From Pagrus major (Eukaryota > Chordata > Actinopteri > Spariformes > Sparidae), in contig NC_133230.1 in assembly GCF_040436345.1 (NCBI RefSeq), positions 29,632,551 to 29,696,550 on the forward strand: 64,000 bases of DNA. Direction: 5' to 3'. The notes under the pieces were generated by a model. The model was not told the origin of the DNA. It saw only the letters and a program-made list of their open reading frames with translations, and made no database searches. Made by a program: the position numbers and the translations under genes. Numbering within the stretch: position 1 is the first letter of the stretch; each line of letters starts with the position of its first letter. Positions 1 to 64,000 of this stretch are shown piece by piece.

Positions 1-963
1 CCTCAGAAAAAGCCTCAATTTCAATAGTTTTAGAGTAGAAATTAGATTTTTGTTATCGTGGTTATATAAATGTACTGCTTGGTTGACACAGATGCACGTC
101 TCCCTTTGTGTGCTGCAAGCTGGAGAGCAAACAGTTTTTTGACTGCAGTGAAAATGTTGTTTTTAAAAGGCTAAACACCAGCAAGTATGGATTGAAGCAG
201 AATATTACGTTAGATCGGAAAATGTTTTGGATTTTGGAAAAGATAACATCTTATTTCTGTAAATTTTGACTTTTGGACATCAATGTTCTGGAGTGATTGG
301 ACAAGTTTGAATTGCACAAGTCAGACCAATCCTACAAATCCACGACTGAAACTAATTCTATAAATAGTAGAATACAAACAACATTAGTGCAGCCTCACCT
401 ATATCTTCAACTGTGCAACAATACCAGGTTTAAACAGAATGAACAGACATGCAAAAGATTATGTCAACAAATATGTCAACTAGGGATAATCGTGACAATG
501 AAATGGAATACTCATAAAGTGTTAATAATAAACGATGATAGGCATATTTTGTTTTTGAGTCCATCTGATTGCCTTTTTACTAGTAATTGAATAGCTGATG
601 GTATTTGTTCTTTGTGTACACCTTTTTGTATAGTTATGGTTACAAACTCTCTCTCCACCTACATACAGTTGTATTTTGAGGGTAATTTACTTGCCAGAAA
701 AAAGAAATAACAGTACAGTACACAAAGTTAAAGATGGATTTGATCGCACTTTTTTTTTAAAATTTCTATAGAAGTTGCGATGACATTATTATTGCAAATT
801 CATTTAGCCTAGATATTAGTGTAGTGGAAATCTGACATCGTGACAGCCCTTTTGAACTAGCTTTGAACTATACAAAAAAAGCCCTACTTCAAACATAAGA
901 TAACTAATACTAGTCTATCTCTCTGTTTGAGGTCTTGCATCACTTCACTGTGTGCTGTCTCAC
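1..963 (-). other. bsdc1 intron 5 (partial)
   Basis: AT-rich sequence downstream of the fifth bsdc1 coding exon. I looked on the minus strand for the next expected BSDC1 exon (encoding the PPELFDAWLSQF region) and saw none. I see no RNA gene or clear repeat. It is most simply the 5' part of a long intron. Confidence 0.6.
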
Positions 964-2781
964 CGTCAGGCTCATTGCAGTACGTCGCAGGGTCAGCTTG
1001 CAGACTGTAGAGACGTGCCTGCAGGAAAAACAAACTCTTAGCTGTGGTTGTTTAGTTCCCACATGCACATCATGTGCTCACTTTCAAAGTCCTGCAGCCT
1101 CTTATAAAAAATATAAGCAAATTAAATCTGTCCTGAATCAACACTTTGTTTAATATTTTCAGAGGGGACAACCAGAACCTTATGTTTCCCACCTGCAAAA
1201 GAATCATGCTTAGCTATGCTGTTTTATCATTAGAAACTCATTGTCTGTGGTACAGTAAATGTGTTTTTCTAACAGGTGACTCCAAAGTCAACTGTTCAGC
1301 TAAAAGTACAAGTCTGAATTCTGCCCACCTTAGAGCTGTCGTAAACCTCTGTTGTTCCTGCTGGTGTTGCCACCAATGTGATGACATCACAGTCAATGGT
1401 TTTATCAGGGGGTGGAGCAAGCGTGTCTGATATCACCCCTAAGAAACTCGAGAGGCTCTTCTTCACCTTTTCCGTGGTCTCGGAGGAACCTTCCACCTGG
1501 AAAACACAGGTTACGTTTGGCATTTAGCGATTTTCACCCTGCATGAACACAGACTGTAAGGAGATGCTATGATTAAAAAATAATGACCAAGGGAAAGGCT
1601 GCAACTTACTGCAAGCTTGTTTTTGACAGCATTGGCTGTGGCCACAATCGAGCAGGTCGTGTCATGTTGCACCACAGTGGAGAACTCTGTCAGGTCTCGC
1701 TTTAAGAATTCTAAGGCCTCAGATGACTGCAGAAAAAGATTTAATCATCAAGATCAACATCCAGAGTCAAGTTTATCATCTCAATTAGGGAAATTCATCA
1801 ATCATAAAAACAAATGACTAATCACTTAGTACAAGAGTTGTTGTGAGAACTGAATCTATGTAACCTTCTTGATAGTCTGCTCATGCTAACAGATAACTGA
1901 GGTAATCTGACCTTGCTTTTAAACTTAACAATACTGTGTAATCAGTTTTTATTGAAAGAGGTTCCTCAATCATGCCACCAGAAAAAGGGTGACAGCTGTG
2001 TGGTTAGCCTAGAGGAGGAATGCAACACTGTCAGAACACTGTAAATGCTGAGCAGCTGGAAAAGACACGAAAACATTTACTAGCTTTCATGATGTCAATT
2101 ACCTTGTCTTTGACGGCCTGGAAGCTCTGCTGAAGCCAGCCTCCCCACCAGCCTTCTCTGTAATCATACAGGCATTTAGAAATTGACGTTAGCTACTTCA
2201 TAAAACGAAAACAGCAGAGAAAAAGATGTACACGAACATAACACCACAACTGCGCGATCATCACAAATGTATCAAAGGCTCAACATCGTTGGTGAATCTG
2301 ACGAGACTTCAAACTTCTTCTATGTCAGCTGTTGACTTTCTCTACTGATCGCTAACATTAATTTGGCACATACAGCCTAGCAAGCTAAACGAGCTAGCTA
2401 GCGTAAGTTATCAGTGCAAAGCAGGCTAACTTGACAAAACAAGCCACGAATACGACTGGAAAGGCTGAACATGAATGCTAAATGTGAGAATGAAGCACAT
2501 ATACAGTCCTCTGATTGTTACTGCGTGATTTAAGCTGCTCTACGCCGTGGCTAACCAGGCTATGCTAACGCTAGCCATGCTATGTTTTGGTAAACAAATG
2601 CACTTCCTGAACTGATTCCGTGAGCTGTAAAGTGCAGCGTTTACTCAAAGTAACCACGCCAGATCTTATAAGACACACAACGCAACGAGGAACACGATGT
2701 GTAGACGACGACAGTGCTCTCTGCTATATGATATTTTAAAACAAAAAGTAATTTGCGAGTTCACTCTCACCCTTCAGCCAT
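964..2781 (-). CDS. bsdc1: BSD domain-containing protein 1, 5' part (exons 1-5; gene continues off left edge)
   Basis: Minus-strand coding exons are 2781-2771, 2157-2103, 1726-1610, 1496-1329 and 1018-964. All have AG acceptors and GT donors, and they join in one frame to give 135 codons plus one base. The product starts MAEGEGWWGGWLQQSFQAVK and goes on through SSEALEFLKRDLTEF, VVQHDTTCSIVATANAVK, FLGVISDTLAPPPDKTIDCD, and ARLYSLQADPATYCNEPD. I recognise these as the conserved N-terminus of vertebrate BSDC1, whose BSD domain lies further downstream. The next human exon (beginning near PPELFDAW) was not found in 1-963, so it should lie left of the window. The start ATG at 2781-2779 matches the family start, and the first coding exon is only 11 nt. 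BSDC1's biochemical role is poorly known; BSD domains occur in TFIIH p62, synapse-associated and DOS2-like proteins. Identification is by similarity recalled from the family; exon joins are inferred from phase. Confidence 0.93.
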
Positions 2782-3394
2782 CTTCAGACGATGACATCAT
2801 CAGTATTTACTGAACTCCTACCCCGGCTGCGTGGCTTTGAAAAAACATAACAACACACGGTGCACTTCCTGTATGCGATATACGGATTTTATCATTAACA
2901 TACACAAAGAGATGTCACTGTCTGAAATACTTATCTTTTCCAGTTTATTAGCAGAAAAATGTTTTACAGTTTTTGGGTTATCTCTGGTGGCTGCGGAGGA
3001 TCAAACTAGACGGCAACGCTGAAGACTGAGTGGCAGACTACAGTAGTTTGGGTAGTTAATGAGATAACTTTCACTTGTTTTCTATTGTTTTGATATATTA
3101 TTATATAATATTTGTATAGTGAATCAAGTAGTTCATAGTTCAGAATGTGTAAAATATCTGGCTGTAGTTTTTTCAGTCTGGATTGTTTATAGTGTTGATA
3201 TTGATGTTGTTTATTAACACATGTTCAGAGAGGCTGCATGCTGTTTAGAAGTTAAGTTGCAAACTGTGTATTCCTACTTTGTGCAAATACCCCCACCTGG
3301 ACTCTAGTTTCAGGCTGATGGACATGGTGTACAAATCCAAAGCTGGCACTCCCTGGGCTTTCCCAATGGATAGTGGGGTTTTTGTAACCTCCGC
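2782..3394. other. bsdc1 upstream / promoter region
   Basis: This is the sequence 5' of the bsdc1 start codon. A TGATGTCA-like CRE/ATF half-palindrome is read on the minus strand around 2790-2803, within what should be the 5' UTR or core promoter. There is no TATA box at an obvious distance, as is common for housekeeping-type promoters. The rest is unremarkable AT-rich DNA with no supported gene. Confidence 0.4.
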
Positions 3395-3705
3395 CAAGGA
3401 AGGTATGTGTTCACTCGTGTCCATTTGTTGGTTGCTTGGTTTGTCAGCAGGATTACAGATGCGGATTTCCACAAAACTTGGATGGAGGATGGGTCTTACT
3501 AACATTTGGTGTGGATATGGAAAAAGGGTCAGATCCAGGAATTTTTTTCTGACTTTCTTTAACATTGCAAGATTTTTAATTGTCAGGGAATAACGCATTG
3601 TTTTGGATGAAAAAAATAATCTGGCGTATTTAGGTGGTATCTATAAATGAGTCAAATTTGATGCAGATCTAGATAAAAATCCAGATCTATCGGATTTAAG
3701 TATGT
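3395..3705 (+). repeat. Dispersed repeat, family D, copy 1
   Basis: The segment begins near CCTCCGCCAAGGAAGG and contains TTTGTCAGCAGGATTAC and GGATTTCCACAAAACTTGGA. The same string order recurs at 21165-21565 on the plus strand. It recurs on the minus strand around 42915-44690, where a hAT element splits it. It is a dispersed non-coding fish repeat; the short open frames across it on both strands are shadows. The class is not certain. Confidence 0.7.
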
Positions 3706-6700
3706 TTTATGTGATATAGGATAAGCTTAATGGAAAGGGAAATTGTACATTGTAAATTCTTCCTCAGTTGTGATGTAATCTGAGCTTGCATAGCTATTCT
3801 TTCAAAGTACCTCCCCAAGGTGACAAAAACAGTTTGGCAAAACACAGAGAGCACAGAGCAAGTCTGTGACCTCTGAATGTCAACTGGACATGAAATTTGA
3901 GTCTGTAAATGTTTCCAAACAGCAGGTAACTAACCCTTGCACATGAGATACAGATAGATTCACATGTATCTATCTGTAGACCCAACAGATTTCTGACAAG
4001 GACTGAACATTATTGTGTAATTGTGGGCACTGTTTCATTCTCTGCAAAGCATTTTTTTTTTATGTGGTAGTTGTGTGAAAAGAGAAGAAAACTGTATGAA
4101 AAGAACCAGAAATCATGAATGCATTTGAAGTCACACCATTGGTAGAAGTGCAACAACAAAACAAAGCAGGACAAACTGTAGAACAATGCTTCCACAATGG
4201 AGGATAACGATTTAAGCATATGCAAGATGTTTTCTTTTAATTGAAACTCATTTAAGCTGCATATGAAACCAAACAAATGTCATCATCTTCAGACATTATA
4301 TTTGGTAATCAATGCTTAGCCATCCTGAATCTCCTCATCAATCTGCTGCTCTCAGTACATCTGTGGATGTGCATGTGAGCGTATGTGAGCACCATATTGC
4401 ATATGAGTGCTGACCCCCCCAGCAGCTGTGCTTTCCCCTCATCAGTATTCTGGGTGAAAAGGGGGCTGTAGCGCAAAATGAAAAAGAAAAGGCAACAAGC
4501 CTCTGGAAGTGTGTTCTCCCTTAATTGAAGTTCCCCTTTATCCAGACGCTGCACAATGTGTGCTTATGTCTCCGCAATATGTCTCCCCTCTCCGGCCCCT
4601 CCATCCTCTTAATTGGGTCTTTCAGTCTCCTAATTAACTCTGTCAATGCAGAATGTGCCGAGCCAACACGGGACAAGTGCTCCTCTATTGATCAGTATCT
4701 GAAGCAGTTAACTTATCCATCTGTCTACATGGCCACGGTGTAAAAGACAACTATTGTGTTTTTTTTAAATAAAAAAGTTTTTTAAAAATCTGCCAGTAGG
4801 AATATTTAAATCTGTTTTCAATGCAATAATTTCCAACTTTTTGATAATATAGTAATGTAGAGTGCCTATTTCTTTCTTTTAACAAGACTCGTGCTGATTA
4901 AAGTTGATTAAAAAAGGTTTAAATATTGTTTCTCCACCACAAAATGAGTTTTAACCTCACAACACTAGCGTCATATCACACAACACACCAAAGAAGGCAT
5001 GCTAGTCATGTATTAAACATGTCGTAACATAGTGATATACATAGTGATATACCCCATACTTTTACTTTTGTTACAATAAGTACATGCTGCTGAAAACACT
5101 TCTGTATTTTAACTTTTGAATACAGGATTTTTACTTGCTGTGAATTATTTTTGCATTGTATGTTTTTACTTTTACTTTAAAATACAGGATCTGAATCCTA
5201 CCTCCACAAAATGACTCTTTTTCTCTCTCAGTGGTTCATTTTCAGAGTTACTTGTGTGCAACATTATGACTCAAAGCAGAGCTGCCACTGCTGGTTAGCG
5301 TATGCTAAAGAGCACCATGACAGCAGTGGCTGACCATAATGGCACACAGAAGACCTGCCCATATTGTATGATTTAAGAAGCATATCCATTACACATCAAC
5401 CCCCCCCCCCACACACACACTTCAGACTGCTGATGCCTCACCGTGGGTTAACACCATCTGGTGCCAATCAGGAAACACCAGCTTTGCACAAGTCAGTGTC
5501 TCTAATCATCTACCTTGAGCAAAGGGAAGCAGATCCCCACTAATCTCCACAATGTGTTCTGCTTCCCATTCCCACCTGTGCCCAAATAAAGGGGGGCCTT
5601 GTGGGAGGACCCGGGGTCTCTGTGTCAAGGGACCAGAGACCAGGTGACGCTGCCGCGCCAGTCCCCACGACAGAAGCTCTGCCGCTTGGTTTGGCTGGCA
5701 GCTGCCTCCCCCCACTGAGACATCCCACAGCTGACAATCCCCTAGTACTGACGGGGGCTCTTTCAGTGTCAATAGCCTCATATATTAGAGCTAACCGCCT
5801 TTGTGGCGAGAGAGGGTGTCAGGCCTTTTGGCCCGACAGCGCTTGTTACCATGATGAAATGTAGATTGAATAGAGGGGGTCTGTGTCCCAGGCACGAGAG
5901 CTTGGACTCCCCCGGCCTTTGTGTCCCACGCATGGCTATTGTTCAAACCTATTCAGGGCTCTCAGGAGGAGGAGGAGGCGTGGTAGGAGGGAGGTGGGTG
6001 AGAATGAGTTACATCTCTTCATTTCTCCCCTGATCGCCAACTCATCTGTCAGCCGTGGGAGGATAAGCATGTATTTTACACGCTTGATTTGTTGCTAAGT
6101 GAAGGCCAGCCATTGTCAGCTTGTTTGACTAAATCATGTTCATGGCAATCAGTGTATAATAGTTCTGTTAGTACTTTAGTGGACTAATCATTATTAAGAA
6201 TCAGCTAGCACTTGATTTTTTAACACAAATAACACAAAATCTTATAGCAAATATGTGTTGATAACATGGACATTATGAAAAATAAGTGAAAATGATGTCC
6301 TCTGCTTTGATTCTGCCCTTTGTGTGTGCTTATATCCATGATCTTATGAGACAGAGACAAATCACTGGCCTAGAGCTAAGGACGTGTCCCTTGCCCGCGT
6401 CAGACAAAAGTGACGCGCCTTCCTGGCGCCTGTGTCGTCCTTTCATCTCCTACACCCTGTTGAGGTGAAGATGGATGGTCCCCTGGCTCAAGAACACCAC
6501 ATTCAGCCTCTGTGCTGGCATATTGTCTCGTCCTTCTGTCCCTCTTTAGCTCTTTAGAGGTTAGTCTGCCCAGAGCTGGTTAGCAACCAATGACACCCTT
6601 CCCTAAATATGCATTTTTGCACTGCTCTCAAGCACCAATAAAAGCCCTTCTGTTTCGTTAACAATGTTGCTGTATTTCTTTTTTATTCAGCTTCTGTGTA

Positions 6701-6850
6701 TTTGTGAGTATAAAACCCTTCCAGTAATGTTGTAGAGCTGCCTGGCAGACATTGTTTGTTTCACAATTATATGACAAATTGAAAATGCAGAAATACCTCC
6801 AGAAATAATACCATTAAATGAAAGATGACATTCATGGAAATAAGAAGGCA
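3706..6850. other. Intergenic DNA 3' of the Olig gene, no gene seen
   Basis: No open frame here looks like a real exon. Stretches around 4500-4740 and 5440-6100 are of higher complexity and contain several TAATTA/TTAATTG homeodomain-type cores, as conserved non-coding elements often do, but conservation cannot be tested here. 5070-5180 resembles the abundant fish MITE that reads 'acttttac...acttttaaaatacag'. A 10-nt C run followed by an AC run lies at 5401-5420. Confidence 0.4.
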
Positions 6851-6860
6851 AACAAGAGTT

Positions 6861-6866
6861 TTTATT
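6861..6866 (-). terminator. Candidate polyadenylation signal of the Olig gene
   Basis: TTTATT on the plus strand is a canonical AATAAA on the minus strand, about 300 bp beyond the Olig stop codon. It would give a short 3' UTR. A second TTTATT lies near 6680. Choice of site is inferred, not shown. Confidence 0.4.
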
Positions 6867-7162
6867 ATAACAAATTTTTAATTTAGGAAAATAGAAATCC
6901 TGCACAATCGGATACACCAGTTCCATTTCTGACAATGTTTCATCACCACTGATATCAGATAAATTACAGTATTTGCGACTCTGATAAAATCCCTAGTGCA
7001 TTTAGAATATTTATGTATAAATGATGCAAATGAGACGGATGATAAAAAAAATAGCAGCAGTTTGCATGGCAGAAGATATATATACAATATGTACAAGATT
7101 TGGCACCAGCAGTCATTCTAGCAGTCTGTTTAACTGCTTTATCCTCACAGGTCAATTGCTGC

Positions 7163-7939
7163 TCACTTGCTCATAGACAGGCTGTGTAATGTAGAGGTAG
7201 TGGTTGGCAAAGGTTGGCAGAGTGAGCAAGGGCAGGGCATGCCGGGAAAGTGCCTGTAGGAGCTGCTCAGGTGGAGCGGGTCCTTTAGAAGGCCCTGGAC
7301 CGGAGCATGAAACCCCAAGAAGCTGGCAGATGGAGGTGAGTGCGGGGCCGGGACTGCAGCTGTAGAAGTGGGGTGATGCTGCAGAGCTGAAGGCGTGCTG
7401 CCCACCAGAGAGTGCAGAGACTGGGCAAGAGGATGCAGAGAGAGGTGGGCTGTGGGAGCCGCAGGGGTGATAGCAGGGTGGGCAGCGGTGCGGCTCGTAA
7501 TGGCAGCGCTTCCACCATAAACATCCCCGACCAGCTTCTTCATCTCCTCCAAGGAGCTGGACAGCATGAGGATGTAGTTGCGGGCCAACAGAAGGGTGGA
7601 GATCTTGGACAGCTTGCGGACTGAAGGCCCCTGAGCGTAGGGCATGACTTCTCTCAGGCCGTCCATCGCCTGGTTCAGATCGTGCATCCTTTTCCTCTCC
7701 CGGCTGTTGACTTTCAGTCTCAGGTCTTGCACCTCGTCCTTGTTGAGATCAGACCTGATCTTGGTCTTACCGCCCATGCTGCAGCACTCCGTCGTGGTCT
7801 GGCCGGCCTCGCTATCGGCTCCGTTTTCTCGGCAGTATGTCTGGAACATCTTGTTGGAGAAGAAGCTCCCAGCGGAGTCATCCACTACCAGGTCTGGGGA
7901 TGAAGCGCGGCTGCCGGTGGAGCCAGAGTCAGAATCCAT
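7163..7939 (-). CDS. olig4: Oligodendrocyte-lineage bHLH transcription factor, Olig4-like
   Basis: Single-exon gene of 258 codons. Residues 73-136 form an Olig-type bHLH: basic region [12 protein letters not shown] (78-89), helix 1 [14 protein letters not shown] (91-104), loop RKLSK (108-112), and helix 2 [14 protein letters not shown] (113-126) followed by [15 protein letters not shown]. The N-terminus [16 protein letters not shown] is the Olig start signature, so I chose the ATG at 7939. The frame stays open for 33 more codons upstream to 8038, but this is probably 5' UTR. The C-terminus keeps the Olig motif [10 protein letters not shown] (233-242) after a Pro/Ala/His-rich linker. Olig proteins are nuclear E-box-binding neural regulators that act as homo- or heterodimers. 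The FFSNKMFQ segment and short N-terminus differ from Olig2 and Olig3 and fit Olig4 best. Paralog assignment is by recall; Olig family membership is certain. Confidence 0.9.
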
Positions 7940-8114
7940 CTTGGATAAAACAGAGGAAAGTTGAAAAAATGGTCCAAAAAAGCTAAGAGCTTGAGTTTTC
8001 TGTGGATGCTTCCTAGCTCTTCGCTGCAGTGTCACCACAGTTTGTGCTTCTCAGGCTGATGATCCACAGGAGTGTGTCTGTCTAAACTGTCACCCTCCAG
8101 GCCCACTGGGGTGC

Positions 8115-8182
8115 ATTTATATGGCCAGCCCAACAAAGGAACAATAAAGCCGCATAATGAGACACTTAGAGCCACGGCCAAT
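8115..8182 (-). promoter_or_regulatory. Olig gene core promoter: TATA box and inverted CCAAT box
   Basis: Read on the minus strand, 8121-8115 is TATAAAT, about 175 bp upstream of the chosen ATG. This predicts transcription starting near 8090-8085 and a 5' UTR of about 150 bp without an intron. At 8178-8182 the plus strand reads CCAAT, giving an inverted CCAAT box about 60 bp upstream of the TATA box. It overlaps a CAATTG E-box (8179-8184). Spacing and order are typical of a TATA/CCAAT promoter. Inferred from sequence only. Confidence 0.55.
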
Positions 8183-8373
8183 TGCAGAAGGGACACACTC
8201 TCACCCTCCCCACACATACACACACCCCCACCCTCCCACACCTCCTTCTTGCAGCCCCCACTTCACCTTCCCACACCCACATTTAACTCCCCCCAACCCT
8301 GATGAACCCCCCTACACATTAAAAAACAGGGGTATGTTGACATATTGTGTTAAGCTGCACAACCAATTCAGTT

Positions 8374-8632
8374 TCATGACTGAATAAACTGAATTGAAAA
8401 AATGACCCTGAAGGACAACACAATTTCATACTGTTTTACTTTGTTTATATTTGGCGGACCCTGCCACTTTTCTAGTTTCAAACAGTGTTCTGGGACCTTA
8501 TTTTTCTCTGAGAACAGCTTGTTTATTCCGTTATGGAAAAGATTTCTGAGTTTGTATTATTACGTCATTAATATTCTAATTATAAAAATCCTTAGTTTAA
8601 TTTCTTCTCTAAAACTACATAGTGCCCTTTAA
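8374..8632 (+). repeat. MITE family A, partial copy
   Basis: The segment runs from CATGACTGAATAAAC to the terminal AACTACATAGTGCCCTTTAA. Internal markers TTGGCGGACCCTGCCAC and GAGAACAGCTTGTTTATTC are shared with the copies at 19127-19425 and, inverted, at 29169-29546. The 5' end is missing. This is a non-coding MITE-like element. Confidence 0.8.
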
Positions 8633-11600
8633 CTACAAACTTCCATTAAAGATATTAGTGCATGTGTGGACATTAGTGAAAACGTCCAATTAAGCAAGTA
8701 GTACTTTTTAATTACAATAATGCAAACAAGGTTAATGTAATAATCCTGATATGAAATCAATAGAAATGTTCGATCCCTCAAACAGCACCAGTAAAGTCCT
8801 TTACTAAACAGACATTAAAAGTGAAATAAAAGTGAGAGGCTGAACCACAGGCCCCTGCTCCATGACACTAGATATATGGTGCCTTCAGGGCCTTATTTAC
8901 ATATGGTATCCATGATACACGTCGGAGAAAGGTATGAAGCACCATATGAGGTGCTTAAACATGTAAAGAGCGCCGTTAATGGCAGACTAGATACAATTCA
9001 ACCAGGAGCTCGAGACAAAAGGGGTCAGATAAATTTGACTCGGCTCCCAGTCTGTGAAATCACATCACTATCACTGTCAGGGGGTCCTTCAGTTTCAGGA
9101 GGTAGTTAAAATGGTACTAAAGAGTGGGCACAGTGTTGTCTTCCTCTAATTCAACCATGAAGCTACTAGCACTTTCTCAGGTCTTTTCCACACTTTGTTT
9201 TCTCTTGATATGAAATGGTATGAGGCAAACTTATCTAAGACAGAGAAGTATGAATTCCTGCCAGGTTTAATGTTCAGCATGTATCTGTTGATCTAATCTG
9301 GTGTTTGGATCAAGCTGACTTTTCAACATTTCTCTCTGTGGATGGATTTCTCCACTCGGCTCAGGAATTTCCTGCCGACCTCTGCCAAGTAAAGCCTCCA
9401 GTGAAGCTACAGGGCTTGTAGTTTGAAAATATAACAATACTCTGATTATTTGTGACAGCATTCGGGGTAGCAAAGAAGATTTGCAAAAACACTTCAATGC
9501 AGCATTGATTTTCGCCTGGAGCATAATAATTGCACATCGATTATACAAGGTTTTATTCAGTTCAAATGGAAAAAAACATTTCAGAGGTGTCATGGCTGGA
9601 ATGTGCTGCATTTCCGTCATCTGTCGACTCATGGAAGAAACGATTTGCTTTTCTCTTCTCGGCGCACAGTAGGTTTATATTTACCCAAAAGCTGCAAACA
9701 TTCTTCTGCAGCCGTGGGCGCCTTTGAGAAGCTTTGTGATTGTTCAAGAAACTGGTCATCCTTACAGTTGAAGCTGCCACTAACTTTAAGTACACAAGTG
9801 TGTGTATTTGCATATTTGCAAGGTTCAAGCTGATGCAGTCCCCCAATACCTGCCCCAATTCCCCAGCAATATCTGGCAAACCATCACTTCAACTTCAGAA
9901 ATGTGCAACAAAAGACCCATTATGCTCAGAATATTTGTGGAACTCTTTTTTTTTTTCAGTAAAGGCGCATTTTAATTTTTTTATTTTGAAGTATTCCATT
10001 GTTGTTCTCTGATGTTTTTCTTATAAACCCTTTTTGGACTTTTGTTGCACAAATCCATATGTATTTTAATGTTTTTTAAGAAATAATATAATAGAGTTAT
10101 AATAGAGTTATAGAGCATAAGAAAAAAAAACATTCAAACAATGATGAAACAGATAAGAGTGAAAATAAAGAAGAATACAATAGTAATTGAAAAGCATGAT
10201 TACATAAATATCAGTTCATTGGACTTATCTGACTGATAACTGATACATTTAAGTCAAATGACATTATATCCACATGAAACCATGACCAGGTGCCATAAAT
10301 ACACATATACCGTACACATAAAAACAAATGTTCATATCATCACTGTCCAGTGAAAACCACATATCTCCAAATTTGGTGTTTTTGAATAAAAAAAAAAGAC
10401 TGAAAGAGGGGTGCTCCTTTATGAGTTGAGACAATTCTCTTATTTTTTAAGCCAAACAAAGCATTTACAAAGTTGTTGAATCATCTGAAAAATGCATTGC
10501 CACAAAGCTGAAAACATGGCTGTTATTCTTACAGTAGCTCATGAAAAGTTGACATTTTGGAGATTAGTGGTTTTGACTGGACAGCAACAATATCATATTA
10601 TTGTCTTCATCATTTTAATCTAGATGGACTGACTCATAGTGACTAACAGTATTCTGTTTGTGTGTTCTCAAACTAGGAAAACCTTCTCAAACACTGCCAC
10701 ACATGAACCCACAGAAAGTTAGGACTGGGTATCAAGAAGGCCCTCAGGACCCCCCACCAAAGCTCCATCAGGGGGCCCTGCAGGGTGCTTTGGCTCTGCC
10801 AACATTCAGTGATATTATAATTGGGAAACCTTGAGAGCCAACACGGGCCATTTATTTGGAGCATATGGATTTTCCCATCGTTAGGCTCGGAGCCAACATG
10901 GCTGCTGGACTCTCCTCTGCTAATTGGGCCAGATCCTAATTAACTATGTTGGACACGGTGATCCGGATTTCATTCTTTCCGAGTCTTTCAGATCTTTTAA
11001 TGTCTGGTTCTGTGCCATAGCTTTCACTGTGTTCTACACCTTCCAAAGACCAAAAAAACAATCAATAATGTTTCTTTAATGGTCTTAATAAATTATCTAT
11101 GAATTGAGGGAAAACGTGCCATGGCTTCTCATTAACTGTACATGATGTTAGATTAGTGAGACTGCCACTCATATTAACTGGACACAGAAACAGCTAGCAG
11201 CAGTTGTGCATTAGTAAAAGCACGATCACTAAGAACACATATATGGATCACTGTGAGGAGCTCTGGCTGAATAAAAGCAGTGTAATCACTCCTCCTCTGA
11301 CTGCATTATTGTATGCATGAGCCAGATAAATCCCATTCTCCTGCTCATTCTTATTCTTATTCATGTGTTTACACAGGCAACGGGCCACACAGAGAGACAC
11401 AAGCATCCCTGAGCTTTGTGTTTTACAAATGAAAGCATAGCCACCCTCCATGTTTCCACATAATCCTTCAATTTTTAACCCCGCATTAGAGTGTTTGACT
11501 TTCTTCTCTGGATGCCACCTTTCAGGACCCTTCATCCAATTCAAGCGCTCTGTCACAGTTTCTTTCTTTAGGCTTTAGAGACCCCCTTTCTTCTCGTTGG

Positions 11601-12660
11601 GTGCGCTCCAATGAAAGTGCTCAGGTGACCAGAAAATGAGGGCATTATCACAGGCATATGCTTGTAGCAACACAGGATCAGGCTAGATTAGGTCCTATCA
11701 TGGCTCAATAAAGCACTAAGCTGAAGAGCAAACCTGGGCTGTGTACCGTACGGCTTCCTTCTCTCTCTGCTGGTCATTGTTTAACAGGATCAGTGGCTCG
11801 ATCTTCACACACACACACACACACACACACTGGGCTTTAATCTGGGCATGTGGTCAGGACTAGATCCCATAGAGCAGCCTTTGTTTACCACCATTTTTCT
11901 CAATGTCGCTTGGATATCAGGGCTCTGAGATCAAGATCACAGCAGGAGGAGCGATCAGAGGGAGCAGATATGTGGGATTGCTTTGGTTTGCTTCATCTAT
12001 GGATCTAAACATTTCCCTCTGAGTACCAATGTCTGGGGAGAGAGATATAAAATTGTTTCACAAAGTGTCTGAACGGGCCGACAAGTGTTTCTGAGAACAG
12101 GGAGTGCTGCCCTTTGTTATCGCTCACTGCTGGGACAAACTGCTCGGTGATTTATTCATTTACACTGCCTGAAACAATTGCATTATCTCGGCCACAACAA
12201 AAAGACACAAAGGCTCTATGAAAATCCCCTAGGATGTTTATGAGTCACTAAAGAGTCCAATAACTTTCCCCTTCATCTTTAAGCGGCTGCGAAGGGTCGC
12301 ATGCTGTGGAGAGCTGCAGGGCAAAGGGAGTCAGGAGGGGGATCCAGGTCCAGGGAGAGATGCTGATTATGGGGAGGATGAAAGGAACTGAATGGGACCC
12401 GGTCAGCAGGCCGTCTCATACACTGGCCTGCTCCATGCTGCTAGAACTTCATAAATTACCCCACAATTACCCCGGGGGGATGCTGAGGGAGGAAAGACAG
12501 GCAAGAGGGGGAGATAGTGAAAGGGGAAAGAGCAGAACCGGTTGCCGAGCAGACCGTCATCAGGAGGTGTAGGGCCCGGGTCCAGATGTTGGCCTTGTTG
12601 AGACCCAAATGATGGCAGACTCCTGCAAACTGTCACCAAATGAGAAAGATTCACATCTTC
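8633..12660. other. Intergenic DNA, no gene seen
   Basis: Upstream flank of the Olig gene. None of the open frames resembles a known exon. 10080-10110 holds a short tandem duplication of ATAATAGAGTT. 10840-10960 has higher complexity with CTAATTGGG and CTAATTAACT homeodomain cores and is enhancer-like, but this is untested. A CA run lies at 11806-11830. Confidence 0.4.
11806..11830. repeat. (CA)n microsatellite
   Basis: A pure CA dinucleotide run of about 12 copies. Confidence 0.95.
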
Positions 12661-12669
12661 AAGTGACAT

Positions 12670-12990
12670 TATGTGCAGTGTTCTAGAAAGTACCCACAAG
12701 TCATATTTGAGTTAAAGTAACAATGTAAAATGTAAATTATTAATTTGGTAAAAGTGAAAGTCATTCATGCAAATAGTACTAGAGTAAAAGTCTTAAATTA
12801 TCTGATATTAAATGTGCAAAAAGTAATTTCTGGGCAATCACTGTACTTAGGTATCAGTACAAGTTAAATACATTTATTTATATATACTGTATGTTATATT
12901 ATGGGTCGACCGGTTATCAGCCTGGCCAATTATCGGATCTGATATTCAGTATTTTTCTGATTTTTGGAATAAATGGTTATTAATGACAAA
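12670..12990. repeat. Fragments of two common fish MITEs
   Basis: 12670-12890 carries degenerate 'AAAGTACC..AGTTAAAGTAA..AGAGTAAAAGTC' strings. These match the widespread fish element also seen at 36000-36150, 47837-47980 and 57375-57500. 12902-12970 (GGTCGACCGGTTATCAGCC...AATTATCGGATCTGATATT) looks like the end of another MITE. Assignment is from memory of such repeats and boundaries are approximate. Confidence 0.5.
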
Positions 12991-14559
12991 GAGACAAATA
13001 ATTACTAAATGTTAAGGGGTGAGTGGTTACATCAGTGTCCACATACCTGCTGTTTTAAAGGGTTGATTCAGTCAAATTCAGCAAAAACATTTCCATTCAT
13101 GCACAAAGTTTTGGAATAATTTGTTGTCAAATTTGGAGATATCTGTCTCTGAAATTTCCGCCTAATCCCAAACACAGTGATCATAAATGAAAATTCACTT
13201 GCAATAGCCACAGCATTGAAACAGAGTAAGACTTCTTTACAGTGTCCCTATTAGTCCAGATAATCCACAGGACATGCTGTCTACAGTTTGATATGAACTT
13301 TTAAGAGCAGCGTTTCTGAAAAGATACGTGGCTGTTATAATACATCTGCATGGATAGATACCACATGAGGTAAGTAAGATGATATGTTGGGTTTTTTAAA
13401 GGTAATTTGGGTGAAATTATATCTATTGTAGCTTGTTTAATAAATAAACAGTACAATGATATGGATTTATTTTATTACAAGGAAAGCACTGTATAAGGAT
13501 ACCTGTATGAGTCTGTATCACTGTGATCAGGAAAAGGATTAAAACAGTTACTTGGGAAATCATTATCAATCAAAACATCACACACACATGCCTTCAAGCC
13601 TATACAGATGCACACACTTTTACACAACACACCCACAAAGTGTATCTGTTCAGCATTGTGCTGGCCACACTTCTGAACAGTTGGCCGCTCACTGGTGCAT
13701 GGGGGTGGCTTTGTGTCGGCGGTCTGCGGGCTTCTGCCGCTCTATGCCCCCCCTCTGCCTCCTCTATCCCCCTCGTCTCTCTGTCACCCAGTCTGATAAA
13801 ACAGGAGACCTGCTCGCCCAATAATCTCCCTCCCCGAAGCCCAGGCACGACTTCTGCCTTTCATCAGCACCATTGTTTCAGTCTGTTACCTCCGCATGTG
13901 CTCCTTCACCACGGCAACTAACACACACCCTCCCTTCTCCCTGTCCCATCTGTGGATAGGCCTGCCATGTGTCTATTCACAAGGGTGCCAGCGGCAACGC
14001 CACTGTATGTGGATGGTACATGATGCTGTCCTTTTGTATGGGGCTCAGTCCTCAGCTACTTACCGCTGACCCCGGGGTCACCGCGCACAATAACAGGAGT
14101 GTTGGTGGCCACTGGCTATCCTCATTGGGCCGTGATTGACGAGCTGATCAATGGTCAGTGTGAGTGCGTGTGCGCCCACTTGTGTTTGCCTTCTATACAG
14201 TCTCCGCAGGCCCATTGAAGCAAGCGTGTCCATTTTTTAAGTAATGGTCCATTGAGGGCATCAGACTAGTTAGTGACACACAATTGACTTCTTTGGCTTT
14301 TAGCTTATTGTAATGAAATGAGTAACTGCAATTTAGCTTAATGGGCACATGCCTCGTCTGGACATTCGTTAAGTGTGGAAGTCACAAGAGTTTATGTAAT
14401 AGCTCTAATATTCTGTTTTTATCAATTTTGCATCTTGTGTTTCCTTGTGATAAAATTGGGCTGCTGCTTGTGCGCAAAAGTCTGAAAAAAATCTGAGTTT
14501 CATTCATCAGCCTTCGTCTTTTGCTGTCTTTTATTCCCTACCCCTTTCTTTTTTTCACG

Positions 14560-14562
<3 letters not shown>

Positions 14563-14630
<68 letters not shown>
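14563..14630. repeat. (CA)n microsatellite, long
   Basis: A pure CA run of 68 bp, 34 copies. Length and purity suggest it is polymorphic. Confidence 0.97.
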
Positions 14631-14632
<2 letters not shown>

Positions 14633-16609
14633 CTGTCAAACACACATTGACTCCACAATCCACGCAAAGGGCTCAGGTGGGCGATTATGGACGCACATTA
14701 AACCTTAATTCACATATGGCTGGATCTGAATACTGATGAGGAGATCTGCTCCTCTGGATTATTATCATCCAGTGTCCAACATGGCTGAAACATAGATGGG
14801 CCCCACTGCAGATCTGCAACTGTGTCCCGCAGGAGTGACGGATGAAGGAAAACACACACTCATACACACAACATTTTGCACAAACTCAAAGTGGCCGTGT
14901 TTTTCTTCTCTGATTTGCTGACAACAATCAGGCCATGACCCTGTAGTTTATAGACCTCCTGTTGTTTAACTAGTGGGGTAAGGAAGGGGACAGTGCTCTT
15001 GATATAAGACATAAGACACGCAAGGCTTAAATAAGCTAAGAGTCTTTTAAACAAAGCAGCCATGAGAGAACTTTGTAATAGTAGACATTTTAACGTTAAA
15101 GCAAAGCTGTAATTAATAAGGACACCAATTGTATATAAGTATGGGACATTTCTCATAGTAAACCCAACTGTGGCCATTACTGATTTTAATTGTCACACCT
15201 GGGTTTTCTAGCTACGTCAAAATGTCTGCTGGGAAAAAAGGCTTATTGCTTCATAAGACAAATATTTATTGGATAATTTGGTTTCCTCTGGATTGGTGCA
15301 TTTCTTTTAAGTCTTAATCATTGATGATGACTGAATAAATAATATTAATTACATCATATTTTTTATAGCTCTTGCTTAACAGTGTGCTCCATGAATCAAA
15401 TAGAGAACGTATGATTAGTTTCCAACTTAAACTTTTGTTTAAAAGTGATCTCAGGGCTTCAAGAAACTGAGATGTTATTAGATGTTATTTTTCTATACAA
15501 GCAGTATGAAGCCATTTTATGTTTTCTTTCAGTTGTATTTTTCTAGTTCTCTCCATCTACTTCAGTTGTTTAGGAGAAAGCTGCAACACTGTTTTTCTGT
15601 GAAGCTCCAGAATTGTTTTGTGGAAATTTTACCTGACTTTCCGATGGCATGGGGGTGAGTAGATAATGACTGAATTTACTCATTTTTGGGTGAGCTTATC
15701 CTTTAAAAGATTACTGATTTAGCATTGTTTGAGTGGCAAATGTGGCCTCCTGCTGTTAGCTTCAAGCAGAAATGACATGAAGGCTAGAGGTCTGGAAAAT
15801 TCACTCCACACCCACATATGCCCATTTGAACATTGTAAGAGTTACCGGTCGCTTTAATTGCTCTCTCTCTCTTAATGTTTGCAATGAACAGGTCCCTTTC
15901 CGACACAAGAAATTGAAGACAAAATCCACAGTCCTCCCACACGCCGCAAAAATGTGCCAGCAGTCTGATTTTATCTAATCAAACTGATATCTTAAAAGGT
16001 TTCTGCCTTTCCAGTGTAATATTCCCTCTTTGTGCTGCTATCCTTCCACTGCAGCTCAACAAGGAATAACTGTGCAAAGAAACAAGAGGGCACTTTGCAA
16101 TAAAATAAAAGATATATGACTTTGAAAAGTATCCACTTGATCCGACTAAATCTTAATTCTCATTTTAGCTTTAGCCTGACATCAGAATCCAGTTTTTCAC
16201 AGAAAGAGGATTGGACCATTGGAACCGCAGTAGAAAGGATCCGTACTGGCCACTATATCTTAGAGTTCTGTATCATTAGTGCTGCTTGTTCTGTTCTGCT
16301 GATGTTATTGTTCCTGTAATTTATTTGTTTCCTCAAGCTCTGTAAAGCATTTTGTGACTCATTTCAGAATAGCGGTATAATTGTCATTATTACTCTTTAA
16401 TCATTTTCATTTTTAGCATGGTTGCTAAGCGAACCATGGTGAGTTCTAGGTTTCACATTATTATGAAATGTTAGGCAATCACAGAATTTAATGCCATTTT
16501 ACATCTGTTGTGCACAGTAGATGCTTTGACCAATCAGAACAAAGAACTGGACCTTAAGGCAAATTTATTTATACAGCACTGTTCACACACATGTAAAAAT
16601 AAAGATGAT

Positions 16610-16735
16610 ACTTGGAAAAAAATAAATATTTCTGAGTTTGTATTATTATCTCATTAATATTGTAAATACTAAAATTATATTAAAATATTAAAAAGTTTGA
16701 ATTTCTTCTCCAAAGCTAAACAGTTCCCCCGTGAA
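16610..16735 (+). repeat. MITE family A, degenerate 3' fragment
   Basis: AATATTTCTGAGTTTGTATT followed by a TCATTAATATT string and AATTTCTTCTCCAAAGCTA matches the 3' half of the copy at 8374-8632, with substitutions. Confidence 0.6.
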
Positions 16736-17380
16736 GGTAATATATTAGGTTATCATCTTCATAACTAATCAGTATATTTCAGTATATACACTACATCACT
16801 GCATCTGGATAAGGTGGTACACTGATTTGACAACAGACAGGGCCTCAAGTACATTCCCAATACTAACACACTGACAGGCAAAATCCAGCTCTGTTTAGCA
16901 GTCCTCACTGGCAAATTATGTTATATAAACCTATTACCAGTTCTTCAAAAAACAGTTTTGTCTCAAATGACCCCACATTTTTTGCGAAGGGAAAACACAT
17001 CTCTGACATTTCTGTAGGATTTCTCCCTTCAGAGCAAAGAACATCCCTCCTGTTTGACAGATGCCACAGATGCTGCAGTCTTATGGCTGTGTGGCCTCTC
17101 CATGGCATGAAGGCCCAGTGTAGCTTTACAGCACCTTTGTTATTGATATCATTCTTTGTCTCACTTTTCCTGTCTCGGAGAGGCACAGGCCTCTAAGTTT
17201 GGCCCAACAGGCCCTGCCCTGCTGAGTGCAGCATTAAATATCAATACATGTTTACGAGGGCCCGTAAATACTTGATACAGAGGAGAAGCAGTGAAAGAGA
17301 GAGCGCATATCTCCCATGTGGATGAGGACGGAAAGTGGGGCGAGGAGAGGACTAAATGTTAATGGATACTGAAAGAGCCC

Positions 17381-17420
17381 TTAAAGGTGCACTATGTAGT
17401 TTTGGGAAAGAACATACATA
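17381..17420 (+). repeat. MITE family A, 5' terminal fragment
   Basis: TTAAAGGTGCACTATGTAGT followed by TTTGGGAAAG is the same terminus as at 19127 and as the inverted terminus near 29546. The body of the element is missing. Confidence 0.65.
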
Positions 17421-19126
17421 ATTATGTAATCACCATTAATTAATGATTTTGTGAATGTATGTTTACCAAGCTGGCACTGGCATCCCTTTAAGTTCTCATT
17501 CTTCATCACTTTCCAAGTAATCTAATATTCATGATGAGTTAATTCCTAGAAAGATTTAAGGATCGGGGAGTAAAGAAGCACTGTAGACCTAAAGGCAAAG
17601 TACGCAGCACTTAAACAAAAGGTCCTGTAAAAATACAGCTCTAGTGACTGTGTGGCAGTATATTTGGGGGACAGTGGGCAGGAGGGGGTGAGCCCTAGTA
17701 CCGGACTTTAAAAGATTAACCCTGAGCCCACAAAGGCACAGGGGGCTGTGGGGCCAGGCAGGGGCGTGAGTGGGCCGCTCGCTGGTTAAACATTGGCCGT
17801 CTTGGATCTCCTGTCATTGTCTAGTTAGGAGCTGTACCCGGGCCCCCGTTAGCAGTGCAGACACATATCTTGGCAGCCGGAGTGAGCCAATACAAAAGCT
17901 GTCGGTGTCTGAAAGGCAGGGATGGAGATGTATGGGTCCGGGGTGGGGTACTCGCCACGTGGGGCCCATGGTCGTAAAGCCCAAAGCAGGACACACTGGA
18001 CAGCAGAACCCCCCCTCAATCCTCTTCTTTCTGTGTGTTTCTTTGCTCTGACAGTGATAAACGGGACACGCAGCCCTCCAAAACAACAAACAGACACTGC
18101 CTCATTTCCCCAATGTGGGCGAGGGCAGGCATAAAGGAGGTGCCATCCCATTAGAGCCTGGGCTCAATGCTGCTAAAGCTGAGGCAAAGGGAAGGGACAG
18201 AGGGACGCTCGATAAGGGGCCCCCAACCAAGAGGGGGACCGTTCTGCTGTTTTGTTTTCTCCAAAAAAGTGTCATAAAAAACTCTCCTTAATTGGTGCTC
18301 CATAAAATTAGCATCTCCAAGCTGATTAGATTTCCTCTCTCCTCAGTGACTATTGTGCCTCTCAGTGACCCCATCCCTGCCATTCACTTTCAGCCCTTTC
18401 ACAACTTTATTGGGCATCAGAGAAAGAGGAAACTCATGTAAGATTTTGCCCTTTGCCCTCCACTTCTCCTCCTCCAATTCAAGTTAACCAAGTTGGTCAC
18501 CCCTTTGAAACAATCTCCTTGTGCTCCCCCTGAAAAGTCAACTCATGATAATACATTGAATGTTGTTATGTTAAACTGGCCGGAGGGGATGCCTTCACTT
18601 TCTGGCTTAGAATTTGTGCAACACACTGAGTGACAACTATTGTGTTTTCTTTATTTATGGTGTAAGACACATGCCTTTTTGTCTTCTGCTAAACCTGACT
18701 TCAACAGGACCATCACTAGCATGGAGGCCAGAGTGAGGGATTGAAAATGTGTCTGAAATAGATGAACCACACTTCCTAAACGTGGAGCCATTGCTTACAA
18801 AAAAAATCTAGAATCCAAAAAAGTTTTTCCCTCAGCAAAACCCTGTTTATAGACATGTCAGAGCAGCACAGACTGAAATATAATCCCATTAACTTTGAAT
18901 GGCAAGTCTATTACTGTGCTGCATAATGTGTCTCACACGGCATGGATAATTGCCATCTCGGTGGAATTGGTGGTGAGATAAAGGGATTTGTGATGCCTTG
19001 ACATCTTTATGGATGGAGTAATACGGTCGGTGGGACTGTAAGTTCCCCTAGAAAAAAGTTTGGGCCATCGACTCTCAAGGATGGATCGAATTTTACATTT
19101 AGTTTAATATGAAAATAAAGTTGTTC

Positions 19127-19425
19127 TTAAAGGTGCACTATGTAGTTTTTGGAAGGAAATTTTAATGAGATCGTTTGACTGATTTGTTTTATGAATACAC
19201 CAACTAAATAAACAAACTGTCTTTGTGTTCATGACTGAATAAACAACCTGACCTTAAAGGACAACACAATTTCATTCTGTTTTTCTTTGTTTATACTTGG
19301 CGGACCCTGCCACCTTTCTAGCTTCAAACAGTGTTCTGGGGACCTTATTTTCCTCTGAGAACAGCTTGTTTATTCAGTCATGGAAAATACAAATATTTCT
19401 GAGTTTGCATCATTACCTTAGCTTT
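19127..19425 (+). repeat. MITE family A, near-complete copy
   Basis: Starts CTTAAAGGTGCACTATGTAG. It contains ACAACACAATTTCATTCTG, TTGGCGGACCCTGCCACC and GAGAACAGCTTGTTTATTCA, then AATATTTCTGAGTTTGCAT, and loses its 3' terminus. It aligns by eye with 8374-8632. Confidence 0.8.
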
Positions 19426-20900
19426 AAGGCGGGAAATTTGATGATGAGCAGTCAGTCCATATCTTATTGAAGGATTGCTTAAAAACACAGTATTTGGACA
19501 ATGTTAAGGATGAGTTATTTTACTTTTTGCTCACTTGTGGTTTGATTTCTGACATCACCATCATCAAGGCAAAGTATTTTGATCTTAAGGAGAGTAATTA
19601 TAGCAATTTCAGATTCACTGCTAACTCCAAAACATAGTCTAAAATTATATTTTTTATATAAATAGTTTATTTCCTGGATTTCATCAATTAGAGGAAATGT
19701 ATACCCGTGCCTTTATCAAGGTCAGATTTCACAGCCAAAATGAATTATATTACAAGAGTCAGGTAGCTCAGAGTGTGAGCAGTGGGAGACACATGAGGCT
19801 GTTAGGGAGGGAGGGGGGCCGTCATTGATATGTGCATATCACGGGGAAAGTGAGGGTTAAAGAGTGGGAACGTACCCCAACATTGTGATGCAAAGGGCAC
19901 GGGAGGGTTAAACCAGGTTCTGCTCGGCCCCCTGACCCGCCATCCCTTTGATGCCACAGCCTCCAGGACATGGGCCTCCAAGGGGGCTCAGTGTGGCGCA
20001 ACCCTAGGACCGGACCACAGCCCCAGAGTCAGCGGGATTTGGGGACGTGCCTTTGTCCCTAGAGAAAATGTACGTGGCTTTGGGTGGGGCTGGGGGAAAG
20101 GTCACATACAGGGAGCATGGGGAGAGAGGGGTGAGATGAAAACAAACAGACTGGGGGAGACACATAAGATCACTTTCTCAGACACCGGTTGGTTACATGA
20201 TGCATGAACATTTACTTGCCTCAAAGGATTTCTAATTAATCATCTAACATGGCAGTGGTAGACTGTATCAGCATCGTAATGTCGCATAGGGACACACTCT
20301 GAAGAGCAGTGTCTTGTTTTACAAAAATGTATCTGCAGAAGATAAAAAATGAAGGATGCTCACTTGAGATAGATAAACAGTTTCAAGCGTGTGTTCTGCT
20401 GCTGATCCATTCCCCTACATCTGCAGCCACAGACAGACGGAAACCACATCGAAGAAATATCAAACCCTCAAGACACATAATTGATCAAAACTCAAGATCA
20501 CTACTGGCAGATGTGTTGGAGTTGGTACTCAAGCTCACAAGCTGAGGCATCACAGCAGTGAAGAGAAGGTACGTTTTTACAGAGAATAACTGGTTCAGAC
20601 TTGACACTGCACACTTGTGCTTTCTCTTACCGACAACTTGTCTTTATTTGTAATTCTATTAAGTCTTAATCTTTCACTTATGTCGCATACATTTCCTTGA
20701 ATGTAGATTGCTGCCGCTCATTTTCTTCCAGGTCTGCCTGCAAACAAAATATCCTTTTTTTGAGCTTCTAAGAAAATAACTTTGATCATCTGGAAAACGT
20801 GCAGAAACTGGGATATTTCACAGCAGGTAACAGGATAACTGATGTTTGAAGGGGCTCTGCTGAACTTCTGCAGACTCCATTTTTAAGTTGACTTCTGTTG

Positions 20901-21155
20901 ATCTCTGTTAGTGAAGTGGAGAGAGGCACTAATACGAGGCGCTCGAGAACATGCACAAAGTCCTTCACAAAGAAATACACAGTAAAGCAGCATTAAAACA
21001 ACTTAAACAAATCGTCCACAGGCTTGTATAGGCAACCGAGAGAGCAGGAAAGGTCTCATTTGTCATGTCACGCTACGATGTGTTCAAATATGGCCAATAA
21101 AAAAAGTGATTAACACATGAAAATTGCTACAAATTGTTACGTAGAGCTCAATATA
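20901..21155 (+). repeat. Dispersed repeat, family C, copy 1
   Basis: It shares AAACAAATCGTCCACAGGCT, GGCAACCGAGAGAG and TATGGCCAATAAAAAA, in order and spacing, with 40083-40334. Two diverged copies of a non-coding repeat; boundaries are approximate. Confidence 0.75.
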
Positions 21156-21164
21156 AGGATGGAA

Positions 21165-21565
21165 GGAGGTTATGTTTTCACCCCTGTCCATTTGGTTTGT
21201 CAACAGGATTGCACAAAAACTACTCAACAGATTTCCACAAAACTTGGATGGAGAATGGGTTTCAGTCCAGAATAGACCCCATTAACTTTTGGTGTAGATA
21301 TGCTATGATATAATTTCTTAAATTTCTCAGGGAATATTACATGGATTCTGAAGAAAAAAGGTGTATAAAGGTCACTGGTATCTATGATTGAGTACAACTT
21401 GATGTAGATCATGGCTGCCCATAGTTGGGCCAGTTGGCCAGTTGGCCTACCATAAGGTTTGATTTGGCCCTCCAAGGGAAAAAGTTTGGGCACCCAATAT
21501 GTGGATAAAGAGGACTGTTGGGCCTCGGCAGAGGTATGCGCTCTAGTAAGTGCCATCCTAGTTAA
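21165..21565 (+). repeat. Dispersed repeat, family D, copy 2
   Basis: It contains TTTGTCAACAGGATTGCAC, ACTACTCAACAGATTTCC and ACAAAACTTGGATGGAGAA, and ends near GGCAGAGGTATGCGCTCTAG. It is the same family as 3395-3705. The middle carries an extra 'TTGGGCCAGTTGGCCAGTTGG' tandem not seen in copy 1. Confidence 0.7.
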
Positions 21566-22024
21566 TATATAGCTTTTAAGGTCAGAAAGAGAGAGAGCCA
21601 AAAGATATTAGCTCTTTAAAAGATTTTCATTTTCAGTTAAGTAAAACACATTTCTTTGTATTGCATGATTTTGCACATGAATTTCAGGGGATATAGTGAT
21701 CATTAAGTCCTCAGGAGGTTGTGCACGTTTTTAGGAATTAATGCGCCCACTAGTGGTTACACCCAAACAAGTCACAGAACAGTACACTCTACCCCTACAG
21801 CATGTTACAGTATCTGAGTCTTTAATGTAACAACAGTGAGACAACAAAGAGTGAGAGGGGGAAGCTGAAAATATTATTCATCAAATGTTTATTTGTTATT
21901 CTATTAAGATTTTTGCTTCAAGGTGCACACCAGTCATTTTCTATTGCATGATAATAACACAGAATCAATTGAACTTTAATGCTTTTATCAACTTTTGTGA
22001 ATTATGTGCACTTTCCCGATTTGA

Positions 22025-22025
22025 C

Positions 22026-22060
<35 letters not shown>

Positions 22061-22065
22061 ACACT
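22025..22065. repeat. (CA)n microsatellite, interrupted
   Basis: CA run with a TC interruption near 22055. Confidence 0.95.
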
Positions 22066-22100
22066 CCCAGCCCAGACCTCTCTGCACTCTGCCAAAGGCT

Positions 22101-22150
22101 CACTCCATCCATCTTAAATGAACATATTATCATTTAAGATAGATGGAGTG
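22101..22150. other. 20-bp perfect-length hairpin
   Basis: The left arm 22101-22120 (CACTCCATCCATCTTAAATG) and right arm 22131-22150 are inverted complements with a single mismatch, separated by a 10-nt AT-rich loop. In a minus-strand RNA the mismatch would be a G:U wobble. It is not part of any gene or repeat I recognise. Confidence 0.75.
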
Positions 22151-25100
22151 TATTCGAGTCGCTCATTCCCACTTTCCTCATGAATAATGCAGTGATGAGG
22201 CACATTTGGTTGTCAAGTTGAGAGGCAGGCGTACAGTTACATAAGAGTGCCTTGGCTGAGGATGTCTGACAAGCCAGCCTTTGAAGACAGTACCCCCACC
22301 ACCTTCGCCTCCCGCTGGGTTTCATCGTCATCCTCGGAGGGTCTGAACTCACCACCTCTGGCTGGCTCTGCCGCTAAAGAGGATGCACAGTAATGATGAA
22401 AGAAAGCAACAATTTAAACATCATTCAGAGGCTAAATTATCCCAGAAGGCTTCTTTTGATTGAATATTAATATGGTTGAAATACAGGTCTGCATTTGACT
22501 TAACTGTCTTTGCTTTCATCTTAAGTCACTGCAACTGTTTAAGCTGCAGTTTTTGATTCAGCGGAAGGATCACATGGTTATTTATAGGTCGATAAAGGCG
22601 GGCATTGTAAGATACAGGCTTTTTCTTTCCCTGAGAACTCTCACACTTGACATTTACATCATCTTCATCCAAACGTTACCCACCTTCTCTCATATCCATA
22701 CAGTGGATATGTGCCTTTTTTATATTTAATAGCATCAGTGTGTTTCAAAAAGAAGCCAAGACCGAGGTCGGCACGTGCCTCCTCAATCATTTATGAGAGT
22801 TAATGCCGGGAGCGAGGGCGGCCAGCAAAAACCTGCTGCCCCAGGAGACCTGCAGGCTCAAGGAAATTACAAATCAGCAGCACTATAAAGCATGCTGCCA
22901 GCAGCGAAGAGCTGTGGACTTCTGTGGCGTTCAACCTAAGAAGCTGCTTCCTTTGTGCATTATTAAGAGAAATGCTGATAAACCCTGAAAGACTGAACCT
23001 CCTGTTTGTGCGCTAACAGGCCCACAGCAGGTGCATTTCTGATTAAAGACCATTAAATGACTCAGACTTCCCTGTGGGTTTTTGTCTCTCCTCGCAGTGA
23101 ACTTTATGTAATTTCAAACTTTCAGTCGCTTTTATTTATGTAGGAAACCAGATGTCATGTGTTAAATAAGCAAACAAACACGAAAGATTCACAAAGTCCT
23201 TCATAAAGGACATGAAGATCATCCACTCACCTTCAGCTAATTCTTCCCCACATTTAAATAGCACATCCCTGAGAAAAATGGCCCCATTCTTCCTGGTGAG
23301 AGCCGGAGCGGATTATGGAATCCCACTCATATTTGGCAGATAAATTGTCATATTATCGCCTCCCATTTCTCTCTAAATCTAGCACACTAAAGCTCCTCTA
23401 CTCTAGAAGGAGACAGCGATGATATCCTGAGGCAGAGAAAGCCTCTTTTTTCTCCTCTTCTCACTCTATGAAAAGTAATTTAATTCTGCTGCCAGTTTAT
23501 CCTGCGAATAAAAGAGATGAAGAGGAGGAGAGGAAGAGCCTCGAAGGGCTCACGGTTGTGTTAACTTCGTCCTTCCTTTTACTGCCTTTCATGCTAAATT
23601 ACAAAAGCTGTGAGCTAACAAGGATGTCATGATCACAGCTGCTGGATAGCGGTTGTGAAACATACAAATCCCATGTAGCTCTGACTTTGTAGCTCAAGGG
23701 CATTCAAATGTCATCTCAGGTACACAAGGCCAGAAAATAAAAATATATCACAAAGTTTTAAAATGTACACCTGAGCATGACACAATTACAAAAGAACATA
23801 TGGTTTCGACAAGGGCAAGGAAGGTAAAACAGAGACTTTTTCACATTTTAGTATCAGCCATCACACCCTGACCTTAGCCAGCATCTGTCTGGGGCGGCCC
23901 CAACCACATCCTGAGAGAAAAGGTAAGCTCCTGATTAATGATATATCTCAGCGGTGGAATATTCATCTGTGTACAATCTCGTGCCACCATCAGCACTCTC
24001 GCCCCGCCTCAGCAATGTCACTGTGACTTTGCAGAAACTGTCTCGTACTTTATGGTGTCTATTTTATGGTGCGTTTACAGGCGGACAACCATTACGCACC
24101 GTTTCAGGGACCTCAGGGGAGACAGAGAAAGCTGGAGTCCAGAGAGGTGGGAGGTGAGGTGTGGTGCTTGAGGGAGTTTATTGGACTCCACAAAAGTATA
24201 TGCATCTTGTGTGTGTATTTGATTGTGTTTTGCATAACATACTGGCTTGTTCAAGGACTGGATGCAATAAAGCACACCACAACACAGTAGGACAGCTTTC
24301 ATGCTGCTTTCAAATATCAACCTTGTCATTCTTTCATATGCTGACAGGGGGAGCTGTGGATCTCCTTTCCTGTCCAGCTTCGCCATAACATAGGAGAGGA
24401 GAGGAGATGGAGCTGTCAGCACAACCACAAGAACCAAAGACATGGCACAATATGTGAAAATCATTTATTAGCAAATATCAGAAATAACGATAAATAAAGA
24501 ATGTCTTTAGTAATCATAAAAATAGAGCAGTGTATCTCAACCTAGGGGTTAGGACAATTGTCAGGATAGGTAAGCTTATAAAAATCAGTTATGTGACATA
24601 AAATTATAGTAATTTGTGTTCTTCTTTGTTTTTTGTTTTTTTCTTTACTGGATAATTTGACATCTAAAAATATTCAAAGAAAACAGGGAAAATTATTGAC
24701 AATAGATTAGACGATAGATATAGATTTAGGTGAGAAGATCAATACCACACTCATGTTTGTACATCAGTGTTTCCCATCCATAGGCTTTACCTGAATAATG
24801 AACAATTTTGGCCTTGTCAATGAATGGAGGTCAGGTCCTTTGAGTTGAATGGAAGTTGATGTCACACCAACCCAGACAAAGCCTCTAGATTCTTGGATTA
24901 AAGAATCCAGGGACAAGGACTGCTGACCTTACCCCCCTTACCCTAACACCATAAGCTGTACATGCCAGCACCTTATAGACCAAAGAGTCAATTATATAGC
25001 TTTGTTTGTTTATTGTTGAACTATATTATTGTCACTATCTGACCAGTGCTTAAAAACAGCATCCATCAGACCTGGCAGAAGGGGCCACCACTGGAAATCT

Positions 25101-25178
25101 CATTATTGAGCTACTGTAAATAAATAGTCTCTAATGTTAGATATCACATAGAAGCATATTATGCATGTGCAACTCACT

Positions 25179-25230
25179 AGGGGAGGGGGGGCACTAGCGA
25201 AGGGGGCAGGGCATTCACAGGGGGCCGGCA
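25179..25230 (+). other. G-rich tract, weak G-quadruplex candidate
   Basis: Runs of 4, 7, 5, 3 and 5 G occur within about 45 bp, but one loop is about 10 nt. No gene is attached to it. Confidence 0.35.
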
Positions 25231-26964
25231 CTTGCAAGTCAGGTGGCCAACAATTGCATCAGGGGTGCTACAGCCACCCCTTGGGGGCAGCAACCTTCTC
25301 TCTTACACATCTTCCAGAGACTTAATCTTAATAGGGCCAGCCAGCCTGGTAAGTTTGTTGATCCCGTTGGTGGCCGCTGCTCTCAGCCTGCGGACAACAA
25401 AGCAAAGAACCAAAAAGTGAACACCACCGAATGGATAATACTGCACACATTGAATGACCAGAGCCTCCTAATCTACTCCTGACTCCTAATTTGCTAAGGG
25501 CATAATTAAAGCCAGACCTCCCACATGTCCCTGCGCTACATGGGAGCTAAAACACCATTGTAAAGGTTAAGTTAAGAAGAGTAATATTTCTCAGGAGAGG
25601 AGCTCCTGAGCTTACAGTAATGTTTCCCAGGAGAATGTTGCTTGAATCGGTATTTGTCACAATGTGCAGTGTGATATGTTGCAGCTGAGTATTGAAGCAG
25701 AATGTTATTTTATGAACATTGTAGTTTGATTGAAGATTACTGAATATTATTAGAAATACTTGGATTTGTTGTATATACTGAGTAAAGATACACCTTTTGG
25801 TCAGATTTAATTGAAGATGTTTAATATCAGGGTCTTGGTGTCTCTGGCATGAAACTCCACCTCTTTAACATACATTACTTTAGGGTTGTATCTAAAGGCA
25901 CACAACCATATTACACTGGGTCAATTTATGAAGTTACAGGCAGAAAAGCAGAGGAGTGGGAGGAAGTGAGAAACCCAATCATACATAGATAAACAACAGA
26001 ATATCCCACAAGAGATTGGGTTAATTGAATAAATCAGCCTTGCAGGCAGTGTTGTCTACTAGTCTAAAAGCTGAAATTATCATCAAACAATTTACAGAAT
26101 GTCACCAGCTGGAGAGATTTAAAAAAAGGATGGTCAAAAATACCGTTAATTGTCCCTTTTCCAAAATAAGTTAACCAGCTAAATGACTCCATTAATGCAG
26201 GTGATAATAATGCTGTGTTATTGGTTGATTCACGCTCTGGACCGATGCCTGCTGGGAGCAAACTGCTCGCTGGGTCTCCACGGTGATGAGAGAGAGTGTT
26301 GAGGTATCCATGGGAGACAGTGGGCGTGATGGGATCCCCAGGGAGCTTTGTGGAGGAGGTGAAGGAGAGCATAACGTCTCCACTGTGAGAGAGGGGACAC
26401 ATGAAGAGGGGAGAATTGAATGTTTTTTAGTTTTTTGCAGAGTGAAAATACCTGTCAAGATGTCATTAACACAATTGGAAACCATTGGTGAAAACCATAA
26501 ATGCTACCATGATCCATTATTGTTAAAGGTCATGTATGGCAGCCTGGTAGTGTTGTCCAGAAGCTAACTGTCCATTTGTGCTAACAGGTTTTTATTCCAC
26601 CTCCAATCACAATTTCTGGATTGGGTAGTGTTACAGTGTTGATTATTGAAGTTTTAAATTAATTTTTGATTACTTTGGGTAAGTGTAACAAGCTGTAAAC
26701 ACAACATTGATATGCTATGCCATTATAAAGTTGATATAGCTAACATATTAGCAAACTATTGCCTGTTTACTCATCCAAAAGACATGTGGACGACACAACA
26801 TTTGCATTTATTAGGAATCATCTTTATGCCCACTTACGAATGTAAATCAGACATTTACCATATGTTCACAAGCTAGCTGCTTACTTTGTCTGTTTGTTGT
26901 TTATTGTAGCGTACAATGGGTTTTTTTGGGGGGGGGGTTTTGGTTTTTTTGTACATCCAAGTAT

Positions 26965-27665
26965 GTGCTGTGCTACTGTTTTCTAGGTTGCAAGTCATAT
27001 AAACATAGGGAATCAGGCCAAATGTCATCATTTCACCACAAGCTAACATTACTGTTTAATAGTGTTACACAACACGACAGGAAAGGCATGGATTAAGCTA
27101 ATTCTAAAATATCTACACACGTCTTGGACACATTTAAGAACTGAAACACACTGGATTTAATCAAACAATAATGTTAGTTAAGAAGTGATTGAATGCTAAC
27201 ATTAGCTAGGTAATCAAATATGTTGTTTGACTTTGAAATAAGGCTAAATGTACCTCCAAATTTTCACTATGCTATGTCTTTTCAGTTGATGTTCATTTGG
27301 GAAGTGGTAAAATGATAATGACTTGTCAGATTTCCTATGTTTATACGACAACCCATTAGCTAATGGCAGCATTCAACCACTTGATTGCTTACAGTGTTGT
27401 TTGATGAGTGTGTTTCATTTCCAAGCTTTAATAAATCTGTGTATGTTGATATCTTAGAATTAATTGATGCCTTTCCTGTATTGTGTAACTCTATCATACA
27501 GTAATGTTAGCTTGGAAGTGGTTGAATGCTAACATTAGCAGTTGTGTAATGGAGGGTAAGGGTTATCAAATGTGTTGTTCAGGAAGCTGTGAAATTAAAA
27601 CAACTTGTCAGATTCCCAACCTTTATAGGACTTGCAACCTGTAACAGAGTAGTATGATATTTTAG
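26965..27665. repeat. Long imperfect inverted repeat (foldback element)
   Basis: About 27033-27165 read in reverse complement matches about 27405-27525. Paired strings include AGTAATGTTAGCTT, ATGCCTTTCCTGT, TTAGAATTA and GTGTGTTTCA. Outward, GACTTGCAACCTGTAACAG at about 27630 matches the complement of 26985-27005. Arms are diverged, and the centre is near 27280. The middle also has direct copies of TTGAATGCTAACATTAGC at about 27190 and 27523. It behaves like a foldback-type non-autonomous DNA element. Confidence 0.6.
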
Positions 27666-28843
27666 CTTCCTACCGTGAGTGTAATGTCAGAGGAAAATGG
27701 CTGCCGGGTGAATATGGTCGAATGGTCTAGTTTGTAAAAAATCTCACTCTTGTGATCTAAAACACTCATCTAAAGCTCAATTCTGAGGCTGTTCTGCCTC
27801 CATTACAGATGATTTAGTTGGTTGAAACAGATAAAAGTGTGATAATTCTCAGTAGGTTTGTTACAATAAGCTTTCACATTACACATAGTTATTCAATCGA
27901 TAGTTAATGTAAAATTATTGACTAGTGCAGCTGTAAATGAACACATTTGCACATCCACAATGTAGCTTATCTAGCCTCCAACTCATACCAACACCATCCA
28001 TCCCACCTCATAGCACACACGCTCATCAGTGGCTCTGTCAACTGCTCCCTTGTTATCTTGTGTGTCTTGGTTGCGGTTCGAGTTTAATTGGCTACAGTGT
28101 GTGTGGCTGCTTACACTCTCTGGAGCCCAGAGAGGTCAGCGAAGCCAGGGTTCATTAGCAGCGTATCCACTACCATATTCCCTCAAGTATCTGTAGGTTC
28201 TTCTTCATTTCTTCATTTATACCTCGCCAGCCACTTACAGGTCATGCAGGCAGAGAGGAACACACCGAGACAGAGAGAAATCTCTGGTTGGATTCTGAAA
28301 AAATTGTAAGGATTTACAAGAATGTGTGTCAGTAGCAGTGGTTACTGTGTGGCGTGTTTAGACCCTGATCTTTGACCTACCTCAGTAAACCTCATCTTAT
28401 CTCTCAAACGCACTGTATCTGGCTCCAACAGGAGAGACTCAGTAATCACTATGATACCTTCTGCGGTAATGCCCAGCCCTGTCCTATTATTAGTTTTTTC
28501 ATTTTCAGAGATTGGGATGGAGGGGGTCCCAGAGGCCCCACACTTTTCCCGCCGTCTCTCACTGATGAGCTTCTAGTGATGGATGAGGTGAGCCCAATCC
28601 AGAAGCAGGGAGAACAAAGCTTTCATTAGGCAATGTAACCAAGCAGTTATGAGCCATCTCCAGAGCCACTCTCCCTGCACCCAAACAACAGTGCCTTTCA
28701 GATGAATCAATGTGCTGTTCTCTTGCAGCCACCTCTGCACTTTCACAAACTGAAGCTTTGAGTCAATTTCCAGGACTGTCTGCAAGAGGGGAGGACTGTT
28801 TAGCTTCAGTAGCTGCTCACTGGTTTCTGCTGTGATTGAGGCC

Positions 28844-29143
28844 TTTAAAGGTGCAGTATGGAATCTTTGGCCACCTGTCAAATTCATACTCAAACCAAAC
28901 AGGGGGCAGCATATAACCAGTGTAACCGCTAAATGTTGCTAGCCGTAGCTGCCGTTAGCTGGTTAGCTCAGTTTGACGTGCAGCTACAGTAGCAGTCCAG
29001 ATTGGGAGAGTAGGGACTAGCTGTATATTAGATCCCACATTACGTTTACGTCAGAATGTCAACAATTTTTCTTCACATTCTGTTGATAATTTTAGTTTTT
29101 AATGTTTTCAACTAAGACTCTTACACAATTCTCGCACCTTTAA
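28844..29143. repeat. MITE family B
   Basis: It begins TTTAAAGGTGCAGTATGGAA and ends TTCTCGCACCTTTAA, so the termini are short inverted repeats of TTAAAGGTGC. The interior has the GCTAGC/TTAGCTGGTTAGCT runs common in fish MITEs. It has no coding capacity. The terminal 10 bp resemble family A, which lies 25 bp away, suggesting related transposition machinery. Confidence 0.7.
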
Positions 29144-29168
29144 TGTCCTCCTGGCTATTTGAGGTACC

Positions 29169-29546
29169 TTCAAAGGGACACTAGTTTTGGAGAAGAAATC
29201 AAAACACAGAATTTTAATATTTGCAATATTAATGAGTTAATAATACAAACACAGATTTTTTTTTTTTCCATAACTGAATAAACAAGCTGTTCCAAGAGGA
29301 AAAACAAGGTCTCCAGAATCCAAGGACACGGTTTGAAGCTAGAAAGGTGGCAGGGTTTGACAAATTTAAACAAAAAAGTCAAACAGTATGGAAATGTGTT
29401 GGAGTTTCAGGTCAGTCAGTTTATTCAGTTGTGAAAGCTAAGAGAGTTTGTTTATTTAGTTTGTTTAGGCATAAACAAATCAGTCAATAAAGATCTTTCT
29501 CTTCTGGTTAACATATCTCCCCAAAACTACATAGTGTACCTTTAAA
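29169..29546 (-). repeat. MITE family A, full-length copy, inverted
   Basis: Both ends are present: CTTCAAAGGGACACTAGTTT on the left and AACTACATAGTGTACCTTTA on the right, which are imperfect inverted repeats. The interior matches the copies at 8374 and 19127 in reverse (GAATAAACAAGCTGTTCC, GTGGCAGGGTTTGACA). The element is about 375 bp. Confidence 0.8.
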
Positions 29547-30098
29547 ATGTAGAGTAGAGTGCAGAGGCTGGGTACATAACTGGCTTTATGGTTAATGATT
29601 ATTGATGTCCCTTGGGGATACAATCAATAGAAATCAGAGAGTAGGCGAGGTGTTTACCTCCAAAGCACACATGTAAATCTCATGTGAGTAGGGGGCTGAA
29701 CTTCATGTGTCTAATATTGTCTGTCAGGCTGTGCATGCAGGGACGATGTAACCAAGTTAGAGGCATTCACACGGAAACAACTGGAAGACTTCACCCTCTG
29801 TCTGGCGACATCTCCGTCCCCAGGGCTGTTTTTGTAGCTCGGTTTTAGCCACTCATGGTCCTCCCTTCCCATCTGTGCACAGTTTGGGGTCGTGTTTCAT
29901 CGCAGCACAACACTTCATGAATGAAAATTTAATGCAATTTTTTTTCACGACAGCCTCATGGTAAAGTTCCTTGAGCCTCTCTGCCAGGCATCTGTAAGTG
30001 CCCCACGAGTTCAAGGAGAGTGAAGTGTTTGGTAACACTTTCTAAGAAGTGGAAGGAGAGGCTTGTATCTAAATATCCTGATAAGCTTTGATGTTTCG

Positions 30099-30126
30099 GA
30101 GAAGAGAAGAGAAGAGAAGAGAAGAG
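30099..30126. repeat. (GAGAA)n minisatellite
   Basis: About 5.5 tandem copies of GAGAA. Confidence 0.9.
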
Positions 30127-31651
30127 ACTGTAATGTCACAGGAGATGAAAATGATATTGCTGTTTAATTGTTACGGATGTAATAAAATATTCAGCGTAAT
30201 ATAAAAAGGTTGAAACCACATTTAGAGAATGTTTTTACTATTCTATCTCTTCCCCCTCAGTCAGACAGCCAATAAGCTCTACTTAAATATTGATGGAAAT
30301 TTCCTGCGATTTGCCCAGTTTATAAATACCTTTGATCTTCTCTCATCTGCCCTCTCTTCTGTTTTTTCCTCACACATATTTTTCCTCTTGAGGCAGCTCA
30401 TGATACAATATTGTGGCCCCAGAGCAGCATCTCACTCATGTACGAAAAGTAAACCCATCTGTAGGTCATGTTGACATTTTGCACATCCACTCTCAAGTGC
30501 TTATATGATATTGCTGTAAAATACAGACTCATGTGTGAGAGTGTGTGGGGGTTAGGGGGTTGAATTATGGTGGTTGTTGCAGAAGCAATGAGGCAGCGTG
30601 GCCCTGCTGGCTCTTTATAGGTCAATCCCATCGCTGGGGACGCATTTCAATCAGAAACATTTGATCAGTGACACGCTTACAACCATAGACTCTGCCTGTC
30701 AAACACAGGGTTTTATGTAATGACCTGATCATAGACAAGACACCTCACACAGCCATCGATAACAAACACGAATACCAGACATGCAGTCTTTACTCCAGGG
30801 CCATAAATAATGACTCATAAACTTTAGGGATACACACAGGGTGATGATGAAAGTGTCATAAAACACACCCATTCAATCGCCTCAATGAAGAGCAATGCAT
30901 GGCTGCAGTTTGATCCAATTTCAGGCCCTGCATAGCAAACATGTAATAAATCCTTGTAGTGCATCGACATACTAGGTTGTATACTATGTGGATGTAATAA
31001 AGTGTTTTATTTATGTTATAGAACAGAATATAGGTCACCTCTTCGGACACTAACACATTAATGGATCCATTTTAGTAATTGCTTGAGGAAAAATATAAGA
31101 GACTCTTGCTGTAATAAAATATATCTTATCTACGAATCAATAAATTGCTGCACACATACTTAAAGAACAACCTCGCTGTCCTCATCATCATCTCTCTTGT
31201 GGACCGGGTTGCAACTAAGAGTAAATTTATTACAAAGTTTGTGTGTAAAGTTCTTCTAAAGTGACCAACAACTAGTTAGTTTCATACTCATAATTCCTTC
31301 ATCGAGTTGCACTGTTAAAGCTTCTGAAATTTCTTATCTAGTTAAGACTTTAGTTATGTCTGAATTGATTGCGAGAAAAATCAATCGAGGTGTTGTCAAA
31401 TAAGCTTGTTATAGTCATGTTTATTTATAAAGCATATTTCACAGGGCAGGCGTAGGCTCAATGTGCTACAAATAAAAGTTAACTATATATACCACACATG
31501 ACAAAATAATATACAATACAATAAAAACATAAACGATAGAAAAACATGTATAAAAACATATAAGATAAAAACATCAAATTAAACATATGAGATGGGAATC
31601 TAACAATAAAAAGGAATCAGATAAAAAGGTTATAATTATTTTGTTAAAAGG

Positions 31652-31688
31652 GAATAATAATAACAATAATAATAATAATAATAATAAT
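31652..31688. repeat. (AAT)n microsatellite
   Basis: About 12 AAT copies with one ACA interruption. An open frame reading poly-Asn over it is an artefact. Confidence 0.92.
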
Positions 31689-34367
31689 CATAGCATCATT
31701 TTCAGCCACAGCAAGCAGCTATTTAAAAACCCCACTATACACTGCCTGCCCAGCACCAAACATCAGACAGACACTAGCTGGGGAACATATGAAGCGTATG
31801 TGAATATTTCCCTCAGGAGCTGGTAGAGACCAAAAACAGAGCTAAGAGAGAGAGTAGATTTAAATTCATCAGGTGGACAGAAACATTAACTGAAATTGTT
31901 GCTCCATAAATGCTGGATGTTTCCATTAGCCACTGTTTGCAGGTCCGCCATATCAATTTAAAAGGTGACGATGTGTCAATGTCGTGTTCACGACTTGTTT
32001 CCGCTGCCTGCAGGTGGCTCAAACATCGATTACTCCACTTTATGTTCTTTAGCATCAGCGGAGAATATTTTATGACGCTAACATAACTGACGCTAAATAT
32101 TTGATTTGATGTTAAGCGTGCTGTATTGGTAACATTTTGTTTTTTCAGTAAAATAAAATTTTACATCTTACCAGTTTTCTTCTTTGTCAAACTGAATGAG
32201 TTTCACATCAGATATCTCAACTGTATTTCATATGACCTCTTTCACTCTTCAGTCGAAATGAGTCATATGTGTATTAGCATTACTTTAGCAAGCTAAATTA
32301 ATTCATCTGCATAACAGTTACATCTGGTGGTCACTGAATTGTAATCATCTAGCACCAATCTCTACCTAAGAACTAATCTGTGTGGCACAACCGGTTTTAA
32401 TTTGTGAAATATATGATACATCTAAACTTAGTAAGCTGCCACTTTTAATAGGCTAAGATTAAAAAGATGGTGCAGCCTGCTGAATCTTAAATTCTCTGTG
32501 TGGGCAGGATTTATGAAAGGTGAGCTATGAACTGTTTGTTTGCAGTTTTCCTAGTGCAAGATGTTGCCCAGCTCTGTCTTTTTTTCTAGTGTGTGAACTC
32601 TGGCGGTTGTTAGATGCGAGCAGCTGGTAGAGTGTTAGACTGATGAAAGAGGGATGACAGCGGGATGGAGGGATGGGAGATGAGGGCGGGGGGGATGTAT
32701 CAAACGCTAGTCTAATGAGCCATCTGTAGTGGCAGTCTGACCTGCTCACTTCAGAAATTGTTAGCCACCTACACGCCGCCACATGTATGTAATTCTTGGG
32801 TTTCAGTGTGTTATGTTGGGCTAGTATTACCATTTTAAACATCAGTCAATGTCAGCATGTTCGTCCATGCAGTGAATATTATTATTTATATTATTTTTTG
32901 ATCTTTTATCTACAGGTTTTAAACTATGGCCTCTATCATGGCCCTGAAACATCAGTAGCCTACTGATATTCTGTGTGTTGATGGCACTGACCATGCTGCT
33001 GAAGCAGCAGACGGGTTTGGGTTATTCACCTTTCTCCTTCTCTCAGTTCTTCTGTCAGTTTCATGTTAGATCTAAAATATTCTCTATAACTATAAACTAT
33101 AAATACTCAATTATATACTATATCGTAGCCTTTATACTCTATAGAGTTGTGGTATCTTTATGATCAAGGTGACAATGTGTAGCTGCAGAAGAGCGAGACA
33201 ATCGTGGAGACACACTACTGCCTGTAGAATTCCTATAATATTCCTATGAGATTTCTATGATTATTCAGGAGGATGTGTGCTGTTAAAAAGACCCCAAAAC
33301 CAAGAAACCTCTGTATCAAAATATTTAGGGGAGACATGACTACAGATACAGTTTTTGCCCTTAATATTAGTTATATTGATTCTTCTCCCCTTTCCACTCC
33401 CTCATGTAGCCCTACATGTATATCCATCAGCCTAAGTGAAGCAGGGTAACAACCCGCTGCCAAAGGATCATTTCTCCATTAAGGTCTTAATAATCCCCCT
33501 CTAGGACATTGATCTGACAGAACATGATATAGAAGGAGAGACAGTTGGTTCTCGATACACATAAGAGGCTCTTGTTCCTCGTCAATCATAGCAGCATGAG
33601 CACAGCTCCAGGGACTGATGTGCATGTAGGTGACTGAGTTGATGGATGAGGTCAGTGGGTTACCTTTAGACTTTAGTGAGTGTATAAACGACAAAAGCTG
33701 ACTACGTTTCAGTAGAAGTTTGTGGTAAAACACAGCCTGATGAACCAATGATGCATCTCCATAAATATCAACTGTATCTATGGTTATCAGTCACCCCTGC
33801 TGTGCATGTGTACAGAGGCAGAAATAAGCATCTTCTCCCAGGGAAGCGCAATGAATAGGAGGAAGCTGAGGAAGCAAATGTCGTGCTCTATGCTGATGCG
33901 GAGCTGAACACTTAATGAAATTATTGTGCTTGACACCCTCCAAGAACAGCCAGCAACTACATTATCAATGCTTAGGTTGAACAATCCGGTGCTATATTCT
34001 GTCCAAAGGCTGAATACCCCAAAGCTATGGAAATGGGGGGGGGGGATTACACACAATGTGGCATAAAAGGATGCTGAGTCTTTTCTACTTTCATCTCGAG
34101 CCAGAAATACAGAGAGAGGGAGGACCGGGTGAGCTGGAGGCTAAGGAGTCGATTAGTCAATTGGAGCACTGAATGGACGCCTCATCGATTGAGGAATTGT
34201 GATGATTACAGGGTCCGCTGCTGTGTGGTAATGCAATAGACAAAGCCATCACAGCCTCTACCGTTACAGGCCGGATGATTTAGAAGCTGCCCCGTTAATG
34301 ACAGCCATCCATTCTGTTCAAATGGCTGGGAATTTATTAACATGACTCACACATGAATAAACAAGAA

Positions 34368-34369
<2 letters not shown>

Positions 34370-34397
<28 letters not shown>
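34370..34397. repeat. (CA)n microsatellite
   Basis: About 14 CA copies. Confidence 0.95.
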
Positions 34398-34398
<1 letters not shown>

Positions 34399-36540
34399 CC
34401 TTAGAGAAGGGATGAGGGGGTGTATGTTTTGTGAGTGCTGCTGACGCTGCTTCTTGCATCCAAAAAGTCGCCATCGCCCCACAGTTTTAAATGATAATAG
34501 GCACTGAGGGAAATTTACAGCAGGCTCAAGGCAGTTGTGTATGTTTTTAATGAACATCCACCGTGGAGCAGCTCTGCCTCTGGCAACATTTTGTCAGGGT
34601 CAGTAGGAGCTCCGAGTTGGTTTAAGAATGAGATGAACGATGATTCAGAGCAGCCAAACCTTTCGCACGTTAACGTGATTAAACACACGTCCATTTGTTA
34701 AACAGCCTCCCCACAAATGAATTACCTCGACCGTCAAACAGAGCAAGTACTCCCGAGAGAAAGATGAAAGAGAAAGCAGAGTGGAGGGCGTTCAAAAAAA
34801 TGACATATTTGAGGCATTGCTATTCACAGGTTTACGCCCCATCCATTAATTATGCTCCAGAGCGGTCCTCCAAAAACGAGCCTGTGTGAAGAGCTTCTCC
34901 ATGTTTGACAAAAAAAATGAGTCCTTCTCAGGATAAAAGCATCGACTCACCGCAGTCCACAAAGTAATTAGGGCTCAGACATTAATAACTCTGGCGAGGG
35001 GAAGAAATGAAATGAAACACAGAGAGGATTTATTTCCTCATTCTACAGTGAATCTTATTTAATCTCTTTCCCACCAGTGTCCATTCTAAACATTGCTCTC
35101 TCTCTCCTCTGTTACTCACTTCCTCTCTCATTCTGTAGTGCCTTTAAGGCACAAACATTCCTGATCAATAATGTGCCAGCGGAAAAAAATTATTTATTCT
35201 TCCTTTTTCTGTTTTTTGCTTTTGATTGCAGTTTGCTCAGATCGATGGAATTCAATTGCAGAAGCGAGGCATCTTTGTCTGGGGCTGTAACACTCCCACA
35301 GTCAGGTCACAAAACACCACACTACAGTGGTGTTCATCTGGATAAATGACCACGAGGATGATATACAGCTCCATATATACTGTACTGCCCTGGGTTAGAG
35401 TAGAATAAGAGCGTGGTTAATAGTTTTGTCCTGAGGGTTAATTTACTCACCATCAACATAAAACTCCCCTCCCCAGCTGAAGCACCTTTATTACTGCTGC
35501 TGTAATAAGTGTATATTGTGAATAATGCCGTGGCGATGCTCTTTTGTTGCTGCCAGGAAACGTGGGAGTCGGTTATTATTTTGGGGAGCTGTCAGCTTGG
35601 AGTCCTCCCATCACAGGGCACTGTTAGTATTCCTGATGTTGGCAGTGATTATAGGTGGAGTGAGAGGGTGGCCTGGGAAAATGCAGGGGCAGCTCAGAGA
35701 GTTAATAGGTGCTGACTTACAGCCAATGATGAAGAAATGACAACATTAGCTGACACAGGTTCTGGGACAGATTCCAGCTTGATTGGATCAGGTACACACG
35801 TTCAGCTTCTTTTAACAACTGTTGCAGATGATGCAAATTTCGTCCAAAGCAAACGTTAAGTTACAATGCAGGTAGTGGCATGGCCTGTAGCGGGACAGAA
35901 AGTGCAGGTGTGCATAAGCGTATAGCATGTCAGATTTTCATGCAGGAGACTGGAGTTAATCAAAGGCTTGTTATTAACGTTTCCTTTTATATCCACTCAA
36001 GTACTTAAGTACAGTTTAGAGGTACTTGTGCTTTTCATCTTCTGCTACTTTGTACTTGCTTGTCACTACATTTTTGAAGCAAATATTGTACTATTTACCA
36101 ACTACATTTATTTGATAACTTGAATTACTAGTTACTTACAAAGCTGCGTATTCATTTAAATAATGAATTTGAATAAGTTGATTTTATTGGCAAAAATAAT
36201 TCAATAATCCAAAAAATGTTGAATATTGGATCCAATAGAAGCACATCAGGGGAGCACTTAAAACCTGTGGCTACCCAAACTGGACCTTTGTCAAAACCGC
36301 TAAAAGATCCAGAGAAGACAGAGAGGAGGAGACGGGAAAACGTAACAACATCGTCATTCCCCCTGAATTTTCCCCCCTTAGTGCCCCTCGCCACACATAG
36401 AACAAAATGTGTAAATATATTAAACCTGTGGTAACCACAGACCTTATTTCAGGCATTTAACTGAATGCCCATTCAAAAGACTTTGAGACGAGGAACTGGA
36501 AGTACTAAAATGCTAACTGATTTGCAGGTTTTAGAATAGA

Positions 36541-36625
36541 ATAGAATAATAGAATAGATATACTTTATTGATCCCAAGCTGGGAAATTAAGGAAGCTGGG
36601 AAATTAAGGAAAGCTGGGAAATTAA
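36541..36625 (-). repeat. Inverted LINE 3'-end fragment with tandem triplication
   Basis: On the minus strand this reads CCCAGCTTGGGATCAATAAA then GTATATCTATTCT repeats. This is the classical 3' terminus of L2/Rex-type fish LINEs, as also seen at 61970-62025. Inside it, AAGCTGGGAAATTAAGG is repeated three times in tandem, a local amplification not expected of an ordinary insertion. Confidence 0.65.
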
Positions 36626-39600
36626 GGACTCATCACTACAGCACTCAATGTGAAAGCTGTTGTTCATAATGACAAACATGCAGAGAATTATTATCCAACG
36701 CTGTTCTCCTCAGCTCTCCACTGTGTTTTAGCATCTTTCAGTTCATTGTTTCAGTTTTCTGACCAAAATCTTGACTGTTTTGATTGAGTAGCACTTAAAA
36801 TCTGTTTTCTATTCGAAAGTAAGTGATTGGGAAATCATTTTAAAGCCTGTTTGCACCTCAGACTTTGACTCTGACTGTGTGTGTGTTCAGCCTGAGGATA
36901 AATGTGTGAGTGGGATAACACAGTGTTGCTAATAATCTCCATCATTCCTCTCAGAGAATCATGTAGTGTGGATAAACAGCCATTCAAGTGCAATATATTT
37001 GTTAAAATCCATCCTTTAAGCTTATGAGGGAAGTGAATGCCCTCCTCTTCCATGATAATATTTTCAATGTATTCTGGTACTGTCTTATTAGTTATTTTCT
37101 GTGTATTTTTGGCTGTCTGCGCTGAGTCTCCTGCAGTGGTGTCCTTGATTGGCGGGAGCTCCTGCGGCTCACTCACCTGCAGCTCATCTCATCGGCACCA
37201 GCTCAGAAGAGCTGGTCTTCTCTTCCCTGGCTGCCAGAACGTTAATCTCTCCACGCAGTGGTATTGATGGCTTCACTCTTCAAGTAACCTCTAGCAGCCT
37301 TCTTGAGATTTACCTTGTTCTTTCTGAGACTAACCTGCTGAGCCACCACACGGATCCCCAGCTAAGTCAGCAGCCCAGCCACTCGCCGGCCTCTGCTACT
37401 ACTACTTGCTTTGTTTCTACAATAGCTTTACACCTTTCCCCTGCCTCGGTTTTCGATTTTGGGTCCAACGCTCACCTATTCGAACCGTAACAGATAACAT
37501 ACAGTGGCACAGTAAAATCCCACCAGGTTACAAAATACTACAGGATCAAATACATAAATGTAGAGTTGTATTTGATGTGCCTCCTGCAACTCCACCTGTG
37601 TGAAATTCTATTTCCATTATGCTGTACTATCTTAAAGATAAACTTGATATATCCCTCAGTGCACCCACATAAAATGAATCTTCTCAACATAAATACCCAC
37701 GTGCATGCACATGCAGGTACATGTTTTGAGTATATCAGTCAAACAAGAACTAGCGTCGCACTGAAGTGTGCACACAAACAGGTGCTCACCCTGACAGAGC
37801 CATAATTTACTGAAGTAACATGGCAAAAGGTAAACTCCATCACTGGGTTGTAATACAGAAAATACATACACACCTACACATTATATATCAAAAACAGACA
37901 TTCGTTTCATATTTCCCCACTGGTTCATAAAATTGCACCAATGATCAAAGCTGCTGCGGTTTAAATCATGTTAAAAACATATATGAGGTGCCTAGCCCAC
38001 AGAACAGCTTCAAGTCTAACAGATCCTCTTAAGCACAGTGTTAAACACTCACCTCTTAATATATAGCAGTGACATTAGCAGTTACTATTGTGTAAATGAG
38101 ATTTTTGAAGATCATGTTACTACAATCTGGAACATCATAGCTACATCATCATTCACCACTGTACTGGTAAGTAAACTACTCTGTACCTACACAGTGCTCA
38201 GTATCAGATCAGTTAATTTGTATGCAAGTAATTTCCCTGAAAAAAAATTACCTCCCTACCTTATACAGACTTTTTGCTCTGATATTACTTCTCCTCACCT
38301 CCTCCTTTCCAGCCCCAATAGTTACTAAAGCTGCAAGAGATTGTCACCAAACAAGAAACGTCAATAAGCTCCTTTTATAACGACCTATATTGTTTGTATT
38401 TCTGATGAGGACGGGCTGTAAAAATAATAAGATAGTAACATTTTATTACATTTCCATTGTTCGTTTGAAATAAAGACAATTCCACAACTTTTTTTTAGGT
38501 CATTACATTCTTATTATTTAAGACAAATCTGATGACAAATACAGTTGACACGCCGTCACCTCTGTATGACTTCCATCAGCAGCAGCATTTTCTTTCAGGC
38601 AGTGCCCACAGCACAACCTTCCTCTGGACTGCAATTAAATACAGCTGGGCAGAGCTGCGGGCCTGATGGAATCATTAAACCTGCTCTCCTCTAATTGCTA
38701 ATATGCCATCAGGCTTTGCCAGCTAAATGCTGCGGGCATTACAGCTGGCTGCTGTGAGAGGGCAGAGGAAAGCAAGTGAGGGTTTGCTGCAGGCCTGTGA
38801 GTATGTGGAAAATGCAAAATTTGCACGTCATTCATTCACTCACTTATGGCAGCAGATATTTATGCACGTCATGTGGGTACAGGTGGGTGCCTCTTGATTT
38901 GTAGTCAAAGCTATGCCAAATTCACAGCTGAACTCCTTTTTCCTCTTAATCGATCCTTTCTCCTGGTGTGTGGAGCCCATCAATAAGGAACCACCCGTCA
39001 GGTCTCCATCTGGCCCAGTGGCCTTTTGACGTGGTGGGGAAGAGGCTCCTCCATCAGTGACAACCGCTTCACTGTCACCTGCCACTCCTCAGCTCCAGCC
39101 AGCAGGTGGACTGTTGTAGAGGCATTTTCATAGAGAAACACTCGGGAATTCAAATAAGACTTTGTGTTTAGATTTGGAGGACGGTTTCAGTTATTTCATT
39201 TTTAGTTTATTGTTCATGATTCTTGTATTTTGTCACTTACGCAATACTTAAGAGTAAGAGCTCACTCAAGGAAATGTCACTGGAGGACGATTCCAGACAG
39301 AATTACACTGTGAATCCTTCTCTGTGCTAAAGTTTCATCTTTGCTCACTCTGAAAATGCATCTATAAAACTTGGTCTAGCTGTCTTGGCCATCATCCTTG
39401 CAGCAGCAGAGAAAGAAGGTACCTAGAGTAAAGCTACTGCCCTCTTCTTTGTCTTTATCTTCTACCTTTTTAGACGTGTTCAAACTATACATTCTCATGA
39501 GCTTACTTTAAAACATTCAGAGAATGAACCTTATCTACAGAATGTAAAGAAACACTTTTGATGTTATGTCAAAGACGTCTGTGTATTGCTAACCCATAGC

Positions 39601-40082
39601 ATGATAAGCTGTCTCGTTCAGCTTGGAGATGTATGCAAGCAGCAAGTTCGCTACTCTGTCTAATACAGAGTAAACAAAAGAAACACAAAATATCAAGAAA
39701 GGAAATATTCTTCTCATCCCTGGAGTCATAGTCCTGGTCAGTGAATAACCTCCTTACTGTATCCCCTATCTTCAAACTGGCATCTGTCTGTCTAGGAGGC
39801 TGGGTTCAGTCCTATTCGGGTGTCCATCCATGTTCACTGGGAGGTGGCTGAGCCGAGTGGCTCCCCCCATGATTCGAGGTCACTGTCCAGGCAGATTCCT
39901 GTCCACTAGGGCCACTTAGCTCCTAGCTAACAGCAGCAATGATAGCTACAGCAAAATAGTGAGCAGCGGTAAGCAGTTATTCTGCCCCCTATATTTTTGG
40001 AGCTTACTTAGAATTTCTTACAAATTACAACTTCAAAGGGGCTCATCCAGCCAGTCATTAGTTTATGTTAGCATTATGTTGC

Positions 40083-40334
40083 GCTCTGTTAGCAGAGTAG
40101 AGAGAGGCACTGCAGAATGGGCATGAAGTCACATCTTTGGACCGTGGTCCTGAGTCGTTCACAAACAAATCCACAGTCCAGCAGCATCAATTTAAACAAA
40201 TCGTCCACAGGCTTGTACAGGCAACCGAGAGAGGCGGGGAAGATCTCATTTTTGACATCACCTTACAGTCTGCTTACATATGGCCAATAAAAAATGATTA
40301 ATACGCAACAAAATATAACATAGAGTCACTTTAA
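40083..40334 (+). repeat. Dispersed repeat, family C, copy 2
   Basis: It contains AAACAAATCGTCCACAGGCT, GGCAACCGAGAGAGGCGGG and TATGGCCAATAAAAAATGAT in the same order as 20901-21155. Upstream sequence from about 39900 (GCTCCTAGCTAACAGCAGC) may belong to the same insertion. Confidence 0.75.
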
Positions 40335-42497
40335 CATTGCAATTTTTAGCATTATGGCATGCTGATGTTAGCATTTAGCAAGAGGCAGTGGTGTCAAAAC
40401 TATAGGAAACTGGACTGCAATGGTGGTCAGTGACCATCAATAAGTGTGTGAATACTAATGAAAATATAACAATTCTCATTATGTTTAAATATTTTAGATA
40501 TTATAATATAAAGGACTTTTCAGTGTGTAATTACTGCACACAGTAATGCTTATAGTACCTTTTGGACCTCATCCTTTCTCCACAGACGCTTCACCCAACT
40601 ATCACTCAAGCCAACCTCATTTTCAACTTCCTTCTCATTCCCAAGACACTCTGCCACGTGCCTTCTCCGCTGACTCTCCCTATTCCAGGATTTTCCCTCC
40701 CATAAATCATTTTAAGTGTGAGAGAAAAGTCTCATCTGCACCGCAGACAGATATAGTCTGTGCCGCCCCCTCCATGTAATCCCCTCAGTGAACAGAAAGG
40801 CACTAATCCTGCTATTGTGCCACATGAACTGCATAGGGAATAGTCCATACCATCACATGTTCAGCCCTATTTCCTGTCTTATACAGCTGATTTGGGCGAA
40901 ACTGTGTCAAGTTATATAAATGTATTTGCACTAAAAGCTTTAAAAGTGAACAAGTGCTTGTTGCTTCAGCGGGATTTAGCTAATAAAAGTTCTTTGTTGA
41001 TCTTTATCAGGCACATTTGAGGATGTCTTCTAGTAAATGTTGGAGGAAAAAAATCTGCCTTTGTTATTCATGTGGATCATCACATTCTCCTGAAAATACC
41101 ACAACTTACAGATGTTACATAATGTCAAATCTCCCTTCTAGCATTACAGACATGTTAATACACTCTTGCAATACATATGATACGACGATAGGCAGGAGAG
41201 GGGGAAGAATGACAGACAGGCCCAAATGATTTGTTTTGTTTGAGAAAAATTTTCACTGAGTTTCATTCGTCTCCTCATGGGTGATTTATACTGCAACTTC
41301 AGGAAGAAAACTGCAAAACTGGCAGTGCTTCTGAATATGGCATTCAGATTGCAGTGGCTTTGCTTTGTATAAGGTATGGGCTGAGACATCATATTCCCCA
41401 AGCTCAAAAATACCTAATGTGCAAGTGAAAAAACACATAAGGAAGCAACTTTTCGTCCTGTAGAGTATGTCATCAACACTGTCAGGGTTAGTGGCTAACC
41501 TCTTACTCGGAGCTATCGCACTAAAAATGCATGAGTTATGGGTTCTCTAATGTCATACTGTAAGCCACATTATAATCACCCTTGGTTAGCAACCAAGAAA
41601 ATGGATGTTGCTCATTCTGCATTTGCACTGATGTTTTGACAAAGACGGTGTCAAAGTGAAGCATCATGCATTAAAAAGTAAGATTGTGGTTTTTATTCAG
41701 TTACAGTTGCCGTCTTCCTACCACATTGGACTCTTTGGCAAATTAATGTTTTTGACAGGCACCCCTGGCTCAAAAACATTGCTTTTGTTGCGTTTACTCA
41801 TCATTTTCCAATTTAGGTACTTTTTCATAATAGTTAGAAGAAGCGTTGAGTTTGATGCCCAATAAAGAACAAGAGCTGATGAAGACTTAACAGTACAACA
41901 CATTAATTATTGTGGATTGGACATAGTGCTATGCATTAAAAGAATCTACACACATAGCTGTGTGGATTCCAGGCTGTTTGAGCTTTATGTCTGATATGTA
42001 AGGCCACACATGTTCAAAACACTGTGTGCATGTCAAGCCGCATGTGCTCCACTGTATTGGTAGTTAGTATGAGCTCTGTGTTGTACTGAGCACAGTAGTT
42101 TGTGCTGCTTGGGGCTACCAGATGGAGAAAGCCGCACAGCAGTCTGCCTGCTCATGAGTGCAAATTAGCCAGAAGACACCAGCAGATGCTACATTCCGAA
42201 AAGAAGTTTTTAGGATAATCTGGGTTAACCCCCTCTCATGGCCAGACAACACTGTTAAGCCTCGTTTCACAGAGCTCTGCTTACGTATGTAAGTCAACCC
42301 AAAGTCCAATCATTCCTATGGGAACCTCTGTGAGCTCGAAAGTGTTTGCAAAACTTTTTTTTCCCGGTTCGGAATATGCCTCAAGAAAAACATGTATTTT
42401 TTGTAGCAGATTTTGTACAGACCATATGCAGTGCTGTGCAAGATCACACTTCACAAGAGCTTGCCCCAAGTTCAGTTTACACAGATTAAAAGGAACT

Positions 42498-42803
42498 AGA
42501 TGCAGTGGTTAGCGCTGTTGCCTTATAGCAAGAAGGTCCTGAGTTTGAGACCAAGTTGTGAGTTTGTATGTTCTTCCCTTGTAGGTTCTCTGCGGGTACT
42601 CCAGTTTCCTCCCACAGTCCAAAGACATGCAAGTGAGGTGAATCGGTCCCTCTAAATTGCTCATAGGTGAGAATGTGAGTGTGAATGGCTGTTTGTCCCT
42701 GTGATAAACTGCCGACTTGTCCAGGTTGTACCCAACCTGTCGCCCAATGTCAGCTGGAATCGGCTCCAGCCCCCCAGCGACCCTACATGATGATGAATGA
42801 ATG
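42498..42803 (+). mobile_element. tRNA-derived SINE with (GAAT) tail, near full length
   Basis: The head GCAGTGGTTAGCGCTGTTGC followed by a degenerate B-box-like GAGTTTGAGACC is tRNA-like. The body holds TTCCTCCCACAGTCCAAAGA, a marker of a very common teleost SINE type, and GTCAGCTGGAATCGGCTCCA. The 3' end is ATGATGAATGAATGG. It has no coding capacity and a pol III-type origin. The identification is by recall of this SINE class; sub-family not assigned. Confidence 0.85.
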
Positions 42804-42990
42804 GCTACACACCCAATTATGTGTCGCCATGCATTAATGCTCGATGACCCTGTATCACTCAAACATTTTAATCAACCATAACTGCTTCACCATAATTTAA
42901 GCCCCCACTATAACACATGTTGAAGAAAGTGAGAAAAGATTCCTGGATCCATCCCTTTATCCGGATACACACCAACATTTAACTGGGGAG
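42804..42990 (-). repeat. Dispersed repeat, family D, copy 3 (left part, split by hAT)
   Basis: In reverse complement this gives the distal part of family D (AACATTTGGTGTGG-type string, then GGATCCAGGAATC). The proximal part resumes at 44587 after the hAT insertion. Boundary on the left is approximate. Confidence 0.6.
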
Positions 42991-44586
42991 CAGGGCCGGC
43001 CCTGGGCATAGGCAGTATAGGCGAATGCTAAGGGCGCCGTCATCCACGGGGGGCGCCGCAAACGGGGGGAGAAAAAAAAAATTACTATTTTTTACCAGTG
43101 CTATTACTAATATTATTTCGAAATATTATATAAGCCCACAGCAACATAACCTTATTGCAAAGCCTATTAAATAATGGAGAGGCCTTTTTTCTGGGCTCCT
43201 GGCTCGTTGCTCTGTACCTGCCCTCTGTGAGGGTGGGGGGGCGGGGTCGAGAGGCGAGCTGCCTGAATCTGACCGGACCGTGACCCAAAGACCAAGAGAG
43301 AGATTTATCAGTACTGTAGCGGAACCACAATGTCCAAAAGACTGAAACCATCCGGCGCCCAGGGAAGGAAAAGAAGGAAAGAAGAGGAAGAAACACGTGA
43401 AAAAGAAAGAGGTACAGTAACGTCAATGTGATGAAGTGAAGGAAATGAATAGTTTAATGCATCCTAGTTACCTTGTTGGAGCAGAGTGTTAACTTGCTAG
43501 CTGACTTCAGACGATAGCAGCATCGTTTAATAATCAGTAAATAGCTGAGTCGACGTGAGTTAATGTTACTCCACCTTAAATTCATCAGGGACATTTGGAA
43601 AGTTAACGTCAGGCCTGTTCAGGTGTTATTTTAACCTGTTCACTGTGTTTTCCTGCTTGTATGTCAGTTAAAATGCTTTTAGATTTCCATCCCATTTATA
43701 AGTAATAGGGCAGTTGTAAGCCTTTGGTTTATTGTGTCACAGTTTATATTTGTTAAAGTTTACATCAGTGTTAAAGTGCAGTTAAAGTGTATTACTGTTA
43801 ATACTCCATACCTTAGCTTTCCCATATCATTCATAGGCTACATATATATAGCTATATATAAATTTCACTGCACTTTACTGCTTTTTGCACTCTGGTTAGA
43901 CTGAACTGCATTGCACTGACGATAAAGTTGAATGAATCTCATCGTATTTTAAAATGTAACATCCAGTGGTCACATTTACTTCTCTTCTCTCTTCAGATGC
44001 ACTTTTAAAGTATTTCACCACCACCGCCAGTGACACAGCATCAGGTGCTCCTGTCCTCTACCTCAGCACAGAGAGTGACACAGCATCAGGACTAAAGGCT
44101 GCATCAATAGACCCTGCTGACTGGCCATCTCTTCTAACTGACAAAGTAAGAAAGGAGTTAGTTCACAGAGGACTATTTCAAATAAAAAACAGTTACACAT
44201 ATCCCAAAAACAAAGATGGGATAAAGTGTCCACATGACTTTTTTACCAGAGTCAAAAGAAGCTGGCTGATGTACTCAAAAAAGAATGATAGCTTGCACTG
44301 CTTCTGCTGCAAAAGGTTTCCTCCCAAAGAATACAGACTGTTTTTATTTTGTATGTAAATAGAATATTCTTTAATACCAATAGTATACCATTTTTTATTT
44401 ATCACTTGTTTCTTTCTTCAGTTTTTATTTGGTGTGATATTTTTGACTTAAAAGAAATAAAATCTTGAATACATACATGTAGTTTCTGTGTGAGTGTATG
44501 AAAATTGATTGTAAAATTGACTGCGATGCAAGGGGGCGCCAGCCAAAATCTTGCCTAGGGCACCAAATTGGTCAGGGCCGGCACTG
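42991..44586 (+). mobile_element. hAT transposon, internally deleted
   Basis: The left end CAGGGCCGGCCCTG and the right end read in reverse CAGTGCCGGCCCTG are terminal inverted repeats with one mismatch. The element is flanked by a perfect 8-bp target-site duplication CTGGGGAG (42983-42990 and 44587-44594), diagnostic of the hAT superfamily. Total length is 1596 bp. It retains the promoter end, exon 1, intron, the start of exon 2 and a 3' end with an AATAAA signal near 44455, but no DDE/RNase-H-like or hAT dimerisation region. It is therefore a deletion derivative that would need a transposase from elsewhere. It sits inside a family D repeat. Confidence 0.9.
43330..44358 (+). pseudogene. Truncated hAT transposase, N-terminus with TTF-type zinc finger
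   Basis: Exon 1 at 43330-43411 starts MSKRLKPSGAQGRKRRKEEE, a basic nuclear-localisation-like stretch. A GTACAG donor and CTTCAG acceptor join it in phase to exon 2 at 43997-44358 (DALLKYF...). Exon 2 holds LTDKVRKELVHRG, then CPHDFFTRVKRSWL and LHCFCCKRF. This fits the TTF-type zinc finger found at the N-terminus of hAT transposases and ZMYM-like host proteins derived from them. The frame leaves the homologous region after FPPKEYR and stops soon after, giving 147 residues instead of the usual 600 or more. No catalytic domain remains. The short product could at most bind DNA or compete; that is inference. Confidence 0.8.
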
Positions 44587-44690
44587 CTGGGGAGAGATCC
44601 ATCCACCGTCCAAGTTTTCTGGAAATCTGTTCAGTAGATTTTGTATAATCCTGCTGACAACCCAACCAACCAACAAGACATGGGAGAAAA
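44587..44690 (-). repeat. Dispersed repeat, family D, copy 3 (right part)
   Basis: The string CCAAGTTTTCTGGAAATCTG, then GTATAATCCTGCTGACAA, is the reverse complement of markers in copies 1 and 2. It begins with the right-hand hAT target-site duplication. Confidence 0.7.
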
Positions 44691-44796
44691 GATAACCACT
44701 TAGGCGGATGTAATGTCAGATTGATATGAAAAGTATTGCTTATAGGTTGTACAGCTGTAACAAAATCAGATATCCAGCATCACAAAAATTCACCAA

Positions 44797-44876
44797 CGTC
44801 AGCTGGGATCAGCTCCAGCCTCCCAGCGACCCTGCAAAAGAGAAGCAGCTACAGATGATGAATGAATGAATGAATG
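44797..44876 (+). repeat. 3' fragment of the (GAAT)-tailed SINE
   Basis: GTCAGCTGGGATCAGCTCCA through GCGACCCTGCAAAAG to a (GAAT)n tail matches the last 80 bp of the SINE at 42498-42803. It is 5' truncated. Both tails are followed by the same ATGGCTACACACCCA. Confidence 0.75.
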
Positions 44877-45498
44877 GCTACACACCCAGCAGGCCATCCT
44901 CCCCAGTTATCACCTCTTTAGATTTCAATCTGTGATGCATCCCACTGCCATGTTAAAGTGTTCATACTCAACACACAAAACCTCTTTACATCACATACCG
45001 TTCTCATCTCCTTTCACTATCTGCAATTTTGCCAAACTGCCCTCTTACCTCCTTCAGTCTGAAGTCAGTGGGTTCCCCCTCCCTCTGTGGGATTAGATTT
45101 AGCCTGGCATGTCGCTCCCGCTCATAAATCATTCGCTTTATCATTTCTACCGCCTCAATAAAACTCCTCTAAATGGAAATGCACCGCCATCGTCGCCTGG
45201 GCTTACTTTACGAGAATAACCATATAAATCAAGTTTGTTTAAAAACCCAGCTTCATAACTTGGCATGAAGTTCTGCAGCCTACAGATGATCAGAAATGCG
45301 TAAGTGCGCACACAGACACACGCACACATACATGTACATACGTGGGAGGGGACAGCTATCTGACGTCTCTCTGGCATCTGTCCATACACAAGTGAGTTAT
45401 CTACTGGGAGCTCAATCAGAGAGACAACATATGGCTGCAGGGAAGGACTGACAACTCTGACTACGTTACTGTGTATGTGTGTGTGTGTGCACTGTACA

Positions 45499-45500
<2 letters not shown>

Positions 45501-45559
<59 letters not shown>
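45501..45559. repeat. (TG)n microsatellite
   Basis: About 29 uninterrupted TG copies, with a shorter TG run just upstream at 45474-45489. Confidence 0.96.
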
Positions 45560-45562
<3 letters not shown>

Positions 45563-47689
45563 AGAGAGAGAACAGGAGGGACTATATTTAGAGCCACAAT
45601 CTGGCATGAGTTGGGGTAGGGTGTGCTGTGGATGGGGGTTATATAAATGATTAATAAGCTCGATTATAACATTGAAACTGCTGTAAGTAATATTCTTCGA
45701 GGCCACTTTTCCCCTCATTTAAAAAGAGATACATCTCAGCTAATCACTGTTCTGGGTAACTCATCAGTTAAATTCATTAATTTTATGGTTCTATTTGTAA
45801 ATAAAAATCATCTACTATACTGTACCTGCATTAGTGACACAGTGTGTCCTTTGATATTGAATGAATGTGACTTCCCCAGTTGGCGTAGAGCAAAAAAATA
45901 GCTACCTCTGCAAAGACATATACATTTTGCACACATAGGCGCACGGGCCTCAAAGCACAAAGGAACCAATCAGTTAAAATGAAGAGCTTCATGCAGAGCT
46001 GGCATGCGAGAAGAAAGAGCTCACAGAAGGGAGAAATAATTCACCGCTTGACCATTTATAACAGAGCTGAATGTCAATTCTCGACCGACATGTCCTCTGA
46101 GCGTGCCCGATGTGGAACAAAAGAGCCACTTTCATCAGGGAAAGAGTCTCTTTATTATTACAAAGGGCCCACGCTCGTCCACGTATTCCCCTCCTTCTCC
46201 TCTCGCTGCCCTCCATCCTTTAGTTCATTAGGCACCGGGTGTTGATGAAATGACCAATCTGGACTGAGATTTGGCCTGTGGATGCCACCAGAGGGGCCAA
46301 AGCTTTTTCTGAGGCTGATTAGGCCAGTGTGGAGGTGTTGTCTCCGCGGACCTCAAAGAAAGACAGGCTTCATTAGGACTACTGAAGCAGATGGCTGGGC
46401 GGCCAAGCGACGGGCAGGCAGGGTCGAGGACTTTGAGGCAGCCAATCATAAGCAAAGCGCCACTTGGAGAAGGTCTTCTATGCCAAAATGAAGTGCAATC
46501 TTTTATTTATCACAGACGAACAATATCAAGATTACAGTTGAGCTTTGGATTTTGGAATGATCCTGATGGACGGATTTCATAAAAGGATGAATCACTGTAG
46601 ATCAAATAAGAAAAACAAACCTCAAGTCACCACCAAACTAATGCAGCTTTGATAAAGCTGTCAGAAGACAGGACCACCAGACATCAAAAGAAAATCCTTT
46701 TGTTTTGACAGACACCCTCATTAAACTCAGTGAGTCACCCAGCCACAAGACACCGCTGTCCTATTGAAGTTTCCTGCTGCTCCCCTGTGCTTTAAAGACA
46801 ACAAAGAATAAGATGCCCAGAGTATCTAAACTGACAAGACAACGCTGTGATGCCACGAAGAAGATCATTTTCTTGTTTTATGATCAGCAATCCTCTTTTC
46901 CAGCCCCGGTGAAGCCCTTCTTGGATGTGGCCTTCACTTGGATCAATTACAGTAGTGGCCCTCTCAGTGGCCGGCAGCGCTCTCTTTCAGCTTAAGAGCC
47001 GGGAAACAGAGGTCATGCAGGGTTAACTTCGTTCGACTGCCAAATTCCACTTTGCAATTGTGTTCCTCATCATTCACACAGTAGTCAGAGTGCACTACAG
47101 TATATTTTAGCAGTGACGATGACAGGTTGACAGCCTGGCACGCTATTTCAGCAACGTGCCTTTTAGTCCTCCTCAGAGGGATCAAATGAATGACAGATTG
47201 ATCGCCTGCCTGCCTGCCTGATGGATGTCATATCTGTACTGTACATTGTTTATGACTCATTTTAGACTGAGATGTGCTGTGATGGTTAAGAACAGCCTTT
47301 GTTATCCATCACCTGCTAATGAATACTTTATTGAGCTTGGACACATTAAATAAGAAGTACTTCATCTTTGCTCTGATCGATCTGATCAAACCGAGTTACT
47401 TCACTTTCTTAATTGCTTCAGCACTTCTATTTATTTGCATGTTTCTGAAGTGCATTTCTTCTCCTAATGGAGGGAAGTATGTTTACAGCACTAACAGGGT
47501 TCAAATATATTGATGCTGCAGGTATTTAGATTAAAGGCCCACTGCCAAAGAGAAACTCCAATCAGTGAATCAAATTTTGGGCAGCATTCTGTCACGCTGG
47601 TTTAAAGTTGTTTCCTGCAGAGGAGGACATTTTTTATTCACTTCTGTCTTTGCAAGGTTGTGTTACAACTTTCTCTCTTTCTCTTCTCT

Positions 47690-47836
47690 TTAAGGTCAGT
47701 TTGTTTATTCAGTTTATTCAGTCATGAAAACAAAGAGAGTTTATTTAATTAGTCTAGTCATTAAAAAAAATCAGTCAGTGAAGATTTCTCTTTAGATTAA
47801 AATGTCTTCCCCCAAACTACATAGTGCGCTTTTAAG
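47690..47836 (-). repeat. MITE family A, partial inverted copy
   Basis: GTTTATTCAGTCATGAAAAC...AATCAGTCAGTGAAGA...CCCAAACTACATAGTGCGC matches the right half of the full-length inverted copy at 29169-29546. Confidence 0.7.
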
Positions 47837-48247
47837 TATAATTTTGACTTCAGTACTTCAGTTTTTTGCTATTTTATATTTCTACTCCAATACATTTTGC
47901 AGGCAAATTATTGTTGCTCGACTACATTTATTTGATAACTTTACTTACTTGTCAAATTCAGATTATTACGGTGGCCCTGAAGCAAATTACAATAGCAAAT
48001 AAAAAAAAAATAGAAAATGGCATCTGTTCTTCCAGTTAAAAGACAGACAGAGCATCCATCCAATCAACAATGAGGGCTTCCGTCGGAGGCAGGGTGTTTA
48101 TTGAACAGTGGAAAAACAATGAGGTGAAAGAGGAGGGCAGGCAGGTAGGACGGTGTGGTCAGGAGACGGCGGAGAGTGTGCTTGCTTTATTTTTAACAAC
48201 AGCATCGTGAACCTTTACTTTTTAAGCTATTCCAAAAAATGAAAGGA

Positions 48248-48280
48248 TGGTTTGCTGCCTTCATCATAGGCAGCAAACCA
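48248..48280. other. 13-bp perfect hairpin
   Basis: Arms TGGTTTGCTGCCT (48248-48260) and AGGCAGCAAACCA (48268-48280) are exact inverted complements around a 7-nt loop. No T-run follows on either side, and no gene is nearby. Confidence 0.8.
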
Positions 48281-48520
48281 CCTGTTTGTAGGGGAGGGGG
48301 GAATTAATTCACAAAGTCTACCGGCATCTTTTAAATGAGAATAATTTCTCGCTTGCAGGGCTGTAGCCAGGATTTTATAAATTCGGAGGTCATGCGTAGG
48401 GCTACTAGAAGGAAAAGCAATAAAAGGAAATTTAAAAAATCGTATTATTAAAAAAATCTTTAGCTGCACTATGACCCAGAAGAGACTGACTTCTCTCCCA
48501 TACATGACTACATACTATAC

Positions 48521-48549
48521 TATATATATATACATATACATACATATAC

Positions 48550-48641
<92 letters not shown>
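48521..48641. repeat. (TA)n microsatellite flanking the transposon, left
   Basis: An almost pure TA run of about 120 bp with TACATA variants at its start. It directly abuts the terminal repeat of the large transposon. A TA run of about 35 bp abuts the other end, so the element sits in, or carries, TA repeats. Confidence 0.95.
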
Positions 48642-48644
<3 letters not shown>

Positions 48645-48673
48645 GGCATGCCGTTCAGGAAATTAATCTTTGA
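48642..48673 (+). repeat. Left terminal inverted repeat of the large transposon
   Basis: 32 bp identical to the complement of 60534-60565. It contains the 8-bp palindrome GGCATGCC three bases from the end, then GTTCAGGAAATTAATC. Identity stops at base 33 (C versus A), after which both sides continue into the array. Confidence 0.93.
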
Positions 48674-48977
48674 CTATATTGAATGAAACTTTGAATATAT
48701 GGAATGAATTGTTGAATATATTGAATGAATTCTTGAATATATGGAATGAACTTTGAATATATTGAATGAACTTTGAATATATGGAATGAACTTTGAATAT
48801 ATTGAATGAATTCTTGAATATATGGAATGAACTTTGAATATATTGAATGAACTTTGAATATATGGAATGAACTTTGAATATATTGAATGAATTCTTGAAT
48901 ATATTGAATGAACTTTGAATATATTGAATGAATTCTTGAATATATTGAATGAACTTTGAATATATGGAATGAAACTT
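48674..48977 (+). repeat. Left subterminal tandem array (about 16 units)
   Basis: Units of 19-21 bp of the form ACTTTGAATATATTGAATGA, alternating with a TATGGAATGA variant and an ATTCTTGAATATATT spacer variant. The centre of each unit is the palindrome AATATATT. They run in the opposite orientation to the right-hand array, as expected of transposase-binding subterminal repeats. Open frames through it in two minus-strand frames are artefacts of the period. Confidence 0.93.
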
Positions 48978-48980
48978 GAT

Positions 48981-49010
48981 TGACGTCATCAAGGCACTGC
49001 TGCCATCTTG
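48981..49010 (+). promoter_or_regulatory. CRE and YY1-like sites in the HECT gene promoter
   Basis: 48981-48988 is the perfect palindromic cAMP-response element TGACGTCA. 49002-49010 is GCCATCTTG; its complement CAAGATGGC is the form of YY1 site that fixes the transcription start of mammalian L1. Both fall in the 58 bp between the last array unit and the ATG at 49036, so they are well placed to form a TATA-less core promoter. Binding is inferred. Confidence 0.55.
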
Positions 49011-49035
49011 TATTTTGCTGCTGCAAGAAGTGAGA

Positions 49036-52000
49036 ATGAGTCAGTCAGCTCGGAACCTTGTGGCAGCAATACTGAGCAATGAGGACATTATTAACTCATT
49101 GGCAAGTGCTTGTACGGGCCAAAATCCTCCCGATAGTACCCGTGCCCAATACCGTTCTCCTGACGAAGAAGTTCGCTCCCTTTTTAATCGTGGCAGGCCG
49201 ACTACAACAGGCCTCGGGCAAAATCTTGACAGAAGCATGCCTTCAGCCTCACAGGAGTGCCCCACAACAGTCCCTCTATACAATCTTCGCCCGTACACAA
49301 GTAAGGGCCCAAGACACAAGAGGTAAGAATAGCTAGGCTTTATTTAAAACTAGATTAGGGCTCCCATTACAGTGCATATAACGATATTCTATATTCTATA
49401 TCTTAGTGCAGATCTCCACCAGGCATGTGAAGTTAGAGCGGAACAATTCCGAAACATCAGTGCAATAAATGCACCTGATCTGTGCAGGCTCACGTCTTGG
49501 GCGACCTGAAGCGCTTAAAAATAAACGCTTCAGGTCGTAAGTGTAAATTTACACTTTTAGTCTTTCCCCACAATAATCGTGTAAACGCGAGGTTGATGCC
49601 CAATAAAAAAGGCACGTTAAACAAATATATTTAACAATATTTTGCAACAGGCGGAGTAGTGTGCGTGTGTGTTGATTTGTGGACAGAGAAGTGAGAAAAG
49701 AAGCTATGATGAGCCTCGGTAACACGGCGTCCCCTTCATAAAAAAGCAGAACTATTGACGGAATACTCTGCTGTGTGTAGAGGTCTGTACGTAGGTCTGT
49801 ATGGGTATACAATAGCCGCATGGTATCATTTTCAGGTGAATTTCATGAAGATAAAACATATGGCCGTGCGTAATGGCAATGCGCTCTGGCGCGGCACTTC
49901 TCCGGGACTGCGGATTTATCTGTGTATCAGCTGCTGCGGCTGCAGGGATTTCGTGAACTGAAAGAGAAGCTCTTCATATATTGTTTAGATACAATAAGAC
50001 CCACATTCATAGACCAATGAAGGCTGAATATTTAGTTTAGTATTGAACGTGTTTGATGATCAGCGACACATTGTGAGCTCTGGGCCCGTTACGCACACAG
50101 CCATCACTTGAACCGATACACACCACATACAGTATGTGTATATAGTGGAATCTAGATTAGGAGGAGTGATGAGTCAGTAGTAAATGGGGATATACGGTAA
50201 AATAGAAGATTCAATAAAATTGTTTTTTCAATGATACAGTGCGCCAAAATAGGCTGATTGGTCCAGTGGTATGAAATTAACTGCGGACAGACAGACAAAT
50301 GCATAATCCCCTCCAAGATTATGCCTGACAGATAATTACTATGGAATTAATTAATTAATTACTGCTGTATTAATCACTGTAACACAGTTTAATGGTATAC
50401 CATGGTAAGACACAAATGTTGCATATCAACCACAAAATATACAGTGTAAAATAAATTCACTGTTAACACTGCCTGTTTGTATACAGAATTATATATTTTG
50501 TTTAATGTTTCTAAGGTTTCAGGCACAAGGCAGTTCACGTTCTGTGGCTCAGTCCTTTTTCAAAGAGGTGATTCTCCTGCCAGACCACAAAGCTACACAT
50601 GTGCCGAGGCGTGCCAAAAAAGCTTGGCTTTTTGAAAACGGCCACATCAAGTCTGCCTTGGAATTTGGCTGTGACTGGGATTCTGACACAATAATGCAGG
50701 CTATAACAGCAGCCTTCCAGCCAGCTGTGGAGGGATGCAGGTAATTTTTGGAATTGTTTTGTTATATTTGTTACCTCTTTTCATTGGATTTTTGCAAGAA
50801 TACCACAACATATAATACTATGAAAGCTTCATTTTGAGTGCTTGTGTATTGTGAATTAAAATATTATTTTATTATTTTACATTCCCTTTTGCTGCTGCTG
50901 ATTTCCAACAGGCTTGCTGGGATATATAACAAGATGACCACACACATTTTTTCAATACATTATGGTTGTAAATAGCTCATAACAATTCCATTTAAGTTAT
51001 ACTGAACTGAGGCGTCCTAGTAGCTCACCTATTAGAGTGTGCACCCCATGTACTAAAGGCCAAGTCCTTCCCACAACAGCCGGGGTTCGAGTACAACCCG
51101 GGCTCTTTGCTTTGCATGTCATCCCCTCTCTCTTTCTCACCCTTTCCTGTCTGTCTTCAACTGTTGCTATCAAGTTAAATTCTGAAAAAATATCTTTTAA
51201 AAAGTTATACAAAATAACAGAAGTAAACTGAGGTTGGTTGAACTGAGAAAATGAATGTAAATGTCTGTGTTCATACAAATGATGTATTGAAAATAAATAT
51301 TTTCCTTGTACTGTAGTGTGTGCTCTTTTAGCTTCAACAGAAGTTTCATATACAGTGTGTTTTTCCTTCCTTTAGGTTACAAATCCTGCTGTCATGCTAC
51401 AACAAATTAGTTGAGCCATCCCTTACCCCCACACAGACTTTGAATGGAGACCTTGTCAAAAAGCTGTTTCATCAGAAGTCCATTTATGTCAGGCCTGACA
51501 AAATCATTTTAAGTGAGGAAAAAGAATCTGTAAGTATTACTGAAGATTTCAAGACATGTTTATGACAGTGGCAGTCACAATGGCAATACTGTAATTTACA
51601 CTTGATTTAAACAGTTACTTGTAGTATGCTCTGACATAATACAAAAGTCTGTTACAATGTTTTGTTGTCAGTATAGTCTAATGGATTCATAAAAGTTATT
51701 GTATTTATCTGTTTGCATTGACAGTCATGTTCTGATGGAGAAAGTAGCCGTACAAATGACCCTGGTTTGGCAGAAATATCTGACACTGACAAATGTGGTA
51801 AATATTTTTGTGTTTACACTGGTACATTATATGTTAAGTATTTTTAAAAAAATCAAATTTATTTTAATTAATATTTTTGTGCAGAAAAAAAATTAAATTA
51901 CACTTTTTTTAATCTGCCACGTAATACATGTATTGTTCAAGCCCTAAATGTGTTCTGATGCTCACTGTCAAATAAGGTAAATGTTACTCATAAGTTAATT

Positions 52001-55000
52001 TTCCATGTTACAGTTACAGTCATTGGTAGTGCGCCTGACATTTCCAAAGAAGTTGTCCCAGACATCTCCACTTCTGAGGCCCATTCCCTCTCCACTGGTG
52101 ACGAAGTTTTGTGGTGTTTTGCTACCCAAGATATTTGCACTGATGCACCTTCCATCCCAGCCGACACCTTCACCATGTCCACTAGTGCTGGTGCCATCAC
52201 TGCTGCTGAGACTCTCACCATGTCCAGTGGAAATCCTGCCATCTCCACTGGCAACACTCATGGCTTGTCAGTTGGCCCCACTGTCAATGCTAGCGGCAAC
52301 AGGCATTGTATCTTTGCGAATAACACCTCCGGTGTGTCCCATGGTCCCACTCAACCCAGTGCATCTGGCAAAAGTTCATCCAGCACATCCTACAGGTCCA
52401 TCTTTTCTAAATTTTTCATCTCATTTTTCAATACAGTATTATCAGCAAAGAACTATTTGCTATGTAAAGATATTGTGGAGTCATGGTGTCCTGAACAGAG
52501 AAGAAAGTTGCACTCCCTCTGGATTTGTTTTGATCTGAACCTTTCTGATAAATAAACCTCTGCCGGCCCACAGACTCTTGTACTGTAGTTCTAGCAAGTC
52601 CGTGGGTCCGTTCTGTTTCATTTGTGTATGTATCAGTCACGTGGTCAAGTTACACACTGTTATCACCACTTCATTGAGTGGGGCATCAGAGAGAAAGAGA
52701 GAGAGAGCAACAGTGGTAGAGTGACATAGAGAGAACAAGGAGAGTGAGCAGTGGTGGTGAAACAACTGGTGAATCAGAGAAATCAAAAATTTTTGTCTGA
52801 TTGTTTCATAGTGGTTTCATAAGCACAAATATACACACTGCCGCACAACCCCACTGCTGATTGTGTTGAGCTCTATATGAGAGCTCTTTAAATGATGTGC
52901 AGCCACTGCCTAACCCAGCACCACCCACTCTGTCCTCTCCACGTTTGTTTACAACAGACAGCAGTCAAATGGCATATATTACACCTTTAAATAATGCACT
53001 GTCCATTCAAGGCAATTCAAGTTATTAAACCATCAAGGAAGTTATTTGTCCTGTGGTAATGCAACTATCTGTGTGAACAAACATTATATGTGTACCTTAA
53101 TTGTAAAATATTCTTGTTTTATTTTGTAGTACATACCTTGACCTATTTGAGGAAGAATACCTCTCTGATGACCCTGATGTCCAGGAAGCCATTTCAAGGT
53201 CTTTAGATTCCAGCGCAAGTGAGAGGTCAGTAGAAGATATTATATAAAATCTAAGTGTTCTAAGTGTAATCTAAGTGTAATCCAGGATAACAATGACTCT
53301 CTTGCCTAGAGACAAGTAGCAATAAGCAAGCTGCAATCTACTGTTCTTTATCTGTTATCCAATCATTTCTGTGGTTTCATTTTGTCAACAATATACAGTA
53401 CAATAGAAAATCATGGTGTAAAACTTCTCTGAATGGGGATTACCCATGCCATAACATGCATTATTTTTCATGTGTATGTATGGCCCCCTTTACACCTGGT
53501 ATTAAAATGTGTTTTTTTGTGATCAGTTTGCAATCAGATAGCGCTTGACCACATACATTTACACCTGGTATTAATGTGCATCTCTGATGTCCACATCTAG
53601 ATCCAGTTGCTATCCGATCATGCGCCTTCCCATTAATATCACTTGACAAACATTTGCATCGGCAGACTCTTTTAATGTGTTTTTTTTACAACGTATTTCC
53701 CGCCTGCAGAGTTGTTGCATGTGGATTGGATGTGGTCAAGCGCTATCTGATCGCAATCCGATCACAAAAAGTGCATTTTAATACCAGGTGTGAAGGGGGC
53801 CGATGTGTATGATTTAGTAGTTTCAGCAACTCTTTGGATGAAGGGTGGTTTTCAGTGTTGTAAATTCTTCTCATGCTCTTTTCATTTTATGTGCGATATA
53901 TCAGTAGGTTAAGTACTTCTGGAAAAGCAAGAAACTCTTTCCCTTATCCCTTTACCTTATCACAAACATTTTTGGAAAATGGATTTTAATCAATATTAAT
54001 AACAATTTGTAGATGTTGGATTATAGTTCAGTATGTGAGTTATTGCCATTGACACTAACAACAAATTTGTTTTATTGTTTATTATTGTTTCAGTGATTTA
54101 AAGATGACTTTGGAGAGAATAATGGAGGAGATTTCATCGAGAGTAAACGATGACAACACTGTGCGCTTCAATATCATACGAAGAAGTGTGTGGGATGGAG
54201 CATCCAGAGCCATGGGCAGATCCAATTTTTCACCTGAGAAGAAGGTAGATGTCAAGTTTACTGATGACTATGGAATATCTGAGGGTGCCGTGGACAATGG
54301 AGGACCTACTCGGGAGTTTTTCCGACTCTGTCTTCATGAAATCAAGGACAAAATTGGCATCTTTGAGGGTCCACCTAATGCCAAAGTCCTCACATGCAAC
54401 TCCAAAGGTACTTATGATTAAATGAATTCTCAGTGAGGCCTCTATTGGATTTCTTTGGATCAATAAAAACTTTGAACCTGAAATGATTGATGATAATTAA
54501 TGATTGATGATGCAAGATTAATGTAAGACATTTCAGGTTTTTAATCTATAATACCTTTTTGGAAATTTACCGATTATTAACAATGATAAAAATTAACCTG
54601 AAAATTTCTGATGTAACCATTTGACATGTGATTTTTAATTTCATTTGATAACAGCGATGAAAGACAATGGATACTTCTATGCTGGCCAGATTATGGCAAT
54701 GTCAATTGCCCATGGGGGACAGAGTCCATGTTTCCTGTCTGAACTCTTGTATGAGTGTCTTCAAAAAGGTCCGGACAATGTAAAGGTCAGAACTGAACAT
54801 ATTACTGATGAGGAAACAAGGTCACTGGTGCAGTCGGTGAGCATATTTTCCTTTGATTCTATTGCATTTATAAACAAATTATTCATTTTATATGCACTCA
54901 TTAACATACACATTAAACATAATTAATCTTAATAAAAAATGAATTAAAGTCAATAAATATTTACTGTTCTCATATCCTAATGTTATTTTAATATTTTCAG

Positions 55001-56804
55001 ATCTTACAAGCTGAGACTGAATCACAACTGCAAGATGCAGTTTCACAGGCAGCCAGCTTGATCAGTCTTGCTGGTCACAATGTTCACATAACACTGCAAA
55101 ACAAACAAGAGACTGCTTCGGACTTGGCTCACTGGTATGTCCTCCAGCGGACCCGTGCACCTTTTGAAAGGTATGTTCATATATGACCACATGCTATAAT
55201 TGTACCCTGGCAGAAAAATTAAGGCTAGTTGATGTCATTGAAACTATGTTACCACTGTATACAAACAATTTCAATGATGGATGTAGAGTTCCATTTTATA
55301 GTGCACCAGTGCAAGTCAAAGTATTTGAAGTATTTTTTTTTGTTTGAAATTCATTGTGGGGTTGCCCACATGGCTCTGTTGGTAGAGCATGTGCCCCAGG
55401 TACAGCCCTTTGCTGAATGTTATTCCTCCTCTATCTACCCTCCTTCCTGTCCATCTTCAGCTATCCCTATAATAAAGGCAAAAAGCCCCCCCAAAAAATC
55501 GAAAAAAAACCCCAAAAGAAATTCCTCACTAAATTGAACATTAAAAAAAACATCTGAACAACACATTCCAATTTGTTTCCCTTTTAATAGGTTCAGAGAT
55601 GGCCTAATGTCTCTAGGTGTCCTAGATGCTCTCCAGAGATACCCTCTACAGGTGAAGTGCCTTTTCGTGAAGGTTGAAAAGAGTTTAACAGCAGCTGATG
55701 TAGAGAATCTCTTCCTGATCATTCACTCTGAAAGAGGGAGTAATGCATTCCAAGAAGAGTGCCGTACCCTGGCTTTCTGGCAAGACTACCTTCAGGATGC
55801 TGAATGTAAGTTTGGCATTTTGGACAGTGTTTCAACAAGACATTATTCTTTAAACTGTTTTGACTGCATCATAGTAGTACATGACATTGGTAAAAAATCA
55901 TTTTATTTGAGATGCTCCACTATGTAAGGCAGTTTATATGAATTATAAATACATTAATTGGAGCAGCAGTAGTGTTTGTCGGCAGTTTGAATCCAAAATT
56001 TTTTTTTAAAAATCCCAAAATCTATTTTTTGTTTGTTTGTCCTGCTCCTCTGTGGACTTTGCCCCGAGGAGGTTCAGCCCATCTTTAAGATTCGCTAACT
56101 CGGACCGATTCTGTTGGGTGTTATTTCAGGCCAGTCGGGTGCTTTTGAACCTGCTTATCCTCTGCCTTTGTTTTATAAAGGTGTCCTGATTGTTTATAGC
56201 ATATTAGGAACTTGAGGTACTTTTCCACAGCACAGCCTAACTCAAAACACAGGTGTTCTCAGGGCTACCAGGGCTACCTAGCTGCTTCTCCACTGAATAG
56301 TTAATCTTGGATGACACCAATAGCTTCTGGCCTGTGACAGCTCTCTTTTTAAATAAGGTTTATGTGATTTATTTCATGCAGCTTTAAAGCATTCCAAACC
56401 TGATTTTAACACAACATATTTCATTAGGTTACATAAAGTATATGATTGAAGTTTATAGTTTTACACAACACTAGTCTATGGCATTATGAGCTATCCTTTC
56501 AAATTACTGTGTCATTTCAAAAATAAAAACTACATAATTTAATTGTGTTACTCTCTTTTTATGTCTTACAGTTGAAAACGATGTATCTCTGGGGGATATT
56601 CTTGTTTTCTTCACTGGATGTGACAGTGTTCCAGCACTGGGATTCTCTCCAAAGCCAAGCCTTGAGTTCATCACCCATTCCCGATTTCCACTGGCGAATA
56701 CTTGTGAAAACATTCTTCGCATTCCAGTTAATGCAGTATACACTGCTTTCAAATCTGATATGGATTTTGCCATACGCAATTCACCAGGGTTTGGAAGAGT
56801 GTGA
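49036..56804 (+). CDS. Transposon-borne HECT-type E3 ubiquitin ligase, 776 aa, 11 exons
   Basis: Exons: 49036-49322, 50516-50740, 51376-51529, 51725-51797, 52014-52395, 53130-53225, 54094-54407, 54655-54836, 55001-55170, 55591-55805, 56572-56804. Every junction is GT-AG and all phases agree, giving 2331 nt with no internal stop. Residues 1-246 (MSQSARNLVAAILSNEDII... and VPRRAKKAWLFENGH...) match no domain I know. 247-373 are Ser/Thr-rich. 387-402 (DDPDVQEAISRSLDSS) fit the ubiquitin-interacting motif. About 425-776 form a HECT domain: VDVKF (457-461), DNGGPTREFF (473-482), and a C-lobe with FFTGCDSVPALGF and PLANTCENILRIP, the catalytic cysteine being C744. HECT ligases accept ubiquitin on this cysteine and pass it to substrates. 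The C-terminal half resembles fish proteins annotated as G2E3-like. The chosen ATG is the first after the array. The substrate is unknown; targeting of a host silencing factor is speculation. Confidence 0.87.
51011..51215 (+). mobile_element. tRNA-derived SINE in HECT intron 2
   Basis: The A-box-like TAGCTCACCTATTAGAGTG (51021-51039) and B-box-like GGTTCGAGTACAACCC (51083-51098) form a tRNA-like head. The tail CTTTGCATGTCATCCCCTCT then CTGTCTTCAACTGTTG and an A-rich end is a familiar teleost SINE 3' part. It lies wholly within an intron (50741-51375) and does not disturb the coding frame. Confidence 0.85.
53479..53802. mobile_element. hAT-like MITE in HECT intron 6
   Basis: Left end GGCCCCCTTTACACCTGG followed by TATTAAAATG. 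The right end in reverse is GGCCCCCTTCACACCTGG followed by TATTAAAATGCAC, giving inverted repeats of about 28 bp with one mismatch. It is flanked by ATGTGTATG at 53470-53478 and 53803-53811, an 8-9-bp target duplication typical of hAT elements. Internal CGCTTGACCACAT and its inverted GTGGTCAAGCGCTATCTGAT show extended dyad symmetry. No coding capacity. Confidence 0.88.
55362..55515 (+). mobile_element. Internally deleted tRNA-SINE in HECT intron 9
   Basis: TGGCTCTGTTGGTAGAGCAT is a strong A-box region. The B box is missing, and the body resumes at CCCTTTGCTGAATGTTATTC with the same CT-rich tail as the SINE at 51011, ending AATAAAGGCAAAAAG and a C/A-rich end. Without a B box this copy should be transcriptionally dead. 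Confidence 0.75.
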
Positions 56805-57787
56805 GAGGTAATATTATAGAGGGCTTGAGTTATGATGAGGATGTTTGTTTTTCAAAAATAATTGCTGTTATTTCATTTTGTTCTTCCTAGAGACAGTATT
56901 TACTTGAATAAAGGCATAAAGAAATATAAGTAGAAATGCTCTTTGTTACTTTCGAAGATATATTTCAAGCCATGGTTTTGTGTTTCAGATTTAATAATGT
57001 GCACTTGGTGAACTTTTAAGTTGATAAATGTGAGGCACTTCTTTTTGTATTGTAGTCAACCAGTCCTCCAACCTGAACAACTGTACGATGTCATTTATCT
57101 CCACCGTCTGATATGACCCAGAACAGCAATTGAGTGATTAGCGCAGATTATTCCCTCTAAATGTTATGGTAAGGCCTTCTTAATAAATGGTTGTATGTTC
57201 CTACTTTGTATGGACTGGTTCATTGTCATTTTTAGTGTCTACGAGATATATGTACCCCAGACTTGTCATATTTTTTCAATTTGAAAAACCATACACAAAA
57301 TGAATTTAGTTATAAGTTCATCTTTATCAATAGGGTTAAATAAATACATTATATATAATGATATATAATATAATCAGGGGTGGACAGTAACTAAGTACAT
57401 TTACCCAGGTATTGTTCTTAAATACAGATTTCAGGTCCTTTACTTGAGTCTTCGCATTGTATGAAACTTTATACTTCTACTCCGCTACATCTCAGTTTGT
57501 GTCAGTTTAGGGGTCCTGGCACGTATCTATATGGTGATAACATCACATTTTGTCATGAAAGAATATTACAAGCAAATCTTCTGTCCAAGGACCTGTACAC
57601 TCCTTTTGTCCACTGATATCCCTTAAACGGTACAACTGAAAGATTAATCATTTCAAACTGAGACTTGAAACCAAATAACAATGTTCAATTTTGTGATATT
57701 TCTCAAAATTACTTATTTATATCTGAGTCTATGTGACAATGTATGACACCGCAATAGTGTAACAACTGAATTACCCAAGCTAGCAGA
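56805..57787. other. Spacer between the convergent transposon genes
   Basis: AT-rich, about 1 kb. AATAAA motifs near 56909, 57180 and 57340 could polyadenylate the HECT transcript. 57375-57500 (GGGGTGGACAGTAACTAAGT...ACTTCTACTCCGCTACAT) is a fragment of the common fish MITE also seen at 36000-36150. No further gene seen. Confidence 0.6.
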
Positions 57788-58490
57788 CTATCTCTCAAGC
57801 AGTTCACATGCTCTGACAAAAAGTTCGATTCCATGATTTCCATCATCAGTGAAGGGGTTGATGGGCCTTAACTCCACATTCCACTGGTGAGCATAAGGGG
57901 GTTGCACAGGCACACGATTGAGTGGCCTTTGATGCTGAGGAAGTTGGAGCATTCCAATTGTCCACAGTTGCAGTGGGGACCGACTCTCCATTGTCCTCAA
58001 GCTGTGGTTGTTCCACTGGCTCACAAACTCATCCACAGATCTGTTAATTCTTGGATGATAAACATGGTGAAGAGCTGTAATGTGAAGAGGGTCAGTGCTG
58101 TCTAACAGTCCGAAATTTTCCATAAAGAGGAAAAGGTCTTTATAGTATCCTGACACCACCCTGTTTACTTCTGCCCACAATCTTTCGATCCTTTGATTGT
58201 GGACACTACGTCCAACCATGAAACTTCCTCTGTTTGCTCCTCGATTCTCAATCATGAACCGTGCAACATCAATGTTCTCGCTACCAGCATCACCCCTGAC
58301 ATGATGTGGCAGTCCAAATACATCAACGGCACCCTGGAAAAGATGCAAGGCAGTTGATGCTCGGTTGTCTGTGCAACATCTCAGAAAGGTAATGCAGCGA
58401 CTGTAGCCATCAACTGCTCCATGATACACAAATCCCCATGGATTTAACTTGTGGTTTGTGTCAATATGCCTGAAATAATAAGAAATGTGA

Positions 58491-58544
<54 letters not shown>

Positions 58545-59528
58545 CGTAATAAACCACACTGGATGTACATAAAAATGTAACTTAATTGACTAACTGTAAC
58601 TCACATTTATAAAACAACACATACCACACTTGATTTGGGGCAGAGACATTGTAGACCCTCCGCTGAATTGCCCTTCGTCCTCTCAAGGCTCGCCCCACTG
58701 GATCTACTGTTCTTAAACGCTCCCGTACCCGCCAACGCTGAACTCTGATTCCTCGTCCTCTCAAACCACCAGTGACATATGTCTCTCCGGAACCGGGGGT
58801 TTGTCTGAGAATCTCAGCAATAAGTCGATCCAGATCGACATTTGCAATGCCAGTGAAACTCCCATAGTCCACCAGACCGAGTTGTGTCCTGTGGTTGTAC
58901 AGTGTTCGGATGTTTACAGACAGCATCCGAGATATGGCCATCCAGCTAAATCCTAAGTCCCGCATGTGAATCAACTGAGCAGCTGGTATGTTGTACCTTC
59001 AAAGAGAAATAAATAAAATAAAAAACAAATGTGTTAATGTGTTAATTCATACATTGTGAATGAATTGTCTTATTACCTTGCAGCCTATAATGATTTTTTA
59101 TATAATAATACCTTATAATAAGTTTGTAACTTATTTATTGTACAATGTACTATAGAGATTACTCTTGGCCTGCATCAGCCTCCATCCCCGTACACTTTAA
59201 ATACTACTTACCTCGGCCTTCCTCTCTGAGATGCAGAATGAGTGCCCATGCCATGCGCTTGTACATCAACTTCCAGCTGGGATGTTATTTCCGCCAACAT
59301 CTCCCTTAGAGACTCGTAAATTCCTTCAAGAATGACGCATAATGTTCTTTCGGCAATGTTTTGTTGAACATTATTACTCATAAGAACTATGAATGTCGCA
59401 ATAATGGAAATATGATCCTCAAGGTGACGCGATATAGTCTCCAAACTGTTAGTGTCATTTGGAGTACAACCTGTTGCAAAAAAGTTTTCCAGTTCAAGAA
59501 AGTATTGGAATATTTCAACTGATGCCAT
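57788..59528 (-). CDS. Transposon integrase/transposase (D-D-E), 456 aa, 3 exons
   Basis: Minus-strand exons 59528-59212, 58996-58625 and 58469-57788 join GT-AG in phase to 1371 nt without a break. Residues 1-105 are a helical N-terminus (MASVEIFQYFLELENF...). GRPRYNIPAAQL leads into a helix-turn-helix (about 113-142: MRDLGFSWMAISRMLSVN, IRTLYNHR). The catalytic core is of the retroviral-integrase/IS3 fold: WHIDTNHKL (D233), DGYSRCITFL, GLPHHVRGDAGSEN (D290) and HNQRIERLW (E325), a D-56-D-34-E spacing. The PRINRSVDEF...WNNHSLRT and SPLQLW segments are typical of the integrase-core family widespread in fish and invertebrate transposons. There is no HHCC zinc finger or chromodomain. It should bind the terminal arrays/TIRs and catalyse strand transfer. 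The catalytic triad is complete, so it may be active. Which named superfamily it belongs to cannot be settled by eye. Confidence 0.9.
58492..58544. repeat. (ATT)n microsatellite in integrase intron 2
   Basis: About 17 ATT copies inside the 155-bp intron between integrase exons 2 and 3. Confidence 0.95.
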
Positions 59529-59532
59529 TTTG
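59524..59532 (-). promoter_or_regulatory. YY1-like motif overlapping the integrase start codon
   Basis: On the minus strand CAAAATGGC spans the ATG at 59528-59526. It is the same motif class (CAANATGGC) as the site at 49002-49010 upstream of the HECT gene. Only about 60 bp separate the ATG from the right-hand array, so the array end probably serves as promoter. Confidence 0.4.
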
Positions 59533-59591
59533 TAAAACCAGCAAATTCAGAAGGCTATCACTTTGATGAAAAAGATACAACGATGTTTTGA

Positions 59592-60533
59592 ATTTCATTC
59601 AATATATTCAAGGTTCATTCAATATATTCAAAGTTCATTCAATATATTCAAAGTTTCATTCAATATATTCAAGTTTCATTCAATATATTCAAAGTTTCAT
59701 TCAATATATTCAAAGTTTCATTCCATATATTCAAGTTTCATTCCATATATTCAAGTTTCATTCAATATATTCAAAGTTTCATTCAATATATTCAAAGATT
59801 CATTCAATATATTCAAAGATTCATTCAATATATTCAAGTTTCATTCCATATATTCAAGGTTTCATTCAATATATTCAACTTTCATCCAATATATTCAAAG
59901 TTTCATTCAATATATTCAAAGTTTCATTCAATATATTCAAAGTTTCATTCCATATATTCAAGTTTCATTCCATATATTCAAGTTTCATTCAATATATTCA
60001 AAGTTTCATTCAATATATTCAAAGATTCATTCAATATATTCAAAGATTCATTCAATATATTCAAGTTTCATTCCATATATTCAAGGTTTCATTCAATATA
60101 TTCAACTTTCATCCAATATATTCAAAGTTTCATTCAATATATTCAAAGTTTCATTCAATATATTCAAAGTTTCATTCAATATATTCAAGTTTCATTCCAT
60201 ATATTCAAGTTTCATTCCATATATTCAAAGTTTCATTCAATATATTCAAAGTTTCATTCAATATATTCAAAGATTCATTCAATATATTCAAGTTTCATTC
60301 AATATATTCAAGTTTCATTCCATATATTCAAAGTTTCATTCAATATATTCAAGTTTCATCCAATATATTCAAAGTTTCATTCAATATATTCAAGTTTCAT
60401 TCAATATATTCAAGTTTCATTCCATATATTCAAGTTTCATTCAATATATTCAAAGTTTCATTCAATATATTCAAAGTTTCATTTAATATATTCAAGAATT
60501 CATTCAATATATTCAAAGTTTCATTCAATATAT
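59592..60533 (-). repeat. Right subterminal tandem array (about 46 units) with higher-order repeat
   Basis: 20-21-bp units of the form AGTTTCATTCAATATATTCA, with CATTCCATATATTC, CATCCAATATATTC, AAGATT and AAGGTT variants. Orientation is inverted relative to the left array. The variant pattern of 59714-59940 is repeated at 59941-60167, an offset of 227 bp (11 units), showing recent block duplication. Two plus-strand frames stay open for over 300 codons through it only because the unit lacks stops. Confidence 0.93.
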
Positions 60534-60562
60534 TCAAAGATTAATTTCCTGAACGGCATGCC

Positions 60563-60565
<3 letters not shown>
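60534..60565 (-). repeat. Right terminal inverted repeat of the large transposon
   Basis: 32 bp, the exact complement of 48642-48673, ending in GGCATGCCATA. Followed directly by a TA run to 60599. Confidence 0.93.

Positions 60566-60599
<34 letters not shown>
60566..60599. repeat. (TA)n microsatellite flanking the transposon, right
   Basis: About 17 TA copies beyond the right terminal repeat, much shorter than the left TA run. Confidence 0.95.
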
Positions 60600-60602
<3 letters not shown>

Positions 60603-61330
60603 ATGGTGCCAAATATAGCTATTGGTATGCTATATGGGTATGGTAAGATAATTATGAAGTAAATAGACATGAATATGAGATACAAAAATAATGATGATTC
60701 AAATTTAATTAAAAACTCAGTTTAATGTTGACATTTCATCTCATAATTTCGACTTTTAAATCTCATGATTATGACTTTAACCGATATTTATGATTGTTGC
60801 CCTCTCGCATAATGAATGACAGGATGATACTGTATGTGCCCAGCTCGTTACATGTCACATGTCTGACGAGAAGATGCCAGCCTTTGTTCAAAACATGCCA
60901 TACAACTAAGTAGTTCAGCAATTCATGACTTATATATTTTAACATTAAACCGGATTATGCAAACTGTACGACCTGAGCGGCACCCCAGCAGCACAACACC
61001 TGACGTCATGAATCAATCAGCATACCTTACATGTCAGTATGACATCTTTGACCATTCCGTTGTTGTTTTTTTGCTCTATTGCATGACAGACACTTGATGA
61101 TTGGATCTTCAAGCGCTTGACATGTATATGATTTTGACTGTTTAAGCTGCAAGCAGTTGAAGGGAGGGCTACAGTGTTCAAGAAAAAAAAGCTCCACACT
61201 ATCTCAACAATGTGCAATTCTATCTCGACATTTCCTGAAGTTGTAGCACAACAGTCTACCCCAGGAGAGTACATCAAAAAGTGTTAGAAAGTAGTTACAG
61301 AAGAAGCTGTTAGAGTTCAATGTTTCATAG
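60600..61330. other. Intergenic DNA, no gene seen
   Basis: AT-rich spacer between the large transposon and the LINE fragment. No exon, RNA gene or repeat that I recognise. Confidence 0.5.
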
Positions 61331-62030
61331 TATATTTGTTTTCCACTACCACAACAACACGTTGGAATGTTTGGCCGACGCCGCAGCTATCCCTCTACCA
61401 TCACTGCTTCGAGTCCCTATTGTGTGCGGATGTTCCACCAGTCTGTGGCAGCCAGTGTCATCTTCTTTGCTGTGGTGTGCTGGGGAGGTGGCATCGGCAG
61501 CTGTGGCTCAAACAAACTGAATAAGCTGGTCAGAAAGGCCAGGTCTGTGGTGGGGATGGAACTGGACCGTGTGGAGGCATAGACTGAGAAGAGGATGAGA
61601 GGAAAGCCAAAAGCTATCACGGACAAACCCTCTCATCCTCTCTATGCCGAACTGAGGTGGCTCAGGAGCACGTTCAGCCACAGACTTATCCAGCCACATG
61701 CTTTTAAGTGCTTGGGGGGCACCTTCATACCATCAGCCATCAGACTGCACAACACCACAGCAACCAGTACCTCCTAATCTACTAAAACTGCACACAGATC
61801 CATCTGGTACATATAGTATTTCTATTCTACTCTACTTTTTCTATTTATTTGAGTAGATTTTATTTTATTCTTTTTTATTTTTATCTCAGTCAATTCCTAC
61901 CTTGCACTGCTACTTTCTATATTATTTGCACACTGTTTATTCCATTTTGCTGCTGTGCCAAATTGAATTTCTCCTACTGGGGATCAATAAAGGTAGATCT
62001 TATCTCATCTAATCTTACCTCCAGAACTTG
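61330..62030 (+). mobile_element. 5'-truncated L2/Rex1-like LINE, 3' end
   Basis: The ORF2 remnant above is followed by a 3' UTR ending AATTTCTCCTACTGGGGATC, then AATAAAGGTAGATCTTATCT and short imperfect (ATCTT/ATCTA)n repeats to about 62025. This GGGATCAATAAAG-(short tandem) tail is the usual LINE 3' terminus in teleosts and is recognised by the element's own reverse transcriptase. Confidence 0.85.
61367..61777 (+). pseudogene. LINE ORF2 C-terminal remnant (L2/Rex1-like), with in-frame stop
   Basis: The translation includes FHQSVAASVIFFAVVCWGGG, NKLNKLVRKARSVVGMELD, then after a stop codon (TAG, 61580-61582) continues in the same frame with KRMRGKPKAITDKPSHPLYA, LRSTFSHRLIQP and FIPSAIRLHN. 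This is the characteristic carboxyl end of fish L2/Rex1-type reverse transcriptases, beyond the polymerase motifs. The 5' part is missing, as usual for LINEs, and the amber codon marks it as dead. Confidence 0.88.
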
Positions 62031-64000
62031 TAGTCTTCAGACCCAACCGACACTGACTCAAGTGACATCCCTTGAGGCAATTTATCAGAGGTTGCACAGC
62101 CCCCTCAGGAGACACAAAAGTTTTTGTTTTTGTTTTTTGACATGTGCAACAGTATTCCCCAACCCCTGTAAGCAGAAATTAAAGTTCTCATTTAAGGCAT
62201 TTAGTCTGATTGCATTCACACACAAATCAAAAGGATCACCAATGAAGTTGAAAAGGCAACAAAAACGGTGAAACTTGGAGTTGCATCTCTTCACTCACAC
62301 TTCTTTGAGTTTCACTTTCATTCTTTATAAACTGCTGTATCTTTCCTTTTTTGCTTTTCTCCACATGTTGGTAATTATGTTGCTGTTTCACTGCATGTGT
62401 CAGTCCTTTCAGTGCTGATGAAGCTGTGCATGTTGCGTGTGTTCATATGTGTCAGACGCTTCTGCTGCACAGAAACTAACTTCCACTGACCCGACTGCTC
62501 AGTTTCATCTGACACACCCCTCTCTATCCCTCTGTTTTGGTCATACCTCACTTCCCAGCTGCCATCATCAGTATGTGTCACTTCAAGAACAATTGCCATC
62601 CTCTAATTTTTCACTGTCGCCCACTGTCTGTGTTCATCTATCACTGTCTGCTGCCCTTCGTTTGTCTGCACATGCACTGCTATCCTTTTGGCTGTTCAAA
62701 ATCTGTGTATTTGCTCCTTTGCCCACTGAAGCTCTCTCGGCCCTTTGTTCTCTGGCCAAGCAAAGGAAATTATTTATTTGTTAATGCTTCCATTCTTTCT
62801 GCCTTTCTCAGCTTCTGCACACATCATCCTGCTCTAAATATAAAGAGAATTTATTGTGTGATGTCTATGTGCATGCGCATGGCGTTACATCAGAGGAAAG
62901 GGGCTGGAGCGGTGCTCTGTGGCTGTATCAGCATTCAGCAGGCAGGTCTTTGTCAGCCCCATGCTGAATGTTTTGTACGAATAACCTGGGAGACACAAAG
63001 ACAATGAGGGACAAAGAAAAGGATAGAATGAGACTGACAGAGGTAGAGACAGATACAAAAGGAGGGTGACTTGAATGTGTTTATTTGGCCTCACAGTCAA
63101 CTATTACAACAATGGCTTTATTTTTTACATAAAAAGCAGGTGTTTATTTTGAGTACATTATGATGCAAGGAACACTTTAAAGAAGGAACTAGTGATGCAA
63201 GTGTGGTGTCATAGAGAGAGGGAGGGGATTGTTAACTGCAAAACGGATAGGAAGCTAAAACGATGACAGTGCTTACAGCAGGTTTAAGCTGTTCTCCTTT
63301 TCAACAAAGACAAACCCCGCACATAGCACATGTAAGTTTAACAGGAAACGGGACAGTTGACTGAGGTTCATCTGGGTATCAAGCACAGCGCGAAAATGGA
63401 TGGAACCATATGAATAGCTTGTATCACTACTAGTCGTACTACTGTGCGATTATTGCCATCTTTAGTTCAATGAACAAGAGGGTGTTAAAGAGTGTAGGTG
63501 TGTGAAAGTGACCTGTTACATCAGTGACTGGACTGAGGGGGCGTTTAGCTTTCGATTAGAGGCCAACGTTCAACTCACATTTTGAAGTGAGGATTAGTGC
63601 TTCGCCCGCTGCAGCTCCCCAGTGGGCTGGCATCCTTGAATACGCAAATGCTCCTCCCTCTCTACTATACACAAACACAGACAAAAGCATACGCTTGTTT
63701 ATGCACCTGGAAGCCACAGAAAGAAGGAGAAAAATGAGGGTGAAGAATGAAAGACAGAGGCGGTAATATCAAGAGACAAGTCATGTTCAATCAGTTTGAG
63801 GAAGCCATCCAAGACAAGTCGTCAAAGACGTGTTTCATTTTGGATTCGAACAGCGCGCCTCAGCTCAGCTGTCGGCTGATTTCACGCAGGCTCAAAATCC
63901 TGATGTTCAACTCAATGGCACAAATCTGATTAACTCTTCATGTCTGCCTAAACAAATACACAGGGAGTGATTAATAAATGAGACACAGTTTTATATATAT
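62031..64000. other. Intergenic DNA, no gene seen
   Basis: Open frames of up to 156 codons around 62437-63007 do not resemble any protein I know and lack splice or start context. I see no repeat with recognisable ends. Confidence 0.45.

Follow-up and report, generated by a model that had tools for sequence, protein, structure and literature searches.

A HECT ubiquitin ligase gene as a recurrent companion of integrase-type transposase genes in Pagrus major DNA transposons

A DNA transposon of 11,924 bp in the Pagrus major genome carries a complete HECT ubiquitin ligase gene together with an integrase-type D-D-E transposase gene, and the two genes recur as a convergent pair in divergent families of related elements. 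The element spans positions 48642-60565 of the window, the 64,000-nucleotide stretch of DNA that was analysed. What we observed was its anatomy, open reading frames, young copies, convergent pairing of the two genes, conserved catalytic residues and the 6-bp target duplications of its relatives. On this basis, we consider it very probable that the element is a recently active, apparently autonomous transposon of the IS3EU superfamily and that the HECT ligase is its long-standing partner acting in trans. Many distantly related elements in the Pagrus major genome also carry the ligase, which suggests that the transposons make use of it and do not carry it as chance cargo.

The HECT ligase family is usually seen as host machinery. 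Here, a ligase travels convergently with an integrase-type transposase across divergent families, raising the testable question of whether DNA transposons use ubiquitination to complete transposition or against host control. The near-identical copies with open frames are a natural system in which to study it, and annotated fish HECT genes merit a check for flanking TAYGG ends. In contrast to this ligase, the accessory genes related to ubiquitin or SUMO that are described in the available part of PMC2836005 are proteases (OTU and Ulp1), as found in Ginger1.

Anatomy of the element and its two genes

The element is bounded by perfect terminal inverted repeats (TIRs) of 32 bp, TATGGCATGCCGTTCAGGAAATTAATCTTTGA, beyond which there is one mismatch before the similarity goes on. 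The termini of the window copy, TATGGCATG...CATGCCATA, are of the type TATGG..CCATA. The left and right subterminal arrays are mutually inverted, and their core motifs are mostly spaced 20-21 bp apart. Splice sites of both genes were predicted from consensus and reading frame; all exons listed below come from these spliced models, arrays from a tandem repeat finder, and flanks from reading the flanking sequence and its tandem repeats.

48516..48641, no strand: left flank, (TA)n microsatellite target
48642..48673, + strand: left TIR, 32 bp, TATGGCATGCCG..., 32/32 identical to the right end
48668..48973, + strand: left subterminal array, 15.0 copies of a 20-bp unit, 14 core motifs
49036..49322, + strand: HECT exon 1, start codon; falls within the stretch given as N in copies C1 and C8
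50516..50740, + strand: HECT exon 2, encodes the bulk of an N-terminal module (around aa 107-177) that recurs in other families
51376..51529, + strand: HECT exon 3
51725..51797, + strand: HECT exon 4
52014..52395, + strand: HECT exon 5
53130..53225, + strand: HECT exon 6
54094..54407, + strand: HECT exon 7, where the HECT domain starts (Pfam)
54655..54836, + strand: HECT exon 8
55001..55170, + strand: HECT exon 9
55591..55805, + strand: HECT exon 10
56572..56804, + strand: HECT exon 11, catalytic Cys744 (alignment), end of the C-lobe, stop codon
57788..58469, - strand: integrase exon 3, catalytic D233, D290 and E325 (alignment)
58625..58996, - strand: integrase exon 2
59212..59528, - strand: integrase exon 1, start codon at 59528
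59593..60546, - strand: right subterminal array, 46.3 copies of a 21-bp unit, 42 core motifs
60534..60565, - strand: right TIR, 32 bp, 32/32 identical to the left end
60566..60599, no strand: right flank, (AT)n microsatellite target

Both genes are directed inward and are convergent. Their start codons lie inward of the inner edges of the arrays, by 63 bp at the left array for HECT and by 65 bp at the right array for the integrase. The predicted HECT gene (+ strand, 49036-56804) has 11 exons that join in frame into 776 aa, and its introns are all GT-AG (10/10) and preserve the frame. The predicted integrase gene (- strand) joins 3 exons in frame into 456 aa, again with GT-AG introns only (2/2). 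An earlier, sequence-only reading had claimed 32-bp TIRs, long inverted subterminal arrays and two convergent multi-exon genes with unbroken frames, and each of these was confirmed, including the element's coordinates to the base. A reading frame elsewhere in the window (7163-8050) is one that we take to be an Olig-type bHLH.

That reading had also named a complete HECT ligase with its catalytic cysteine, and the Pfam search agreed: the HECT model matched aa 489-774 with E=1.7e-19 and was near-complete (model positions 8-304 of 306), while the same search gave no match above cut-off for the N-terminal part of the protein. By sequence, the closest solved structure is Rsp5 (E=1.8e-9). Cys744 falls in a TCxN motif, a feature shared with HECT ligases, and a Phe is present at the -4 position, where Phe is important in these enzymes. 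The domain is complete with its catalytic Cys, and the protein is predicted to transfer ubiquitin. In the near-complete match and the catalytic Cys it resembles the HECT E3 ligases Rsp5/NEDD4, E6AP and UBE3C; unlike them, it is distant in sequence, is borne by a transposon and has an N-terminus without a Pfam match.

The D-D-E integrase likewise stood up, with a match to Pfam rva_4 at E=3.8e-76 and D233, D290 and E325 as its catalytic residues, the last two having 34 residues between them. Matches to the IS481 model (E=1.9e-11) and the IS3 model (E=4.3e-9) both fall short of curated cut-offs, and the phage transposase family phrog_157 matched with E=1.5e-9. A profile built from the integrases of six families matched solved retroviral integrases (best E=9e-8). 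Upstream of D233 we saw by eye two cysteines only, so the protein is without an HHCC motif. The catalytic core is like that of bacterial IS481 and IS3 family transposases, at the level of these matches below cut-off; unlike them, the gene is eukaryotic and contains introns, and the element has long TIRs, arrays and an accessory gene. When IMG/VR was scanned with an alignment of the integrases, 45 pattern matches came up and 0 were confirmed as relatives.

Copies, target sites and classification

We searched the genome (786 Mb in 25 contigs, labelled C1, C2 and so on; the window copy is on C16) with 24 bases of the TIR, allowing at most 3 mismatches. There were seven matches, all exact: the two ends in the window, single ends on C1, C2 and C7, and two places on C8. 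Three long copies were found on three chromosomes (C16, C1 and C8) with differing right flanks. The C1 copy is 99.3% identical to the window element over 9.8 kb and the C8 copy (18.2 Mb) 99.0% identical over 10.3 kb; the left parts of both read N, which places the left TIR, the duplication and HECT exon 1 outside the comparison. The integrase frame and HECT exons 2-11 are open in both copies and show 0 coding indels. Relative to the window, C1 differs at 3/3415 coding and 20/5722 non-coding positions (Fisher p=0.016), and C8 at 5/3415 and 21/5715 (Fisher p=0.067). The number of core array units varies, with 42 in C16, 22 in C1 and 35 in C8. We refer to the copies of the window element as family 1. 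They have barely diverged, and therefore the element appears to have been active recently.

We also considered that the region could be a locus of the host, or an artefact of assembly, instead of one mobile unit. There are only three long copies, two of them with N in their left parts, which would fit this explanation. It is nevertheless extremely improbable given the exact TIRs, the near-identical copies with differing right flanks on three chromosomes, and the related elements with perfect 6-bp duplications described below; we rejected it on TIRs, copies and relatives.

Family 1 also includes a truncated copy at C7:34.15 Mb (C7:34151226), with integrase sequence that is 98% identical and no HECT match in the stretch examined. 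At two further places, C2:35172187 and C8:23872919, the ends occur as relics, with no gene match within the 9.9 kb examined at each. All family-1 right ends (6/6) enter AT- or AC-rich dinucleotide repeats. Alternation of purines and pyrimidines is at least 23/24 in 5/6 of these flanks and 18/24 at C7, and it reaches at least 23/24 at 0.26% of 79,156 background positions. Family 1 thus favours alternating purine-pyrimidine (TA/CA)n microsatellites.

Complete elements with both HECT and integrase were found at C23:851983-862198, C2:35246113-35253234 and C24:22258747-22268652, flanked by the perfect 6-bp duplications CTATAC, GTGTCT and GTATTT, respectively, and a HECT-deleted copy at C19:25.38 Mb has the perfect duplication GTGATA. 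The target duplication, which the earlier reading had proposed to define from the ends and empty sites of full copies, is therefore clear in four relatives; the window copy matches at only 5/6 (ATATAA/ATATAT), because it is inserted in a (TA)n microsatellite. From the relatives' duplications, the preference for microsatellites belongs to family 1 and one copy of a second family, F2 (C7:32.97 Mb, inserted in (TA)n), and not to all relatives. The full F2 copy, C19a, has non-matching flanks (GAATTG / GTGATT). Relatives' ends read TATGGGG and TACGGTGG (two families), and F2 begins with TATGAGGG, a variant. The C23 element has inverted arrays of its own with a unit unrelated to that of the window, and F2 has an array with 21-bp spacing. 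Ends were not found at 8/14 other-family loci, several of which were examined over 9-10 kb only and one of which is half N.

A 2.35-kb deletion relative to C19a, removing the HECT C-lobe of that copy, is common to two F2 copies, one at C7:32.97 Mb and one at C19:25.38 Mb, with the same breakpoints in each. The two copies show 99.1% identity over 6.1 kb, have differing flanks and keep an open catalytic integrase exon of 281 codons. These copies appear to have moved. Because HECT-deleted copies occupy separate sites, HECT is probably not needed in cis, and it would be either a diffusible enzyme or a dispensable one. The sequence-only reading had held that copies with the ends and without the two genes would speak against the association. 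Such copies do exist, namely the two relics, the truncated C7 copy and the two HECT-deleted copies, but they look like products of decay or deletion, and the association stands.

In the available parts of PMC10045372 and PMC12730594, IS3EU elements are described with TAYGG..CCRTA termini, 6-bp duplications, an IS3/IS481-like D-D-E core and no HHCC motif. Ginger1 is described, also in the parts available, with CCGG/CCGT 4-bp duplications, TGTNR ends, an HHCC zinc finger and a GPY/F motif (PMC2836005, PMC10045372). Like IS3EU (IS3EU/GingerRoot), the window element has TA..TA termini, TIRs of more than 30 bp, an IS3/IS481-like core and no HHCC motif, and 6-bp duplications are seen perfect in its relatives; unlike the IS3EU elements described in these parts of PMC10045372 and PMC12730594, it carries a HECT ligase gene. 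We therefore favour the known IS3EU superfamily over Ginger1, on the TATGG..CCATA ends, the relatives' duplications, the IS3/IS481 similarity and the lack of HHCC, an assignment that goes by the match to the published description. The earlier reading had offered IS3EU-like and Ginger-like groups as candidates; ends, core and the relatives' duplication length bear out the former, and ends, duplication and zinc motif rule out Ginger1.

Ginger1 is the nearest precedent that we found for joining integrase-type transposons to ubiquitin chemistry (PMC2836005, available part). Both are integrase-related D-D-E transposons tied to ubiquitin or SUMO chemistry; in Ginger1, an OTU or Ulp1 protease domain is fused to the transposase, whereas the window ligase is a separate, convergent gene. 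"HECT" occurs 0 times in the text of PMC2836005 as available to us, and a word count found no mention of it in that of PMC10045372 or PMC12730594. Among PubMed Central CC papers, we found none with both IS3EU and HECT, which is weak evidence of absence, and nothing on topic among the matches listed for HECT and transposons.

Pairing of HECT and integrase genes across the genome

Genome matches to the two proteins, best candidates only, were merged into at least 89 integrase and at least 78 HECT loci. Among the matches listed, 27 of the at least 89 integrase loci lie no more than 8 kb from a HECT locus, and all of these pairs (27/27) are convergent; the counts are inflated and the pairs are not independent events, because the integrase loci include duplicated copies. 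The pairing count omits 12 of 61 HECT entries, which lie inside the three family-1 copies, plus the Pfam entry C6:12236583. In 200 random placements, bounded by the outermost match on each contig, pairs within 8 kb averaged 0.37 and never exceeded 3.

For 62 integrase loci this count gave no HECT match, and seven of them were then examined directly. At three, HECT is present in convergent pieces that lie at or beyond aa 415: C9:699243 (E=3e-49), C14:3261395 (E=1.5e-39 and 1.5e-18) and, weakly, C9:112459 (E=1.1e-4). Another three have, convergently, the N-terminal module only, at C11:31811356 (E=1e-14) and, with E about 3e-6, at the two HECT-deleted copies (C7:32968274, C19:25385045). The truncated copy C7:34151226 gave nothing. 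A second set consisted of 46 HECT loci that are transposon-like or near an integrase, with 16 integrase entries added; being hand-picked, it informs orientation only. Here, among the entries listed, 31/46 loci have an integrase within 12 kb, of which 30/31 are convergent, the exception being a pair 11 kb apart; within 8 kb the number is 29/46, all convergent.

Aligned segments are about 33-64% identical to the window protein for integrase and 40-53% for HECT. The catalytic Cys is kept in 9/9 family HECT fragments that cover the site, two of which contain stop codons, and many relatives' reading frames contain stops. D290 and E325 are present in 11/11 integrase loci and D233 in 10/11, where the exception, on C11, has G; for two F2 loci the exon-3 alignment was counted, as a second alignment overran the exon end and showed N at D233. 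Across 9 families, compared over short segments, the identity matrices of the two proteins correlate (Mantel r=0.59, p=0.004), as common ancestry would lead one to expect.

Taken together, we conclude that HECT is a recurrent companion of these integrases. The earlier description of the ligase as cargo was right in placing a HECT gene on a DNA transposon but is too weak a word, and one-off cargo is ruled out, because the convergent pair recurs genome-wide in divergent families. A companion could still be a selfish or neutral passenger, acquired a single time and retained through linkage, that plays no part in transposition. The survival of deletion derivatives and the stop codons in some relic HECT fragments would agree with this. 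We consider it unlikely, however, because the frame is open in three young copies (in two of them for exons 2-11), coding changes are fewer than non-coding ones, the Cys is kept at 40-53% identity, and the listed pairs are uniformly convergent.

Possible roles of the ligase

Because the arrays are inverted and regularly spaced, we propose that their numerous 20/21-bp repeats most likely serve, together with the TIRs, as binding sites of the integrase-type transposase. This enzyme would then cut the element out and insert it into target DNA with a stagger of 6 bp; that the integrase carries out integration is well supported by its family. The element-encoded HECT ligase would act in trans and would most likely ubiquitinate a protein that limits transposition. 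Candidates are a factor of host silencing or repair and the stable complex of integrase and DNA that strand transfer leaves on the arrays; the earlier reading had likewise suggested host silencing or repair factors, or the integrase itself. More broadly, it is conceivable, though somewhat short of probable, that HECT is a dedicated second component of transposition in the vertebrate IS3EU branch, co-inherited with the integrase over deep divergence, with the transposition complex or host control as the target of its action in trans, and that a whole class of annotated fish HECT genes may belong to transposons and not to the host.

With regard to substrate, we give a little less than an even chance to the ligase targeting the host, in which case it would ubiquitinate a silencing or repair factor and let the element escape repression. 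HECT-deleted copies at two sites fit a diffusible product acting in trans. In addition, IS3EU families of fungi include accessory genes for TET/JBP and alpha-kinase, the transposase and kinase being oppositely oriented, and their TET/JBP dioxygenases are thought to reverse methylation silencing (PMC12730594, available part). The host substrate is a putative one, however, and the co-divergence of HECT with the integrase would also result from simple co-inheritance or an integrase substrate.

We hold more doubtfully that the ligase targets its own integrase. Ubiquitin would mark the strand-transfer complex held on the arrays for extraction, after which host repair would finish the reaction, or it would limit integrase dose. 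With their 14 and 42 core repeats, the arrays would take up integrase in many molecules; the identities of the two proteins co-vary over the 9 families, and the N-terminal module is common to some distant families. All three points are consistent with an integrase substrate. The F2 HECT-deleted copies, in contrast, appear mobile, although a full copy could provide HECT to them in trans.

Matches elsewhere in the genome

By eye, among the integrase matches listed for the whole genome, we found that chromosomes C10, C18, C6, C21, C22, C23, C3 and C9 carry paired integrase fragments that face opposite ways and are separated by approximately 25-27 kb. These recurring pairs look like a large duplicated block, which is possibly subtelomeric or, alternatively, possibly a giant element. 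Among the matches listed, no integrase was found within 12 kb of the transposon-type HECT sequences at C20:2939597, C19:2349006 and C22:1761454, and these sequences may be relics or domesticated genes.

Flanks of the full F2 copy

The full copy of F2, the related transposon family, at C19:2259532-2267439 is flanked by GAATTG and GTGATT, which do not match, whereas an F2 deletion derivative on the same contig has matching flanks. Candidate readings of the mismatch are that the full copy is a recombined one, or that its flanks changed afterwards.

Other features of the window

Within the window, we observed the following:
48981-48988, palindrome TGACGTCA, shortly 5' of the HECT start codon
53482-53801, HECT intron 6, approximately 320 bp bounded by inverted arms of 36-44 nt
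~51010-51170 and 55358-55540, two intron stretches of SINE-like appearance
7163-8050, minus strand, open frame of 295 codons with a bHLH region

The intron 6 segment resembles a nested miniature transposon. Judged by eye, the two SINE-like stretches resemble tRNA-derived elements; ARAGORN found no tRNA gene. The open frame at 7163-8050 hints at a vertebrate host; its bHLH region is presumably Olig-type.
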